Assembly (NCBI GenBank): GCA_903875575.1 | Contig: CAIQWJ010000010.1 | Coordinates: 1-64,000 of the forward strand | Direction: 5' to 3' | Origin: an uncultured Acidobacteriia bacterium | GTDB taxonomy: Bacteria > Acidobacteriota > Terriglobia > Bryobacterales > Bryobacteraceae | Length of the DNA stretch: 64,000 nucleotides | Made by a program: the position numbers and the translations under genes | Shown here: in pieces, positions 1-64,000 of the stretch | How the letters are laid out: each line of letters starts with the position of its first letter | How positions within the stretch are numbered: the stretch's first letter is position 1 | Notes under the pieces: model-generated | The model's input: only the letters and a program-made list of their open reading frames with translations | The model's database searches: none | What the model was told of the DNA's origin: nothing

Positions 1-165
1 GATCCAGTGTTCCAGACGGAACCCCACACCATCACCTGCTTACGCTTTCTTCTCTTAAAGACACCCTCCAACCGCGCTCTTCACCCGCAGCCGTTTACCG
101 CGCAGCGGTTTAGTTCACTCACAATCTGCAATATAGCATTTTTGCGGGCGGTGGCAAAAACGGCC

Positions 166-2247
166 TCACCAGACGCTGGATTCGGCTAAGCCAGCACCGA
201 AACTGCCGCCGTGGGGGATGGACTGGATGGGCAGACCGTCCTGCCAGAACGACAGACGAACTCCTTTTAGCCCGTCTTTGAGGGCCACGCCGATTTCCAG
301 TACGTCTCGGAAGGCCGCTTCGGCCTGACCGGACTCCAGTAACGCCGACCCACCCGCAAGGCGTATGACGGCCAACTGACCGCTTCCCGTCTCCGGGTGG
401 ACCTGGATTTCGAGACCTTCCAACTGGGCAGCAGTTTCGGCGAAATCGGCGCGGACGTAGATCGAGTTGCCGTCGGAGCCGTAGAGGACTTCTTTCAGGA
501 GTGCGCGTTTGCCGTGCATGGCACCATCGCGCTGGTCGATGTCATAGACGCCGGCACCCATCCATTCAAAATAAGAGCCAACCACTCCATCTACAACCGG
601 ATGTATAGGGCCAGATGGCAGAATGCAGGTGTCCTTCGCTTCGGTGCGCAGGATGGATTGTGAAAGTTCCGGGGGAGTGGCGCGACCGAGGGCGCGGTAG
701 ACGTTGGCGAGGTGTTCGCGATAGATCTGGTCGAACTCTTCGCGATTGTCGGAGTGGTGCTCGGGGCCATACCACCAGTTCCAGTCGCTGCCTTCGGCGA
801 TCATGATCTCTTCCATGGCAAGGGCGCGCTTGTCCTCGGCCAGACCGCCGGGCGCGGCACAGGCGGCATCGTAAGCGCGGCGGGCGTCGAGCAGCAGTCG
901 CCAGGCCTTGTTGTCCTCTTCGGCACCGATCCAGACGTCGAAATTGGCGCTGATCCAGGAGCCGGGGAAGATGTTGATGAGGGGCTCGGGCTTCATCTTC
1001 TGGAAGGCTTCACCAACGGTGATTGCTTCCATGGAGGGATCGTTCTGAATGCCTGCGTAGAGTTCGCGGAAGAAGGGGCGGCCGCTGCGGTCGTAATATT
1101 CCCAGGCGTTTTCGCCATCGAGGATGATGGGGACCATGGCGTCGCGACCGCTGGCGAGGATGCCGGAGCAATTGTCGTGGATGCGTCGCAGGAAATCGCG
1201 CGCGGCGGTGCCGGAATCCATGCCGGAGTAGACGAAACCGATGAGGTCGCTCATCAGGTGGTCGCGGAAGATCATGCACATGTCGCGGCCGTCGCGGGCC
1301 CATTTGTAGGGCTTGTAGGTGACGTCGGGCGAGGCACCGCGGTTGAGGGTGCGTTCGAGGACGCCGTTGTCGGTCGCGGCCCATTGGAAGCCGACTTCAG
1401 AGGCGATGGAGAGGGCTTCATCGGAGACGGAACCTTCCGAGGGCCAGAGGCCGACGGGAGCTACGCCGAAGGTGGTCTTGATGTAGTCGCGGGCGCGCTG
1501 CAACTGCATGCGGGCGTCATTCGGGTATTTGAAGCGGGGCGGCAGCGGGACGTGCGGGTGGGAGACCTGGGCGATGTCGCTATCGCAGAGCAGCGGCAGA
1601 ATGGGGTGATAGAAAGGCGTGGTGGAGATTTCGATCTGGCCGGTTGCCGCGAGCTTGCGGTACTGCGGGATGACGAGGCCGATAATCTCGCGCTGCTTGC
1701 GGCCCATCAGGGCCTGATCTTCGTGGGAGAAGTTACGGCCCTTTTCGACGAGGGCACGGACTTCGGGATCGTGATCGAGAAATTCTTCATCGAACCATGC
1801 GACCTGGGAGAGAACCTGGAGGTCGCGGAAGTCCTGGGTGCCGAAGGAGGTGCGGCCGTTGGCAACGTCTTTCTGCGCCTGGTAAGCGTTGTAGAGTTCG
1901 CCGAAGCGCGGGTAGCGGTAGATCATGCGGCCCGGGTTGGCCATGAAGAAGTTGCGCAGGATAAAGGCCTGTTCGTCGGGCGTCAGGGATTCGGCGGGCT
2001 TGAGGGCGACGTTGAGAAATGGGTCATTGGCCGCGCCGCTGGCGTATTCCTCGACCTGCACCATCATGGACGGGACCAGGTTGAAGGTTTGCTTCACCCG
2101 GGGGAATTCTTCGAGGATCTTGACCATCCCGTAGTAGTCTTTGAGCGCGTGCATGCGGGTCCACGGGAGGCGGTATTCGCCGGAGACCAGGTCCTTGTAG
2201 AAGGGCTGGTGCATGTGCCAAAGGAAGCAGAGGTAGATTCGGGGCAT
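166..2247 (-). CDS. Glycoside hydrolase family 57 protein (DUF3536-type)
   Basis: 693-aa ORF beginning MPRIYLCFLWHMHQPFYKD, typical GH57 N-terminus; ILDGENAWEYY motif. Confidence 0.9.
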   Translation of the reverse strand: MPRIYLCFLWHMHQPFYKDLVSGEYRLPWTRMHALKDYYGMVKILEEFPRVKQTFNLVPSMMVQVEEYASGAANDPFLNVALKPAESLTPDEQAFILRNFFMANPGRMIYRYPRFGELYNAYQAQKDVANGRTSFGTQDFRDLQVLSQVAWFDEEFLDHDPEVRALVEKGRNFSHEDQALMGRKQREIIGLVIPQYRKLAATGQIEISTTPFYHPILPLLCDSDIAQVSHPHVPLPPRFKYPNDARMQLQRARDYIKTTFGVAPVGLWPSEGSVSDEALSIASEVGFQWAATDNGVLERTLNRGASPDVTYKPYKWARDGRDMCMIFRDHLMSDLIGFVYSGMDSGTAARDFLRRIHDNCSGILASGRDAMVPIILDGENAWEYYDRSGRPFFRELYAGIQNDPSMEAITVGEAFQKMKPEPLINIFPGSWISANFDVWIGAEEDNKAWRLLLDARRAYDAACAAPGGLAEDKRALAMEEIMIAEGSDWNWWYGPEHHSDNREEFDQIYREHLANVYRALGRATPPELSQSILRTEAKDTCILPSGPIHPVVDGVVGSYFEWMGAGVYDIDQRDGAMHGKRALLKEVLYGSDGNSIYVRADFAETAAQLEGLEIQVHPETGSGQLAVIRLAGGSALLESGQAEAAFRDVLEIGVALKDGLKGVRLSFWQDGLPIQSIPHGGSFGAGLAESSVW

Positions 2248-2250
2248 GGT

Positions 2251-4137
2251 TTATGGGGCTCCAGTAGGGGTGTTGCTGAATGCACCGAACAGGGGTGTGG
2301 CGGCGGCGTCGAAGATGGTGATGGGCCGGAGGCCGAGGATTATTTCGATGGTACGGAGGACGGAGAAAGGGTCGCCGCGGGTTGTGTCGAATGTAGGTTT
2401 CGTCCAGGGAGAGATGACCCGGACGTCCGTGAGTGTTCTTCCGGCTATGATCAAGCCGTCGTCGAACGCTGAGCCGGGAGACACTATGAAGATCGCGGTC
2501 TCATTCCGGAATTTGCTCTTTGCAACGGCGTCCGCGACGATGTTGTACACATCATGAAAGGCACCGATCCGCACGAGGAGCAATTGCGGCATGTCGCCCG
2601 CCTGTTCGAATTCCTTCATTTCCGCGGAAAATTCTTTGGCGCGGTCGGTGTCGGGATAGGCCGCATCGGGGCCACGATACTCCATGTCGGTCGATGGGGA
2701 GAGGATCGGGTCATAGACGCGGTCCACTTGCTCTCCATCGGCGTTGGGCTTCTCCAGATTGTGGACCTGGAAGCCGTAGTTGCGGAATTTCAGTCCGGCT
2801 TGCGCGGCTGCATTCCATATGTAGCCTGCGGGGGGAAGACTGGCTGGGTCAGGTGGACCGTTTGTGACGGGTGCGGCTTGGGTGCGGGCGAAGTAGTCGG
2901 TTTTGATTGCAGCTACCGCTGATTCGGAATTGCTGTCGGAGACGACGTAGACGACGTGTTTGATCGGGCCACCAGGGTGTATAGGATTGCCTGCGGGCGG
3001 GGCGGGAGGATCGAGCATTTCGTCGCGATAGTGGAACTTCGCCATCACCTCGTCGGAAGCGGCGCTAAGTCTTGCGTCGTCCGGAGCGTCGATGATTTGC
3101 ACGGAATCGCCGAGTCCATTGAGGATGGCGATGCGACCATCGGGCAGGGAGGTGACGGCAGTCGGATACTCGGCGGTGGGGATGTAGCCTTTGACGAAAT
3201 TGCGCTCGCCGGAGATATCGACGACTGCTATGGCGTTGACGTCCGAGCAGGCTACGTAGATCTGTTTTTTATCGGCGCTGATGCCTAGGGCACTGGGCGT
3301 CATGCCGAGCGGTTGGCGCGCTGTCAGCGCGAGGTTGATGGATTCGAGCTTCGTGAGATCGCCCGATTCGCTGGCTCCGAGGAGGAAGAGGCTATTGGTG
3401 TTGGCTCCGGGGACGAAGACGCGGGCCTTGATTTCGGCGATGCCGTCCGGGGGGGCGACGGCACCCTGGGGAAGACCGCCATCGAGCCAGAGCATGTCGA
3501 TGGGATGCGGGGCGACGCGGAAGTTGGCGAGGCGCTCGCCGGAGTTGACGTCGTACTGGCCGATGGTGCCGTCTGCCCAACTGGTGACGTACATCGTCTT
3601 GCCAGAGGGGTGGAAGAGGATGCGATAGGGGCGGCGGCCGGTCTTGATTCTGGAGAGGATGATGCCGGATTGTGGATTGATGACTGTGATGGAGTCGCGA
3701 TAGAGGTTGGCGACGTAGAGGAGGTGTCCATCGGGGGCGAAGCGCACGTCGCCGGCGAAATCCTGGGGGTTGCGGTCTCTTGCGGCTGAGATGGGGAAGG
3801 TGCGGGCTGCGGTGAGTTGGCCGCTGGCGAAGGTGTATTCGAGGACGGCGGCGCGGGTGCCGCCTCCAATGTAGACCTTGTCGCCGGTTTTCGAGAGGGC
3901 GAGGCCGAGCCAAGCTTCGGGGAGAGTGGTGCGGTTGAGTTCTTTGGCAGTTTTGAGGTCGATGACCGAAAGAGACGGTTGCTGGGTGGAAAGCACCAGC
4001 AGGTATTTGCCGTCCGGGGTCACGGCGGTCGACATGGGGAAGCTGCCTACCGGGATGGGGGCTGGGGATTGGGCGTGGATTGCCGGAGAGAGCAGGGCCA
4101 GCGCTGCGAAGAGGAGCGTGGACGAGATGCGGGTCAT
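2251..4137 (-). CDS. YncE-like beta-propeller protein with C-terminal phosphoesterase-like (apparently degenerate) domain
   Basis: 628 aa, signal peptide, YVTN-like repeats (TPDGKYLLVLS, PDGHLLYVANLYRDSITVIN); C-terminal SVLRTIEIILGL..FDAAATPLF resembles the end of YncE/alkaline-phosphatase fusions. Confidence 0.8.
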   Translation of the reverse strand: MTRISSTLLFAALALLSPAIHAQSPAPIPVGSFPMSTAVTPDGKYLLVLSTQQPSLSVIDLKTAKELNRTTLPEAWLGLALSKTGDKVYIGGGTRAAVLEYTFASGQLTAARTFPISAARDRNPQDFAGDVRFAPDGHLLYVANLYRDSITVINPQSGIILSRIKTGRRPYRILFHPSGKTMYVTSWADGTIGQYDVNSGERLANFRVAPHPIDMLWLDGGLPQGAVAPPDGIAEIKARVFVPGANTNSLFLLGASESGDLTKLESINLALTARQPLGMTPSALGISADKKQIYVACSDVNAIAVVDISGERNFVKGYIPTAEYPTAVTSLPDGRIAILNGLGDSVQIIDAPDDARLSAASDEVMAKFHYRDEMLDPPAPPAGNPIHPGGPIKHVVYVVSDSNSESAVAAIKTDYFARTQAAPVTNGPPDPASLPPAGYIWNAAAQAGLKFRNYGFQVHNLEKPNADGEQVDRVYDPILSPSTDMEYRGPDAAYPDTDRAKEFSAEMKEFEQAGDMPQLLLVRIGAFHDVYNIVADAVAKSKFRNETAIFIVSPGSAFDDGLIIAGRTLTDVRVISPWTKPTFDTTRGDPFSVLRTIEIILGLRPITIFDAAATPLFGAFSNTPTGAP

Positions 4138-5792
4138 TGGGCTTCCTCCTGATAGCGCTGGGCTATCGGGAAGCGTCGGCCGATCCCGAAGGCTTTCGAG
4201 GTGACCTTGAGACCGGGTGCCGCCTGCTGCCGCTTGTATTCGTTTCTATCCACTTTGCCGGCTACATCCTTCACAAGATTCAGCGCGATGCCGAGTTCGG
4301 CTGCGATTTCCACCGGGCTTCGCATCTCTTCCACGTACAGGCGGAGAATGGCGTCGAGCACTTCGTACGGGGGCAGGGAATCGCTGTCCTTTTGATCGGG
4401 ACGTAGTTCGGCGGAAGGCGGTTTCTCAAAAACCGATTCCGGGATGGCTCCGTTGTGGCGTTTGTTGGCTGCGCGGGAGAGGTCGTAGACCATCGTTTTC
4501 GGTACGTCGCTGATTACCGCGAGGCCGCCGCACATATCGCCGTAGAGAGTGCAGTAGCCGACGGCGATCTCGCTCTTGTTGCCGGTGGTGAGGACCATGG
4601 CGCCGAATTTATTGGAGAGCGACATCAGGGTGAGGCCGCGCAGACGGGCCTGGATGTTTTCTTCGGCGACATCGGGCTTGCGCCCTTCGAAGACCGGCGC
4701 GAGAGTGCGCAGCATTTCATCGTAGGCGGGAGAGATGGAGACGATCTCGAATTGAATTCCGAGGCGTTCGGCCATATCCTTCGCATCGCGCACGCTGTGG
4801 TCGGAAGAGTAAGGACCGGGCATGGCGACGCCGCGCACGTTTTCGCGACCGACGGCGTCGACCGCGACGGCGGCGGTGAGCGAGGAATCGATGCCGCCGC
4901 TGAGGCCGATGAGGACTTTGGCGAAGCCGCATTTGCGGATGTAATCGCGGGTGCCGAGGACGAGGGCTTCATAGACGGCTTCGGTTTCGTCGGGAATGTC
5001 CTCATGTATATCGCCGCGCCGAGCGGCGGTATCGACGATGACGAGATCTTCGCGGAACGATGCTGCCGAGGCGATGACGTTGCCATCGGCATCCATGGCA
5101 AAACTGGAGCCATCGAACACGACCTGATCGTTACCGCCCACCTGATTGACGACGATGGCGGGTACGCGGTGGCGGCGGACAAGGGCGCGGAACATATCGC
5201 GGCGCAATTCGCGCTTGCCTAAGTGATACGGGGAGGCGTTGACGCTGATGAGAAGGCTGCCGCCCTGCTGCATGAGTTCATCGACGGGATCGCGCGAGTA
5301 GAGGCGGTGGGTCCAGAAGAGCTTGTCGTTCCAGGAGTCTTCGCAAATGGTGAGGGCGAGGTTTTCGGTGCCGAGCGCCCAGATGGACTGTTCGCGGCCG
5401 GGCACGAAGTTGCGGCCTTCGTCGAAAACGTCGTAGGTGGGGAGCAGGAGTTTGGTCTGGCGCAGCAGGATGCGGCCAGCCTGGAGAATGGCGGCGGAGT
5501 TCGTGGTCTGCTTGCCGGTGGATTCCTGGGAGCGGCCGACGTAGCCGGCGACGATGGCGAGCGGGAGGTCTTTCGTATCTTCGGCCAGTTGGTGGAGGGC
5601 GCGCTCGGAACGTTCGGGGAAACTGCGTTTTTCCACGAGATCGCGGGGCGGATAGCCGGTGATGGAGAGTTCGGGAAAGACAGCGAGTTCGGCACCGCGT
5701 TCGGCGGCCTGGCGCGCAAGTCGGGTGATGCGGGCAAGGTTGCCGGAGAGGTCGCCGACAGTGGTGTTGATTTGCCCGAGGGCGATTCGCAT
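4134..5792 (-). CDS. nadE: Glutamine-dependent NAD+ synthase
   Basis: N-terminal nitrilase-like amidase (MRIALGQINTTVGDLSGN), C-terminal NAD synthase with SGGIDSSLTAA PP-loop; ATGA overlap with downstream gene. Confidence 0.95.
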   Translation of the reverse strand: MRIALGQINTTVGDLSGNLARITRLARQAAERGAELAVFPELSITGYPPRDLVEKRSFPERSERALHQLAEDTKDLPLAIVAGYVGRSQESTGKQTTNSAAILQAGRILLRQTKLLLPTYDVFDEGRNFVPGREQSIWALGTENLALTICEDSWNDKLFWTHRLYSRDPVDELMQQGGSLLISVNASPYHLGKRELRRDMFRALVRRHRVPAIVVNQVGGNDQVVFDGSSFAMDADGNVIASAASFREDLVIVDTAARRGDIHEDIPDETEAVYEALVLGTRDYIRKCGFAKVLIGLSGGIDSSLTAAVAVDAVGRENVRGVAMPGPYSSDHSVRDAKDMAERLGIQFEIVSISPAYDEMLRTLAPVFEGRKPDVAEENIQARLRGLTLMSLSNKFGAMVLTTGNKSEIAVGYCTLYGDMCGGLAVISDVPKTMVYDLSRAANKRHNGAIPESVFEKPPSAELRPDQKDSDSLPPYEVLDAILRLYVEEMRSPVEIAAELGIALNLVKDVAGKVDRNEYKRQQAAPGLKVTSKAFGIGRRFPIAQRYQEEAQ

Positions 5793-5840
5793 GAAACTCC
5801 AGTTTAGCGGCGAGGGAGTTGTGGCCCGACGTGCCCCGAT

Positions 5841-7520
5841 CTACTGGATGTTGGTGGGTTGCAGGTTCACCTGCGCGGTGCCTTTGGGCGCGAGTTCCAC
5901 TTCCTGGTAGCGGGTGTGGGACTGCCAGAGTTTGCCGATGCTTTCCGGGGTCATGTCATAGCTGTCGCGGGTGGCGAGCACGTAATATTTGCCAGGCGGC
6001 AGAGTGTCGGACTTGTACTGGCCAAGCTGATCCGTGGGGCCGGAGACGATCCTTGCCGCGAGAACACCTTCGGAAGTGACGCCGGCGGGAATGGCGATGA
6101 CGGTGGTATCGGCTACCGGGTTGCCATCTTTGTCAGTCACTTTGGCGGTCAGGGTTGCGCCGTCCTGGGCGATGGTAACGCGGAGGCCGGTGCCGGCGAG
6201 CGTGGTCCCCAATTGGAGAGGCGAGTATTGGACGCTGCGGTCTCCGTAAGTGACGTCTTTGATGTAGAGGCCGGGGCTGTTCACGGTGGCACGGATTCCG
6301 TAGGTATCTAAGAGCAGGCCGGAGAGAGTGATGGTGCCGGGAATATCGGGACGACCGCCGGATTTTTCACCCGGGAACTGCGTTCGCAGCAGAGGCGTGA
6401 GGTTGATATTGGGCTTGACGGTGATCGGCGTGGGAGGAGGCGCGCCTTCGAGGACGGCTTCCGCGTCTAACGAAATGCCTGGAGTTGTGGAAAGGCGAAG
6501 ATCCGCGAGGTCGCGGTCGGCGACGGTGATGGCGGTAATGCCCCAAGTGGAATTGGGGCCGGCGTTGCGCTCGCTGGCGGTGAGACGGTAGCTGCCAGGG
6601 TAGAGTTCGCAGAAGCGAAATTCGCCATCCGCGCCGGTCGTGGTGGATGGCGAACTCATGAACATGCCGCCGGCGCTCGAAACGCCGCTGGAGGGTCCGA
6701 GGGGCTCAACGGAGACGTTGAGCGCCGTTGGTCCATTGGGGGTGGCGGCGATGCCCGAGACGCAATATGACACAGACTTGCGAACCTGTATATCGACACC
6801 TTCGCGATGCTCGCCGGGGCGAATTTGCAGCGGGGCCGCACCTTCGCGGTCGGGAGACGAGGGATACCAGGTGCGCATGGGTATCTGGCGGCGCATTTGG
6901 GGATTCAGGGGGACCTCGGAATGGGCAGGCAGGTTTAACCGGCGCGCTTCCGCGACGAGATAGTAGTTGCGCGAGGCTTCCACATTGGCGATGGAGTATT
7001 CACCCAGATCGTTGGTGCGTCCGGTGCTCCTCAGGAAATAGCCGACGGAGCCGAGATAGTATTCCTTCGAGACGAGGAAGACGGTCATGTTGGGCAGGGG
7101 TTCCTTGTTTTCGTCGACGATTTTTCCCGCGACGGTGCCGGTGACGGAGACGCCGAAATCGATGCCTTCCAGATCTCGCCCCGCCGTTGTGACGATGCGC
7201 GTAGTGGCACCGGCGAAACCCCGCGGGCCCTGCACACGGACCTGGTATTGCGCCGGGGGGATGTCACTGAGCTTGTAGTGGCCCTGCTCGTCCGTGGTGG
7301 ATGAGATCTGTTTTGTCGCGGCGGTCATGGTGATGCCGCCGTTCGCCCAGTTCGCGTTGATGTAGGTGGAAACGGTGAAGTCCTTGAGCGGCGCGCCGGT
7401 GGCTTTGTCTTTGACGGTGCCGGAAATGGCGGCGGTTGTGACGGCGGCTGGCGGGGCCGGTGTCTGCGCGAAGGTCAGCGTGGCGGTGAGGATGAGGCTT
7501 GCAGGGGACAGGATTCTCAT
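5841..7520 (-). CDS. Carboxypeptidase regulatory-like domain protein, exported
   Basis: Start trimmed to ATG at 7520 (MRILSPASLILTATLTFAQ signal peptide), ATGA overlap with upstream gene stop; ISGTVKDKATGAPLKDFTV repeats. Confidence 0.8.
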   Translation of the reverse strand: MRILSPASLILTATLTFAQTPAPPAAVTTAAISGTVKDKATGAPLKDFTVSTYINANWANGGITMTAATKQISSTTDEQGHYKLSDIPPAQYQVRVQGPRGFAGATTRIVTTAGRDLEGIDFGVSVTGTVAGKIVDENKEPLPNMTVFLVSKEYYLGSVGYFLRSTGRTNDLGEYSIANVEASRNYYLVAEARRLNLPAHSEVPLNPQMRRQIPMRTWYPSSPDREGAAPLQIRPGEHREGVDIQVRKSVSYCVSGIAATPNGPTALNVSVEPLGPSSGVSSAGGMFMSSPSTTTGADGEFRFCELYPGSYRLTASERNAGPNSTWGITAITVADRDLADLRLSTTPGISLDAEAVLEGAPPPTPITVKPNINLTPLLRTQFPGEKSGGRPDIPGTITLSGLLLDTYGIRATVNSPGLYIKDVTYGDRSVQYSPLQLGTTLAGTGLRVTIAQDGATLTAKVTDKDGNPVADTTVIAIPAGVTSEGVLAARIVSGPTDQLGQYKSDTLPPGKYYVLATRDSYDMTPESIGKLWQSHTRYQEVELAPKGTAQVNLQPTNIQ

Positions 7521-9109
7521 TCCGGGCCTCCAGCGGCTAACTCGACGGTGGCGGCCTCGCCACCTGCTACTGTGATTTCCGTCATCTTCGAAAGGTCTGT
7601 GAGCCACCTGGTTTTTGAGGCTGCGGTGGCTGGTTGTGCGGCGATTCGATACTTGCCCGGAGGCAGCGCGTCGAAAGTGAAATGGCCGTCGGCGGATGGA
7701 AATGCGAGCTGCGATTGGGTGCCTTCGGGGTTGGAGGGGTTGAGCAGGGTCACGGCGAAGTCGATGGGGCGCGGCGCGTGCAGGGTGCCGCGGATTGAGC
7801 CTGCTGCCGCCACTTCCACGGCTACCGGCTGCGGCAGATCTTTGTTGGCGAGATCGACGACAGGATCATTTGCCTGGTAGCAGCCGGAGCCGAGGCCGTT
7901 GGCTGTTACGCGGAAGCGACCGGGCGGCAGGTTGAGAATCGACTGTTCTTTCGCGACACTGACCGGGCCGTTGGCGCTGAAGAAGGCTATGCCCCAGGGG
8001 TCCAGCGAGGTTAGCGCGACTGTGGCGCTTTGTGGGCACGCCGCCGGGAACGGCGTGTTGCCGTGTGCGCGCAGAACTACGGAGAGAGAGCGCGCGGGGC
8101 TGACAGGCACGGAGAGTCCGGTGATATCCGCGCCGCCGATCTGGAGGCGCATCTTGCCATAGTAGGGGTCGCCCTTGCCGAGGACGGATTCATAGCCCGT
8201 GTATCCACCTGTGGGACCGGTAGTGAACAGGTCATAAGTGCCCGGAGGAACATTGGGGAACTCAAAATCACCATCTTTGCCCGCGAGTGCGATGGCGATC
8301 GGCAGTACCGGCTGATCGGGCAGGCCAAGTGCGAGAGCAAAGCCGGAGGCAGCGGGAATCGAATCGGGCCAGGCAACTTTGCCTCTGACTTTGTATTGAG
8401 TGGTGGGTGTGACCAGGAAATTGAGATTGTTGTAGGTCTCGCCGCCCGCGATGGTGAAGACCTTTGGGTTGGTGTTATCGGGGTAGAACTGCATGCCGGA
8501 CCCTTCGTTGAGGCCGTAGTACCACATGGCGAGTTCGTACTGGCCGGGAGGAAGGTCAAAAAAACGGAAATGGCCGCCGTCTTCGGGTGAAGCGTCGCGG
8601 AGAGAGCGGAATTCGTTGCTGCCAGGTTGTTTGGTCAGCACGGTGATTCGCGTGGCACCAATGGTCTGGCCGTAGGGCGCCATCACGCGACCAGGGACTG
8701 GTTCCCCTCGCACGTTGGCGACGTGGCCGTCCATCACGCCATAGCGGACGAGGCGGAGTTGCACAGGTGTATTGGCCGGAAGGTGGAGTGGGAATGTGGT
8801 GGTGATGAAGTTGGGTTTGACGGCGTCGATAGTGTAATCGCCGGGCGGCAGGCCAGTGCCGGAGAAATGACCGGCGCGGTCGGTATCGAGATCCGCAACG
8901 AGTTCGCGGTTGCCGGGTTTGTGAATCTTCAATTCGGCGGAGGCGACTGGCTCGCCCGAGGAATCTTCAAGGACGCGACCGGCGAGGACTTCGGCGGCTG
9001 GCGGCGCACTTTGTGCCCGCAGTTGCTGAATGTGCAGCAAGGCGATGGGTGCGATAGCCAGGAACGCTAACAGACGGAGCCATGGGGTGTTCGGTTCGCC
9101 GGGTGCCAT
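7517..9109 (-). CDS. Carboxypeptidase regulatory-like domain protein, exported
   Basis: 530 aa, signal/TM N-terminus, LAGRVLEDSSGEPVASAELKI and LPPGDYTIDAVKP motifs. Confidence 0.8.
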   Translation of the reverse strand: MAPGEPNTPWLRLLAFLAIAPIALLHIQQLRAQSAPPAAEVLAGRVLEDSSGEPVASAELKIHKPGNRELVADLDTDRAGHFSGTGLPPGDYTIDAVKPNFITTTFPLHLPANTPVQLRLVRYGVMDGHVANVRGEPVPGRVMAPYGQTIGATRITVLTKQPGSNEFRSLRDASPEDGGHFRFFDLPPGQYELAMWYYGLNEGSGMQFYPDNTNPKVFTIAGGETYNNLNFLVTPTTQYKVRGKVAWPDSIPAASGFALALGLPDQPVLPIAIALAGKDGDFEFPNVPPGTYDLFTTGPTGGYTGYESVLGKGDPYYGKMRLQIGGADITGLSVPVSPARSLSVVLRAHGNTPFPAACPQSATVALTSLDPWGIAFFSANGPVSVAKEQSILNLPPGRFRVTANGLGSGCYQANDPVVDLANKDLPQPVAVEVAAAGSIRGTLHAPRPIDFAVTLLNPSNPEGTQSQLAFPSADGHFTFDALPPGKYRIAAQPATAASKTRWLTDLSKMTEITVAGGEAATVELAAGGPE

Positions 9110-9124
9110 ACTAAATATTTAGTA
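9109..9124. promoter_or_regulatory. Perfect 16-bp palindrome TACTAAATATTTAGTA; candidate operator
   Basis: Read directly; abuts the start codon of the 7517..9109 minus-strand gene. Confidence 0.55.
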
Positions 9125-9152
9125 CATTCGCGTGGATATTGCAAGGGGAGCT

Positions 9153-11282
9153 TTACCTGGAGCTTCCGGCGATTGAAAAATCGGACCATTGGATTACCGG
9201 CTTCGCAGTTGTTGCGAGATTGTCGCGGGCAATGAATTCCATGGCGTAATCGCCAGCGGCGAAGGTGGACAGAAGGTTGAGTTTGCCTGCCACGGGAATC
9301 TCCTTCATGCCCGCAGGTGGCTTGATTGGCATAGGGTTGCTGGCATAGACCTGCTTGCCGTCGTGGAAGAGTTTGACTTCGATCTCGACTGACGATCCGG
9401 AGTCCGCCGACTGTGCGCCGAACACCTGGCAGCCGTAGCTGAGTTGACTGCCGGGGTTAAATTGACGCGATGCGATTTCGGCTTTGCCGCCCTTTGGGTC
9501 GCCTAAGACGAGACTTGAGAGGGTGAGTTGCGGCTTGTTGTAATCGGGGATCAGCAGGAAGGTATTGGCAGAGCCCAGCTTGCCTGTCGCGTCGTCCCGA
9601 ACTGCTGCACGGACCTGAAACGCACCGGCACCTGGAATCGGAACTTCCAGTTGGTAATCGAGCATGGTCCCTGCGAAGGCGGCGGCCTGCTCGCTTGTGC
9701 CCTGCACGGTGTAGCGCTTATCCTGGCTGGCGATTTGGTGACCCGCCGCGTCAAAGGCCGCGACCAGAACGTCGAGAATCGCCTGCTTTCCACCTTCCAG
9801 CGAATTTTTGAACCGGAGATCTTTGCCATCAACCGCGAGCGCGACTCGCAGAAGTGGCTGGCGTCGATTGGTGCGTGGGTCGGGGGCCGAGGCGGAATAG
9901 AGCGGCGTGAGGTGGACTCCCACGCCGCCCGCGACGAAGGGCGAGAACAGTGCCTTGCCGAGTTGTTCTTCGCGAGTGGGTGTTTTTTCCGCAGTGTCCG
10001 CAGCAAGGCCCGCATAGCCTTTGCGGGAACGAACGGTGAGGCCGGAGCGGTGAACTTTCACATGTAAACGATGTTCCCTCTCTTCCGTAACCGATTCGCC
10101 ATCTTTCCTTTGTGGCTGGTAGGCCATCAGGTAGTAACCGGTCATGTCGTCCATGGCTTTGCCGAGGGCGGCGCTGAGATCGTTGGTGTTGTGAATTGCC
10201 GTGCCGCCGGTTTCCGAGGCCATAATGCTGGAAATCTCGTTGAGTGCCATGGCATCGCCACGTTGTTGCGACGTGGAAGTGTTCGCGACGCCGCCGGAGC
10301 GCGAGCCTCCCGTGGGTGTGCGGCCCTGCGCTCCCGCGAGTTCGGCTCCGGAGGGAATGCCGCCCATCGGACGCGTCAGCGACATCGGTGTCATCAGACC
10401 ACCGGGATCGAAGGTGTAGAGGGTCACCCCGTAACGGTTGGCCAGTTGGGTGACCGCTTTGGTCCGTTCGGACATGCGAAAACCAAGGTCTGAGGTTGCG
10501 AGCGACATGCCGGCGGGAATCATGATGCCGTCGGAAAAGAAGACGACGGCTTTGCGCCCGGGGATATCTTTGAGGGCTTCGATGGCGCGGCTCAGCGTGT
10601 TCATGGCCAGCTCGTGGTAGAGATCCGTGAAATAGAGCGAATCGTCGGCGCTGTCGCTCTTGACGGGGTTGCCGGAGTTGGGGTCAGTGAAGCCGGATTC
10701 CTGGGGGCGGTTGTCGCCGGGCATGCGCAGCACCCTGGCAACGGCGGCTTCGAGTTGTCGTTTGTCACTGGTGAAATTTTCGTAGATGCCCATGCCGCTC
10801 TTTGTGGCCATGACGGAGACCAGGTCGCCGGGCACCACCTGATCGTCGACGAATTTTTTCACGATCGGTTCCAGGCTCCCTATGCTGTCGGTGTGGGTGT
10901 GGAGGTTATCGATCATGAGCACGATGGTGCGATGCACGTCTTCGCGCCGAAGTCCCGCGGGTGGGGCGAATTTGGTTTCGCCCGCGGGGGCGGATTTGTC
11001 CGGTGTTGTGGCTGCGACCTGTTCGGGAGCCGGATTCACGTAGGCGAATTGTGTGATCTTCTGCGGCTTACCGTCCTCCAGGATCGTGAAATCTTCGGGT
11101 TTGAGATCGCCGACATGGCGACCTTTGGAATCGGTGACGAGGGCGTCGACTTCCACAAGGTTGACGGAGACGCGGATGACGGCATCGGCGGTGCGCGGAG
11201 CCGGGACTGGTGCCTGGCCGGGCATGGATAGTGCCATCAGGCTACAGATTGCGGCTAAGACTGTGGGACGGAAATGGGGCAA
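9153..11282 (-). CDS. VWA-domain protein (VWFA-related acidobacterial type), exported
   Basis: 709 aa; VSVNLVEVDALVTDSKGRHVGDLKPEDFTILEDGKPQKITQF preamble typical of the family. Confidence 0.85.
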   Translation of the reverse strand: MPHFRPTVLAAICSLMALSMPGQAPVPAPRTADAVIRVSVNLVEVDALVTDSKGRHVGDLKPEDFTILEDGKPQKITQFAYVNPAPEQVAATTPDKSAPAGETKFAPPAGLRREDVHRTIVLMIDNLHTHTDSIGSLEPIVKKFVDDQVVPGDLVSVMATKSGMGIYENFTSDKRQLEAAVARVLRMPGDNRPQESGFTDPNSGNPVKSDSADDSLYFTDLYHELAMNTLSRAIEALKDIPGRKAVVFFSDGIMIPAGMSLATSDLGFRMSERTKAVTQLANRYGVTLYTFDPGGLMTPMSLTRPMGGIPSGAELAGAQGRTPTGGSRSGGVANTSTSQQRGDAMALNEISSIMASETGGTAIHNTNDLSAALGKAMDDMTGYYLMAYQPQRKDGESVTEEREHRLHVKVHRSGLTVRSRKGYAGLAADTAEKTPTREEQLGKALFSPFVAGGVGVHLTPLYSASAPDPRTNRRQPLLRVALAVDGKDLRFKNSLEGGKQAILDVLVAAFDAAGHQIASQDKRYTVQGTSEQAAAFAGTMLDYQLEVPIPGAGAFQVRAAVRDDATGKLGSANTFLLIPDYNKPQLTLSSLVLGDPKGGKAEIASRQFNPGSQLSYGCQVFGAQSADSGSSVEIEVKLFHDGKQVYASNPMPIKPPAGMKEIPVAGKLNLLSTFAAGDYAMEFIARDNLATTAKPVIQWSDFSIAGSSR

Positions 11283-11419
11283 CGTGGTCTCCGTGTGCGA
11301 TACGAGCAGTTTACCCTTTCTTGCCGGGCAGCGCGATGCGGGCCGACGCCTCCGGCAGACTGCCGGGATCGCTATGATACCCTCATGTTATTAACCGTTT
11401 ATAGAGGAGCTTCACTCGT

Positions 11420-11938
11420 ATGTTTCGTTTCCTGGCAGTTCGCTCGGCCGTGTTTTGCCTCGCGATTGCACTTTTCTCTTCCGTTGCGTCCGCCCAGCTT
11501 AAGGTTGGCATCGTCAATGTCCAGAAAGCCATCTCCGATACAGACGAGCTGAAAAAAGCCTCCGCCGACATGGTGAAGAAGTACCAGCCGCGTCAGGATG
11601 AGATGGACAAAATTCAGAAAGATCTGGAATCCATCGATACGCAGCTCAACAGCGGCAAACTGAACGCCCAGGCCACCACGGATCTGCAGACGCAGGGCAC
11701 GCGCAAACAGCGCGACCTGCAGCGCCTTTCCGACGACATGCAGGCCGATGTGGACCGCGACCGTCAGGCTGTTCTGGCCAAGCTTGCCGAAAAAATGCAG
11801 GCCGTGGTGAACAAACTGGCCGAGGATAAGGGACTGGACATCATCGTGGAAGCCTCCCAGACGCTTTACTTTAAGCCGGTTCTGGATCTGACGGCGGACG
11901 CGACGACGGCATACAACAAAGCCAACCCGGCAAAGTAA
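11420..11938 (+). CDS. OmpH/Skp family periplasmic chaperone
   Basis: Signal peptide then LKVGIVNVQKAISDTDELKKASADM, coiled coil. Confidence 0.85.
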   Translation: MFRFLAVRSAVFCLAIALFSSVASAQLKVGIVNVQKAISDTDELKKASADMVKKYQPRQDEMDKIQKDLESIDTQLNSGKLNAQATTDLQTQGTRKQRDLQRLSDDMQADVDRDRQAVLAKLAEKMQAVVNKLAEDKGLDIIVEASQTLYFKPVLDLTADATTAYNKANPAK

Positions 11939-11951
11939 AAGGGGAACGACA

Positions 11952-12452
11952 ATGGCGGGTTATCTGGATCAATACGGCGCTGGCGAAGAGCGACGTAACC
12001 GGATTATACTCCGCTCGATTCTCACCGTTTTATTTCTCGCTATCTTCGGTACGCTCGGCTGGTACCTGCTCCTGAACCATCACGAGGAAGCCGTGGTGAA
12101 GAGCTTCGTCGCGGCCCTGAAGGCCGGGGACACACATGCGGCCTACAGGATCTGGGGCTGCAGCGACGCCAAGCCCTGTTCGGGCTATGAATATACCCGC
12201 TTTATGAAAGACTGGGGACCGGGTGCCAACGGCCCCGACCTGGCTGTGATCGGTCTCACCGACAGCGAAGAATGCAACAGCGCCGCGATGCTCACGCTTC
12301 AGGTGAATCCGCAGCGCGTGGAGCAGCTTTGGGTAGACAAGGGTGCCAGCACGATCAACTTCGCGCCGTTTCCCATTTGCCCCCAGCAAATTCCCTACGA
12401 AATTATGGTTCACCGCACGGTGGGCAAACTACGAAAAATATTCCTGAAATAA
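11952..12452 (+). CDS. Hypothetical protein, single N-terminal TM
   Basis: 166-aa ORF, co-oriented, short spacing to neighbours. Confidence 0.7.
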   Translation: MAGYLDQYGAGEERRNRIILRSILTVLFLAIFGTLGWYLLLNHHEEAVVKSFVAALKAGDTHAAYRIWGCSDAKPCSGYEYTRFMKDWGPGANGPDLAVIGLTDSEECNSAAMLTLQVNPQRVEQLWVDKGASTINFAPFPICPQQIPYEIMVHRTVGKLRKIFLK

Positions 12453-12470
12453 ACGGACAAACCTAACCCC

Positions 12471-13604
12471 ATGAGCACGACCACCACTCCCCCCGCTGCC
12501 GGCCTTGAAGGCGTTGTTGCCGGCGAATCTGAGATTTGTTACATCGACGGCTACGCCGGTGTTCTCAGCTACCGTGGATACAACATCCATACGCTGGCGA
12601 CCGACGCCACTTTTGAGGAGGTCATCTGGCTTCTCTGGAAAGGGCATCTGCCGAAACAGATCGAGCTGGACGGCCTCAAGGCGCTCCTGTTTGCGAACTA
12701 CGGACTGCCCGCTCAGGTAGTCGATTTCCTCAAGGCCAACCTGAAGGCCTCTCCAATGGACGTACTGCGCACGGCGGTTTCGATGCTCAGCCTGTCGGAT
12801 CCGGAAGCGAAAGATATGTCGCCGGAAGCGAATCAGCGGAAGGCTGCAAAGCTGATGTCGCAGGTTTCGATGATTGTCGCCGGTTTCGGTCGCCTGCGTA
12901 CAGGCCAGGAACTGGTGGCTCCGGACCCAAGCCTTAGCTATGCGGCGAACTTCCTCTATTGCCTGACCGGCAAGAAGCCGGATGCCGTGATGACGCATGT
13001 TTTCGACGTGGCGCTGACGCTCCATGCCGATCACGAACTGAATGCTTCCACGTTTGCGGCGCGCGTAACGGCGGCGACGCTTTCCGATATTTATTCGTGC
13101 GTGACTTCCGGCATTGGCGCTCTCAAGGGACCGCTGCATGGCGGTGCCAACGAAGAAGTCATCAAGATGCTGCTGGAAGTGGGTACGTCGGACAAGGCCG
13201 TGGAACGCGTGCATGAAATGTTCGCGAAGAAGATCAAGATTCCGGGCTTCGGGCATCGGGTGTATCGCACGGAAGATCCGCGCGCCACGCACCTGCGCAA
13301 GATGTCGGAAGACCTGGGTAAGAGCACGGGCCACGAGGATCTGTATCTGATGTCGAGCCGCGTGGAAGACCTTGTGAAAGAAGAGAAGAAGCTGAATCCG
13401 AACGTGGATTTCTATTCGGCCTCCACCTACTATTCGCTGGGTATCCCGATCGATCTGTTTACGCCGGTGTTCGCCGTCAGCCGCATGTCGGGCTGGACCG
13501 CTCACGTGCTGGAACAGTATCACAATAACCGTCTGATCCGTCCGCGCGCCGAGTATAAAGGCAACGCCGACGGTATGCCGTGGATCCCGATGGGTAACCG
13601 GTAA
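12471..13604 (+). CDS. gltA: Citrate synthase
   Basis: 377 aa; ICYIDGYAGVLSYRGY, HADHELNASTFAARV, GPLHGGANE, PGFGHRVYR motifs. Confidence 0.93.
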   Translation: MSTTTTPPAAGLEGVVAGESEICYIDGYAGVLSYRGYNIHTLATDATFEEVIWLLWKGHLPKQIELDGLKALLFANYGLPAQVVDFLKANLKASPMDVLRTAVSMLSLSDPEAKDMSPEANQRKAAKLMSQVSMIVAGFGRLRTGQELVAPDPSLSYAANFLYCLTGKKPDAVMTHVFDVALTLHADHELNASTFAARVTAATLSDIYSCVTSGIGALKGPLHGGANEEVIKMLLEVGTSDKAVERVHEMFAKKIKIPGFGHRVYRTEDPRATHLRKMSEDLGKSTGHEDLYLMSSRVEDLVKEEKKLNPNVDFYSASTYYSLGIPIDLFTPVFAVSRMSGWTAHVLEQYHNNRLIRPRAEYKGNADGMPWIPMGNR

Positions 13605-13607
13605 AAC

Positions 13608-13880
13608 GTGGACGAGCGCGCGTACTATCAGGAATCGAAAACCACCAAGCCGATCACGCTCAACTGCCCCGCGTGCCGGACGCAGGATACGTACGATCTG
13701 AATTGGATCGTGCAGAAGAAGAAGGACCGTTTGCCTGGCGGGGCCGATGAGCGTGATCGGGCAAAGTTTGCCAAGGCGCAGAGCTACATGGTGCTGATGG
13801 ATAACCAGGCGGTCTGTAAGAACGTGCGCTGCCGGAAACGCTTCGATATTTCCGGCGTTAAGACGATGGCGTTTTTGTAG
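13608..13880 (+). CDS. Hypothetical protein with CxxC pairs
   Basis: 90-aa ORF with GTG start 4 nt after citrate synthase; CPACRTQ and CKNVRCRKR. Confidence 0.6.
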   Translation: MDERAYYQESKTTKPITLNCPACRTQDTYDLNWIVQKKKDRLPGGADERDRAKFAKAQSYMVLMDNQAVCKNVRCRKRFDISGVKTMAFL

Positions 13881-14742
13881 GCGGCACGCCTGGGTTGTTG
13901 CGGTAGCTTTCGAGCATGGCGGCGGTGATTTCCACGCTGGAAGGCCAGTGGCCGCGACGTTGGGCTGCGTGCGTAGCGTAGGTTTCGAGGTTTGCAGGAT
14001 CAGGCTGGACGACTTTTCCGTATTCGAGGAAAAGGAGTCCGGCCTTTTCCGTTGGCATTTGAATCACGAAGGCCTCGGCTTCTTCGAGGATGGTGCGAAC
14101 GCGGCGCATGATGGCGTCGGGGTCAATGGGTTGATCGCTGACGATTTTTGGCCACTCGGACTTTGGGTAGTTTGAATTGCGCCGGATCTCGGCAATGAGA
14201 CCCTCCGGCGTGAAGCCGGGAGCCTTATCGACGGCGGCCCAGAGGATCGCACCTAAGGGCAGGATGGTGTCATGGACGGTCACGAGGTCCACGATGTCGC
14301 GGACTTCCCTGCGGCCGGCAGCAGCCATGGCCTTGTTGGTGGCCAGATCGACAGGGTGCAAGACATACCCGAAAGTCGGGTCCGGAATAGTCGGGAAGAA
14401 TCGATAATCGCTGTCAGCAACCCATTCGAGTCGCGTGCTCTCTCCGTCTTTTTCCACTTGAGCGGTATAGATCAACGGGAGTACGCGATTCCAGGAAATC
14501 CTGAACCCATTTGCTTCGAGGATTGCGCCGTCTTCGCGGGCGGCCACCGCGATCCGTTCGCTCCGGTCGTGGAAGACGTCGATATCCGATGAATAACGAG
14601 GCGAGTTCAGATTGATCGGTGTCCCGCCGGCTACATAACTCTCCGGATCGCGATGCGCGGCAATAAGACTGAGGACGTCCGATTGAATCTTAGACAGAGG
14701 CACGGCAGGCACGCTCAATTTGCTCCGCCAGGCGGCGAGCAT
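13858..14742 (-). CDS. Nucleotidyltransferase, AbiEii-toxin-like
   Basis: GGTPIN..SSDIDVFHD nucleotidyltransferase signature; alternative GTG start at 14703 overlapping the upstream stop. Confidence 0.75.
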   Translation of the reverse strand: MLAAWRSKLSVPAVPLSKIQSDVLSLIAAHRDPESYVAGGTPINLNSPRYSSDIDVFHDRSERIAVAAREDGAILEANGFRISWNRVLPLIYTAQVEKDGESTRLEWVADSDYRFFPTIPDPTFGYVLHPVDLATNKAMAAAGRREVRDIVDLVTVHDTILPLGAILWAAVDKAPGFTPEGLIAEIRRNSNYPKSEWPKIVSDQPIDPDAIMRRVRTILEEAEAFVIQMPTEKAGLLFLEYGKVVQPDPANLETYATHAAQRRGHWPSSVEITAAMLESYRNNPGVPPTKTPSS

Positions 14743-14902
14743 TCATATCACCCTCTATGCGAAGGCTCCTGGTGATCGTCAGGGCTTCCTCCGGAGTGGG
14801 GTGTTCGAGTTCGCGCTGGTTCCAGAGTGCGCGGACGCGATAATCCGCGAACGCACGGTGGTACAAAGCCTCGATCTCGGACTGGGAAGATTCCGCGTTC
14901 AT
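14690..14902 (-). CDS. Small hypothetical protein, putative partner of the nucleotidyltransferase
   Basis: Start moved to ATG at 14902 (MNAESSQSEIEALYHRAF), preceded by GAGAGGAGATCT; overlaps the next gene. Confidence 0.6.
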   Translation of the reverse strand: MNAESSQSEIEALYHRAFADYRVRALWNQRELEHPTPEEALTITRSLRIEGDMNARRLAEQIERACRASV

Positions 14903-14999
14903 AGATCTCCTCTCTTCCAGCATATATGCCAGGCATCCGGCTTGTCTGCCTGGCGAAAGGGCGCGAAGTTGCTCTATATACTGAAGACAGCCATCGTCA

Positions 15000-15605
15000 A
15001 TGTCAGAAACTCCCGTTGACACATCACGTTTGCTGGTGGAGCGTGTCCGGAGCGGGGATCCGGCGGCGGAAGACGAACTGGTCCGCGCTTATCTTCCGAG
15101 GGTCATCGCCTTCGTGGTGGTTCGCACGCAGGACCGGGATCTGGCCCGCGAACTCGGACAGGATGTCATCATGGCCGTTCTGTGCGCGCTGCGAGAAGGC
15201 AATATCCGGGAGCCCGATAAACTGGGTGCCTTCGTCTACGGTATTGCCCGCAATCTCCTGAATGATCGTCATCGAAAACGTGCCAGGGAGAAACTGGAGC
15301 CTCTTCCGCCAGGCTTTGACCAGGCGGAAGCGCGGGTTGATCAGGCGGAGACAGAGCGCCTCGCGGTGGCGCATCAGGCCATCGATACACTGGAGCCTTC
15401 CGACAGGAAAATCCTGCTTTTTACGCTGGTGGACGGAATGAAACCTGCCGAAATCTCAGAGGCCGTGGGTCTTAGTTCCGTGGTGGTGCGGCAGCGCAAG
15501 AGCCGGGCACTGAAAAAAGTGATCGATATGGTAAACGCGTTGTCACAAAGTGCAGGTCCCGGACGACTACACAATTCAGGGAGACGTGCCAATGAATTGC
15601 GATGA
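15000..15605 (+). CDS. ECF-type RNA polymerase sigma factor
   Basis: 201 aa; region 2 (DPAAEDELVRAYLPRVIAFVV..DLARELGQDVIMAVL) and region 4 (LEPSDRKILLFTLVDGMKPAEISEAVGLSSVVVRQRKSRALKK). Confidence 0.9.
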   Translation: MSETPVDTSRLLVERVRSGDPAAEDELVRAYLPRVIAFVVVRTQDRDLARELGQDVIMAVLCALREGNIREPDKLGAFVYGIARNLLNDRHRKRAREKLEPLPPGFDQAEARVDQAETERLAVAHQAIDTLEPSDRKILLFTLVDGMKPAEISEAVGLSSVVVRQRKSRALKKVIDMVNALSQSAGPGRLHNSGRRANELR

Positions 15606-16365
15606 CGTGCGCCGCGACGATATTCCCGAACGCTACGTAGCGGGAAAGTTGCCGGAAGGGGAACGCGACGGGTACGAGGCCCATTACTTCGAGTGCGAGA
15701 CGTGCTTCGCCGGGTTGGAGGCGATCCGGGCTGTCCAGTCTGATTTGCGGGGGAATGAGTCTGCCATCCGCGCGCTGCCGGCACCGCGCAAGGTCATCGT
15801 CATGCGTTTCGCCGTCCCGCTGGCACTGGCGGCGGCGATTCTTCTTGCCGCAGTGCTCTACCGAGCGCAGAACCAGGCTGTGCCTGCCGTTCCTGTGGCC
15901 GTTTCGCCGAAGCCCGTGGACTACACCCTGCTGGCGAAGCTGGAGCCACCCGCCTACGAGCCGGCACTGCGGCGGGGTTCGGCGGACAAGGCGGCCCTGC
16001 GGTTCGTTCAGGCAATGGAAAACTATCGCCGGCGCGACTACGCTCAGACGATCGCAGGACTGCATGCCTCTTTGGCGTTAGATTCCGGAGCTGCGGCTCC
16101 CCGCTTTTTCCTCGGTGCCTGCGAACTGCTGACGGGCGACTGGGACCAGGGGACTCGGGATCTGGAAATGGTGGTCGCGTCGGGTTCCGGGCCATTTCTG
16201 GAAGAGGGGCTGATGCTGCTGGCTAAAGCGTCCCTGCATCGTAATGATCCGGCAACTGCGCGGCGGGAACTGGAGCAACTGGTGGCGAGCAAAGGGGACC
16301 TCGCGCCCGCTGCCGGCGAGTTGCTGCGCCAACTGGATGATCTATCATCGGGGCAAGGGAAATAG
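15592..16365 (+). CDS. Putative membrane anti-sigma factor: zf-HC2-like zinc finger, TM, extracytoplasmic TPR-like region
   Basis: Start trimmed to ATG 15592, 14-nt overlap with sigma gene; HYFECETC (HxxxCxxC), TM FAVPLALAAAILLAAVL, TPR-like C-terminus. Confidence 0.8.
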   Translation: MNCDDVRRDDIPERYVAGKLPEGERDGYEAHYFECETCFAGLEAIRAVQSDLRGNESAIRALPAPRKVIVMRFAVPLALAAAILLAAVLYRAQNQAVPAVPVAVSPKPVDYTLLAKLEPPAYEPALRRGSADKAALRFVQAMENYRRRDYAQTIAGLHASLALDSGAAAPRFFLGACELLTGDWDQGTRDLEMVVASGSGPFLEEGLMLLAKASLHRNDPATARRELEQLVASKGDLAPAAGELLRQLDDLSSGQGK

Positions 16366-16380
16366 GCGATTGCTTTCGTT

Positions 16381-19300
16381 ATGGAGAGCTCGGGGTTGAT
16401 CGGGGTTCGGAGCGGATTTTGGTGTACGGGGGCCAACCGGGCTTCGTGTGCACTGCTCTTTGCTGAGTTGTTCGCAGTGATCTCACCGCTGCCCGGCCGC
16501 TGCCAGGCACCCGATCCGCGATTTGCCCGGATCGCCGAATTGCTGGCCGACTCCAACGCCGCTGACGCGCTGCCCGTGGCAAAGAGCCTGGTGGGAGATC
16601 TCGAAAAACAGGGTGGCACCGCAGTTGCTGGCTTCGTGGACGCTCTGGATCTGCTCATTGACGCGAGCGTTACGTCTGGCACGCCAACCCCGGCAGTGGT
16701 GGAACTGGTGGACCGGGAGGTGAAGCTGAAGTCCGGGTTCGAAGGTCCGGAGAGCGTCGGTGTGGCGAAGACGCTTAGTCTGCTGGGTACTCAGTATTTC
16801 CGGACCGGTGATTACAAGACGGCGATTGCGACGCTGGAACGCGCACTTGCGATAGAGGAAGCGCACGAGACGACGCCGGTCGGTCAGTTGACGCGAACTC
16901 TGAATGTTCTGGGGCAAGGCTACTCGGAGTCCGACCAGGGAGCGCGGGCCGTCAGCACGCATCAGAGGTCTCTCGCCCTGGCGCAAAAAGAATTCGGAGC
17001 GGAAAGCAGGGAGGCGGGTGCGGTGCTGTCCCTGCTGGGCGGCGACGAATGCGCTCGGGGAGATCTGAAAGCGGCGAAAGACTACGTGACCCGTTCCACA
17101 AAAATTCTGGAAGCGTCCGGACCGGAGAGGCTGGATACGGCGGTCGCGCTGGGGATTCTGGGATCGATTTATCGGGAACTGGGCGACGTGGCGGGGGCCA
17201 TACCGCTGATGCGGAGGGCGATCGCGGGCCACGAAAAAGTTTTGGGGCCCGACCACCTTCGCCTGGCGGCTCAGTACAACAATCTGGGCCTCGCGCTCAA
17301 TACGTCGGGTGATACACAGGCGGCGCGCACGGCCCTCGAACATGCGCTGGCTATCAGCGAGAAGAATCTGGGGCCTGATGCCACCGCGACGGCTACTGTT
17401 TTAGGGAATCTGGGGATTGCCCTGGCTGCGGGTGGCGACAATGTCGGAGCCCGTGATGTCTACGAACGCGCGCTCACGATCCAGGAGAAGAGGCTTGGAC
17501 CTGAGCACCGCCTGGTGGCGGGGTTGCTCTTCAGTCTGGGCATGGCGCTGGGCCACACGGGAGATATGAAAGCCGGGCGTCAGCGAATCGAGAGATCTTT
17601 CGCGATCTATGAGAAGACCCTGGGGCCGGAGAATCCAAAAACTCTGCAGGTACTGACGAACCTGGCCGACTTCATGGACAAGACGGGCGATACCGTCGGC
17701 GCGCGTGCCGCTTTCGAACGCGCATGGAAGGCAGAGCAGCGGACGCTGGGCGATGACAATCCGTTCACGGCGGACTCGCTGTTTCAACTGGCCCGGTTCG
17801 ACGAGGATACCAATCCGGCGCTCGCAAAAACCCGTTTTGAAGCGGCTCTGAAAGTGCAGGAGGCTGTTCCGGGCCCCCCGAATCCCAGAATTCCCAATAC
17901 CCTTCTGGGACTGGCGCGCGCCGAGATCAATCTCCGCGACTATGCCGCGGCTTTACCGCTGCTGCGCAGGGCGTCCGGGATCTGGACCGGCCTGTACGGC
18001 ACGGGCTTTCCCTCGCGGGCAAATGCGCTGGCCGGCGAGGCGAACGCCCTGCTGCACCTGGGACGAAGCGACCAGGCTTTCCGGGTTGCCCTGGATTCGG
18101 CTGAGGTGCGCCGTGCCAACGTTCTGACTATCACCCGCAACGTGGGAGAAGTTCAGGCGCTGGAGGTTGTAGGTTCGGATCGCGAAGGGCTGAATATTGC
18201 CCTGCAGCTTGCTCCGCACGCCTCGCCGGAAGGTCGGGCGGAGGTATGGAATGCGCTCATTGAAGAGCGTGCTCTGGTGCTGGACGAAATGGGCAGGCGG
18301 CATCGTGTCGCACGGAATTCCGCGAACCCGGAAGTCGCGGCGCTCGCCTTGAATGTTGCCAACGCCCGGGACTTGCTGGCGCGCACCGTGGTGGTGGGGC
18401 CCGGCGATCGGGCCAAAACGTACACCGACCGTGTGCAGGCCCTTCATGACCAGCTGGAGGTATCCGAACGCGCTCTGGCAAGGGCCAGCGTGGCGTTCCG
18501 GCGGGATCTGCAGGCGGAACAGGTGGGCCTGCCGGAAGTGGTCGCGGCTCTGCCCGCGCATTCCGCTTTGATTGGCTACGTCCACGAGGGAAGTTCGTAT
18601 CTGGCATTCGTGATTGCCAGCGGGCAGAAGACGCCGGTTGCCGTGCTTCTTGGTACGGCGGAAAAGATTGAATCGCAGGTCGCGGCCTGGCGCTCGCAGA
18701 TTGATGTGGAGCGCGATTCCCTGGGGCGGGCGGCAAAGCAAAACGAAGCGTCATACAGGGTGGCTGGCTCCGCCCTGCGCCGCTCCGTGTGGGATCCGCT
18801 GGCGGCGTATCTTGTTGGTGCCCGGCAGGTTTTTATTGTGCCGGATGGCGCTCTGCAGGTCGTGAACTTTGCGGCACTGCCGTCAGGCCAGTCGGGTTAT
18901 CTGGTGGAAACCGGGCCGGTGTTGAACTTTCTCTCCGCCGAACGCGATCTGGCGGCACCTGCCGTTCCCGGCTCCGCCACTGAATTGCTCTCCGTGGGAA
19001 ATCCGGCCTTTTCCGCATCGAAGGCGACGGGGTTGCTGATCTCGGATAACACACGTTACCGCGGCAACCGCGCCGCGTGCCCCGGTTTCGCCAGTCTGGA
19101 TTTTCCCGAACTGCCTGGTTCGGCCGGCGAGGTCCAGGCAATTAACAAAATCTGGCGCGATCAGGGGCTTCCCGTCAACTCGCTAACGGGTTCCCGCGCT
19201 ACCGAGGGTGCACTGAAGGAGCAGGTGGCGGGCAAGCGCGTTGTTCACCTTGCGACGCATGGCTTCTTTCTGGGAAAAGACTGCCGGACTACGGGGGAAT

Positions 19301-19752
19301 TGCGCGAGAATCCGCTTCTTCGATCCGGCCTGGCGTTGGCCGGCGCCAATCATCGCGCCACGGCCGGTCCGAACGACGAGGACGGCATTCTAACCGCGGA
19401 AGAGGTAGCTTCGCTGGACCTGGATGGGGTGGATTGGGTGGTGCTTTCCGGCTGTGACACTGGATTGGGTGACATCCAGGAGGGTGAGGGCGTGCTTGGG
19501 TTGCGCCGCGCCTTTCAGGTGGCGGGCGCACGGACGCTGATCTCCAGTTTGTGGTCGGTGGGCGACGAAGACGCGAGGGACTGGATGGTGGCACTCTATC
19601 GTTCCAGGTTTGTGCGGGGGACTTCGACGGCGCAGGCTGTCCGAGTCGCCTCGACAGCCAGTTTGCGTTCCCGCCGGGCGGCAGGGAAGACAACACATCC
19701 GTTCTACTGGGCGGGATTTATCGCGGTGGGCAGTCCCGAAGTGAAACCCTGA
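16381..19752 (+). CDS. TPR-CHAT domain protein (caspase-like peptidase)
   Basis: 1123 aa; many kinesin-light-chain-like TPRs (LGPDHLRLAAQYNNLGLAL), C-terminal CHAT with HLATHGFF (His960) and LSGCDTG (Cys1025). Confidence 0.93.
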   Translation: MESSGLIGVRSGFWCTGANRASCALLFAELFAVISPLPGRCQAPDPRFARIAELLADSNAADALPVAKSLVGDLEKQGGTAVAGFVDALDLLIDASVTSGTPTPAVVELVDREVKLKSGFEGPESVGVAKTLSLLGTQYFRTGDYKTAIATLERALAIEEAHETTPVGQLTRTLNVLGQGYSESDQGARAVSTHQRSLALAQKEFGAESREAGAVLSLLGGDECARGDLKAAKDYVTRSTKILEASGPERLDTAVALGILGSIYRELGDVAGAIPLMRRAIAGHEKVLGPDHLRLAAQYNNLGLALNTSGDTQAARTALEHALAISEKNLGPDATATATVLGNLGIALAAGGDNVGARDVYERALTIQEKRLGPEHRLVAGLLFSLGMALGHTGDMKAGRQRIERSFAIYEKTLGPENPKTLQVLTNLADFMDKTGDTVGARAAFERAWKAEQRTLGDDNPFTADSLFQLARFDEDTNPALAKTRFEAALKVQEAVPGPPNPRIPNTLLGLARAEINLRDYAAALPLLRRASGIWTGLYGTGFPSRANALAGEANALLHLGRSDQAFRVALDSAEVRRANVLTITRNVGEVQALEVVGSDREGLNIALQLAPHASPEGRAEVWNALIEERALVLDEMGRRHRVARNSANPEVAALALNVANARDLLARTVVVGPGDRAKTYTDRVQALHDQLEVSERALARASVAFRRDLQAEQVGLPEVVAALPAHSALIGYVHEGSSYLAFVIASGQKTPVAVLLGTAEKIESQVAAWRSQIDVERDSLGRAAKQNEASYRVAGSALRRSVWDPLAAYLVGARQVFIVPDGALQVVNFAALPSGQSGYLVETGPVLNFLSAERDLAAPAVPGSATELLSVGNPAFSASKATGLLISDNTRYRGNRAACPGFASLDFPELPGSAGEVQAINKIWRDQGLPVNSLTGSRATEGALKEQVAGKRVVHLATHGFFLGKDCRTTGELRENPLLRSGLALAGANHRATAGPNDEDGILTAEEVASLDLDGVDWVVLSGCDTGLGDIQEGEGVLGLRRAFQVAGARTLISSLWSVGDEDARDWMVALYRSRFVRGTSTAQAVRVASTASLRSRRAAGKTTHPFYWAGFIAVGSPEVKP

Positions 19753-19977
19753 ACTTCGCAGTGGCCAGACGACCAGCGGGGACTCGCGCGTTGACGAAGC
19801 GGGCGTACTCGCGGACTGGCACGATATGTCTCCTGATCGCCCTATGGATCTTCCGGCTGCCGGAGCAAACAGGCAGTCGGAAGATCCAATCCGCAAAGAT
19901 CTGATTTTTTTTGTCACAAAGCGCTCTTTGCCCGCTACCTCCCTGTGTATCTGCCAGTGCGGGGTCCAGAGGGCAAA

Positions 19978-20322
19978 ATGTCTGCAGCTATTTCCGGAGT
20001 TGGCGCTAAAGTCCGCTGGGGGATCTTTCTCGTCCTGTGTTTCGCCCATGTGAGCGGAGCCAGCGCGTTGATCCGTGGAGCCGTGCGCCCGGAGGAAGTT
20101 GCCGCCGAGCCGCGCCAGACTGTGGCGGGGATGGCATCGCGCGCGGTTACGACCGCGACTGCGGTGGCGGCATCGGAGGCTCGCATTACGGACTTCGGAG
20201 AGGGAGGTTTCCGGTCTGAAAGAGCCGGTGCCGGAAGTTTCCTGTTCGACGACAATGGCGGTTCAGCGGGCGATGAACCTGCGGCTGCAAACGAGGCAGA
20301 TCCGAAAAAGCCGGCAGAATGA
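19978..20322 (+). CDS. Small exported hypothetical protein
   Basis: ATG at 19978; hydrophobic N-terminus VRWGIFLVLCFAHVSGASA; lies between CHAT and VWA genes. Confidence 0.4.
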   Translation: MSAAISGVGAKVRWGIFLVLCFAHVSGASALIRGAVRPEEVAAEPRQTVAGMASRAVTTATAVAASEARITDFGEGGFRSERAGAGSFLFDDNGGSAGDEPAAANEADPKKPAE

Positions 20323-20423
20323 CGTTCTCGGCCGCGAATTCCATTTGCGGAAAAGGGGTCTTCCGGAATTAACCTGTTCCCTTTATGGCTGTGCTAGACT
20401 CCTTCCATAAGGGGAAGCACCCG

Positions 20424-21443
20424 ATGCCATCCCGATACATGATCTTCGTCCTGGCTGCCGCAGCCATATGCTTTCTTGCGGCCGATCAGAGCTCGCAGGC
20501 AGCGCCGCAGACTGCGGCAACCATTACTTCGGGCGACGCGCCCGCCAGTATCGTTCCGCGCTCCAGGCCTGCGGAAGAAGCGGCGGTTCCTCAGGCTAAA
20601 GCGAACATTCGCGTCGATACGAACGTGGTTCTGGTTCCGGTCACGGTGACGGACCCGCTCAATCGATTTGTAACAGGACTGGATGAGGATGCTTTCGAGG
20701 TTTACGAAGACAAAATCCTTCAAAAAATTGTCTCCTTTGGAAGTGAGGACTCGCCTTTATCCATCGGCATTGTGTTCGATACCAGCGCCAGCATGGGGAA
20801 CAAGCTGGAGCGCTCCAGGCTTTCGGTGGCCGAGTTTTTCAAGACAGCGAACCCGGAAGACGAAGCATTCCTGGTTGAGTTTAACGACCGTCCGCAACTG
20901 GTAGTTCCTCTCACCCACAATCTGGAAGACATTCAAAACCGATTGACCTTCACTCAGTCCAAGGGCAAAACTGCCCTGCTGGATGGCATCTACCTGGCGC
21001 TTTCCACGATGAAGAAAGCCAGAAATCCCCGAAAAGCGCTCATCGTGATCTCCGATGGCGGCGATAACAACAGCCGCTACACCGCCACGGAAGTGAAGAA
21101 TCTGGTGAAGGAAGCTGATGTGCAGATCTACGGTATTGGTATTTACGAATCCGGGCCAAACCGGGGCCGGACCGCGGAAGAGCTTTCGGGGCCGGAAATG
21201 CTTCGGGATCTCTCGGAACCAACGGGCGGGCGTCATTTCGTGGTGGAAAGCCTGACGGAGCTGCCTGACGTGGCTGCAAAAATTGGCGTGGAACTCCGTA
21301 ACCAATACGTAGTCGGTTATAGTCCCACCAATCAGGCACGCGATGGAAAATACCGCAAGATTCAGGTCAAACTCGTTCAGCAGCGCGGCCTTCCGACGCT
21401 GCATGCTTTCTGGCGGACGGGCTATTTTGCCCCGACTCAGTAG
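20424..21443 (+). CDS. VWA-domain protein 1 (VWFA-related), exported
   Basis: ATG 20424 with AAGGGGA upstream and signal peptide MPSRYMIFVLAAAAICFLAA; MIDAS DTSAS. Confidence 0.85.
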   Translation: MPSRYMIFVLAAAAICFLAADQSSQAAPQTAATITSGDAPASIVPRSRPAEEAAVPQAKANIRVDTNVVLVPVTVTDPLNRFVTGLDEDAFEVYEDKILQKIVSFGSEDSPLSIGIVFDTSASMGNKLERSRLSVAEFFKTANPEDEAFLVEFNDRPQLVVPLTHNLEDIQNRLTFTQSKGKTALLDGIYLALSTMKKARNPRKALIVISDGGDNNSRYTATEVKNLVKEADVQIYGIGIYESGPNRGRTAEELSGPEMLRDLSEPTGGRHFVVESLTELPDVAAKIGVELRNQYVVGYSPTNQARDGKYRKIQVKLVQQRGLPTLHAFWRTGYFAPTQ

Positions 21444-22320
21444 AGCGGCGGCCGCCGGTTTGGCCGTAGCGCTGGCGCTGACTGCCGCTCCGCCGCCTTC
21501 AATCGTCCAGATACCTGTGACCATTACCGATTCTCTCGGCCGATCATTCAACGGTCTGGATGCGGGCGATATTGCGGTCTACGAGGACAATGTTCGGCAG
21601 AAAATCGTTTCCTTCGGGCGCAGCGACACCCCGCTTTCCATCGGGATCGTGCTTGATACCAGCGCCAGTATGGGAAATGCGCTGGAACGTTCCGTCCTGG
21701 CGGCCAACGGACTTCTGAAGACTCTGAATTCCGGCGATGAGGCGTTTCTGGTAGAAGTCAGCGACAGGCCGCAATTGACGGTCGCGTTCACCCATCGGCA
21801 GGGGGACATCCAGGCCCGACTGGCTTCGGCGCAGCCAGTGGGCCGTACGGCCCTGCTGGACGCCATCTATCTGGCGCTCTCAACCATGGAGAAGGCGGCG
21901 AATCCCCGAAAGGCGCTGATTGTGATCTCGGATGGTCTCGATCATGGCAGTGTTTATACTGCGGCAGAGGTGGGGAACCAGGTCCGCAGGGCGGACGTCC
22001 TGATCTTTGGGATTGGGGTGCGCGATTCCAGCGGGCCGCGCGCACGCTCCCCGGAGGACCTCGCAGGTCCGGAAGCGCTGCGGAGTCTATCGGAACCCAC
22101 CGGAGGACGTCTGTTCACAGCAGAGGCGTCCGGCGATATGGCTGACGTAGCAGCTAAGATTGGAATTGAGCTTCGCAATGAATATGTCGTCGGCTACACT
22201 TCGGAAAATCAGGCACGCGATGGGAAATACCGAAAGATTCAGGTCAAACTTGTTCACCCACGGGGCGCTCCAGCCCTGCACGCGTACTGGAGAACCGGCT
22301 ATTTTGCCCCGACGCAGTAG
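21427..22320 (+). CDS. VWA-domain protein 2 (VWFA-related), exported; probable TTG start
   Basis: TTG 21427 gives signal peptide (M)PRLSRAAAAGLAVALALTAA; MIDAS DTSAS; close paralog of VWA 1. Confidence 0.8.
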   Translation: MPRLSRAAAAGLAVALALTAAPPPSIVQIPVTITDSLGRSFNGLDAGDIAVYEDNVRQKIVSFGRSDTPLSIGIVLDTSASMGNALERSVLAANGLLKTLNSGDEAFLVEVSDRPQLTVAFTHRQGDIQARLASAQPVGRTALLDAIYLALSTMEKAANPRKALIVISDGLDHGSVYTAAEVGNQVRRADVLIFGIGVRDSSGPRARSPEDLAGPEALRSLSEPTGGRLFTAEASGDMADVAAKIGIELRNEYVVGYTSENQARDGKYRKIQVKLVHPRGAPALHAYWRTGYFAPTQ

Positions 22321-23275
22321 GCGCAGGGCGTGGGTAGCCGCGAGCGCTTTTGCTTTGGTGTCGCTCAGCGCCGCCGGATCGCGTCCGTTGTTGGCCCAGA
22401 CCCCCGCCGAAACCGCGGAGCCGATCTTTTCTACGGAAACCCGGCAGGTCCCGCTTAATGTGACCGTCACGGACAAGAACGACCATCTGGTGCTCAATCT
22501 TCAGGAAAGCGCCTTCCAGATCTTCGAAAATAACGTTCTGCAGCCTATAAAATTCTTTCGGCATGAGGATGTGCCGGTCTCCCTGGCGCTGGTAATCGAT
22601 AACAGCGGCAGCATGCGCAGCAAACGGCAGGGAGTCGAAGCCGCGGCGCTGGCGCTGGTGAAGGACTCTAACCCTCAGGACGAGAGCATCGTAGTCAATT
22701 TCAACGACGAAGCCTATCTGGACGCAGATTTCACCAGCGACATCAAGGTGCTCCAGTCAGGTCTGGAGCGTATTGACTCTAAAGGTGGGACCGCCATGCG
22801 GGACGCCATCCGCATGTCGATTGACCATTTGCATGACAAGGCGAAGCGGGATAAGAAAGTGGTGATTGTGATCACCGATGGCAACGACAACGCCAGCATG
22901 GTGACGCTGGATAGCCTGGTGAAGCTCGCCCAGCAGGACGATGCCCTGATCTATGCGATCGGACTGCTGGGTGAAGAGGATAAGTCGGAAGCCGCCAAGG
23001 CCAAGCGGGCTCTCAAGTTGCTGGTGGAGAGCACTGGCGGGCAGGTGTTTTACCCGAAGGACGTCAGCGAGGTGGAGCCGATTGCCCACCAGGTGGCGCA
23101 CGATATCCGCAACCAGTACTCGATCCTCTACTCACCCGTGAACGAGAAGCTGGATGGATCCTTCCGGGCGGTCAAGGTGGTGGTGAAGGCTCCGGGCAAC
23201 CCGGTTGCACGCACTCGTATGGGCTATTACGCCACGCCGTCGCGCAAACCATCCGGTAACAGGAACCCGCAGTAA
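22304..23275 (+). CDS. VWA-domain protein 3 (VWFA-related), exported; probable TTG start
   Basis: TTG 22304 gives (M)PRRSRRRAWVAASAFALVSLSAAG; MIDAS DNSGS. Confidence 0.8.
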   Translation: MPRRSRRRAWVAASAFALVSLSAAGSRPLLAQTPAETAEPIFSTETRQVPLNVTVTDKNDHLVLNLQESAFQIFENNVLQPIKFFRHEDVPVSLALVIDNSGSMRSKRQGVEAAALALVKDSNPQDESIVVNFNDEAYLDADFTSDIKVLQSGLERIDSKGGTAMRDAIRMSIDHLHDKAKRDKKVVIVITDGNDNASMVTLDSLVKLAQQDDALIYAIGLLGEEDKSEAAKAKRALKLLVESTGGQVFYPKDVSEVEPIAHQVAHDIRNQYSILYSPVNEKLDGSFRAVKVVVKAPGNPVARTRMGYYATPSRKPSGNRNPQ

Positions 23276-23276
23276 A

Positions 23277-23489
23277 GTGATCTTCCGGGAACTTGCCGTC
23301 GCCTGGCGGCTCGCAAAAGGCTACCGGCTGCATCCGTGGGATAGCCCTTACCTGAGGTGGCGCATTGAGACGTGGTCCGGGCTGCATGCCGAAACCATCA
23401 CGCGCGAATTGTTCCTGCGGTTTGTGTGGCAGCACCGGGGGGAACTGCGGCGCTATCTGCGTTGGGCCGCGGACGCCGGGGGGCGCTGA
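23277..23489 (+). CDS. Small hypothetical protein
   Basis: GTG at 23277 immediately after the VWA 3 stop; 70 aa MIFRELAVAWRLAKGYRLHPWDSPYLRWRIETW. Confidence 0.5.
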   Translation: MIFRELAVAWRLAKGYRLHPWDSPYLRWRIETWSGLHAETITRELFLRFVWQHRGELRRYLRWAADAGGR

Positions 23490-23496
23490 CCGGCGT

Positions 23497-23850
23497 CTAT
23501 TTCGAATCTGACGCTGTGGTTCCGCTGCTGGCTGGTTTTGACTCGGCGGCGGCCGGCTTAGACTCCGACTTTGTTTCGGATTTTGCTTCGGATTTCGATT
23601 CTCCGCCGCTATCCGCCGTTGCCGTGACCTTGCCATCTACCTTGGTTTCGCCCGGTTTGCTGGATGCCGAGCCCTTGGCATAGTCGTTCACGTACCAGCC
23701 GGAACCCTTGAACTGCAGGGCCGACGTGGAGATCAGCTTTTCCACTTTGCCGCCGCAGTCTTCGTGAGTCAGGAGCGGCTCATCGGAAAACCGTTGCAGG
23801 ACTTCGAACTTCTTACCGCATTTGTCGCAGAGGTACTCGTAAATAGGCAT
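23497..23850 (-). CDS. FmdB-family zinc ribbon protein
   Basis: MPIYEYLCDKCGKKFEVLQRFSDEPLLTHEDCGG; low-complexity SKSEAKSETKSES tail. Confidence 0.92.
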   Translation of the reverse strand: MPIYEYLCDKCGKKFEVLQRFSDEPLLTHEDCGGKVEKLISTSALQFKGSGWYVNDYAKGSASSKPGETKVDGKVTATADSGGESKSEAKSETKSESKPAAAESKPASSGTTASDSK

Positions 23851-23883
23851 GGATCGCTTTCATTTTATCAACCACGCGTCCCA

Positions 23884-23926
23884 AAACAAAAACCGGGTGC
23901 AACCCATACAGGCTGCACCCGGTTTT
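23884..23926 (-). terminator. Rho-independent terminator of the 23947..25257 gene
   Basis: AAAACCGGGTGCA / TGCACCCGGTTTT stem followed by T-rich tract on minus strand. Confidence 0.75.
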
Positions 23927-23946
23927 CAGTTTGAATCAGGTAATGA

Positions 23947-25257
23947 CTACTGTGCCTTCTTGGGGGCGGCTTTGACCGGAGCCTTGGTTGCCGGAGCCTT
24001 GGTTGCGGGGCCCTTGGCACCAGCCTTCGGCTTTGCCGCGCCATCGGCCACGAACGTCACGCCGTCCGGAAGTCCAATCAGGTCCGACTTCGGTTCCTGA
24101 ACAACCAGCGTCAGGACGTAGGCCGGATCCTTTGTGTAAGCGTCTACGACGCCCTTGAACTGGAGTTCGGTGCCAGCCGGGATTTCGCCCTTGATGTTGT
24201 CGTCGAACTTCAGGATGCAGTCGCCGGTCGGGACATTGTCCACGCTCAGCAGGATCTGCTTCGCATTCGGCATGGAAATGACCTTGCCCTTAAACATGGC
24301 CGGACCGCTGTAGGTGGGGCCTGCAGGGGGAGGGAAGCCGACGTCTTTCAGGTTGGCGAAGTAGGCGTCGCCCTGAGCGAGGAGCGCGGTCCGGATGTTT
24401 TCCCAGAAGTCCAGGTCGGGATGCTGCTTGGCCCAGTTGGCGTGGTCCGCTTCCTTGGCCTTTTCAATTTCTTCGATGCTCTGGATGTGGAAGCCGTTGG
24501 GAGGCAGAGCGGCCGTCGCCACCTGCTTCACCAGGTCTTCCATGCCATCCGAGCTGCCGTGATAGCCGGCATAGTATTTCTTCAGTGCAGCCTGGGCGGC
24601 AGTCATGCCGGCCGGGGGCAGAGCGTTCGGACCGGTCACCGTTGTGGCCCGGGCGAAATTATAGATGGCTTCGGAGAAGCGCGCTGTATCTTTGCTCTTG
24701 GCCATCTGGCTGATGATCACCGCGCCGAGCTGGTAGGAAGCCGAGGCCATCGTCGGGTCGAGCGTCAAAACCTTCTTGTATTCGGTTTCCGCACCATCCA
24801 GATCCTTACTGGTCTGCGCGATATAAGCGAGAACCGTGTGGGCCTGCATTTCAGTGGTCTTGCGGGCACCGTCCCATTGTGCCTGGGTAGCCTGCGTCGG
24901 CTTTACGGAATCGTCAAAATATTCTTTGAAATGGTCCACCAGCTGCTGTCCAGCCTTCTGCCCGGTCGCGAGTTCGGGAGCATTGGCCGGCTTGCCGTAG
25001 GCCTGCCCCATGATGGTCACCAGCGCATTCATCGTCATATAGGTGCGCTGGCCCTTGAGGGCGGATTCAGGGTACTGCTGTTCCCACTTCTTCAGCAGAT
25101 CCAACTGTTTGGCAGGATCTTTCTCGGCACCAGCCGCGAGGCCGATGTCGGATTCACCCTGATCCTTCCACGTTGGCGCCGCCTGAGCCCAGACGAGCGA
25201 TGTCAGGGAACCGGCGATCACCATTCCGGCCACCAGTTTTGTCAATCGATTCAACAC
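23947..25257 (-). CDS. Exported TPR-like hypothetical protein
   Basis: GTG start at 25257 with GGGAGGC RBS and signal peptide VLNRLTKLVAGMVIAGSLTSLVWAQ; A/P/K-rich C-terminus. Confidence 0.7.
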   Translation of the reverse strand: MLNRLTKLVAGMVIAGSLTSLVWAQAAPTWKDQGESDIGLAAGAEKDPAKQLDLLKKWEQQYPESALKGQRTYMTMNALVTIMGQAYGKPANAPELATGQKAGQQLVDHFKEYFDDSVKPTQATQAQWDGARKTTEMQAHTVLAYIAQTSKDLDGAETEYKKVLTLDPTMASASYQLGAVIISQMAKSKDTARFSEAIYNFARATTVTGPNALPPAGMTAAQAALKKYYAGYHGSSDGMEDLVKQVATAALPPNGFHIQSIEEIEKAKEADHANWAKQHPDLDFWENIRTALLAQGDAYFANLKDVGFPPPAGPTYSGPAMFKGKVISMPNAKQILLSVDNVPTGDCILKFDDNIKGEIPAGTELQFKGVVDAYTKDPAYVLTLVVQEPKSDLIGLPDGVTFVADGAAKPKAGAKGPATKAPATKAPVKAAPKKAQ

Positions 25258-25505
25258 GTATTTGCCTCCCGTTGTAACGGTTTCCCGCCGCCAAAAATCC
25301 CCTCCGTACTTTCTACAAGAGGGTAATAGGGAGTATACCAAAATCCTGTTTGTTGTATAGCAATCCCTCTTTGGCGTTATGTAGAGACGCCGTGGGTAGG
25401 GTGAAGGTTCCCCCTGCTACGTAACAATTTGTGTCGATGGGGTCCGGGTCTTTTTGTCCCACCTGGCGTCGCTGTCATACTATCGCTTGGCCGTTCCGGA
25501 TCCGC

Positions 25506-27068
25506 ATGCGGTTCGTCATTCTCCACTACCATCTCTTTAAGAACGCCGGTTCCACGGTGGAGGATATTCTCGACCACAGCTTTGGCGACCGTTTCGCTAC
25601 GCTTGAAACGCCGGTGAGCGGAGGTGTGATTTCGAATGAGGAAATCGTCCGGTACCTCGATTCCCATCCCGAACTTCGCGCCTTTTCCAGTCACCAGATT
25701 CGCCATCCGTTGCCGCAGGCAGCCGGGTATCTGTTTTTCGATATCTGTTTTCTCCGCGACCCGCTGGACCGGCTCCGCTCGTTTTACGACTATTTTCGTC
25801 AGCGGCCCAACCCGGAAGACCCGATGAGTCACCTGGCCAATGAATCGACTCTGGGCGACTTTGTGGCTGGCATGATTCGGGATTACCCGCTTTTTGTCCG
25901 AAATAATCAGGTCAATCTCATAGCTTGTGGGGGTGATTCGGACGAGCCGGGTGGGCAGGATTTGGAATTGGCGATCCATCGGGTCATGGCGTCGTCTTTT
26001 TTGGGTGTCGTGGACTGCTTTGGGACCAGTGTGGCGGCGGGCGAGAGAGCGTTGCGAAGCGCCTTTCCGGAACTCGACTTCCGACGACCGCCCGTGAATG
26101 TCTCGCGCGGTCTGGAGGGGAGCGTGTCAAGCCGTACGGAGGCGCTGCGCGAGGCTTGTAGTCCCGAAGTATTTGACGAGTTGATGCGGATCACCGCGCT
26201 GGACCGGGAGTTGGTGGATCGGGCGCGAAAAGAAATTCAGCGGCGTCTGAACCGGCCGGAGAGCGGACCTGTGGTGCCGGGGAGGCGGGGTTTCGAAAGC
26301 GCGGCACCGGGGATTACGCCAACTCCGCCTGTGGGCCTGATTCGTCGCCTGTCGAACCTCCGTTCGGATTGGGTCGAATTGATGCGAGGTTCAGGGAAGC
26401 GGCTCTTCGACCGCGTTTACTATGGTTCCGGCCAGGGGCTATTGCATTTCCTGCTCAGCGGGGCGTATGAGGGCCGCACGCCGCATCCGTTGTTCGACAC
26501 GGCGTTCTATTTGCGGAAATATCCGGATGTCGCCGCCGCCGGGATCAACCCGCTGGTGCATTACGTCCGCTATGGAGCGGCGGAGGGGCGGAAGCCTCAT
26601 CCATTGTTCAATCCGGACTACTACGGGGTTGTGGATGGCAACCCGCTCGTCCGGTTTTTGGATTCCGGGGCAACGGCGCGGAATCCACATCCGCTGTTTG
26701 ATTGCCCGGCGTATCTGGAGGCAAATCCGGACGCTTTGGCTGGCGGACAGAATCCTTTGCTGCATTATCTGAGCACGCACGGTACTGCTGGTGCGCAGGC
26801 GAACGATCTGGTGGAAGCGGCGGCCGCTATTTCGCTGGATATTCACGATATCCCATTGACGGTCTTCCTTTTGGGGGAGTCTGCGGGCCACGGACTGTCT
26901 CAGGCGCTGTGGGAAGGCGCGCTTAGCCGGGCTTCGCGGCACGGTCTCAGAGGCAGCGTTGCAGTGGCGTGGCTGGATCCGGACGGTGCCGCCCGGTGGC
27001 TCGCGGAGCCGCAGCAACTGCCGTTTTGCCGGGCGATCAATATCGATCAGCTGCGCGACAGATCATGA
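25506..27068 (+). CDS. Sulfotransferase-like N-terminus with C-terminal NPHPLF-type repeats
   Basis: ATG 25506 MRFVILHYHLFKNAGSTVEDIL; four imperfect repeats ending PHPLF / NPLLHYL. Confidence 0.65.
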   Translation: MRFVILHYHLFKNAGSTVEDILDHSFGDRFATLETPVSGGVISNEEIVRYLDSHPELRAFSSHQIRHPLPQAAGYLFFDICFLRDPLDRLRSFYDYFRQRPNPEDPMSHLANESTLGDFVAGMIRDYPLFVRNNQVNLIACGGDSDEPGGQDLELAIHRVMASSFLGVVDCFGTSVAAGERALRSAFPELDFRRPPVNVSRGLEGSVSSRTEALREACSPEVFDELMRITALDRELVDRARKEIQRRLNRPESGPVVPGRRGFESAAPGITPTPPVGLIRRLSNLRSDWVELMRGSGKRLFDRVYYGSGQGLLHFLLSGAYEGRTPHPLFDTAFYLRKYPDVAAAGINPLVHYVRYGAAEGRKPHPLFNPDYYGVVDGNPLVRFLDSGATARNPHPLFDCPAYLEANPDALAGGQNPLLHYLSTHGTAGAQANDLVEAAAAISLDIHDIPLTVFLLGESAGHGLSQALWEGALSRASRHGLRGSVAVAWLDPDGAARWLAEPQQLPFCRAINIDQLRDRS

Positions 27069-28720
27069 ATGAGCTGCCGATAAAGCTCCGTCTGCCGTTT
27101 CGCGATTGCGTCCCAGTCGTAAGCTTCTTCCACGCGCCGCCGCCCGGCGGTTGCCAGTTGATTTCGCTCCTCGGGTGAATGCATCAGACGCTCAATCGCA
27201 GCGGCCATCTCCGCGCCGGTATTCGCCAGAATAAAGTCCCGGCCTGAAACCAGGTCGAGGCCGTTTACGCCGGCGGGCGTGCTGACGACAGGCCTTCCAC
27301 AGGCCATCGCTTCGAGGATCTTGAGGTTTGTTCCTGCTGAAGCCACCAGCGGGGCGACGACAATCGCAGCCCGTTGGTAAGCGGGGCGGACGTCAGCCAC
27401 GAACCCTTCCATTTCAATACCCGAATCCTCACCTGCCGGGATCTGAAAACTCCGGCGGTGGTGGTCGAGAAAGTACTCGTGACTGGCCCCGGCGATGACG
27501 TGTAATCGGACTTCCGGAGCGCTCCTGCGAAGCGGTTTCCAGGCCTCATTGAGAAAGAACTCCAGGCCAAGCACGTTGGGGAGATGCGAGAAGGATCCGA
27601 TGAACAGAAGTCGGCAGGGCTCAGGCTCCCCTGCGGCCATTTCGAAGCGCCGGAGGTCCACCCCGTTAGGCAGGACGGCGGTGCGGGCACCCGCAACCGT
27701 CGCCTCGTCTTTGGCCGACATGGTGACGACGCAGGCCATTTTCGTCCAGGCCTCTGTTTCATAGCGCCGCCACCGTTTCAGTTCGCGGTGCAGATCCCAA
27801 TCGTCGCGATCGCGGGCCATTTGCCCGTAAAGATCGAAGGTGATGTCGTGCTCCACCAGGATCGGGCGGGCGGGGGCGCAAGCCTCCGCATACTGCGCCA
27901 TGTGGGTGAACTCCAGTTGCGCGATGACCGGCTTCCACTTGCGGACGGCATCGCGGAGGGATGCACGGAACACGGCGGAAGCAAACTCCCCGACTGTTTC
28001 CGGTTGCCCGGAATTTGAGACCAGATGAGAACCCGGGCGCCGGACGAAGATGACTTCGACAAAGATCGCCAGAAGTTCCGGCGCAGGTGGGGCGTCGCTT
28101 TCCGTGAAGCAGACCAGAATCTGATCCCAGTCGGCAGCCGCTCGCTGTGTGAGGTTATAGATACGAACTGCCCCTCCGTGCGAAAGGGGAAACGGCACGT
28201 AGGCGCTGACGACCAACACAGTCGGCTTGCCGGAGGCAGCCTTGCCGGGATAGACACTTGAGGTCTCCGTGAGCAAGGCTGGTGCAGATTGTTCCAGGGT
28301 GTGGTCGCCGGCCCCCAGGTGCCAGCGCACGAAGTTTCGCAGGCGCCAGAAACAATGGCGCGCTATGGCGGGCAGGCTGCCGGGACGCAGCATGAAATCG
28401 TTCAGGTTTTCGTTGATGGCGAGGAAATAGAGGGGCGCCTGTACGAGCGCCAGCAGGCGCATGCGACGAAAAGGCACGCGGGGAACCAGCAGGACGCCTG
28501 CCAGCCGAATCGACTTGTTGCGAAAGGTATGCCGGCAGCGGCGCAGGTTTTCGACGAAGCCGCCTCGATAGCGGACCCAGTGTACGTCGCGATCCGGGGG
28601 CGGGAATTCCGATACGACGTATAGCGGCAATTCGGGAAACAAGTCGCGCATGCGCCCGATCAACCGTGCGTTCAGTTCGTCGGTCCCCGATGCGAACGCG
28701 ATCTTGATCTTTGGCTTCAA
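27047..28720 (-). CDS. Glycosyltransferase (GT4-like)
   Basis: ILEAMACGRPVVSTPAGVNGLDL and CRLLFIGSFSHLPN motifs. Confidence 0.88.
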   Translation of the reverse strand: MKPKIKIAFASGTDELNARLIGRMRDLFPELPLYVVSEFPPPDRDVHWVRYRGGFVENLRRCRHTFRNKSIRLAGVLLVPRVPFRRMRLLALVQAPLYFLAINENLNDFMLRPGSLPAIARHCFWRLRNFVRWHLGAGDHTLEQSAPALLTETSSVYPGKAASGKPTVLVVSAYVPFPLSHGGAVRIYNLTQRAAADWDQILVCFTESDAPPAPELLAIFVEVIFVRRPGSHLVSNSGQPETVGEFASAVFRASLRDAVRKWKPVIAQLEFTHMAQYAEACAPARPILVEHDITFDLYGQMARDRDDWDLHRELKRWRRYETEAWTKMACVVTMSAKDEATVAGARTAVLPNGVDLRRFEMAAGEPEPCRLLFIGSFSHLPNVLGLEFFLNEAWKPLRRSAPEVRLHVIAGASHEYFLDHHRRSFQIPAGEDSGIEMEGFVADVRPAYQRAAIVVAPLVASAGTNLKILEAMACGRPVVSTPAGVNGLDLVSGRDFILANTGAEMAAAIERLMHSPEERNQLATAGRRRVEEAYDWDAIAKRQTELYRQLIHDLSRS

Positions 28721-28753
28721 AAGGCTTCCGGCGCTCCCTGGCCATTATCACTT

Positions 28754-30259
28754 GTGCGACAATCGCCCCACATCACTGCTACAATCGCCGAAAGCCTTGT
28801 GCGTACCGTAGATCTTGCCATCATCGCCGCTTATCTCGCCGGAGTCACCTGGTTTGGTGCGCGCTTCAAGCAGAGCCAGAACTCGCTCAAAGACTATTTT
28901 CTGGGCGGCCAGACCGCCCCCTGGTGGGCGATTGCCCTCTCTATTGTTTCAGCCGAAACCAGTACCCTGACCATCATTGGCACGCCACCGCTTGCGTATG
29001 CCGGCAGCTTCGTGTTCCTGCAGGTTGTTTTCGGTTATCTGCTGGCCAGGGTGGTGATTTCCACTATTTTCCTGCCGCGTTATTTTGAACGCCAGATGTT
29101 CACGGCTTATGAGCTGATGCAGCGACGCTTCGGTCCGAACGTGCGCAAGGTTGCCTCAGGGATCTTTCTGGTGACGCGTGCGCTGGCGGAGGGTGTGCGC
29201 GTATTTGCCATTTCCATCGTGATTTCCATCCTCCTGAAGACGGGCGGTGCCGCGTCCATTGCGGTTATCATGGCGCTGACACTCTTCTATACGTTTGAGG
29301 GCGGGATGACGGCCGTGATCTGGACGGATGTGGTCCAGATGTGCATGTATGTGGTGGGTGCTTCGGTCAGTTTTATCGTGCTGGTGAATAAAATTCCGGG
29401 CGGCTTCGGACACGCTCTGGATTTGGCGTCCGCCGCCGGCAAACTTCAGGTTTTTGATTTCCAGTGGTCCTGGACCAAACCCTACACGGTATTCGCGGGT
29501 TTTGTGGGTGGCTGCTTCCTCACCACTGCAAGCCACGGTACGGATCAATTGGTGGTCCAGCGGTTGCTGAGCGCGAAGAATCAGGGTCAGAGCCGGGCTG
29601 CGCTGTTCTCCAGCTGGATCGTCATCTTCGTGCAGTTCACTTTGTTTCTCACGATCGGGATGCTGCTTTGGGTCTACCGGACCGGGCAACCTCCGCTGGC
29701 GCAGCCAGACCGGCTGTATCCCTTGTTCATCTGGGAGTCGCTGCCGGTTGGCGTGGCGGGTCTGGCGATGGCCGCCATCATTGCGGCGGCCATGGCGAAT
29801 CTCTCGGCGGCGCTCAATTCACTGGCTTCGGCCACGGTGGTCGATTTCTACGAGCCGCTCTCAAAGAAGCTCCAACTCCCGGCTCATTACCTGAAGGTTG
29901 CGCGGATTTCCACCGTGGTCTGGGGTATTATTCTGGGCGCGATCGCATTGGTGGCAAGTCAGTGGGGTTCTGTGCTGGAAAGCGGACTTCGTATCGCCTC
30001 GGTGACGCTGGGCATCCTGTTGGGCCTCTTTCTGCTGGGCGTGCTGACGAAGAAGCCCGGCGAAAATGCCGCAATTGCGGGCGTGCTGACGGGCCTGGCC
30101 GCGATGCTTTACGTGAAATTTGCCACGAGCGTGCCTTTCACGTGGTGGGTCATGATCGGTAGCGGTACGACATTCGGAGCCGGTTACCTTTCGTCATTCC
30201 TGATACCCGGAGCGCGAATTCGAGACGGAAACGATACGGAACGGACGCCAAACAGATGA
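28754..30259 (+). CDS. Sodium:solute symporter family protein
   Basis: VDLAIIAAYLAGVTWFGARFKQSQNSLKDYFLGGQTAPWWAIALSIVSAETST; many TMs. Confidence 0.9.
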   Translation: MRQSPHITATIAESLVRTVDLAIIAAYLAGVTWFGARFKQSQNSLKDYFLGGQTAPWWAIALSIVSAETSTLTIIGTPPLAYAGSFVFLQVVFGYLLARVVISTIFLPRYFERQMFTAYELMQRRFGPNVRKVASGIFLVTRALAEGVRVFAISIVISILLKTGGAASIAVIMALTLFYTFEGGMTAVIWTDVVQMCMYVVGASVSFIVLVNKIPGGFGHALDLASAAGKLQVFDFQWSWTKPYTVFAGFVGGCFLTTASHGTDQLVVQRLLSAKNQGQSRAALFSSWIVIFVQFTLFLTIGMLLWVYRTGQPPLAQPDRLYPLFIWESLPVGVAGLAMAAIIAAAMANLSAALNSLASATVVDFYEPLSKKLQLPAHYLKVARISTVVWGIILGAIALVASQWGSVLESGLRIASVTLGILLGLFLLGVLTKKPGENAAIAGVLTGLAAMLYVKFATSVPFTWWVMIGSGTTFGAGYLSSFLIPGARIRDGNDTERTPNR

Positions 30260-31632
30260 AATCGACGACATCAGAACCTAAAGTTCACGAGCTCAAGCGA
30301 GATCTTGGCCTCGCGGCCGCTCTGGCAATTGTGATCGGAACCGTTATTGGGAGCGGCATTTTTCGGGTTCCGCAGACCATGATTAACAATGTGGGCACCG
30401 TGCCGCTGGTGTTTTTGGTCTGGGTGGTAGGCGGCGCTTTGTCTCTGGCCGGCGCGCTGACCTATGCCGAACTTGCTGCCGCGATGCCCGGCGCGGGTGG
30501 CGAATATGTTTACCTGACGGAGGCCTGGGGGCCGGTATGGGGCTTCCTTTATAGCTGGACACAGATGTGGATCGGGAAGAGTGGCTCTATCGCCACACTA
30601 GCCACGGCTTTTTTTGAATACACTGCGCACTTCGTACCGCAATTCGAGAATGTCTGGATTTCGTTGGGACCGTTCCCGATCAAATACGGGCAGGTCTTCG
30701 CTCTGGTCCTGATTCTGGTGCTCGGTCTGGTGAACTATTTTGGAGTCCGTTTTGGCGGTGGCGTACAAATCGCGATGACGGTCGTCAAAGTGGGGCTGAT
30801 CGTTTTTGTGGTGATTGCCGGACTTCTCTACGCCCATCCGGCGTCTACAGGGGTTCCCCCGCTCGGCGTGCCGGGAATCGCAACAGGGTTCTTCGCAGCC
30901 CTGGTGGCGGCCCTCTGGGCTTATGACGGCTGGAACAATGTCGGCATGGTGGCCTCTGAGATTAAGAATCCCCAGCGAAATCTGCCCCTGGCGCTCATTA
31001 TGGGTACGTCTTTGGTGATTGGCATCTATATGCTGGCGAACTGGGCCTATTTCCGGGTGCTCACGCCGGTTGAGGTGGGTGCCCACAAACTGGTGGCGGC
31101 AGAGATGATGCAGCGCATTCAGGGCCCGGCCGGTGCGGCGTTGGTCTCCATTGCGGCCATGATCTCGATATTCGCGGCGCTGAACGGGTCGATACTGACC
31201 GGGGCCAGGGTGCCGTACGCCGCAGCCCGGGACGGTCTGTTCTTTAAGGCGGCGGCCCGGGTCCATCCGGTATTCCGTACTCCCGGAGTTTCTATCCTGA
31301 TGGTGTCCGGTTGGGCGGCGCTGCTGGTGCTGTCGGGTAAGTACGACGATTTGTTTAATTTCGTCATTTTCGGCAGCTGGATTCTCTATGCAATGGCCGC
31401 CGCATCGGTTTTTGTTCTGCGAAGGAAACGGCCGGACCTGATTCGTCCTTACAAAACCCTGGGCTATCCGGTAGTGCCGATCCTCTTCCTGATTGGCGCT
31501 GCCGCCCTGGAGCTGAGCACACTGCGCGACCGCCCGGTGCAATCCATAGCTGGAATTGTGTTGATTTTGCTCGGATTACCCTTCTATTTTTACTGGAAAC
31601 GAAGGCTTCCGCTGGCTCGTCCTACCCGGTAA
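30256..31632 (+). CDS. APC-family amino acid permease
   Basis: LGLAAALAIVIGTVIGSGIFRVPQTM; ATGA overlap with symporter. Confidence 0.92.
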   Translation: MKSTTSEPKVHELKRDLGLAAALAIVIGTVIGSGIFRVPQTMINNVGTVPLVFLVWVVGGALSLAGALTYAELAAAMPGAGGEYVYLTEAWGPVWGFLYSWTQMWIGKSGSIATLATAFFEYTAHFVPQFENVWISLGPFPIKYGQVFALVLILVLGLVNYFGVRFGGGVQIAMTVVKVGLIVFVVIAGLLYAHPASTGVPPLGVPGIATGFFAALVAALWAYDGWNNVGMVASEIKNPQRNLPLALIMGTSLVIGIYMLANWAYFRVLTPVEVGAHKLVAAEMMQRIQGPAGAALVSIAAMISIFAALNGSILTGARVPYAAARDGLFFKAAARVHPVFRTPGVSILMVSGWAALLVLSGKYDDLFNFVIFGSWILYAMAAASVFVLRRKRPDLIRPYKTLGYPVVPILFLIGAAALELSTLRDRPVQSIAGIVLILLGLPFYFYWKRRLPLARPTR

Positions 31633-31683
31633 CGTTTCAATTTGAAATGGTACTACCCGGTAACGGTTCAATTTGAAATGGTA
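31622..31683. repeat. Two tandem 31-bp direct repeats (1 mismatch) CTACCCGGTAACGKTTCAATTTGAAATGGTA
   Basis: Read directly; first copy includes the permease stop codon. Confidence 0.9.
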
Positions 31684-31707
31684 CTAATGGTACGGGGATT
31701 TTATTTC

Positions 31708-31725
31708 CGTTCCATATTTGGAACG
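31708..31725. promoter_or_regulatory. Inverted repeat CGTTCCA-TATT-TGGAACG, candidate operator
   Basis: 7-bp perfect arms upstream of the 31866 ORF. Confidence 0.4.
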
Positions 31726-31865
31726 ATAGCTTGCATTTCTCCATACATTTGGGGTACAACGTTAATTGTGTGATTCATTGATTTGAGGGTTTCTGTTCTG
31801 TATCTGGAACGGCTGACCAACGAATCGGTAAATGGAGAACAAAAACACTACCTTGGAGGTCGGGA

Positions 31866-32069
31866 ATGGACGTATCAAAAATTCTTGGCGAATTGAAGCA
31901 GGAACGGGAGCAACTGGAAGAGGCGATTCTTAGTCTGGAGCGCCTTGCGAGTGGACGTGGTAAACGCCGCGGTCGCCCGCCATCATGGATGATCGAAGCA
32001 AAAAAGCGCGGTCGGCCGGTGGGAAGTAAGAACCGGGCGGGGCAGAAGACCGTTTCCGCCGCTGCTTAG
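31866..32069 (+). CDS. Small AT-hook-like basic protein
   Basis: 67 aa; helical N-terminus, then KRRGRPPSW and KKRGRPVGSK; GGAGG upstream. Confidence 0.65.
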   Translation: MDVSKILGELKQEREQLEEAILSLERLASGRGKRRGRPPSWMIEAKKRGRPVGSKNRAGQKTVSAAA

Positions 32070-32299
32070 TTCACCGTTTCACAGGTACGCACTCGTCTCA
32101 ACTGGTGGCGCCGGCACTTTGCGTGCCGCGTCGAGACTCTTCCCGAAGCTGGTTCACGAGAGAAATGCGTGTGCGGACTTAGGAAATGACCGACTTCGTT
32201 GGTGGCGGGTTCAATAAATGAATCTCCCCGTTACGTCTGTGTTGCCCCGATGTGGGCTTTCGTGATGTACTTCATGGGAGGTACAGCAGGCTGAACTTC

Positions 32300-32326
32300 A
32301 ATGGCGACCCTCGGAGGGTCGCCATT
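32300..32326. terminator. Hairpin AATGGCGACCCTC/GAGGGTCGCCATT between convergent genes
   Basis: 13-nt perfect inverted repeat just downstream of both convergent genes. Confidence 0.6.
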
Positions 32327-32341
32327 TCATTGACTCGTGAA

Positions 32342-34576
32342 CTATTGATAAATAAGGTACTTACTGCGGATCGCCAGGAACTCCGTCACCCCCGTATTTG
32401 CTGGCTGCGAGGCATCCTGCCCAGCCGAGAGTGCCTTCACGACTCCGGAACTGCCGATAAGTTTCCGATTCACCGTCCAGTCTATCTTCCCCGGATAGAG
32501 CTTTCCAAGCGCCCCAGCCAGTTCGATACCCAATCGCGTGGCAGAAAACGATTCGCGGTCTGTCAACTCCAGGCCAACCCCCTGTAATCTCTTTCCGCTA
32601 AGATTCGAAGATGTCGGCGTAAATTCCGCCGGACGAAACTTAATGCCGGGAATCCCTCTTGAAGTCAAATACTTAGCCAGTTCTGGTCCGTTGATCCAGT
32701 CCGCTCCGATTTGCTCGAATGGTGTATCCGTTCCGCGGCCAACCGAGTAATTTGCCGACGATTCCAGAAGGGCCAGGCCGGGATAGAGGATGGCTTCGTT
32801 CAAATTGCGGATATTGGGGGAAGGATTCACCCATGGCTGACCGGTTGCGTCAAACCACTGCGCTCGTTTCCAGCCGGTCATTTCCACAATGTGCAGGTCC
32901 GCGCCGAGTTTGAGTTCGCCGTTCTCAAGACGCGCCAATTCTCCGATGGTAAGTCCATGGCGCAACGGCAATGGAAAGGCCCCAATGAACGACAGTTGGT
33001 CCGGATCGAGCATAGGGCCTTCCACGTGGTTTCCCGTCAACGGATTGGGCCGATCCAGAACATAGAACCGGATTCCTGCTTTTGCAGCCTCCTGCATGGC
33101 ATAAAGCATCGTCGATTCGTAGGTGTAAAAACGAACACCAATATCCTGCATATCGAAGACCAGAGTATCGATACCCTTCAGCATTTCAGGCGTGGGTCTG
33201 GTGGTGGTTCCATAGAGGCTCCAGATGCGGAGGCCGGTTGCCGGATCGGTCGCGTTTGCAATACCCGGACGGTCTTCCACACCCGCAAATCCATGTTCCG
33301 GAGAAAACAGCGCGACCACCTCGACGCCCGCCTGCTTCATCAGATCGACATTGCGTCTGCCCTCCCGGTCCACGCCAGTCTGGTTCGTGATCAGGCCAAC
33401 CTTTTTGCCCTGAAACTCACGGAAATGGTCTCCCACAAGGACGTCGAGACCCGCGCGGGTTCCGTAACCCACTGATTTCGCCACGATGGTGGCGACCGCC
33501 CTGCGGAGCGGCGTGATCGCCGTGCGGGCATGCGGGTGCACGGAGTTCGCCAGCAGGATAACGTAGGTCTTAGAGGCGGGGTCGATCCAGAATGACGTTC
33601 CTGTAAAACCGGTGTGGCCAAAGGTTGTCCCCGCCGGGAAGAGGTTGCCCCGATTTCCGGAATAGCGGGAATCGACATCCCATCCGAGACCGCGGACATC
33701 CGCCATGCCGGGTGGCGATGCGGGGGTTGTGAAAAGCTGCACGGTGGAGGGCTTAAAGATGCCCTTGCCGCCATCAAGAATCATCTGGCAGAATTTCGCC
33801 AGATCGTCGGCCGTCGAAAAAACTCCGGCGTGACCGGCGACTCCGCCCATGAAACGCGCCGTGGGATCATGCACGACACCACGCAGAATTTCTCCATCTT
33901 TTTGCTGCTCGGTGGGTGCAATACGGGCCCGGACGCCGGCATTCGGCAGATAGCCGGTGTCCGTCATCCCCAGCGGCGTGAAAAGGATCTTCCGCACGTA
34001 TTCATTTTCCGGGAGGCCGCTCAGACGATGAATGATTTCGCCGAGCAGGATGAAATTGATATCGCTGTAAACGAATTTCGTTTTCGGCGGGCCGGTGGGC
34101 TTGTCGATCAGGGCGCGATGAATCCCTGTATCGTAACCGCTCCAGACCGGGTCGAGATCCAGATCGCCGCGAAAACCGGAATAGTGAGTCATCAGATCCC
34201 GGATCGTGATGGGGCTGCGGCCACCCTGAAACTCCGGCAGGTATTTCGTGACCAGGTCGTCAGGAGCGAAGCGGCCCTCGTCGTAGAGCGACATCATCGC
34301 GCTTGTAGTCGCGACGATCTTTGTCAGAGACGCGATATCGAAAACGGTATCGACCGTCATCGGCTCATGCGTGGGTGCCTGCGAGCGTTCGCCGTAGGCT
34401 TTGCGATAGACTACTTTGCCGTCGTGACCGATGAGCAGCACTGCTCCGGGGATTTTGTCTTCACGAATCGCCTGATTGATGGTGGAATCGAGTTCCGACA
34501 CACCGGGAAAACTCTGGGCGTTCGCGCTGACAGCGCTGAGAACAAGGATGGCGGCGAAAAGCCGGGCAAGCTTCAT
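32342..34576 (-). CDS. Fusion: N-terminal beta-lactamase-family serine hydrolase (AmiE-like) + C-terminal NamZ-like exo-beta-N-acetylmuramidase (DUF1343)
   Basis: 744 aa; SLTK, YSD, HTG motifs then LDVLVGDHFREFQGKKVGLITNQTGVDREGRRNVDL..SPEHGF. Confidence 0.9.
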   Translation of the reverse strand: MKLARLFAAILVLSAVSANAQSFPGVSELDSTINQAIREDKIPGAVLLIGHDGKVVYRKAYGERSQAPTHEPMTVDTVFDIASLTKIVATTSAMMSLYDEGRFAPDDLVTKYLPEFQGGRSPITIRDLMTHYSGFRGDLDLDPVWSGYDTGIHRALIDKPTGPPKTKFVYSDINFILLGEIIHRLSGLPENEYVRKILFTPLGMTDTGYLPNAGVRARIAPTEQQKDGEILRGVVHDPTARFMGGVAGHAGVFSTADDLAKFCQMILDGGKGIFKPSTVQLFTTPASPPGMADVRGLGWDVDSRYSGNRGNLFPAGTTFGHTGFTGTSFWIDPASKTYVILLANSVHPHARTAITPLRRAVATIVAKSVGYGTRAGLDVLVGDHFREFQGKKVGLITNQTGVDREGRRNVDLMKQAGVEVVALFSPEHGFAGVEDRPGIANATDPATGLRIWSLYGTTTRPTPEMLKGIDTLVFDMQDIGVRFYTYESTMLYAMQEAAKAGIRFYVLDRPNPLTGNHVEGPMLDPDQLSFIGAFPLPLRHGLTIGELARLENGELKLGADLHIVEMTGWKRAQWFDATGQPWVNPSPNIRNLNEAILYPGLALLESSANYSVGRGTDTPFEQIGADWINGPELAKYLTSRGIPGIKFRPAEFTPTSSNLSGKRLQGVGLELTDRESFSATRLGIELAGALGKLYPGKIDWTVNRKLIGSSGVVKALSAGQDASQPANTGVTEFLAIRSKYLIYQ

Positions 34577-34599
34577 TCGACTATTATGCCGGAGCCGCG

Positions 34600-35532
34600 C
34601 TATTCGGCGTAATAGGCCGTGCGGGAGCGAATGATCGCCGATGGATGTTTGGCACGGGCGGCGGGTGACAGGTCAACCTTCAGATGCCGCAGAGCCCCGG
34701 GTGCCGCATCAGGCTGTCGGAAATACAGGGAATATCGGGTTCTGCTGCGCTCCAGTGCCGCGCGAAGCGCAGTCTCGACATTCGGCGTTTGCTGCACCAC
34801 GCCGCCGGTCTGGTCAGCGATCCGGCGAACATCCTGTAACTTGAGACCCGCCAGCGACTGCGAAACCTTCTCATCCCACATCGGAGCGGAAGACACCACC
34901 AGGCCGTCCACTGCGGCGGATGCGGCCCATATCTCGTGCAACGCGGTGGCCTCGGTTGTGTCGGCGCGCGCGGCGTTATCGGTCAGCACCAGGATGACAT
35001 TCGGCGCTGCGGAGGCGGGGCCAAGGTATTTAGCGGCGTCCGCCAGTGCCCGGTAGATATCTGTTCCACCGCCGAGGGGTTTGCCAGAGAGTTTTGAGAC
35101 GCCCACGATAATTGCGCCCCGGTCTGCTGTTAACGGCACGCGAACCGTTGCTTTTTTGTCGAACGTGAGGAGAGCTACCTGGTCGTCCGGATGCAGGGCT
35201 GACATGGCGGCGAGACCGGTCTGCGCCAACTGACGGGCGGCCGGTTGCATGCTGCCACTCGCGTCGAGCAGCAAGGCCAGTCGAATAGAGCCGGATTCGG
35301 CGGCGAAGTCTGCGATCGGCTGGGGCTGGCCTTCATCGAGAATGACAAAGTCTTCCGCCTGAAGGCCGGCGAGTACGCGGCCATTCTCTTCCGCCAGGGT
35401 TTCGGCGCGAATCAGGGTCGTGCCGGAGCGAAATGTCTGGGCGGAGGCGGCGATGGAAATCGCGGTGGCGAAGAAGGCAATCAGGACGATCCTGGACTTC
35501 GACGCCGGGCTTTTATGCGGTTGACTATTCAT
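34600..35532 (-). CDS. VWA-domain protein (VWFA-related), exported
   Basis: Start trimmed to ATG 35532 (MNSQPHKSPASKSRIVLIAFFATAISIAASA); MIDAS DASGS. Confidence 0.8.
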   Translation of the reverse strand: MNSQPHKSPASKSRIVLIAFFATAISIAASAQTFRSGTTLIRAETLAEENGRVLAGLQAEDFVILDEGQPQPIADFAAESGSIRLALLLDASGSMQPAARQLAQTGLAAMSALHPDDQVALLTFDKKATVRVPLTADRGAIIVGVSKLSGKPLGGGTDIYRALADAAKYLGPASAAPNVILVLTDNAARADTTEATALHEIWAASAAVDGLVVSSAPMWDEKVSQSLAGLKLQDVRRIADQTGGVVQQTPNVETALRAALERSRTRYSLYFRQPDAAPGALRHLKVDLSPAARAKHPSAIIRSRTAYYAE

Positions 35533-35631
35533 GGGAGAAATGTATAGGACCGGGGCGAGGTTGCATCTCGCCGCGCGGTCTGGTATAACTCCACGGTATA
35601 TTATTGACACGTTAATCGCTCGTCCCTGACT

Positions 35632-36285
35632 ATGGCAACCACTAAGAAGACTCCCGCGGCACCCTCCGCGAAGGCCGCTAAAGCGCAACCAGCCGCTCGT
35701 GCGGTGCCAACCAAACCGTTGGTGCCGGTGAAATCAGCTTCCGAACTGAAAGCCGCCGCGGCTCTGGAAGCGGCGGTGGCGCAGGGCAGAGCCGCGCTTC
35801 AGTTGCAGATGAAGCAGTGGGAACAGGCTGTGCAGCTGTTTACCCAGAAAAAATATAAAATGGCAGAGGTTCGCTTCGGAGAAGCCGCCAGCGGACCGGC
35901 CGCGCACATTGCCGACAAAGCCCGGTCATACGCGCAGATCTGCGCCCGCAAAACACAGGGGTCTGACGTCAATCTTCATACCGCCGATGACCACTTTAAC
36001 TATGGGGTTGAGCGGCTCAACGCCCGCGATATGGAAGTGGCCCGGAAGCACCTGGACCAGGCGCTGGCGCTGGAACCCGATGCCGAGCACATCCTGTTTA
36101 CCCTGGCATTGTGCTGCGGTCTCTCCGGTGATGGTATCGCTGCGTGTGAGAATCTGAAGCGTGCCATCGCGCTGGAGCCAAGAAACAGAATCCTCGCAAG
36201 GCAGGATCCGGAATTCATGGCGCTTGCGCAGCAATTGCCGGCGCTGCGCGGCGTTCTGGCGGCGGAGAATTCGGATAGCTACTAA
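35632..36285 (+). CDS. TPR-like protein with K/A/P-rich N-terminus
   Basis: 217 aa, FNYGVERLNARDMEVARKHLDQALALEPDAEHILFTLALCCGLSGD. Confidence 0.7.
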   Translation: MATTKKTPAAPSAKAAKAQPAARAVPTKPLVPVKSASELKAAAALEAAVAQGRAALQLQMKQWEQAVQLFTQKKYKMAEVRFGEAASGPAAHIADKARSYAQICARKTQGSDVNLHTADDHFNYGVERLNARDMEVARKHLDQALALEPDAEHILFTLALCCGLSGDGIAACENLKRAIALEPRNRILARQDPEFMALAQQLPALRGVLAAENSDSY

Positions 36286-36321
36286 GCACACGCCACGGAT
36301 CCGGGGCATTCAAAATCAGGT

Positions 36322-37386
36322 ATGAACAAGGCCTTGCGGGTGGTATCTATCGGAGGCGGCAATGGCCTTTCGGCATTGCTCACGGGCCTGAAACGCTATG
36401 CCCATCCCATAAGCGAAGGGGATTCCTGGCTGGACATTACTGCGATTGTCACTGTTACCGACGATGGCGGCAGTTCCGGCAGATTGCGCCGTGAGTTCGA
36501 CGTACTGCCGCCCGGCGATATTCGCAACTGCATGGTGGCGCTCGCGGAGGACGGGGCTTTTCTGTCCCGTTTGTTTCAGTACAGGTTTGATTCCGGCCGG
36601 GGCCTGAAGGGTCACAGTTTTGGCAATCTCTTTCTGACTGCCCTGACGCACATTACGGGCGATTTTCCCGATGCTGTGCGCCAGTCGGCGGAAGTGCTGA
36701 AGATAGCGGGGCGAATATTTCCTTCCACGTCCGCAAATGTTTCGTTATCCGCCGTGCTGGAAGATGGTCGGGTGGTGAAGGGCGAGACGCGAATAGGGCG
36801 CAGCAAGCGAAAGATTCAAACGGTGCGGCTGGAGCCGCGTGGCGCGAAGCCGCTGCCGGAAACTCTGGAAGCAATTGCCCATGCCGATCTCATCACTATT
36901 GGGCCCGGCTCCTTATTCACCAGCCTGATTCCGAATCTGTTGGTGAAAGGCATTCCTCAGGCGATTCGCGAATCGAAGGCGCTGAAAGTCTGCTTCGTCA
37001 ATCTGATGTCTCAGCCGGGAGAGACGACGGATTTCAGCGCAACGGATCATTTAGGCGCGCTGCTAAGGCACGGCGGGGCCGGACTGATCGATTGCGCCGT
37101 GGTGAACTCCTCCCGCGTCTCAACCACCGTGCGAAAGCGTTATGCGGCGGAGGAAGCCGCTCCTGTCGCTTACGACACGGAAGCGATTCGCTCCATGGGT
37201 ATTGAGGTGGTGGAGGCGGAACTGCTCGGCAAATGGACGGGCAGGGAGCGGCGCGGGAAGGCCCGGCATGATGCCGGCGCGATCGCCGCTGTAGCGCTGG
37301 CTCTGGCCGAACGCGGACATGCGCAGCGAACATGGGCGGCGCGGATTCGGCGCTCAGGAACGGGCATACGGCAGACTGGTAAGTGA
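36322..37386 (+). CDS. yvcK: UDP-GlcNAc-binding regulator YvcK/GlmR family
   Basis: VVSIGGGNGLSALLTGLKRY, VTDDGGSSGRLRREFDVLPPGDIRNCMVAL. Confidence 0.93.
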   Translation: MNKALRVVSIGGGNGLSALLTGLKRYAHPISEGDSWLDITAIVTVTDDGGSSGRLRREFDVLPPGDIRNCMVALAEDGAFLSRLFQYRFDSGRGLKGHSFGNLFLTALTHITGDFPDAVRQSAEVLKIAGRIFPSTSANVSLSAVLEDGRVVKGETRIGRSKRKIQTVRLEPRGAKPLPETLEAIAHADLITIGPGSLFTSLIPNLLVKGIPQAIRESKALKVCFVNLMSQPGETTDFSATDHLGALLRHGGAGLIDCAVVNSSRVSTTVRKRYAAEEAAPVAYDTEAIRSMGIEVVEAELLGKWTGRERRGKARHDAGAIAAVALALAERGHAQRTWAARIRRSGTGIRQTGK

Positions 37387-37387
37387 C

Positions 37388-38764
37388 ATGTCGAGTGACG
37401 TTACTGTTGTAATTCTTGCCGCGGGTCAGGGAACCCGCATGAAGTCCCGGATCGCCAAGGTTCTGCATCGCGCCGGGGGCCGGGCGCTGGTGGAACATGC
37501 CATTGTTGCCGCATTGGGGGTGGCTCCTCCGGAACGTATTTTCGTCGTGGTGGGACATCAGGCGGAAGCCGTGCGGGCCGTCGCGGAAGCGGCCGGAGTG
37601 CGCACCATCGAACAAAAAGAGCAATTGGGAACTGGCCACGCTGTTTTGTGTGGCGCTTCGGTCCTGGCTGATTTGGGCGGACGGATGGTGGTTACGGTCG
37701 GCGACTGCCCGCTGATTCGCGCTGAAACCCTGCAGGTGCTTGCAGAGCGCCAATATCAAAGCGCTGCCGCTGCGGTGGTGTTAACGGCCGACGTACCGGA
37801 TTCCACTGGCTATGGGCGCATCATCCGGGACCACAACGGCGCGGTAATGGCGATTATTGAGCAGAAGGCCGCCAGCGAAGCGCAGCGCAGGGTAAAGGAA
37901 ATCAACTCTGGTATTTACTGCTTTGACTCCGCTGAATTCTGGCGGCACATCCGCGGAATCCGGCCGGACAATCCCGCGAATGAGTACTACCTGACGGATA
38001 TGATCGGAATCCTGCATGCTGCAGGGTTGCGGGTGGCCGCGACCAAGATCGCCGACCCCGGCGAACTGCTGGGTATCAATGACCGCGTGCAACTCGCCGA
38101 GGCCGACTGCATCCTGCGCGACAGAAAGTCGCGGGAACTGATGCTGTCGGGCGTCACGATCGAAAAGCCCGAGACGGTGACGATCGATCTCGATGTGAAG
38201 GTCGGTATGGACACGATTATCGGCCCGTTCGCGCGGATTACGGGTAATACCGTAATCGGCGAAGACTGCCGCGTTGGTGCCTGCGCCATTCTGCATGACG
38301 CAGTGCTGGAGGATGGCGCGGAGGTGTTCGCGTTTTCGATGGTGTCGTCATCGAAGCTGGGGGCCAATGCGCATGCGGGTCCCTATGCCAGGCTGCGCAT
38401 GGGCGCGGAGATGGGCGAGAACGCACATGTGGGCAATTTCGTGGAGTTAAAGAATACGAAATTGGGCGCGGGCTCAAAATCAATGCATCTGGCTTATCTG
38501 GGCGATTCTCAAATCGGGCAGAAAGTGAATGTGGGAGCAGGGACGATTACCTGCAACTACGACGGGAAGAAGAAACATGCGACGGTGATCGGCGATGGCG
38601 TGTTTGTCGGGAGCAACTCGACACTCGTGGCGCCGCTTGGGATTGAAGACGGCGCGTATGTGGGGGCGGGGAGCGTGATTACGGAGGCTGTGCCCGAAGG
38701 CGCGCTGGCACTGGGGCGCGCGCGGCAGGTGGTGAAGACGGAGTGGAAGCGTAAGGGGGCGTAG
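37388..38764 (+). CDS. glmU: Bifunctional GlcNAc-1-P uridyltransferase / glucosamine-1-P acetyltransferase
   Basis: Start trimmed to ATG 37388; VVILAAGQGTRMKSRIAKVLH and left-handed beta-helix hexapeptides. Confidence 0.95.
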   Translation: MSSDVTVVILAAGQGTRMKSRIAKVLHRAGGRALVEHAIVAALGVAPPERIFVVVGHQAEAVRAVAEAAGVRTIEQKEQLGTGHAVLCGASVLADLGGRMVVTVGDCPLIRAETLQVLAERQYQSAAAAVVLTADVPDSTGYGRIIRDHNGAVMAIIEQKAASEAQRRVKEINSGIYCFDSAEFWRHIRGIRPDNPANEYYLTDMIGILHAAGLRVAATKIADPGELLGINDRVQLAEADCILRDRKSRELMLSGVTIEKPETVTIDLDVKVGMDTIIGPFARITGNTVIGEDCRVGACAILHDAVLEDGAEVFAFSMVSSSKLGANAHAGPYARLRMGAEMGENAHVGNFVELKNTKLGAGSKSMHLAYLGDSQIGQKVNVGAGTITCNYDGKKKHATVIGDGVFVGSNSTLVAPLGIEDGAYVGAGSVITEAVPEGALALGRARQVVKTEWKRKGA

Positions 38765-39008
38765 GGCGGACGTTGGGGTATTGTCTCTTCCGTGGGTAAG
38801 GCAGTTGGTGAGCCCCGACCGCAAGGGAAGGGTGTTCAGAATCAGCCCCTCCGCCGCTCGCCCGTTCGGCAGTAGTTTCTTCCAGACATCACAGGATTGC
38901 GGCCGCCAGTTGCCGGATTAGGTTCCATCGCGCGGCCTGCTGCGGAGCTTGCGCTTCGCGCCATCTCACGGAATCATGGTGACCGCTCCGGCGTCAAATT
39001 GACGGAGC

Positions 39009-39755
39009 TCACAGCCGGTTGATCAGGCTCGCGACATACCCCGCGCCAAAGCCGTTGTCAATATTCACCACCGTCACATTGCTCGCGCAGCTGTTCAGCA
39101 TTCCGAGGAGTGCAGCCAGACCATTGAAACTGGCACCATACCCAACACTGGTCGGTACCGCAATCACGGGCGACGAAACCAACCCGCCAACCGCGCTCGG
39201 CAGCGCGCCTTCCATGCCGGCGCAGACGATCACCACCCGCGCGTCTTCCAGACGCTGCCGGTGATGGATCAGCCGGTGAATTCCGGCGATGCCGATATCG
39301 TGGATCGCGTCCACCTCATTGCCCATGACTTCGGCCGTGATCTGCGCTTCCTCGGCAACCGGGATGTCGCTTGTACCCGCGCATACCACCGCGATCTTGC
39401 CTTTGCCCTGCATGGTTCGGTTTCGCCAGAAGCGAATTGCGCCTGACATCGGGAAATGCTCACCATCCGGATATGCTTCCATGACGCGCTTCGCAGCTTC
39501 AGCGGTGGCACGTGTGATCAGAATGTTATCGGAGCGCTCCAGCAGCGCGCCCGCAATGGCGACAACCTGGTCTGGTGTCTTGCCCAGGCCAAAAATAACC
39601 TCCGGCATGCCGTGGCGGATCGCGCGGTGATGGTCCACCTTGGCGAAACCAAGATCTTCAAACGGCATGTGGCGGACGCGCGCAAGGGCGTCGTCAATGC
39701 CGGTGGCACCGGCGCGCACATCTTCGAGGAGGGCGCGGAGTTGATCTTCACTCAT
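39009..39755 (-). CDS. larB: Nickel-pincer cofactor biosynthesis protein LarB
   Basis: [29 protein letters not shown]; PurE-like C-terminus [18 protein letters not shown]. Confidence 0.92.
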
Positions 39756-39816
39756 CGTTTCTCAACATAGCAGGGAGAGCCACCCCGCCCTGCGATAAAC
39801 TGGAAGTTCCCGCCTT

Positions 39817-40701
39817 ATGTTCCTGAAACGCCTCAGAATGACGCTCGAGATGATCCGCTTCGAGCACTCCGTGTTTGCGCTGCCATTCGCGCTGACCGGC
39901 GCTCTGCTGGCGTTTCGGGAGAGTTCTTTCGCGGTGGAGCGCAAGGGCTGGATCGTGTTGTGGATCGTGGTTGCGATGGTGGGCGCACGTTCGGCAGCGA
40001 TGGCTTTCAACCGATTGGTGGATGCGGAAATTGACGCGCGCAATCCGCGTACGAAGTCGCGCCATATTCCGGCAGGGTTGCTGTCCCGGCCATTCTGCTG
40101 GGGTTTCACGGCTCTAACCAGTTTGATTTTCCTTTTTGCAGCATGGGAACTAAACGAGCTTTGCTTCCACCTGGCACCTTTGGCGCTGGGCGTTGTCTTC
40201 GCGTATTCGTTCACGAAACGCTTTACGCATCTGTCGCATCTGGTTCTCGGCTTCGCGCTGGGAATCGCGCCTGCTGCGGCGTGGATTGCCGTGCGAGGCT
40301 CACTTGATCCGCGTATTCTGTGGCTCACTGCAGCGGTCACCACCTGGACCGCCGGGTTTGACGTCATCTATTCCTGCCAGGATTTCGAATTCGACAGCGA
40401 GTCCGAATTATTCAGCGTGCCGAAGGTTTTCGGAATTGCCAATGCGCTCCTGATTGCAAAGCTGCTGCACGTCGCAATGATCTTTTCGCTCCTGCTGCTT
40501 GTGTATCAATTGCACCTTGGTGCTCTGTCACTGGTGGGCGTGGCTGCGGTCACAGGCCTGCTGGTTTATGAGCATGGCCTGGTCAAACCAACCGATCTCT
40601 CAAAGGTCAACGCTGCCTTTTTTACCATGAATGGCTGGGTCAGCGTGCTATTCTTCGTGTTTTGGGCCGCCGATATTTTTCTGATTCGCCAACCGCTGTA
40701 A
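39817..40701 (+). CDS. UbiA-family prenyltransferase, probably MqnP
   Basis: MIRFEHSVFALPFALTGALLA, NRLVDAEIDARNPRTKSR; adjacent to mqnE. Confidence 0.88.
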   Translation: MFLKRLRMTLEMIRFEHSVFALPFALTGALLAFRESSFAVERKGWIVLWIVVAMVGARSAAMAFNRLVDAEIDARNPRTKSRHIPAGLLSRPFCWGFTALTSLIFLFAAWELNELCFHLAPLALGVVFAYSFTKRFTHLSHLVLGFALGIAPAAAWIAVRGSLDPRILWLTAAVTTWTAGFDVIYSCQDFEFDSESELFSVPKVFGIANALLIAKLLHVAMIFSLLLLVYQLHLGALSLVGVAAVTGLLVYEHGLVKPTDLSKVNAAFFTMNGWVSVLFFVFWAADIFLIRQPL

Positions 40702-40710
40702 ATAAAAACT

Positions 40711-41829
40711 ATGTCAGTCATTTTTGAAGACCGCCGGCTGTTACCGATTCGGGAAAAAGTGGAAGCGGGCGAGCGCCTTTCCTACGACGACGGACTTGCT
40801 CTGTACCGCTCCGGCGATGTTTTGGCGCTGGGCTACATGGCGAATATCGTTCGGGAGCGCAAGCACGGCAACGTCACGTATTTCAACGTCAATCGCCACA
40901 TCAATCCAACCGATGTCTGCGTAGCCAGTTGCCGCCTGTGCGCTTTTGGCAAACAGAAGCGTGATCCGAATTCGTACACCATGTCCCTCGAGCAGGTCTG
41001 GGAGACCGCGGGGATGGGCTGGAAAGAAGCGATTACGGAGTTTCACATTGTGGGCGGTCTGCATCCGGAACTGAGTCTCGATTGGTTCTGCCAGATGCTG
41101 CGCGGACTGAAAGAGCGCTATCCGCAGATTCACCTGAAGGCTTTCACAATGGTGGAGATCGGCTACTTCGCGCGGCGCGAAAAGCTTACCGTGCGCGAGG
41201 TGCTTTCGCAGTTGCGCGACGCCGGAATGGATTCGCTGCCTGGCGGTGGCGCGGAAGTTTTCAGCGAGCGCGTCCGTCGGATCATCTGCGATCACAAGCT
41301 GACGGGCGACGAATGGCTCGATACGGCGCGAACCGCTCACGAGATGGGGCTGCATTCCAACTGCACCATGCTCTACGGCCATATCGAAAACGAAGAAGAT
41401 CGGGTTGACCATCTGGTGCGCCTGCGGGCGCTGCAGGACGAAACAGATGGTTTCGTCACCTTTATTCCGCTGGCCTTCCATCCGGAAAACACGGCGCTCG
41501 CGCACATTTCGAAGACCACAGGCTTTGACGATCTGAAGAACATTGCTGTCGCACGCCTGATGCTGGACAACATTCCGCACATCAAGGCTTACTGGGTGAT
41601 GATGACGCCGGCTATTGCGCAGATCGCGATGCGCTTCGGCGCGGACGACATCGACGGCACCGTTGTGGAAGAGAAGATCTATCACGAGGCGGGGTCAACT
41701 GTGGCGCAATCGCTGCGCAGAACGGACCTGCTGCGACTGATTCGTCTGGCAGGACGCACACCGGTGGAACGGGATACGCTTTATCGGCCGGTGCAGCGGA
41801 CGGAAACGGCGTTTACCGTTCTCGTCTAG
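40711..41829 (+). CDS. mqnE: Aminofutalosine synthase
   Basis: Radical SAM CVASCRLCAF, HINPTDVC, HIVGGLHPEL, LPGGGAEVF. Confidence 0.93.
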   Translation: MSVIFEDRRLLPIREKVEAGERLSYDDGLALYRSGDVLALGYMANIVRERKHGNVTYFNVNRHINPTDVCVASCRLCAFGKQKRDPNSYTMSLEQVWETAGMGWKEAITEFHIVGGLHPELSLDWFCQMLRGLKERYPQIHLKAFTMVEIGYFARREKLTVREVLSQLRDAGMDSLPGGGAEVFSERVRRIICDHKLTGDEWLDTARTAHEMGLHSNCTMLYGHIENEEDRVDHLVRLRALQDETDGFVTFIPLAFHPENTALAHISKTTGFDDLKNIAVARLMLDNIPHIKAYWVMMTPAIAQIAMRFGADDIDGTVVEEKIYHEAGSTVAQSLRRTDLLRLIRLAGRTPVERDTLYRPVQRTETAFTVLV

Positions 41830-41837
41830 AGCGCAGT

Positions 41838-43748
41838 TTACTTCACGAGCAGCAGCCCGCGGTACATGCCCATGCCGCAACCGAATTTCAGTTCCCGGGC
41901 GGCCATAGCCGGCAGCGCAATGAGTGCGGTGCCGCCAGGCGGCAGATCCCTCGTGATGCCAAGTTCCGGGATCACAATTTTATTCGCACAGTTCGGTTGC
42001 GTATCGCGCGTGATTGCCAGCGTCGACACGCTTCCTTCGGGGATGTCAATCCGCGCGGGAGAGAAGCCCGCGGGGCCAACGTGGATGCGGATGGCGTCCT
42101 TCGGAAGTTTTGTCCGAGCCACGGTCCTGACGCTGGGCTGCACTCGCAGGACGAACGGAATCACGTGCACTTCACCGTCTCTCTGAAACTGCGCCCATAG
42201 TTTGTAGGTCCCTGCGTGCGGAAATGCGATCGGCACTTCGATGGGATCGGGCGGCAGACTGGTGGCCGCTATCGACCCGTGCGAATGCGCGGTGACCGGT
42301 TCCGGCATCGCCTGCCTCGCGGCCAACGGGTGTGCGTGAATGAAACTCCCCAGTCCGTATTCGATGACGACAAAGTGTCCCCATGCGCCGAGATACGGTT
42401 CGAGTCCCTTCGTCGTGCTGAGTTTGAAGCGTAGTAGCTGATCTGTGCCTGCCCGCATGAAGGGCGCGTGTGTGAGTTCCACCTGCAGTGCGGCCGATGC
42501 GCCGGGTGCCGCCTGTCGCGGTGGGCCCGCCACCTGCACGGCAAGGGATTCCACACGCGGACCCTCTCCGGGGGGCGTGAATTCGGCATAGAGGCGATAA
42601 CGGCCCCCGTGCGGGAATGCGTACGCTAAGCGATAAGCCTCACCCATTCCCCGTTCCGGATGAACGTGGCTGAAGTCCGCCAGATCCTCGGAAACAATGA
42701 TCAAGTGGATCGGTTTCTCGTGCACGAACTCCAGTTCGCGGGCCGCGAATTCAAAACTGAAACTGACAGCCAATTCGGCCTGCGGGTTGGCGGTACTCGC
42801 GTGAATCGTCAGTCCGGGTCGCGTGGCAAGCAGCGCTGACACTGGTGCATACTGCGCAATATGGCCATAGTATTGATCGGCCAGCAGATAAGGGAATGCG
42901 ATCTGTCCCTGGGCGTCAGTAGAAAGAAAGTAGGCGTAAGTGCCTTCCGGATACTCCGGCGTGATCGCGAAGCGACCATTGAAACGATCCAGATCGCCTG
43001 AGCCTTCCACGTATTCGTAATCCTCCGAAAAGGTGCCTGCCGGGTAGGTCGTGTCTATGGGCGGACCGTACTGGCCCGGCGTCAACTGAGTGCCGTCGGG
43101 CCAGGTAGTGCGTTGCCGGATCGCGCGCAGGCGATAGCCGGGACGCATTCGCTTCACAGCGCCAGCGGAGCTGTTCGCATAACCCCACGGTCCGTAGATC
43201 GGATAACCATCGAGCGCGTAGCCAATGATCGGCGAGTGTTTCGAGCCATCGCTCAAAAGGCGCGCGAGCAGGGAAGGCACCACGCCGACGGGCAAATTCA
43301 GATCGAAGTGCCAGAGATTACGGCCTTCGAAAGAATCTGAGTTTACGTGATTGGCAATTGGCACCCCGTTGATGAAGACCCCGATTCCGTCGGCGGACAG
43401 TCTGGTATGGTCGCCGGTTGCCGGCTGCGGATGCCGGGGGATTCGAACGTCTATGTTTTGAATGACATTGCCGGGATTCACCGGATTGGCGAGAATCCCA
43501 AACTGATAAAGCGAGATGGCCGCGGAACGAATCTCGACTGAGTCTTCGCCGCAGACGACGGTGTGAACTTCGGGGCGGATGCGGTCCAGCGCTGCGTTGG
43601 ATGTGGGTGCCGTCGCCCGGATCCACGATGTGCACACCGGCTGCGCGTTAGCCGCCATCGTCGCGACCAGCAGCGTGGCTGCCGCGCAAAACTGACTACG
43701 TCCTGAAATCGTCCGCACCTCTGACTGGAAAGTAGCACGGTGGCCCAA
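41838..43748 (-). CDS. YHYH-domain protein with internal copper-resistance-like repeats and C-terminal cupredoxin-like domain
   Basis: HSPIIGYALDGYPIYGPWGY; DFSHVHPERGM; C-terminal IHVGPAGFSPARIDIPEGS...CGMGMYRG. Confidence 0.75.
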   Translation of the reverse strand: MGHRATFQSEVRTISGRSQFCAAATLLVATMAANAQPVCTSWIRATAPTSNAALDRIRPEVHTVVCGEDSVEIRSAAISLYQFGILANPVNPGNVIQNIDVRIPRHPQPATGDHTRLSADGIGVFINGVPIANHVNSDSFEGRNLWHFDLNLPVGVVPSLLARLLSDGSKHSPIIGYALDGYPIYGPWGYANSSAGAVKRMRPGYRLRAIRQRTTWPDGTQLTPGQYGPPIDTTYPAGTFSEDYEYVEGSGDLDRFNGRFAITPEYPEGTYAYFLSTDAQGQIAFPYLLADQYYGHIAQYAPVSALLATRPGLTIHASTANPQAELAVSFSFEFAARELEFVHEKPIHLIIVSEDLADFSHVHPERGMGEAYRLAYAFPHGGRYRLYAEFTPPGEGPRVESLAVQVAGPPRQAAPGASAALQVELTHAPFMRAGTDQLLRFKLSTTKGLEPYLGAWGHFVVIEYGLGSFIHAHPLAARQAMPEPVTAHSHGSIAATSLPPDPIEVPIAFPHAGTYKLWAQFQRDGEVHVIPFVLRVQPSVRTVARTKLPKDAIRIHVGPAGFSPARIDIPEGSVSTLAITRDTQPNCANKIVIPELGITRDLPPGGTALIALPAMAARELKFGCGMGMYRGLLLVK

Positions 43749-43825
43749 AGCATGGCGCGGTATCGTAAGAGGTTAGAGCCCTGGTATATGCTGGGGACGC
43801 CAATGGAGGCATAGAGAGCTTTTCG

Positions 43826-44827
43826 ATGCGAATTATAGCCGGGATAGATCTGGGCGGCACGGCCGTCAATTACACGCTCATCGACGAGCAGGAAAAATTT
43901 CTGATTGAAGGGCTCTGCGAGCATCCCGCGCGGTCCAGAGAAGGCCCGGCAATTTGCCTTCAGCAGATCGCGGACGGCCTGGTGATTGCGGCCGCAAAAG
44001 CTGGTGTTCAGTTGAGCGACATCATCTCGGCTGGTCTGGATACGCCAGGTCCCGCAAGCGCGACAGGTGTTTTCAGTGCCCGCGGGTCCACGAACTTCGT
44101 CCACGCGGACTGGTCTGAATTCGATATTCGCGCCGGTCTGGAAGCGAAGCTTGGCATCCCGGTCACGTACCTGAACGATGGAAATGCGGGAGCCCTGTGG
44201 GGCCACTTCTCGCTGTTCGGGACCAGCAAGACTATGACGTCGGTGTCGGCGATCATCGGCACGGGTCTCGGTGGCGGCGTAATCGTCGGTGATCACGTGG
44301 TGACCGGGCGCAAGGGCTTCGGCGGCGAACTGGGACACGTTCTGATTCCGTATCAGAGCATTGAGGGGATCGCGGGGATGCGCCCGGAGTGCAATTGCGG
44401 ACGCACCGGCGATCTGGAGTCGTTGTGTTCACTGACTGCGATTGAGAAGACGATTCTGCCGTATTTCTTGGCGCGGCATCCGGAACACCAGTTGAATCAG
44501 GCTGGCGAGAAGGCGGCGAAACTGGTTCGCGGTCTGGCGGAGCGCGGCGATTCATTATGCCGCGAAGTGTTCCGCGTGCAGGCACACGCGCTCGGCCTGT
44601 TCTTCGACGAGATGGTCAATACGTTCGATCCCGACGCGTTGATTGTGGGCGGCGGGGCAATCGAGACAGGTGCGGAGTTCCAGGCGTGGTTTATCGAGCA
44701 GATTCGCGCGGGAATGCCGGCGCAGCGCGTGGAGCAGGCGGATATTCCGATCCGGATCATGCCGAATGGCGATACGGCGGGGTCGCGTGGCGCGGCGATT
44801 GAAGCGCTGAAGTTAGCGCGGCGGTAA
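43826..44827 (+). CDS. ROK family sugar kinase
   Basis: IIAGIDLGGTAVNYTLIDEQ, GTGLGGGVIVGDHVVTG, GELGHVLIP, CNCGRTGDLES. Confidence 0.92.
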   Translation: MRIIAGIDLGGTAVNYTLIDEQEKFLIEGLCEHPARSREGPAICLQQIADGLVIAAAKAGVQLSDIISAGLDTPGPASATGVFSARGSTNFVHADWSEFDIRAGLEAKLGIPVTYLNDGNAGALWGHFSLFGTSKTMTSVSAIIGTGLGGGVIVGDHVVTGRKGFGGELGHVLIPYQSIEGIAGMRPECNCGRTGDLESLCSLTAIEKTILPYFLARHPEHQLNQAGEKAAKLVRGLAERGDSLCREVFRVQAHALGLFFDEMVNTFDPDALIVGGGAIETGAEFQAWFIEQIRAGMPAQRVEQADIPIRIMPNGDTAGSRGAAIEALKLARR

Positions 44828-44840
44828 TCACCTCGCGAGT

Positions 44841-45677
44841 TCAGTTGCCGGACGGTCGGGATGCCTGATCGATGACAAGCATCTCAATCGGGGCTTTCTG
44901 TGGTTCCAGCTTCAGCCCGAGTTGCTCTTGAAGTGCGGTGAAGAGAGACGGGCCGCTCGTACTGGTTTGCGGGGTAGCCGAATCGGTCGACGGTTCGGAC
45001 AGCCCGGGAACTACTTGGGGCTGGTCGCGTGTCCATTTCAGGCTGAAATCGTAGAAACCGGTGAGGCCAGTCTTATCGAGAACAGGGCGGCCAGCTTCCT
45101 GCGAGAGCGACGGGGCAAACTGCGCCATCGACAACTTAGAGAACGTCAACTGTCCCTCGGTGCCCCCCACGTCGATGCTGATCAGACTCTTAGCGTCGGG
45201 GGAACTCTCCTTTAATTTGGGGCCGTTCCTGTCGATTACCAGCGCATAAACAGGCAGTTCCTTTGTGTCGTGGTGAAGCCTGAGTTGGAATCGATCCGCC
45301 AACAAAGCCTGCAGCATGGTCCGAACCTGTTCAGCGGTGGGTTTCACATCGCCTGGTGCCTTTGCGGTCACGTCGTATGTTGCATCGCCCATCGATTGCA
45401 GCCACGCGGGACCGCCTGAGACTTGATACGTCTTCACATTCCAGGCGCGCATGATCAGATTGCGAAGAGACAGGCAATTCAACGTCACGCGGGTCCCGGA
45501 ACCGGAGCCCATGCACTCGCCCGGTGAGCCGACGAAGATATGCAGCCGGATGGAGGCAACTTCAAAGGCGGGGGACACGACCTGCGGAGGTGGAATCGTT
45601 TGTCCGAACAATAAATTCGCAGCCGAAAGTGTGGCTATGAGCGGCAATCCCGCAACGAGAATTCGGCGGGATGGCAT
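44841..45677 (-). CDS. TIGR03435-like acidobacterial protein
   Basis: PAFEVASIRLH, VRTMLQALLADRFQLRLHHDTKELPVYALVIDRNGPKLKES, LTGFYDFSLKW. Confidence 0.88.
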   Translation of the reverse strand: MPSRRILVAGLPLIATLSAANLLFGQTIPPPQVVSPAFEVASIRLHIFVGSPGECMGSGSGTRVTLNCLSLRNLIMRAWNVKTYQVSGGPAWLQSMGDATYDVTAKAPGDVKPTAEQVRTMLQALLADRFQLRLHHDTKELPVYALVIDRNGPKLKESSPDAKSLISIDVGGTEGQLTFSKLSMAQFAPSLSQEAGRPVLDKTGLTGFYDFSLKWTRDQPQVVPGLSEPSTDSATPQTSTSGPSLFTALQEQLGLKLEPQKAPIEMLVIDQASRPSGN

Positions 45678-45688
45678 TTTGGAGGCCG

Positions 45689-45898
45689 TTATGCGGCTTG
45701 AGACGGTTTCTGTGCGACGGCTTCAGCCGCGGCCTTCGCCGCAGCCTTTTCGCGTGAAAAACGATTGAGCCCCTCTATTGCGTTCTTTACAATTCGAGCA
45801 CCGAACTCTTTATGGGTTTCATTTGCCCAGACCTCGGACTCCGTCACGCACGGGTCTTGTGATGCGGCCTGCCCGATATTCGGATTCAAGGACGTCAT
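45689..45898 (-). CDS. Small hypothetical protein overlapping the zeta-like gene
   Basis: 69-aa C-terminal part of a longer frame, ATG at 45898; overlaps upstream gene by 80 nt. Confidence 0.4.
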   Translation of the reverse strand: MTSLNPNIGQAASQDPCVTESEVWANETHKEFGARIVKNAIEGLNRFSREKAAAKAAAEAVAQKPSQAA

Positions 45899-46619
45899 AG
45901 AGTTTCTTCCTGATTTCAGTATAGTCCTGTGGGTTGGTATCTTCAATCGATACTTCGGTCGTGCTGTTCGAGCCATTAAACAGAAAGTGAAAATCGAACG
46001 CGGGGTCAATCTGAAATTCATTCCATAGCGACCGGACCGTTTCTGCGGCACCCCGGTGTGAATGGATGATTTGCTCGATGCGAACGAGTCGTCCTTCTGT
46101 TCTGGCGCGGTCCAGCATGGCCAGCAGGGTGGCATCCAGTGGGCGATCCACGTGCATAATAGTGATCGGCCAGCCGGTAGCGAGTACCCGGTCCACCAGG
46201 CTCCGGGCATGAGCCGGGCTGCTGAAGGTTGAATCGAATACTACGTGCGCAAATTGGCGGGCGCGAGAGAACTCCAGGGCAGTAGTCTTTCCTACTGCAT
46301 TGCCACCTGCCGTGAAAACCACTCTGGCTGCCGGTTTTAGAACTGTGCTCGCCAAAGCCCGCCGGAACAATTCGTCCCGAATCCATGTCGCCGCCGGATG
46401 CACAGCCACACGATACCTCGCGCGATCCTGGTTGTATCCGTCAAATAGTGTGGCTGCATCATCCGCGTTCAGCACGTTGCCGAATCGGTCCGCATACGCC
46501 GCAAGGAAGCGCTCCGGCTCCGCCGCGAGCGCACATAAAATACTTTCGCGAATCTTCTGGGCCTCGGCATCACCCAAAGGCGCAAAGTCGCCCGGTTGAG
46601 GTGGCCGAGTTCCTGCCAC
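45819..46619 (-). CDS. Zeta-toxin-like P-loop kinase
   Basis: Walker A GGNAVGKTTAL, overall zeta/AAA-like layout. Confidence 0.65.
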   Translation of the reverse strand: MAGTRPPQPGDFAPLGDAEAQKIRESILCALAAEPERFLAAYADRFGNVLNADDAATLFDGYNQDRARYRVAVHPAATWIRDELFRRALASTVLKPAARVVFTAGGNAVGKTTALEFSRARQFAHVVFDSTFSSPAHARSLVDRVLATGWPITIMHVDRPLDATLLAMLDRARTEGRLVRIEQIIHSHRGAAETVRSLWNEFQIDPAFDFHFLFNGSNSTTEVSIEDTNPQDYTEIRKKLYDVLESEYRAGRITRPVRDGVRGLGK

Positions 46620-46623
46620 GCCC

Positions 46624-48081
46624 TTACTTCCAGTCGGTAGCCAGCTTCACGAAAGTCCCCAGCGGCACGCCAGTCGGACCCTTCGCCATATACGGCTTGG
46701 CGTCGTCCAGCCACGCTGTAGCCGCGATATCCACATGAATCCACGGGGTCTCGCCGACAAATTCCCGAATGAACGCCGCCGCTGAACTGGCGCCACCCGC
46801 CCGTCCGCCCACGTTGGCGATATCCGCGTACGTATTCTTCAGCAGTTCGCGGTATTCATCGTCCACCGGCAAATGCCACATTTTTTCGCCGGATTCCTTT
46901 GACGCCGCCATCCACTGGCCCAGCAGCGCATCGTCATTCGCGAAGACTCCCGACATAGAGTGGCCCAAAGCCACGACGATGGCACCCGTCAGCGTCGCCG
47001 CATCCACCAAATGTGTGCATCCCAGTTGTTTCGCATAGGTGATGGCGTCGACGAGAATCAGCCGACCCTCGGCATCCGTATTGATGACTTCGATCGTCTT
47101 GCCGGAAAGCGAAGTCACGATGTCACCGGGGCGCTGGGCCTTGCTGCCTGGCATATTCTCCACGGTTGGCACCACGCCCATGACCCGCACTCCGGGCTTG
47201 AGCTGCGCTATCGCCTGCATGGCACCGATCACCGCTGCCGCGCCGCACATATCGTACTTCATCTTTTCCATGCTGTCGGCCGGTTTGATGGATATGCCGC
47301 CCGTATCGAACGTGACGCCCTTGCCCACAAGGCCGAGCACGGCGTCGCTGGTTGGTTTCGCAGGCTTGTACTCCATGATGATCAGCGCGGGCGGTTCGGC
47401 ACTGCCCTGGGACACGCCAAGCAGCGCCCCCATGCCGAGCTGACGCATGCGGTCCTGATCCAGTACTTCGCAGGAAAGCCCATTGGCCGCCGCCATCGCC
47501 TGAGCGCGGGCGGCCAGGTTCATCGGGGTGAGCTTGTTGGGTGGCTCCACTGCGATATCGCGCGACAGATTGGCCGCGTCACCCATGATCTGGCCAGCCG
47601 CAAGCGCGGTCTCATTAGCGGCGCTCGGGGCCACGCAGACCGTCAATTGCTCAATCCTGCGCGAGCCGTCTTTATCAGCGTTGGTCTTGTAAGCATCCGG
47701 TTCCCAGCACGCTTCAATGACGGACTCAGCAGCAGCAGTGATGAACGCAGGGGCGTCGAAACCAGATTCGAGCGCGACGGCGATGTTCTTCACTCCCTTG
47801 GCCTTTAGTACGCGCGCAGCGGCAGCGGCTAGTTTCCGTAGGGACGCAACATCGAACTTCTCGCGCTTACCCGCCCCCGCCAGCAGAATGCGACTGGCTT
47901 GAAAGCCGACGGCACCATGCAGAAGCGTGAATTCCATTGGCTTCCCGGTGATTTCACCGGAATCGCGGAAAGTGGCCACAGCGGCGGCCAGATCGGTGCG
48001 GGGTGTGCCTTCGAATTCCAGTAGTACGAGGGCATCGCATTCCAGGCCAGCGGTTGCCGGTCCTGCGAGTTTCAGCTTCAT
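46624..48081 (-). CDS. pepA: Leucyl aminopeptidase (M17)
   Basis: LVGKGVTFDTGGISIKPADSMEKMKYDMCGAAAV and NTDAEGRL motifs. Confidence 0.95.
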   Translation of the reverse strand: MKLKLAGPATAGLECDALVLLEFEGTPRTDLAAAVATFRDSGEITGKPMEFTLLHGAVGFQASRILLAGAGKREKFDVASLRKLAAAAARVLKAKGVKNIAVALESGFDAPAFITAAAESVIEACWEPDAYKTNADKDGSRRIEQLTVCVAPSAANETALAAGQIMGDAANLSRDIAVEPPNKLTPMNLAARAQAMAAANGLSCEVLDQDRMRQLGMGALLGVSQGSAEPPALIIMEYKPAKPTSDAVLGLVGKGVTFDTGGISIKPADSMEKMKYDMCGAAAVIGAMQAIAQLKPGVRVMGVVPTVENMPGSKAQRPGDIVTSLSGKTIEVINTDAEGRLILVDAITYAKQLGCTHLVDAATLTGAIVVALGHSMSGVFANDDALLGQWMAASKESGEKMWHLPVDDEYRELLKNTYADIANVGGRAGGASSAAAFIREFVGETPWIHVDIAATAWLDDAKPYMAKGPTGVPLGTFVKLATDWK

Positions 48082-48154
48082 GAATGTAGTGTAACCGGCG
48101 CGGAAACGCAGAGCGCCAGTCCATCGCGGGGGTGTAATGGAAAGCCCGGTACTC

Positions 48155-48631
48155 TCAGTACGCCATCTTGCTGTTCCGGATGGCCGTCCGCGCTTCTTCT
48201 TCGTCGCCCTTGGCGCGTTCCGCCTCGCGCTTATCGTGGAACTTCTTGCCCTTTGCCACCGCGATCTCGCACTTGATTTTGCCGTTTTTCAGGTAAAGGC
48301 GGGTCGGGACCAGCGAAAGCCCCTTTTCGCGAATGATGGCGTGCAGCTTTTCAATCTCGCGCCGATGCAACAACAACTTACGGGGCCGTGTGGGGGCGTG
48401 GTTGAAGATGTTGCCATGGCTGTATTCACTGATATGGGCGTTCAGGAGCCAGGCTTCACCTTTTTCCACGTTGGCATAGGCATCGCGCAACTGGACCTTG
48501 CCGGCCTTTGCCGCCTTCACTTCGGTGCCGGTCAGGGCGATCCCAGCCTCGTAGCGGTCGAACAGAAAGAAATTGTGCCCGGCGGGTCGATTGTCGCTCA
48601 GAACTTTCGCGGGGTCGTATTTAGTAGCCAA
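48155..48631 (-). CDS. smpB: SsrA-binding protein
   Basis: [34 protein letters not shown]. Confidence 0.95.
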
Positions 48632-48761
48632 AATGGTATCCGGCCCCGGCGACCATTACATTCCTGCCAATACCTATCAACGCTGGCGCATGGTCGCACG
48701 TCAAACATCTCGACGGGGTTATGTAACGATCATACCTCTGCTGTGGCGATTTCTGAATAAA

Positions 48762-51371
48762 ATGATATATTTCAAGCAGTTAGCTGCGGTCGTTGTGGCC
48801 GCGTCGATGGTTTTGCCGCCCGCCCCGCTCCTGGCCGGGACCAGAAAAGGCGACAAACTGCGCAATCAGGCGCGCGTGGAGGAGCTGAAAGGCAACTACC
48901 AGAAGGCGCTGGAGTTAACGTCGGAGGCTGTGGGGGAGGACCCAGGCGATCCCTCCTACAACCTCCAACTGCACCGTATTCGGTTCGAGTGGGGCGTTGA
49001 TCTGGTCAAGAGCGGCCAAAAACTGCGGGATGCCGGCAAAGTGCCGGAGTCACTGGTGCAGTTTGAGAAGGCCTATGCCATTGACCCGGCTTCCGATGTG
49101 GCCGCGCAGGAAATCCGGCGCACGCACGAGATGATGGATCGCGAGAAAAATGGTGCTTCGGGTACAACAGGCGCCACCGGTGACAAGGCCGGCCCCAAGG
49201 CCGATACCTCCACCCTGACTCCATCCGCATTCGCCCGGAAACAGCAGGACGCCCGCACCGAAGCCCTGATGCCTATGGCGATTCTGCGGCCGCTGAATAG
49301 CGATCTGATCGACCTCAAGCTGACCAACCGCCCGCGAACTCTGTTCGAAACGTTTGCAGTGGCAGCAGGGATCAATGTGTTGTTCGATCCTGATTACATC
49401 ACGCAGCAGACCATTACCCAGCCCGTTCAGATTGATCTGAAGCGGACGACGATTGAGGCCGCACTGGACCAAATCGCGCTTGTCACCAAGTCGGCATGGA
49501 AGCCGCTCAATTCGAATACGATCTTCGTTTACTTCAATACCCAGCAGAACCGCCCAAACTTCGCCGAACAGGTCATCAAGACTTTCTACCTGAGTAACAC
49601 CACCACGCCGCAGGAAATCCAGGAAATCCTGACTGTGCTGCGCACCGTGGTTGACGTGCAGAAGGTTTTCAATTATTCCGCCCAGAACGCACTGGTTGTG
49701 AAGTGCGATTCCGACACCATGGCGCTGGTGGAGAAGCTCATTGCGGATCTGGACAAGCCGCGGGCCGAAGTGATTGTCGACGTTCTCGTCATGGAAGTGA
49801 GCAGTACCTACATCCGCAACCTGGCGGCCGGCCTGACGAACGGAATCAATATGACGAGTGCCTTCACGCCGCGGCCGGGTATTACCACGCCAGGTGTCCA
49901 GGCTGCGGCAACCACGACCACAACGGCGTCCGGTGCCACGACCACGACTCCGGCCACAGGTTCCGGCACCAGCATTCCGTTCTCAGCTCTCGGGCGCATC
50001 TCAACCGCGGACTTCTCCATACCGAATCTGCCGGCCGCCCAGTTCGAGGCGATGCTGACCGATTCCAGCACGCGTGTCCTGCAGGCGCCGCAGATTCGCG
50101 CGTCGAACAACACGAAGGCCACCATCAATATCGGCGACAAGATTCCCATCGCTACAGGTTCCTTTTCGTCGGCGGTCGGCGCCGTAGGCGCGTTGCCGGC
50201 GGCGAATACGCAGTTCTCGTTCCAGGACGTCGGCGTGAATGTGGAGATTACGCCGATGGTGCACGACAACAACGAAATCACCATGCTGGTCACGCTCGAT
50301 GTTTCGGCTGTCAAAGACCGTATCGACGTCGGCGGCGTTTCACAGCCCGAAATCACGCAGAACAAGCTGTCGTCGGATATTCGGCTGCGGGAGGGCGAAG
50401 TGAATCTGATTGGAGGCCTGATTCGGGATTCCACCAGCAAGGGCCTGGCCGGCCTGCCTGGGCTTTCCCACATACCGATCCTGGGCCGTTTGTTCTCAAG
50501 CGAGAATTACGAAAAGGACAAGCAGGAACTTGTGATTGCGCTGATTCCGCATATCGTGCGCGGGGTCGATATTACGGCTTCCAACCTGAAGGGTGTGGCC
50601 GCGGGCAGTACGAATCAGATCAAGGTCAGTTTCGATACGGCGAAGATTGCCGCGAATGGACCGGTCAGCCCGGTGGATGCCGGGACGCTTCCCGCAACCG
50701 CGCCTCCGCCGACCGCTCCGACGCTGGCTCCAGCGTCAAACGCGCCGTCGTCCGTGACGCCGCAGGTGTTGACGCCGTCCGTTACCGCGCCACCCGCGGC
50801 TGCCCCACCCGCTACCGCGCCTCCCAATACCGCGCCTCCTGCTACCGCGCCACCCGCTACGGCACCGCCAATCGGCTCCGTACCCATCGGCTTGCCGGGA
50901 ATGCCCGCGCCGGCCATGGTGCCGCCCGCACCGCCTCCCGCAGTTGCGCCTGGAGCCGCCGCCCGCGTGACGCTTCAGCCTGCGTCAACGGGCGTTGCTC
51001 TGAACTCGGCAATCACCCTGACGATCTACGCCGAAAACGTGGTGAACCTGGTGGACGTCGCGGCACAGCTTCAGTACGATCCGAAGATTCTGCGCGTCGC
51101 GAACATCGTTTCGGGCGATATGCCGGGCCGGAATCTGGCCCCTCTGGATATCACGAAGAATGTCGCGGATGAAATCGGGCGCGCGGATATGCGGGTCAGT
51201 CGTGGCCCGAATGGAGGCTCCATCTCGGGGGCCGGGGCACTGTTTACGGTCACCTTCCAGGCGGTGGGCCGCGGCAGTTCGGCGGTGACGCTGAGTTCGT
51301 TTGCGATTCGGGGTCCGGATGGCCCGGTGAATGCGAGTTTGCCGGCACCGGCGTCCGTGAGCGTGCAGTAA
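48762..51371 (+). CDS. Type II secretion/pilus-type secretin with TPR N-terminus and C-terminal cohesin-like domain
   Basis: Start trimmed to ATG 48762; VEITPMVHDNNEITM..LREGEVNLIGGLIRD..LPGLSHIPILGRLF secretin; C-terminal NVVNLVDVAAQLQYDPKILRV cohesin-like. Confidence 0.88.
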   Translation: MIYFKQLAAVVVAASMVLPPAPLLAGTRKGDKLRNQARVEELKGNYQKALELTSEAVGEDPGDPSYNLQLHRIRFEWGVDLVKSGQKLRDAGKVPESLVQFEKAYAIDPASDVAAQEIRRTHEMMDREKNGASGTTGATGDKAGPKADTSTLTPSAFARKQQDARTEALMPMAILRPLNSDLIDLKLTNRPRTLFETFAVAAGINVLFDPDYITQQTITQPVQIDLKRTTIEAALDQIALVTKSAWKPLNSNTIFVYFNTQQNRPNFAEQVIKTFYLSNTTTPQEIQEILTVLRTVVDVQKVFNYSAQNALVVKCDSDTMALVEKLIADLDKPRAEVIVDVLVMEVSSTYIRNLAAGLTNGINMTSAFTPRPGITTPGVQAAATTTTTASGATTTTPATGSGTSIPFSALGRISTADFSIPNLPAAQFEAMLTDSSTRVLQAPQIRASNNTKATINIGDKIPIATGSFSSAVGAVGALPAANTQFSFQDVGVNVEITPMVHDNNEITMLVTLDVSAVKDRIDVGGVSQPEITQNKLSSDIRLREGEVNLIGGLIRDSTSKGLAGLPGLSHIPILGRLFSSENYEKDKQELVIALIPHIVRGVDITASNLKGVAAGSTNQIKVSFDTAKIAANGPVSPVDAGTLPATAPPPTAPTLAPASNAPSSVTPQVLTPSVTAPPAAAPPATAPPNTAPPATAPPATAPPIGSVPIGLPGMPAPAMVPPAPPPAVAPGAAARVTLQPASTGVALNSAITLTIYAENVVNLVDVAAQLQYDPKILRVANIVSGDMPGRNLAPLDITKNVADEIGRADMRVSRGPNGGSISGAGALFTVTFQAVGRGSSAVTLSSFAIRGPDGPVNASLPAPASVSVQ
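50781..50870. repeat. Low-complexity 15-nt repeats encoding ATAPP linker
   Basis: ATAPPNTAPPATAPPATAPP between secretin and cohesin-like domain. Confidence 0.8.
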
Positions 51372-51376
51372 GGCAG

Positions 51377-51853
51377 ATGATCATGAAGCGCAGTTCGAGA
51401 GGCGGGATGACGCTGGTGGAGTTGATCGTGGCGTTTACGATCCTGCTCGCGCTCACGTCCATGGCAGTCCCGCTGGCACGGTCCCGGGTTCACCGCATCA
51501 AGGAGCGCGATCTGCGTGAAGCGCTCAAGGAAATCCGCAGCGCGATTGATCGGTATAAGGATATGGCGGATGCCAACAAGCTTGGTCCGCAGGACGGCGT
51601 GGATACCTACAACTATCCGAAGACGCTGCAATCTCTGGTGGACGGCGTGAAAGGCGCAGGTGCCACTGCGGATGTGAAGGTGAAATTTCTGCGGCGTATC
51701 CCGCTTGATCCGATGACGAATACGCGCGAATGGGGCATGCACAGCATGCAGGACGATCCGAAGAGCACCGGTTGGGGCGGGCAGAATGTTTACGATGTGT
51801 TTTCGAAGAGCGACGCGCGGGCGGGAGACGGGACACCTTATGCGGACTGGTAA
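51377..51853 (+). CDS. GspG-like pseudopilin
   Basis: Prepilin motif GGMTLVELIVAFTILLALTSM. Confidence 0.88.
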   Translation: MIMKRSSRGGMTLVELIVAFTILLALTSMAVPLARSRVHRIKERDLREALKEIRSAIDRYKDMADANKLGPQDGVDTYNYPKTLQSLVDGVKGAGATADVKVKFLRRIPLDPMTNTREWGMHSMQDDPKSTGWGGQNVYDVFSKSDARAGDGTPYADW

Positions 51854-52280
51854 ACAGCTTTCGGCGATCAGCGGTCAGCCTTCAGCCGTGCGCCGTTTGC
51901 GGCGCGGGTTCACGCTGATCGAGCTCATGATCGTCATGGCGATCATCGTCATTCTGGTCTCAGTGGCGATTCCGCACTACCAGAAGTCCATTCTGAGCGC
52001 GAAGGAGACGGTGCTGCACAATAACCTCTCCGCGATGCGCAATGCGATTGACGAGTATTCTTACGACAAACAGGGTGCACCGCATGGCCTGCAGGATCTG
52101 GTGACTGAAGGCTACCTGCGCGACGTGCCGAAGGACCCGATCACCGGCAGTAACGACACCTGGAAGATCATTATGGAAGACGCAAGCCAGAGCGTGAATT
52201 CGACGGATCCGGGGATTTTTGACGTGCGAAGCGGGTCGCAGAAGACGAGTCTTTCGGGGATGGCGTACTCGGATTTCTGA
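51840..52280 (+). CDS. GspG-like pseudopilin
   Basis: ATG 51840 overlapping previous stop; RRGFTLIELMIVMAIIVILVSVAIP. Confidence 0.88.
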   Translation: MRTGKQLSAISGQPSAVRRLRRGFTLIELMIVMAIIVILVSVAIPHYQKSILSAKETVLHNNLSAMRNAIDEYSYDKQGAPHGLQDLVTEGYLRDVPKDPITGSNDTWKIIMEDASQSVNSTDPGIFDVRSGSQKTSLSGMAYSDF

Positions 52281-52340
52281 GCGCGTTCGCGCTATGTCGG
52301 GTGACAGACGGGAAACATTTTTGCGCCGGACTGTTGAGTT

Positions 52341-54533
52341 TTGGGTAAAATCGGAGTACGTATGGACACTCGTCGATTTACCCGTGGTCTCTTGAAGTTT
52401 CTGGTACCTGTCGGTTTGACGGTGCTGGTCAGCCTGTCTGCGAGTGGCCAGACAACTGCTAACTGCGATCCGAGTGCCACAGTGCCTACGCAGGTAGCAT
52501 CAACCGGTTTGGCCGAAGCTGTCGGCGATATTGTCTTGACTTGTACCGGCGGGAGTTCAGGCAGTACTCTGCTCGGTTCACTTTACATCACCCTGAATAC
52601 AAACGTTACGAACTCCCTCGACAAGAGCGGAAATCCTCTGGGTATAACCTTCACCGGCACGGGCGGCGCTGTGGCAACGGCGAACGCGGCCATACAGGTT
52701 GCAGCGAATACCTTGCTGGTCGGTGGCATTAACTACGTGGTTCCGTTTCCGAATACGTTCCCTGTGGTGATCACAATCAGCGGAGTCCGCGCGGCGGCCG
52801 CCTCTCTTCAGAACGGCCAGGCGACGCAGGTAACCGCCTCCTTCACGGGAGCAGGAATCTCGATCCCGTCTAATCCGATCACACTGGCGGTAGCCACCCC
52901 CTGGGCAACGTCTTCTTCTTTGAATAACGGAATTTCCTGCGCAGGTGCGCCTCTCCCCGCTACCCTCGACTTTCCCGGTTTCCTGGCGGTGGGTGGTGCC
53001 TCATCTGCTGTGCGCGTCACGGAGAGTATCCCCGGTGGTTTTGCTCCCAAGGCCGCATCGGCTACAAATGGCACCCGCATTGTTGTAAACCTCTCCGGCT
53101 ACGGCACTGGTGTCCGGCTCTTCGCCCCGGATGCGTTGGTGGGAAATAGTGGCGTTCAGGCGACATCCGGCGGCGAATTTGGGACAGGGATCGCCAGTGG
53201 CGCCTACATTCCCGGTTCAGGGCAGTTACTCCTTTCCCGGGTTGCAGGTGCAAAAGCGGATGGTTCGGGCGGCACGCTCGTGACTGCGATACCTGCCGCT
53301 GCGACGACATTCACGGCAATTTCAGAGATCACTGTAACAAACGGTTCGGCGTTCGCCGTTTACGAGGTCCTGGATGCCAACCCGTCAGTCTCCGAGTCCT
53401 TCCAGGCCCCTGTTTTTATCGTCACACCGCCAAACAATTGCGCCAATTCGATCCAAACCAGCCTCGCAGCGGTCCTGGCCCCGATTTCAACGGTTTCCAT
53501 CGCGACAGCAACAGATCCCGTCCCGCGCTTCATTCCGGTTCCATTGGCTTCCGATTGCCAATTGATCGGGGATTGCAACGGCAACTATTTCCCGATCCTG
53601 ACGGTCAACACTGCACCCATAAACCTGACGGGCGCTTCCCAGGGACTAGTACAGCGTTCTTTGCTTGCTGTTTCAAATAGTGGTGGGACGCAGCTCAGTC
53701 TATCAGTTTCTATAACTTATCAATCTGTCGCCGGGTGGCTCACGGTAACCCCGCAATCAAATAACGGACAACTTGCACTTGTAGTCGCAGCCGATCCGTC
53801 TCTGCTGCAGGCTGGTATCTTTAATGCCACAGTGACCCTCAATGCCGGAGTTGGCGGAAGTGCGACCATCCCCGTTACGTTTACCGTCGGGACGTCCGGG
53901 CCAGCTATTCAGGCTATCGTCAGTTCAGCCACTTTCCAGAGCGGTAAGGCCGCGCCCGGCTCATACGTGTCAATCTACGGTGGCACTCTTGCGGGAGCAA
54001 AAGTGACCGTGACGTTTAATGGCCTCAACGCGACTGTGATCCCGGTGCCCACGCCCTACAACGCGACGCAGATTAATACAATTGTTCCCGCGTCCCTTAG
54101 CGGGCAGAATAGCGCGACCGTAGTGGCGACAATCGACGGAAGGCAAACTAATAGCGTTACCCTCGGGCTGACTCCAAACGTGCCTGCCGTATTCACGCCG
54201 GGCATCCTGAATTCGGATAGTACGGTAAACTCCGCCGCGAACCCCGCGGCGCGCGGATCATTTGTCCAGATATATCTGACGGGTCTTTCAAACCCTTTAT
54301 CGGGCCCTGCCACCGTCACAATGGGAACCCAGCAGGGAATAATTCCTATATACGCGGGCGCACCGTACACTGGCGGCGGTTTCCCGGCAACCTTGGCCGG
54401 ATTGGATCAGGTTAACGTCACCATCCCCCAGACGCTCTCTTTTACGGGAAACTCCACTCCCACCTCGGTTTGCGTTCTCCAGGTGTTGCCTCCGGCACTC
54501 TGCTCGAACACGGTAACAATCTATGTTAAATGA
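52341..54533 (+). CDS. Secreted protein with TIGR03437-like (Soli_cterm) C-terminus
   Basis: 730 aa; SSATFQSGKAAPGSYVSIYGGTLAG..FVQIYLTGLSNP..LDQVNVTIPQTL. Confidence 0.75.
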   Translation: MGKIGVRMDTRRFTRGLLKFLVPVGLTVLVSLSASGQTTANCDPSATVPTQVASTGLAEAVGDIVLTCTGGSSGSTLLGSLYITLNTNVTNSLDKSGNPLGITFTGTGGAVATANAAIQVAANTLLVGGINYVVPFPNTFPVVITISGVRAAAASLQNGQATQVTASFTGAGISIPSNPITLAVATPWATSSSLNNGISCAGAPLPATLDFPGFLAVGGASSAVRVTESIPGGFAPKAASATNGTRIVVNLSGYGTGVRLFAPDALVGNSGVQATSGGEFGTGIASGAYIPGSGQLLLSRVAGAKADGSGGTLVTAIPAAATTFTAISEITVTNGSAFAVYEVLDANPSVSESFQAPVFIVTPPNNCANSIQTSLAAVLAPISTVSIATATDPVPRFIPVPLASDCQLIGDCNGNYFPILTVNTAPINLTGASQGLVQRSLLAVSNSGGTQLSLSVSITYQSVAGWLTVTPQSNNGQLALVVAADPSLLQAGIFNATVTLNAGVGGSATIPVTFTVGTSGPAIQAIVSSATFQSGKAAPGSYVSIYGGTLAGAKVTVTFNGLNATVIPVPTPYNATQINTIVPASLSGQNSATVVATIDGRQTNSVTLGLTPNVPAVFTPGILNSDSTVNSAANPAARGSFVQIYLTGLSNPLSGPATVTMGTQQGIIPIYAGAPYTGGGFPATLAGLDQVNVTIPQTLSFTGNSTPTSVCVLQVLPPALCSNTVTIYVK

Positions 54534-54962
54534 GCAGGACGGTTCCCGGTGCCGCTGCGGATTTTGAGTTCCAGATGATGAAATTTCCGTCATGAAGGCC
54601 GAAAGACTTGCAATCGACGGCGGGAACGGATATATTCGATAAGTGTCAGGCTCGAAGAGCCTCCATGTCGTATACGCCGGACTGTTTCAGGAGTCCGCGT
54701 GATGTGGTATAAAAGTTCTTGGATTGTAATTTTAAGTTTTGGGCAGCGGCAAGGTAGTTAGAACAGTAAAATATCCGCGCTCCTTCAAGTTGTACCGCCC
54801 TTGGCCGACCACTTCAGGAAGGCTGGCGAGCTTTACCTCCGCCCGATACGGAGAAGTTCCCCAAAAGTTTTAAAACGATTTGTTTGCAGTTGAGGCTCAG
54901 GTGGACGGAACTTCGACCGATTCAATTTTAGTTAAAAGTTACAATTCCCTAAGGAGAAAGAA

Positions 54963-56471
54963 ATGGCAGATTTCAGAACAAAACTTATTACCGTTGCTGG
55001 CATGGCAACAGTGTTCGCCGGAATGGCGTTCGGTCAGGCCACAGTCAACGGCACCACTGGCGTCGCAGCCAACGCGGTTTTCCTGCGCGCTGAAGGTACC
55101 ACGGAACTGGTTGCAAACTCAACCGTTACTGTGAACCAGGGTGCCGCAGTCGCCACAGTGAACCTCACTGTTTACGTATCTCCGGCACTCACCATTACCA
55201 GCCAGGTCACCGGCGCGGGTAAGGTCAGCGAAACAACGGCAACTCCTGCCGGCGGTGCGGCAGTAAACGGAACAGTTAGCGGCAGCACGGTTACCTTCAC
55301 TGGCCTCACAGTTCCGGCTGGTGCGGGCACCACAGTAATCACGATCTCTGGTATTCGCGTGAATGCCAGCACGATCGCTGCTCCCACAGGCGTTCCGACC
55401 GGCGTTGCCGAAACGTTCTTCGTCGGCGGCACCAACATCACCCCGATCGTTCCGAATCCGGTCACCGTTGGTTATGCTCTGAACGGTCTGGGCGCAATCA
55501 AGGCTGCTGGTCAGACTAATAACCTGATCTGCGCTGGCTCGGCTGTTACCCTTACAAACTACACAGTCGCCGTCAGCGAAGGTTTCGCAACCTCCTTCCG
55601 CACGCTGGCTGACGAAGTCGGTGGTGTAGCTGCAACCAATGGTACCCGTCTCACAGTGAGCTTTGGCAACGTTCCTGCCAATACCGCCGTGTACGTGCCC
55701 CTGACGGTAGCAGCCTCCGCGGGCGTTGGTACGATCACCGCAATCTCTTCCGCCACGGCCGCAACTGCAGTTGGCAACAACGCTGCTGATGCTAAAGTGA
55801 CCGGTGAACTCGTACCGCTCGCGGCTGTGACGATCGCCAACAACGCGGGCACCGCATATTATGAAGTCACGGCGGATAGCCTGGGTACGGTTGATACTTT
55901 CACCATTCCGGTCATCCTCGTGAACGCTGCTGGTTCCCTCACGGCCCCGGCTACCGCAATCACCACGACTGTCAGTTTTGCTCCGATCGGTTCCGCCACC
56001 AGCTACCCCAGCTTTGTCAGCGGCAACAGCACAGCGACTGTCAACGGCAGCACCTTCGGTGCCTGCACCACGACTCTCCTGTTCCCGTACGTGACCAATG
56101 CGTCTGGCTTTGAAACGGGTCTCGCGATCGCGAACACCTCGTTTGACGCCCTCGGCGCCAAGGGTGCGAGCTCGGTTGCCACTCAGAGCGGCACTTGCGT
56201 CCTGTCGTTCTACGGCAACGCGACTGCCTCCAGCAACCCGGCTAACGCCACAACCGCCAGCATCGCTGCCGGTACGACCTTTGCCGGAACGCTGACCTCA
56301 GTGGCCGGCTCGAATTTCACCGGCTATTTGATCGCCAACTGCAACTTCCAGTTCGCTCACGCTTTCTCCTACATCGTGTACAACTTCGGACAAAGCAGTG
56401 GCACGGCAATGGGCTACCTCGCCGAAGTCATCCCCGGTGCACGTGGCGCGGCTGAAGCACTGAACAACTAG
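54963..56471 (+). CDS. Secreted Ala/Thr/Val-rich protein
   Basis: 502 aa, strong RBS AAGGAGAAAGAA-ATG, signal peptide, strong terminator downstream. Confidence 0.75.
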   Translation: MADFRTKLITVAGMATVFAGMAFGQATVNGTTGVAANAVFLRAEGTTELVANSTVTVNQGAAVATVNLTVYVSPALTITSQVTGAGKVSETTATPAGGAAVNGTVSGSTVTFTGLTVPAGAGTTVITISGIRVNASTIAAPTGVPTGVAETFFVGGTNITPIVPNPVTVGYALNGLGAIKAAGQTNNLICAGSAVTLTNYTVAVSEGFATSFRTLADEVGGVAATNGTRLTVSFGNVPANTAVYVPLTVAASAGVGTITAISSATAATAVGNNAADAKVTGELVPLAAVTIANNAGTAYYEVTADSLGTVDTFTIPVILVNAAGSLTAPATAITTTVSFAPIGSATSYPSFVSGNSTATVNGSTFGACTTTLLFPYVTNASGFETGLAIANTSFDALGAKGASSVATQSGTCVLSFYGNATASSNPANATTASIAAGTTFAGTLTSVAGSNFTGYLIANCNFQFAHAFSYIVYNFGQSSGTAMGYLAEVIPGARGAAEALNN

Positions 56472-56493
56472 TAAGAATACAGGTAGTAACAAG

Positions 56494-56528
56494 AAAGGGA
56501 GGGTGCCTTGGCACCCTCCCTTTTTTTC
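56494..56528 (+). terminator. Strong rho-independent terminator
   Basis: AAAGGGAGGGTGCC/GGCACCCTCCCTTT stem plus T run. Confidence 0.92.
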
Positions 56529-56812
56529 GTCTTTTGACATCGTCATCGCCGTGTCAGGCGAACTGGCCCGTCTGCGACCGTGGTCCGGTGCGAGATCTGG
56601 CTCCCGAAACTCCCTCGGTTCACCTTCCTCATTCCTTATCTCGCGTCGTCGACGCGATCCGCGTCAGATGGGCAGTACCGGCATGACGTCAGTTTCACCC
56701 CACACTCCAGATTCCAGACCGTCCTCGTTCCGCCGCCAGGCGTCCGCGCATAAGGCGCGCCGTACGTCCGGCGGAGCCAGCGGTTCCTGTCTAAAGACGT
56801 CTGTGCAATTCC

Positions 56813-57592
56813 CTACTTTGTGTGGATTTGAATCGAGAAAACCTGGAGCGGACCGGCGTTGAGATGGACCGTGCCGGAAGGTGTCTCATTGTCCCTGGCG
56901 CTGAACGATACGACTGCTTTCTCCTCGGGTCCCACCTTGTTTTTATCGATCAGCATGACAAGACCCTTTGGTCCGTCGCCAGCGGCCGAAATATCAATGG
57001 ATCCGGGCATGTGATTGGTAATCGTTACTGCCTCAGCCTTGTGGCTCCCCGCCACAAGTTCAACCGATGTACGGTCGATCGCGACGAGCGAGCGGATCTT
57101 GGAAGGATCAGGCATACTGGCGGGAAGGGCAGGTGCAGGGCCCGCGTTTGGGCTACCTACCCTCATCTTGCCAAATGGGGTGTCAACTTCGCCTTCCTGG
57201 ACCAGATACCAGACCCACTTTTCGTTCTCCAGCTTCCACGTCGTTGGTACTTTGGATGAGAACTCCATGGCAGCCATGCCCGGAGCTGACATAACGGAAG
57301 TGATGTCCAGCGTCAGTTTGGCCTTCGTGCCATCCGGACTAAGCTCAATCTTGTCGATATTGAACTTCCGGATATCCGGCTTGCCATTGTTGAAGAAGTA
57401 GTCCTTCGTGTCATCGGCGACAAAAGCCTCTGCCTGCCGGAACTTCCTATCCACCTCTAGCTGGTAGAATTCCTGCGCGCGCGCCCGCAGCGCCGCTTCG
57501 GCTTCACTCTGAACCTGTGCCGGTGGTTGTGCCGCCACAGTTTGCGTCCACATGGCGCTGATAGCGACGGGAAAAAGCAGCCTTCTGTCCAT
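56813..57592 (-). CDS. Exported hypothetical protein
   Basis: 259 aa, signal peptide, coding-like composition. Confidence 0.65.
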   Translation of the reverse strand: MDRRLLFPVAISAMWTQTVAAQPPAQVQSEAEAALRARAQEFYQLEVDRKFRQAEAFVADDTKDYFFNNGKPDIRKFNIDKIELSPDGTKAKLTLDITSVMSAPGMAAMEFSSKVPTTWKLENEKWVWYLVQEGEVDTPFGKMRVGSPNAGPAPALPASMPDPSKIRSLVAIDRTSVELVAGSHKAEAVTITNHMPGSIDISAAGDGPKGLVMLIDKNKVGPEEKAVVSFSARDNETPSGTVHLNAGPLQVFSIQIHTK

Positions 57593-57629
57593 ATACTGAC
57601 TATAGACGTTCCAACGGCTGCGAAAGTCT

Positions 57630-58343
57630 TCAGATTACCGCTGAGAAATGAGGCGCGGCCTCACGCGCACGGACCCGGTATCGTTCCGCCGCGTCCGCCT
57701 GCCCGGAGCGCTCCGCATACAGCGACAACGCCCACGCGCAAACCGCCGGAATCGCCCCCATATTCCGGGCCGCCGCCCGTTCCACGCGCAGGATGGCCCC
57801 CGCGTCGGCCTCCCCGATGGCGACCAGTACCGCGTTATGCAGAATCGGGGGCTTCTCAGGAGGGACTGTCATCGCCAACTCACGGGCCGTAGCCACATCG
57901 GCCTTGCCTAACAATGCGATCAGTGCCAGAAGGTCGCGCCGATGACCCTGATACATCGTCGGAGCGCTGTCCCAGTCCGCCGCCGCCAGTTCCTGCCGGG
58001 CGAGATCGTACTGGCCGTAAACAGTGGCCGCCAGCGCGCACAACTGCGCGGTCGCGGCGTCGGCATGAGGGATTTTTCTGGCACGCGCCTGGATCAGAGC
58101 CGCATGATAGTGCTCCAGCAACCGGTCCGGCGTCGGCCTGCGGAACATGAGCTGGATTCGGCGCTGGTTGAGCCAGACCCCAAGCCAAACGGCCCCTGCG
58201 GCGAATACCAACGCGCCGCCAATGGCGGGCACCGCGAGATAGTTTCCCCGCGCCACGTTACCTGCAAGCCCGGCGATCAGGATCGAAGCAAAGAGACCGG
58301 CGGCAATACCGATCAGCGTGAATTGTTTGGTGTTAGATGACAT
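57630..58343 (-). CDS. Membrane protein with TPR-like C-terminal region
   Basis: 237 aa, two N-terminal TM segments. Confidence 0.65.
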   Translation of the reverse strand: MSSNTKQFTLIGIAAGLFASILIAGLAGNVARGNYLAVPAIGGALVFAAGAVWLGVWLNQRRIQLMFRRPTPDRLLEHYHAALIQARARKIPHADAATAQLCALAATVYGQYDLARQELAAADWDSAPTMYQGHRRDLLALIALLGKADVATARELAMTVPPEKPPILHNAVLVAIGEADAGAILRVERAAARNMGAIPAVCAWALSLYAERSGQADAAERYRVRAREAAPHFSAVI

Positions 58344-58395
58344 CGACTCGATCAGGGCGCTCCCGGCAAACCGAGCGTACCCAGTAACTACGATA

Positions 58396-60003
58396 CTACT
58401 GGCCGCCGTGAAGCCCCAGCCTTGCCAGAACGCGCCGCACCTTTTTCGGCGATATCGCCAGCCTCCGCGCCACCCGAGCGACTTTCCGCCCCTCGTGCTC
58501 CCAAACCTTCGGAATCACCAGATCCGCAAAATCCTCCGTAAGCTGCTGAAAACTCCGGTCCCCCACTACGCCCTGCGACCACGCCTGCAGCCGCGCATCG
58601 GTACTACCGCCGCCCACCACGCGGTTCTTAAGCGTCTGAAGGTTCTCCCAGATGTGGTCCTGCACCTCGTTCTTCAGCAATCCGCCAGCCCGCTCGCACA
58701 GGTCCCGGGCCTGGTCCAGATTGCCCGGTGCCCCGGAAGTGTTGCAGATGGTTAGCCCCTGCCAGATGAGTGCCCGGGCCAGCAGCCGCCGATTCTCGGT
58801 GTGGCCCGCGAGATCCACCGACTCCGTGGCCGCGTTCAGCGCCAAATGCGCCACCCACGCGGGGTCTTCAATCTCCTCTTCCAGCTTGGTATTCTCCACC
58901 ATGCATTCCAGCAGGCGGGCCCGCGCCATGAGGATGTAGTCCTTTTTCTCCTCGCCCAGCGTGTAGGCGGCGCGCGCTTCGTCGTCCGCCCGCTGCAGAT
59001 CGCCGTTATCCAGATGGAGATGGCCGCGGTTGACGCAGACGGTACCGGAGCCGCGGTGGTTGGAATGGATCCGGTAAATCTCGGCCGCCCGATCCAGGTG
59101 GGCCAGTGCGCGGCCGCGGAGTGCCTCATAGTCGCGGCGAAGGTCGGGCTCGCTGCGGCGGCGCTGGGCAGCGTCGGCATCGATGCGCTTGCGATGCTGG
59201 AGGGCCATCAGCCGCTCCACGTAACCGAGATTTGCCAGCGTCCGGGCAAGATTGCGGTGTTCGGCATCCCTCTTCTGGTATTCCTCAATCGCGATGTTGA
59301 AGTGGCGGATCCCGAGGTCGTACCGGCCTTCCCGGCGATACATGCGCCCGAAGCTCGATTGAATGTTGCCCCGAGTGACGTAGTCGTCCGTGGTGGAGAG
59401 CACGGCATCAGCTTCCGAGAGCAGCTTCAGCGCGTCGCGCGTCCGGCCCTTCTGGAACAACAGCCAGCTCTCGGCCACCTGCATGGCGGCCGCCATAGGC
59501 CGCATACCCGCCTCCGTCGCGTACCGATAGCCCTCGGAGATATGGGTAAGCGCGGCGTCGTATTCGCCGTTCTTTCTGTGGCACCTGGCGGACCAGAAAT
59601 GCGCCAGGGCGACCAACTGCGGGTCGGCGATCTCGTGCCGAATGGAAAGGACGCGGGTGAAGTTCTCAAGGGCCCGGTCCACCCTTTCCTCGTTCACCCA
59701 AACCATCCCCTCGGCCATCAGAATGTGGATGTAGTCGGCAAGCCGGACTGTGGAGCGGCGGCCTTTCGGAAACGTGCCCAGGCCGTTCTGCACGATATCA
59801 ACGTCACGCCACCCGGCGTCAACCCATTGCGCGATGTAGCAGAGCAGCGCCGCCGAATCCGGGTTGTGTGAGTCAAGATGGCCTGGAGTGGAGGACAATT
59901 CGGACCACAAGTCATCCAGGCGGGCCATGCCACGGCCGACCTGGCGCTGGCCGAGGTCGGCGCGGAGGCCAGCGAGAAGATCACTGGTTTTCGATACTGC
60001 CAT
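58396..60003 (-). CDS. TPR protein with C-terminal Fis-like HTH
   Basis: 535 aa; TPRs, then EGRKVARVARRLAISPKKVRRVLARLGL. Confidence 0.75.
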   Translation of the reverse strand: MAVSKTSDLLAGLRADLGQRQVGRGMARLDDLWSELSSTPGHLDSHNPDSAALLCYIAQWVDAGWRDVDIVQNGLGTFPKGRRSTVRLADYIHILMAEGMVWVNEERVDRALENFTRVLSIRHEIADPQLVALAHFWSARCHRKNGEYDAALTHISEGYRYATEAGMRPMAAAMQVAESWLLFQKGRTRDALKLLSEADAVLSTTDDYVTRGNIQSSFGRMYRREGRYDLGIRHFNIAIEEYQKRDAEHRNLARTLANLGYVERLMALQHRKRIDADAAQRRRSEPDLRRDYEALRGRALAHLDRAAEIYRIHSNHRGSGTVCVNRGHLHLDNGDLQRADDEARAAYTLGEEKKDYILMARARLLECMVENTKLEEEIEDPAWVAHLALNAATESVDLAGHTENRRLLARALIWQGLTICNTSGAPGNLDQARDLCERAGGLLKNEVQDHIWENLQTLKNRVVGGGSTDARLQAWSQGVVGDRSFQQLTEDFADLVIPKVWEHEGRKVARVARRLAISPKKVRRVLARLGLHGGQ

Positions 60004-60014
60004 GTGGGATATAT

Positions 60015-60043
60015 AGTATCAAATCTTATGGTATATGGTCCAA
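60015..60043 (-). promoter_or_regulatory. Sigma70-like promoter TTGGAC-N17-GATACT for the TPR-HTH gene
   Basis: -35 at 60038..60043, -10 at 60015..60020, ATG at 60003. Confidence 0.5.
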
Positions 60044-60122
60044 AACGGACTGGTCGCTCAGTTGGCCCGGTCGCGGACCAGGGGGATTGATGTGGCGGGG
60101 TGTTTTGCAGTTTACTGGAATA

Positions 60123-60860
60123 ATGATGGCAGTGAAAGACGGGACAGGGACCTGCGGGGCGGGACGAATCATTTTGTTATTCGGGGCACCGGGTAGCGGC
60201 AAGGGTACGCAAAGTGCCCTGCTGACCTCGCGCTATGGGATTGCAGCGGTTTCGACCGGGGCACTCCTGCGGGAAGAGGCAAAGCGGAATTCACCTTCGG
60301 GTTTTCGCCTGCGGCAGACCCTCGCGGCTGGCGCGTTGGTGGAGGACGAGCAGGTCTTTCGGGCGGTGAAGTCTCGCGTCAAGGCGCTTCGGGAAAAGAA
60401 CGGCACCAATTCCGCCGGTAGCCTGATCCTGGATGGATTCCCGCGTACGGCAACTCAGGCGAGGATGCTGGACCAGTTGCTGACAGACCTGGGCATGGCC
60501 AGCCCGCTCGTGCTTCATCTGGATGTGCCCGCTGAAGTGCTTCGCACCCGGTTGGCCAGCCGAAGACAATGCGCGACCTGCGGGTTTATCTATAATCTGC
60601 GATCAGAGCGTTCCGGGGCCGGCTCCCGTTGCCAGATCGATGGTGGCGCACTGGTGGAACGGGACGACGACTCAGAAGGGGTGGTGGGTCGCCGTCTGTC
60701 GGCGTATGAGGCCGAGACGCTGCCTGTTCTGGATTACTACCGCCGCCATCACCGGGGCACTTGCTGCAGCCGGCTGGACGGAAACCGTGATCCGGAGTTG
60801 GTCGCGAGTGATATTTGCCACGCGCTCGGACTGCAGGAACCCACCGCAGTTGCGGCCTGA
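60123..60860 (+). CDS. adk: Adenylate kinase with Cys-containing LID
   Basis: Start trimmed to ATG 60123; ILLFGAPGSGKGTQ, LDGFPRT, CATCGFIYN. Confidence 0.9.
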   Translation: MMAVKDGTGTCGAGRIILLFGAPGSGKGTQSALLTSRYGIAAVSTGALLREEAKRNSPSGFRLRQTLAAGALVEDEQVFRAVKSRVKALREKNGTNSAGSLILDGFPRTATQARMLDQLLTDLGMASPLVLHLDVPAEVLRTRLASRRQCATCGFIYNLRSERSGAGSRCQIDGGALVERDDDSEGVVGRRLSAYEAETLPVLDYYRRHHRGTCCSRLDGNRDPELVASDICHALGLQEPTAVAA

Positions 60861-60883
60861 TCCATTCGCATCAGCTCAGAAAT

Positions 60884-60921
60884 AGGAGAGCGGGCCGCAC
60901 CTCAGTGTCGTCCGCTCTCCT
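60884..60921 (+). terminator. Hairpin AGGAGAGCGG/CCGCTCTCCT after adk
   Basis: 10-bp perfect stem; weak T tract. Confidence 0.5.
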
Positions 60922-60943
60922 GCTTTATGATCATCTATTCAAC

Positions 60944-61387
60944 TCAGGGTAAGGCACGGCGCCAGGTGCCGGCGTGGCCAGCAAGGGCCGCAGGAATTGG
61001 ACGCCAGGCCCCGACAAGTGCGACACCGCGCGATTCGGCCAACTGCGTCAGATCTGTTCCTTCCGGCGTAACATCCTGAATGTACCCCAGTGCAATGGCG
61101 CGGATTCTCCAGTCGGAGATGATCTGCCCGCATCTTTCGCGCGTCAGCCCGTACCGATCCGCAATCAGTCGGGTGGACCATCCGCGCACGAAATAAAGCA
61201 CGGCCAGACGCCACTGCAGGTCTCGTCGCGACCTCTGGCCAAAGATCGGTGCCTGCGCCGGGAAACATACAAAATTCCCGTGGATCAGGGTCTGCAAAGT
61301 GCGATTGCCGAGCAACGAGAGCTCGATTGTCCGCTGCACATTGGCAATGCCAACCTGCGGCGGGGACTCCGGACGAGTAGGTGTCAC
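60944..61387 (-). CDS. Hypothetical protein with HTH-like segment
   Basis: 147 aa; WSTRLIADRYGLTRERCGQIISDWRIRA. Confidence 0.55.
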   Translation of the reverse strand: MTPTRPESPPQVGIANVQRTIELSLLGNRTLQTLIHGNFVCFPAQAPIFGQRSRRDLQWRLAVLYFVRGWSTRLIADRYGLTRERCGQIISDWRIRAIALGYIQDVTPEGTDLTQLAESRGVALVGAWRPIPAALAGHAGTWRRALP

Positions 61388-61551
61388 CTCTAGCCTTCCA
61401 ATAGTGAAGTCAGAAAAGGAAATTGCCAGACGAGGGAACGATCCACCGGACGGGGGAGGGAGGAACTAACGGCGACAAGGCCGTTACATCTGTATTGTAG
61501 CGCTGATGGGTAGTATTAGCGCAAGTGATAATATGTTTTCTTTACGGAAAT

Positions 61552-61584
61552 AAAAAAGGGCCCGAGAACTTCCTCGGGCCCTTT
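61552..61584 (-). terminator. Rho-independent terminator for 61607..62593 gene
   Basis: AAAGGGCCCGAG-GAAGTT-CTCGGGCCCTTTTTT on minus strand. Confidence 0.9.
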
Positions 61585-61606
61585 CACTAGGAATCGCTCA
61601 ACAGCT

Positions 61607-62593
61607 CTAGCTACCGTTCGAGAACGAGCCAGCAGCAGCAGCTCCGGCGACACTGGCACCAGCAGCGGCAGCAACGACTCCGCCGATCACGGCTCCACTA
61701 ACGCCCGCAGCCGCACCAGCACCGGCAGCCGCACCAGCGGCAGCCGCACCAGCACCAGCCGCACCAGCACCAGCCGCAGCGGCGCCGCCCGCAGCAGCCA
61801 TACCGGCCGCAGTGGTGGTGGCACCGATCCGTGCAGCGACATCAGAGCAAGTCGCGCCAGTAGCGGATTCAATCGCGCTGACGTTCACAACCTGAGTGGC
61901 ACCCGCAACAGCCTTCGCCGAAGAATCAACAGTTCCCGTAGCCTTGGCGCGCTTGCCAACGAACTTGCGAAGATCGATCGTTTTCACAGAGGTCCGCAGT
62001 TCAAATACCTGATTACCAGTCTGATCGACGAGCACGGCAGCGCCAGACTTGTTGACGACGCAACCCGTGTTGCTGAAAGCTCCGGACCCACCTGCCTGAG
62101 GCAGGAATGACATGGGCATTTCCGGCATCACGCGAGCAACCAGTACACCAGCGCCGTTCCAGACATTCACAGGCGCAGTGAGCGCCGTGACTAATACCTT
62201 ATTTGTGCCATCGAGGCGAACGCGGGCAATGGACCCAGTTTCCGCGGGCTGAATCTTCAGCGACCGCGCGTCCAGCGAGTAACCGGAATTCGACTGGAAC
62301 TCACTCATACCGCCTTCAAGCGAGGCGTGAGTCGCGTAAACCCGAACCGTCGAATCCGCACCGAGATCCACACGAGTGCCGGACGTCAACTGGACACGCG
62401 AGTAATTCGTTGCCGAGACAACCGCGCCCTCGAAAACCGTTGCGCTGGTCGATACGCGTGCGCCGTCGATCATGACGCTTGACAAGCCGGGGCTGGAAGC
62501 CACCATCCCAATAGCAGAGCCTGTGGCAGCAGCGAGCGACAACGCGCCCGCGGTTAATGCCGCCGAAATCATTACTGCAACTTTTTTCTGCAT
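61607..62593 (-). CDS. Exported FecR-domain-like protein with Ala/Gly-rich C-terminus
   Basis: Start trimmed to ATG 62593 (MQKKVAVMISAALTAGALSLAAATG); YSRVQLTSGTRVDLGADSTVRVYATHASLEGG. Confidence 0.7.
   Translation of the reverse strand: MQKKVAVMISAALTAGALSLAAATGSAIGMVASSPGLSSVMIDGARVSTSATVFEGAVVSATNYSRVQLTSGTRVDLGADSTVRVYATHASLEGGMSEFQSNSGYSLDARSLKIQPAETGSIARVRLDGTNKVLVTALTAPVNVWNGAGVLVARVMPEMPMSFLPQAGGSGAFSNTGCVVNKSGAAVLVDQTGNQVFELRTSVKTIDLRKFVGKRAKATGTVDSSAKAVAGATQVVNVSAIESATGATCSDVAARIGATTTAAGMAAAGGAAAAGAGAAGAGAAAAGAAAGAGAAAGVSGAVIGGVVAAAAGASVAGAAAAGSFSNGS
61690..61800. repeat. GCACCAGC/GGCAGCC low-complexity repeats encoding Ala/Gly tract
   Basis: Read directly. Confidence 0.8.
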
Positions 62594-62649
62594 AAATTTT
62601 CCTTCACAACCTCCTGAATCGACCCGCAACTCCAACTTGGTACTAGTCG

Positions 62650-62668
62650 ACCTAATGCTATATTAGGT
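62650..62668. promoter_or_regulatory. Inverted repeat ACCTAAT-GCTAT-ATTAGGT, candidate operator in divergent promoter region
   Basis: 7-bp perfect arms between divergent genes. Confidence 0.5.
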
Positions 62669-62707
62669 GACGCTAAAGCTTGGACGCAAGTAGCTAGACA
62701 ACTTTTA

Positions 62708-63970
62708 ATGTTCCAGACCCGCTACAACATCAGTTTTGGCCCGTTTTTGGTTTCATTTACAGCCTTGCTCTGTCTTGCGTTTCTGGCTTGCTATACAGTT
62801 GTTTCGGCTATTGCAGACCAATCCTTTAGGCTAAATACACCTGAGTCGGTCCGGCGTGCTGTTCAGATGATGCCCGGAAATGCCGATTATCACGAGGTCC
62901 TGGCCGAACATCTCGAAGGAACCGGGGTAAATCCCGACGAAGAACTTCGAATTGTGACCGAGCTGGATCCCAGAGAATCGCGCTATTGGATCCGGCGCAG
63001 CTTCCGCGCCGAGGTGGAACAGAACTTCGACGACGCCGAACGCTATCTGCTTAAAGCGTATGGAGTTGACCATGGTTTCGACCCACGCTGGGCGCTCATG
63101 AATTATTACTTCCGCAGAGGCCACGAGGCTGAATTTTGGCGGTTTGCAAAAGAAGCTTTCGTCATGAGCTATGGGGTCCCCATACCGATTTTTCGCTTGT
63201 GCCTGTTGATGCGGGACGACCCGTCCCTCATCCTGCAGGCCCTCCAAGGGCGTCGTGACCTTTTGTCTTATTATTTTCAGTACTTTGCGAATCTTCCGCG
63301 ACTTTCCGCCGCCGCCGCCGCCGCTCCGGAACTTGCCCTCTCCGCTGATACGGAGGAATTGCCTCAATTCATCACCTACTGCAATCAGCAGATCGGGCAG
63401 GATACGGAGTCTGCGTTGACCGTATGGAACTCACTTTGCCGGAGGCATTTGTTACCTTTTCAGGAACTCACCCCCGCTGGCGGGAACATCATTACCAACC
63501 CAGACCTTGCGGTTGACACACTGAAACAGGGCTTTGACTGGAAACCGCTCGGCGGGGATGGCGTCAGTATCAGTCCCAGCCCGGGCGGGAAGGGGCTGAC
63601 AATCGAACTTACCGGACAGCAGCCTGATCATCTGCCTTTGATGGAACAGTTCGTTCCGCTGTCACCCGGACTGCGATATGCAATCGACTTCGACCATTCC
63701 TTTCAGGGTGCTGCTGCGGACTCCGGACTCAGATGGGCCGTCTACGCCCTGGATTCGCAGCCGGGCGCCCCGCCTCTGGCAACTTCAGCTGTTCTCACGG
63801 CTGCCGACGGCGATCACGCGCAAGTAACCTTCGAAGCAGGCCACCGCAACATTGCTCGCCTCGTCCTGGAATATCGTCGCGCACTGGGCACAGTGAGGTG
63901 GCACGGCACAATCGGAATTCGTCGCATCTCTTCCCGAATCCTTCAATCCGCGGCGGTTCCGGGAGAATAG
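62708..63970 (+). CDS. Membrane-anchored TPR-like hypothetical protein
   Basis: 420 aa, N-terminal TM, helical repeat-like middle, beta-rich C-terminus. Confidence 0.65.
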   Translation: MFQTRYNISFGPFLVSFTALLCLAFLACYTVVSAIADQSFRLNTPESVRRAVQMMPGNADYHEVLAEHLEGTGVNPDEELRIVTELDPRESRYWIRRSFRAEVEQNFDDAERYLLKAYGVDHGFDPRWALMNYYFRRGHEAEFWRFAKEAFVMSYGVPIPIFRLCLLMRDDPSLILQALQGRRDLLSYYFQYFANLPRLSAAAAAAPELALSADTEELPQFITYCNQQIGQDTESALTVWNSLCRRHLLPFQELTPAGGNIITNPDLAVDTLKQGFDWKPLGGDGVSISPSPGGKGLTIELTGQQPDHLPLMEQFVPLSPGLRYAIDFDHSFQGAAADSGLRWAVYALDSQPGAPPLATSAVLTAADGDHAQVTFEAGHRNIARLVLEYRRALGTVRWHGTIGIRRISSRILQSAAVPGE

Positions 63971-64000
63971 ACCAGCCATGCTGCGAAAAATATCAGCGGT

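Follow-up and report, generated by a model that had tools for sequence, protein, structure and literature searches.

The window, a stretch of 64,000 nucleotides, is part of contig C10; the genome comprises 6.0 Mb in 110 contigs and was judged to be acidobacteriotal from its VWA family and from named relatives. On its forward strand, genes for an ECF sigma factor (15000..15605), a transmembrane anti-sigma factor (15592..16365) and a TPR-CHAT protein (16381..19752), hereafter the trio, are followed by three genes coding for VWA proteins. A preliminary description of this DNA had reported all of these open reading frames with correct coordinates and a common orientation, and its assignments for the trio held in the following analyses.

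The 201-aa sigma factor is a standard ECF member of the sigma-70 family. It scored 69.1 bits against TIGR02937 (cut-off 42.9), regions Sigma70_r2 and r4_2 were over their cut-offs, and 12 orthologues could be aligned. Its gene overlaps that of the anti-sigma factor by 14 nt, as had been described, when counted from the ATG at 15592, a conserved start codon; the mechanical ORF begins at a GTG at 15550. The anti-sigma factor had been presented as zf-HC2-like, with a membrane segment and an extracytoplasmic TPR-like region. It stayed under the cut-off of Pfam zf-HC2 itself (E=0.006), though it carries the zinc motif of the ZAS class, C-x(24-32)-H-x3-C-x2-C, in the complete form C-x27-H-x3-C-x2-C, the four ligand residues of which were invariant in 13 orthologues. 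Hydropathy located a sole transmembrane (TM) segment at residues 82-100, numbered from GTG 15550 (15793..15849, + strand), matching a helix at 88-107 in a confident AlphaFold2 model (mean pLDDT 88.9). Behind it, the model places TPR helices at 147-266, a domain also backed by Foldseek, and an extended yet ordered stretch precedes the first of these helices. With a single TM segment, the predicted topology would put the TPR domain on the extracytoplasmic side. Stand-alone TM-TPR proteins homologous to this half of the anti-sigma factor were observed at loci L058, L059, L060, L061, L062 and L064, with zinc finger, sigma and CHAT genes all absent nearby.

The third protein, of 1123 aa, is a putatively exported, caspase-like TPR-CHAT peptidase. 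It scored 225.9 bits against PF12770 (cut-off 24) and contains 8 TPR_12 stretches, in line with its earlier naming. The predicted catalytic residues are His960 (19258..19260), a histidine in 65/65 aligned sigma-linked CHATs, and Cys1025 (19453..19455), a cysteine in 67/67. With its CHAT fold and this His/Cys dyad, the protein qualifies as a PF12770 clan CD peptidase, and its modelled fold resembles separase, Csx29 and DdvA.

The VWA genes and the flanks of the locus

The three tandem VWA genes (20385-21443, 21343-22320 and 22160-23275, + strand) belong to family acidobact_VWFA, with 222, 186 and 222 bits against TIGR03436 (cut-off 81.25), well in keeping with their first annotation. They had also been proposed as partners of CHAT, an idea that did not survive: the genome contains about 36 matches to the family above its cut-off, and no VWA genes were found after the other trios of the family. 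The array was thus rejected as a component of the module and, on present evidence, its position is a neighbourhood accident; the alternative offered at the time, a separate unit, is the one favored by copy number and by the absence of VWA genes beside other trios. The gap between CHAT and the first VWA gene is 632 nt rather than the roughly 670 nt first given. The 125-aa ORF inside it (19945..20322, + strand), described as a small exported protein, is not called a gene here because it matched no family and has a weak third-position GC signal (GC3 0.60 versus GC2 0.59); it is left outside the module. Two further features were observed in this region. A T-run followed by GTCACAAAG occurs near 19905-19925, ahead of the VWA genes, although such cases were few, and the VWA gene junctions, 21262-21443 and 22139-22320, hold a direct repeat of 182 nt with 77% identity, the mark of a tandem duplication.

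The trio locus is accessory. This CHAT was not found in 18 other genomes of the genus. In the 13 of these whose DNA was read, the genes for citrate synthase and a zinc-ribbon protein situated upstream of the module here were present, followed by neither trio nor VWA genes within the DNA available. GC content is 62-64% across most of the trio versus about 58% around it. Signs of mobile elements were sought at the locus, with no tRNA, no flanking repeats and an empty plasmid search as the outcome. An AbiEii-like nucleotidyltransferase gene, just below the Pfam cut-off (13858-14742, - strand), neighbours the module within the segment that congeners lack; together with a 110-aa ORF (14690-15022, - strand), it may form a toxin-antitoxin pair.

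Conservation of the sigma, anti-sigma and CHAT association

There is little doubt that the sigma factor, the anti-sigma factor and the TPR-CHAT protein constitute a functional module. A family search was performed on 150 genomes with the anti-sigma factor alone as query, and the DNA around the best matches was then read. The sigma/anti-sigma pair was adjoined by CHAT, or by the start of an exported protein at a contig end, in 9 of the 10 informative family loci. The order sigma-anti-sigma-CHAT was found in L047, L048, L050, L052, L055, L056 and L057, the start of an exported protein occupied the CHAT position at the contig ends L046 and L049, and CHAT was absent beside the pair in L051 (1/10). 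A CHAT gene was also present in 28 of 40 further loci, chosen by anti-sigma similarity only in a phylum-wide profile search. Among Acidobacteriota, four arrangements were encountered (sigma-anti-sigma-CHAT, CHAT-sigma-anti-sigma, divergent and convergent). Trios were found, for example, in a Candidatus Solibacter MAG (L148) and, outside this phylum, in Saprospiraceae (L199) and Ignavibacteriae (L161). Conservation of this neighbourhood in relatives had been named in advance as the point on which the preliminary proposal could fall; the survey left it standing.

CHAT proteins are common in environmental bacteria, and what is known of their functions comes largely from CRISPR and gasdermin systems. 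To keep the choice of loci independent of the result, a sample blind to neighbourhood was also drawn: from each genome, the one or two CHAT genes with the highest scores were taken regardless of their neighbours (n=41). An ECF sigma gene lay within 2.5 kb of CHAT in 20 of the 41, about 3 being expected, and in 13 of the 41 it was upstream on the same strand. The probability of this excess is about 1e-13 at the ECF density of the window genome (48 over cut-off), applied to all genomes, and below 1e-6 even assuming p=0.15, values to be read in the light of phylogenetically non-independent loci and of a sigma model that was widened on the fetched loci. Tree distances of sigma, anti-sigma and CHAT were correlated over 39 loci (r=0.40-0.62), shared ancestry being still included in these coefficients.

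The association takes several forms. The window genome contains a second set in the order CHAT-sigma-zf-HC2 (G000:C67:18121-22116; L253, L011), in which the extracytoplasmic domain of the anti-sigma factor is not of the TPR type. Another trio (L065:6052-10350) combines an anti-sigma factor having a different, non-TPR extracytoplasmic domain with a CHAT protein having an additional N-terminal domain, suggesting that the sensor part can be exchanged. At least 32 CHAT genes occur in a single genome of the phylum sample (G200). No single ORF fusing sigma, anti-sigma and CHAT was seen among the loci searched.

A search upstream of the sigma genes found no shared promoter motif. The sequence TTTGTGACA occurred in 3 of 97 upstream regions versus 0.14 expected, and was not found before the window sigma gene. 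In two trios (L047, L048), TTTTTGTGACA was observed at -48 and -82 ahead of the sigma gene, again in few cases.

Export signals, fused relatives and a conserved arginine

CHAT very likely resides in the periplasm. Hydropathy placed a hydrophobic export signal near residues 21-39 of the window protein, with a long n-region and borderline hydrophobicity. The preliminary description had noted neither this signal, nor the second set in the genome, nor the absence of the stretch from congeners. Comparable signal-peptide-like N-terminal stretches were found on the CHATs of the trio loci read, and a crude hydropathy rule detected an export signal in 55 of 67 sigma-linked CHAT ORFs, some of the other 12 possibly reflecting mechanical ORF starts set too early. 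With such signals, CHAT would be expected to encounter the anti-sigma factor on its TPR side, in the periplasm. This location is the chief point of difference from the type III-E CRISPR analogy first drawn. The majority of CHATs without sigma linkage look exported too and, since about half of the blind sample lacked a sigma neighbour, CHAT proteins must have other roles as well.

DdvA is the partner of the ECF sigma factor DdvS in Myxococcus xanthus, a pair which controls a CRISPR-Cas system. When the profile of sigma-linked CHATs was compared with the PDB, the best match was 8rot/8rw5 (E=2.6e-11), followed by Csx29 (3e-6) and then by separase; Foldseek names the matched chain transmembrane anti-sigma factor DdvA (PDB 8ROT, 8RW5, 8RLZ), and residues 10-91 of this chain match the zinc-finger/TM profile of the window type. 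In the myxobacterial genomes read, several CHAT genes encode zinc finger, TM, TPR and CHAT as a single chain beside an ECF sigma gene, a fused form found in myxobacteria and not among the other loci searched. The window thus holds the split counterpart of these chains, and the fact that the genes are fused elsewhere speaks for a physical partnership between the window anti-sigma factor and CHAT.

These fused proteins bear on one alternative, in which CHAT is an output: the sigma factor would drive its own operon and CHAT would be an exported effector peptidase acting on other envelope targets, next to an ordinary anti-sigma factor. ECF operons are often autoregulated and many exported CHATs have no sigma neighbour, both of which are in keeping with such a role, but the myxobacterial chains place CHAT inside the anti-sigma factor, CHAT-first and divergent gene orders would be less expected of a downstream effector, and no shared promoter motif was found. 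We consider this explanation unlikely.

Between its TM segment and its TPR domain, the anti-sigma factor reads PPxYxxxxxRG, and the arginine of this segment, Arg142 from GTG 15550, marks a candidate cleavage or docking site, Arg142-Gly143 (15973..15978, + strand; R128-G129 from ATG 15592). An equivalent arginine was present in 31 of 32 sigma-linked anti-sigma factors versus 0 of 5 solo TM-TPR paralogues (L058-L062), which come without zinc finger, sigma factor and CHAT. Of the extracytoplasmic positions conserved at 90% or more, Arg142 alone showed this linked-versus-solo pattern. Arg-Ser/Gly was retained in 5 of 6 zinc-finger-bearing fused DdvA-like proteins; among fused proteins without the zinc finger, the arginine was lost in three and kept in one (L263). 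The distinction is less sharp elsewhere: Arg-Gly/Ser anywhere after the TM segment separates CHAT-linked (34/44) from unlinked (7/16) anti-sigma factors weakly (p=0.03), and the arginine also occurs in anti-sigma factors without an adjoining CHAT (L051, L072, L083 and L090).

Clan CD peptidases, separase and gingipain among them, often cleave after arginine, and Arg142 is hence a natural candidate for the P1 residue. The AlphaFold2 model shows the segment ordered beside the TPR domain (pLDDT about 90), so that a docked peptide fits as well as a cut site, and a docking role for this candidate residue is as possible as a P1 role. Cleavage by CHAT at Arg142 is put forward as a tentative and somewhat doubtful suggestion.

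The ordered segment is also compatible with a second alternative, in which CHAT acts as a sensor or co-inhibitor without proteolysis: its TPR scaffold would dock on the TPR domain of the anti-sigma factor, and binding would set sigma activity, as perhaps in DdvA. TPR scaffolds exist on both proteins, and DdvA bears CHAT on the anti-sigma chain itself. As the fused chain carries CHAT within the anti-sigma factor, the gene linkage would follow just as well from a structural or sensory role. The His and Cys residues, invariant in all aligned sigma-linked CHATs, argue instead for a selected enzymatic activity, and a purely non-proteolytic CHAT appears rather improbable to us.

A proposed sigma switch and its known counterparts

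The leading hypothesis is a peptidase-controlled sigma switch. It is based on the gene linkage in several orders, the export signal, the catalytic dyad, the arginine and the existence of a fused form. In its specific version, a split DdvS/DdvA-type switch with CHAT most likely cutting the anti-sigma factor, we give it an even chance; the proteolytic step taken by itself, CHAT cleaving the anti-sigma factor, may take place, at a probability that we set just short of even. The zinc-finger domain of the anti-sigma factor would hold the ECF sigma factor at the inner membrane, its TPR domain lying in the periplasm, where the exported TPR-CHAT protein would act as well. A putative envelope signal, which the TPR scaffolds probably sense, would lead CHAT to cut the anti-sigma factor, most likely between the TM segment and the TPR domain with Arg142-Gly143 as candidate site, making CHAT a site-1 protease. 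The membrane stub might then be passed to an RseP-like M50 protease and the sigma factor be freed, in this presumed order.

A broader version can be formulated, namely that exported CHATs are widespread caspase-fold site-1 proteases which open ECF sigma switches by cutting anti-sigma factors after a conserved arginine located between the membrane and the TPR domain, the same position being a self-cleavage site in DdvA-type chains. We regard it as speculative and, on balance, doubtful. If true, it would account for roughly half of the acidobacteriotal CHAT genes in the sample and would tie caspase-fold proteolysis to envelope signalling. The site-1 reading also suggests a role for the CHAT domain of DdvA, and points to one residue, Arg142.

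The preliminary description had drawn its analogy from type III-E CRISPR systems, in which Csx29 cuts Csx30, an inhibitor of the sigma factor (PMC10028731). The analogy stands in principle, the Csx29/Csx30/CASP-sigma system and the window having in common a TPR-CHAT peptidase, a sigma inhibitor and an ECF-like sigma factor (PMC10028731). A literal transfer to a cytosolic switch, with CHAT cutting a cytoplasmic part of the inhibitor, could invoke this precedent, the same domain pair and the similarity of folds. However, the Csx29 system is cytosolic and RNA-guided, with its CHAT protein bound to Cas7-11 in the cytoplasm, and has no export signal and no ZAS or TM anti-sigma factor, whereas the window has all three. 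Moreover, the window CHAT is nearer in sequence to DdvA than to Csx29, and PADLOC gave no CRISPR match on the trio and VWA proteins, the trio matching only a generic TPR model. A Csx29-like switch is therefore highly improbable here.

Other caspase-fold genes have been linked to sigma factors, in metacaspase-sigma operons of Myxococcus (PMC3501461) and in EACC2-caspase systems with an ECF sigma factor and a DUF1822 TPR protein, for which a regulatory link was proposed (PMC8195603). As far as the parts of these two reports consulted here go, the proteins in question belong to Peptidase C14 or EACC2 rather than to CHAT, and an exported peptidase with a ZAS-TPR anti-sigma factor is not described in them. 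Nor was an exported TPR-CHAT protein with such an anti-sigma factor found in the literature searched, a coverage that leaves aside the ECF classification and the DdvS/DdvA papers. The DegS/RseA/RseP cascade shares with the window a membrane anti-sigma factor, a putative extracytoplasmic site-1 position and an M50 protease in the genome, such genes being also present in every control genome; DegS is a PDZ serine protease, whereas the proposed site-1 enzyme of the window would be of caspase fold.

The closest counterpart is DdvA. Both systems have a zinc-finger anti-sigma N-terminus, one TM segment, a TPR-CHAT fold and the His and Cys residues, and a comparable Arg-Ser/Gly lies between TM segment and TPR domain in the DdvA-like fused relatives. 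The window also has the extracytoplasmic TPR domain, by its predicted topology, and an ECF sigma gene overlapping the anti-sigma gene in what is predicted to be the same operon. DdvA is one polypeptide, whereas in the window the anti-sigma factor and an exported CHAT are encoded by two genes, and both proteins have a TPR array of their own; CHAT is not on the anti-sigma chain, and the trio was for this reason not filed as DdvA. As judged from sequence, it would represent this type of sigma switch in a split instead of a fused form.
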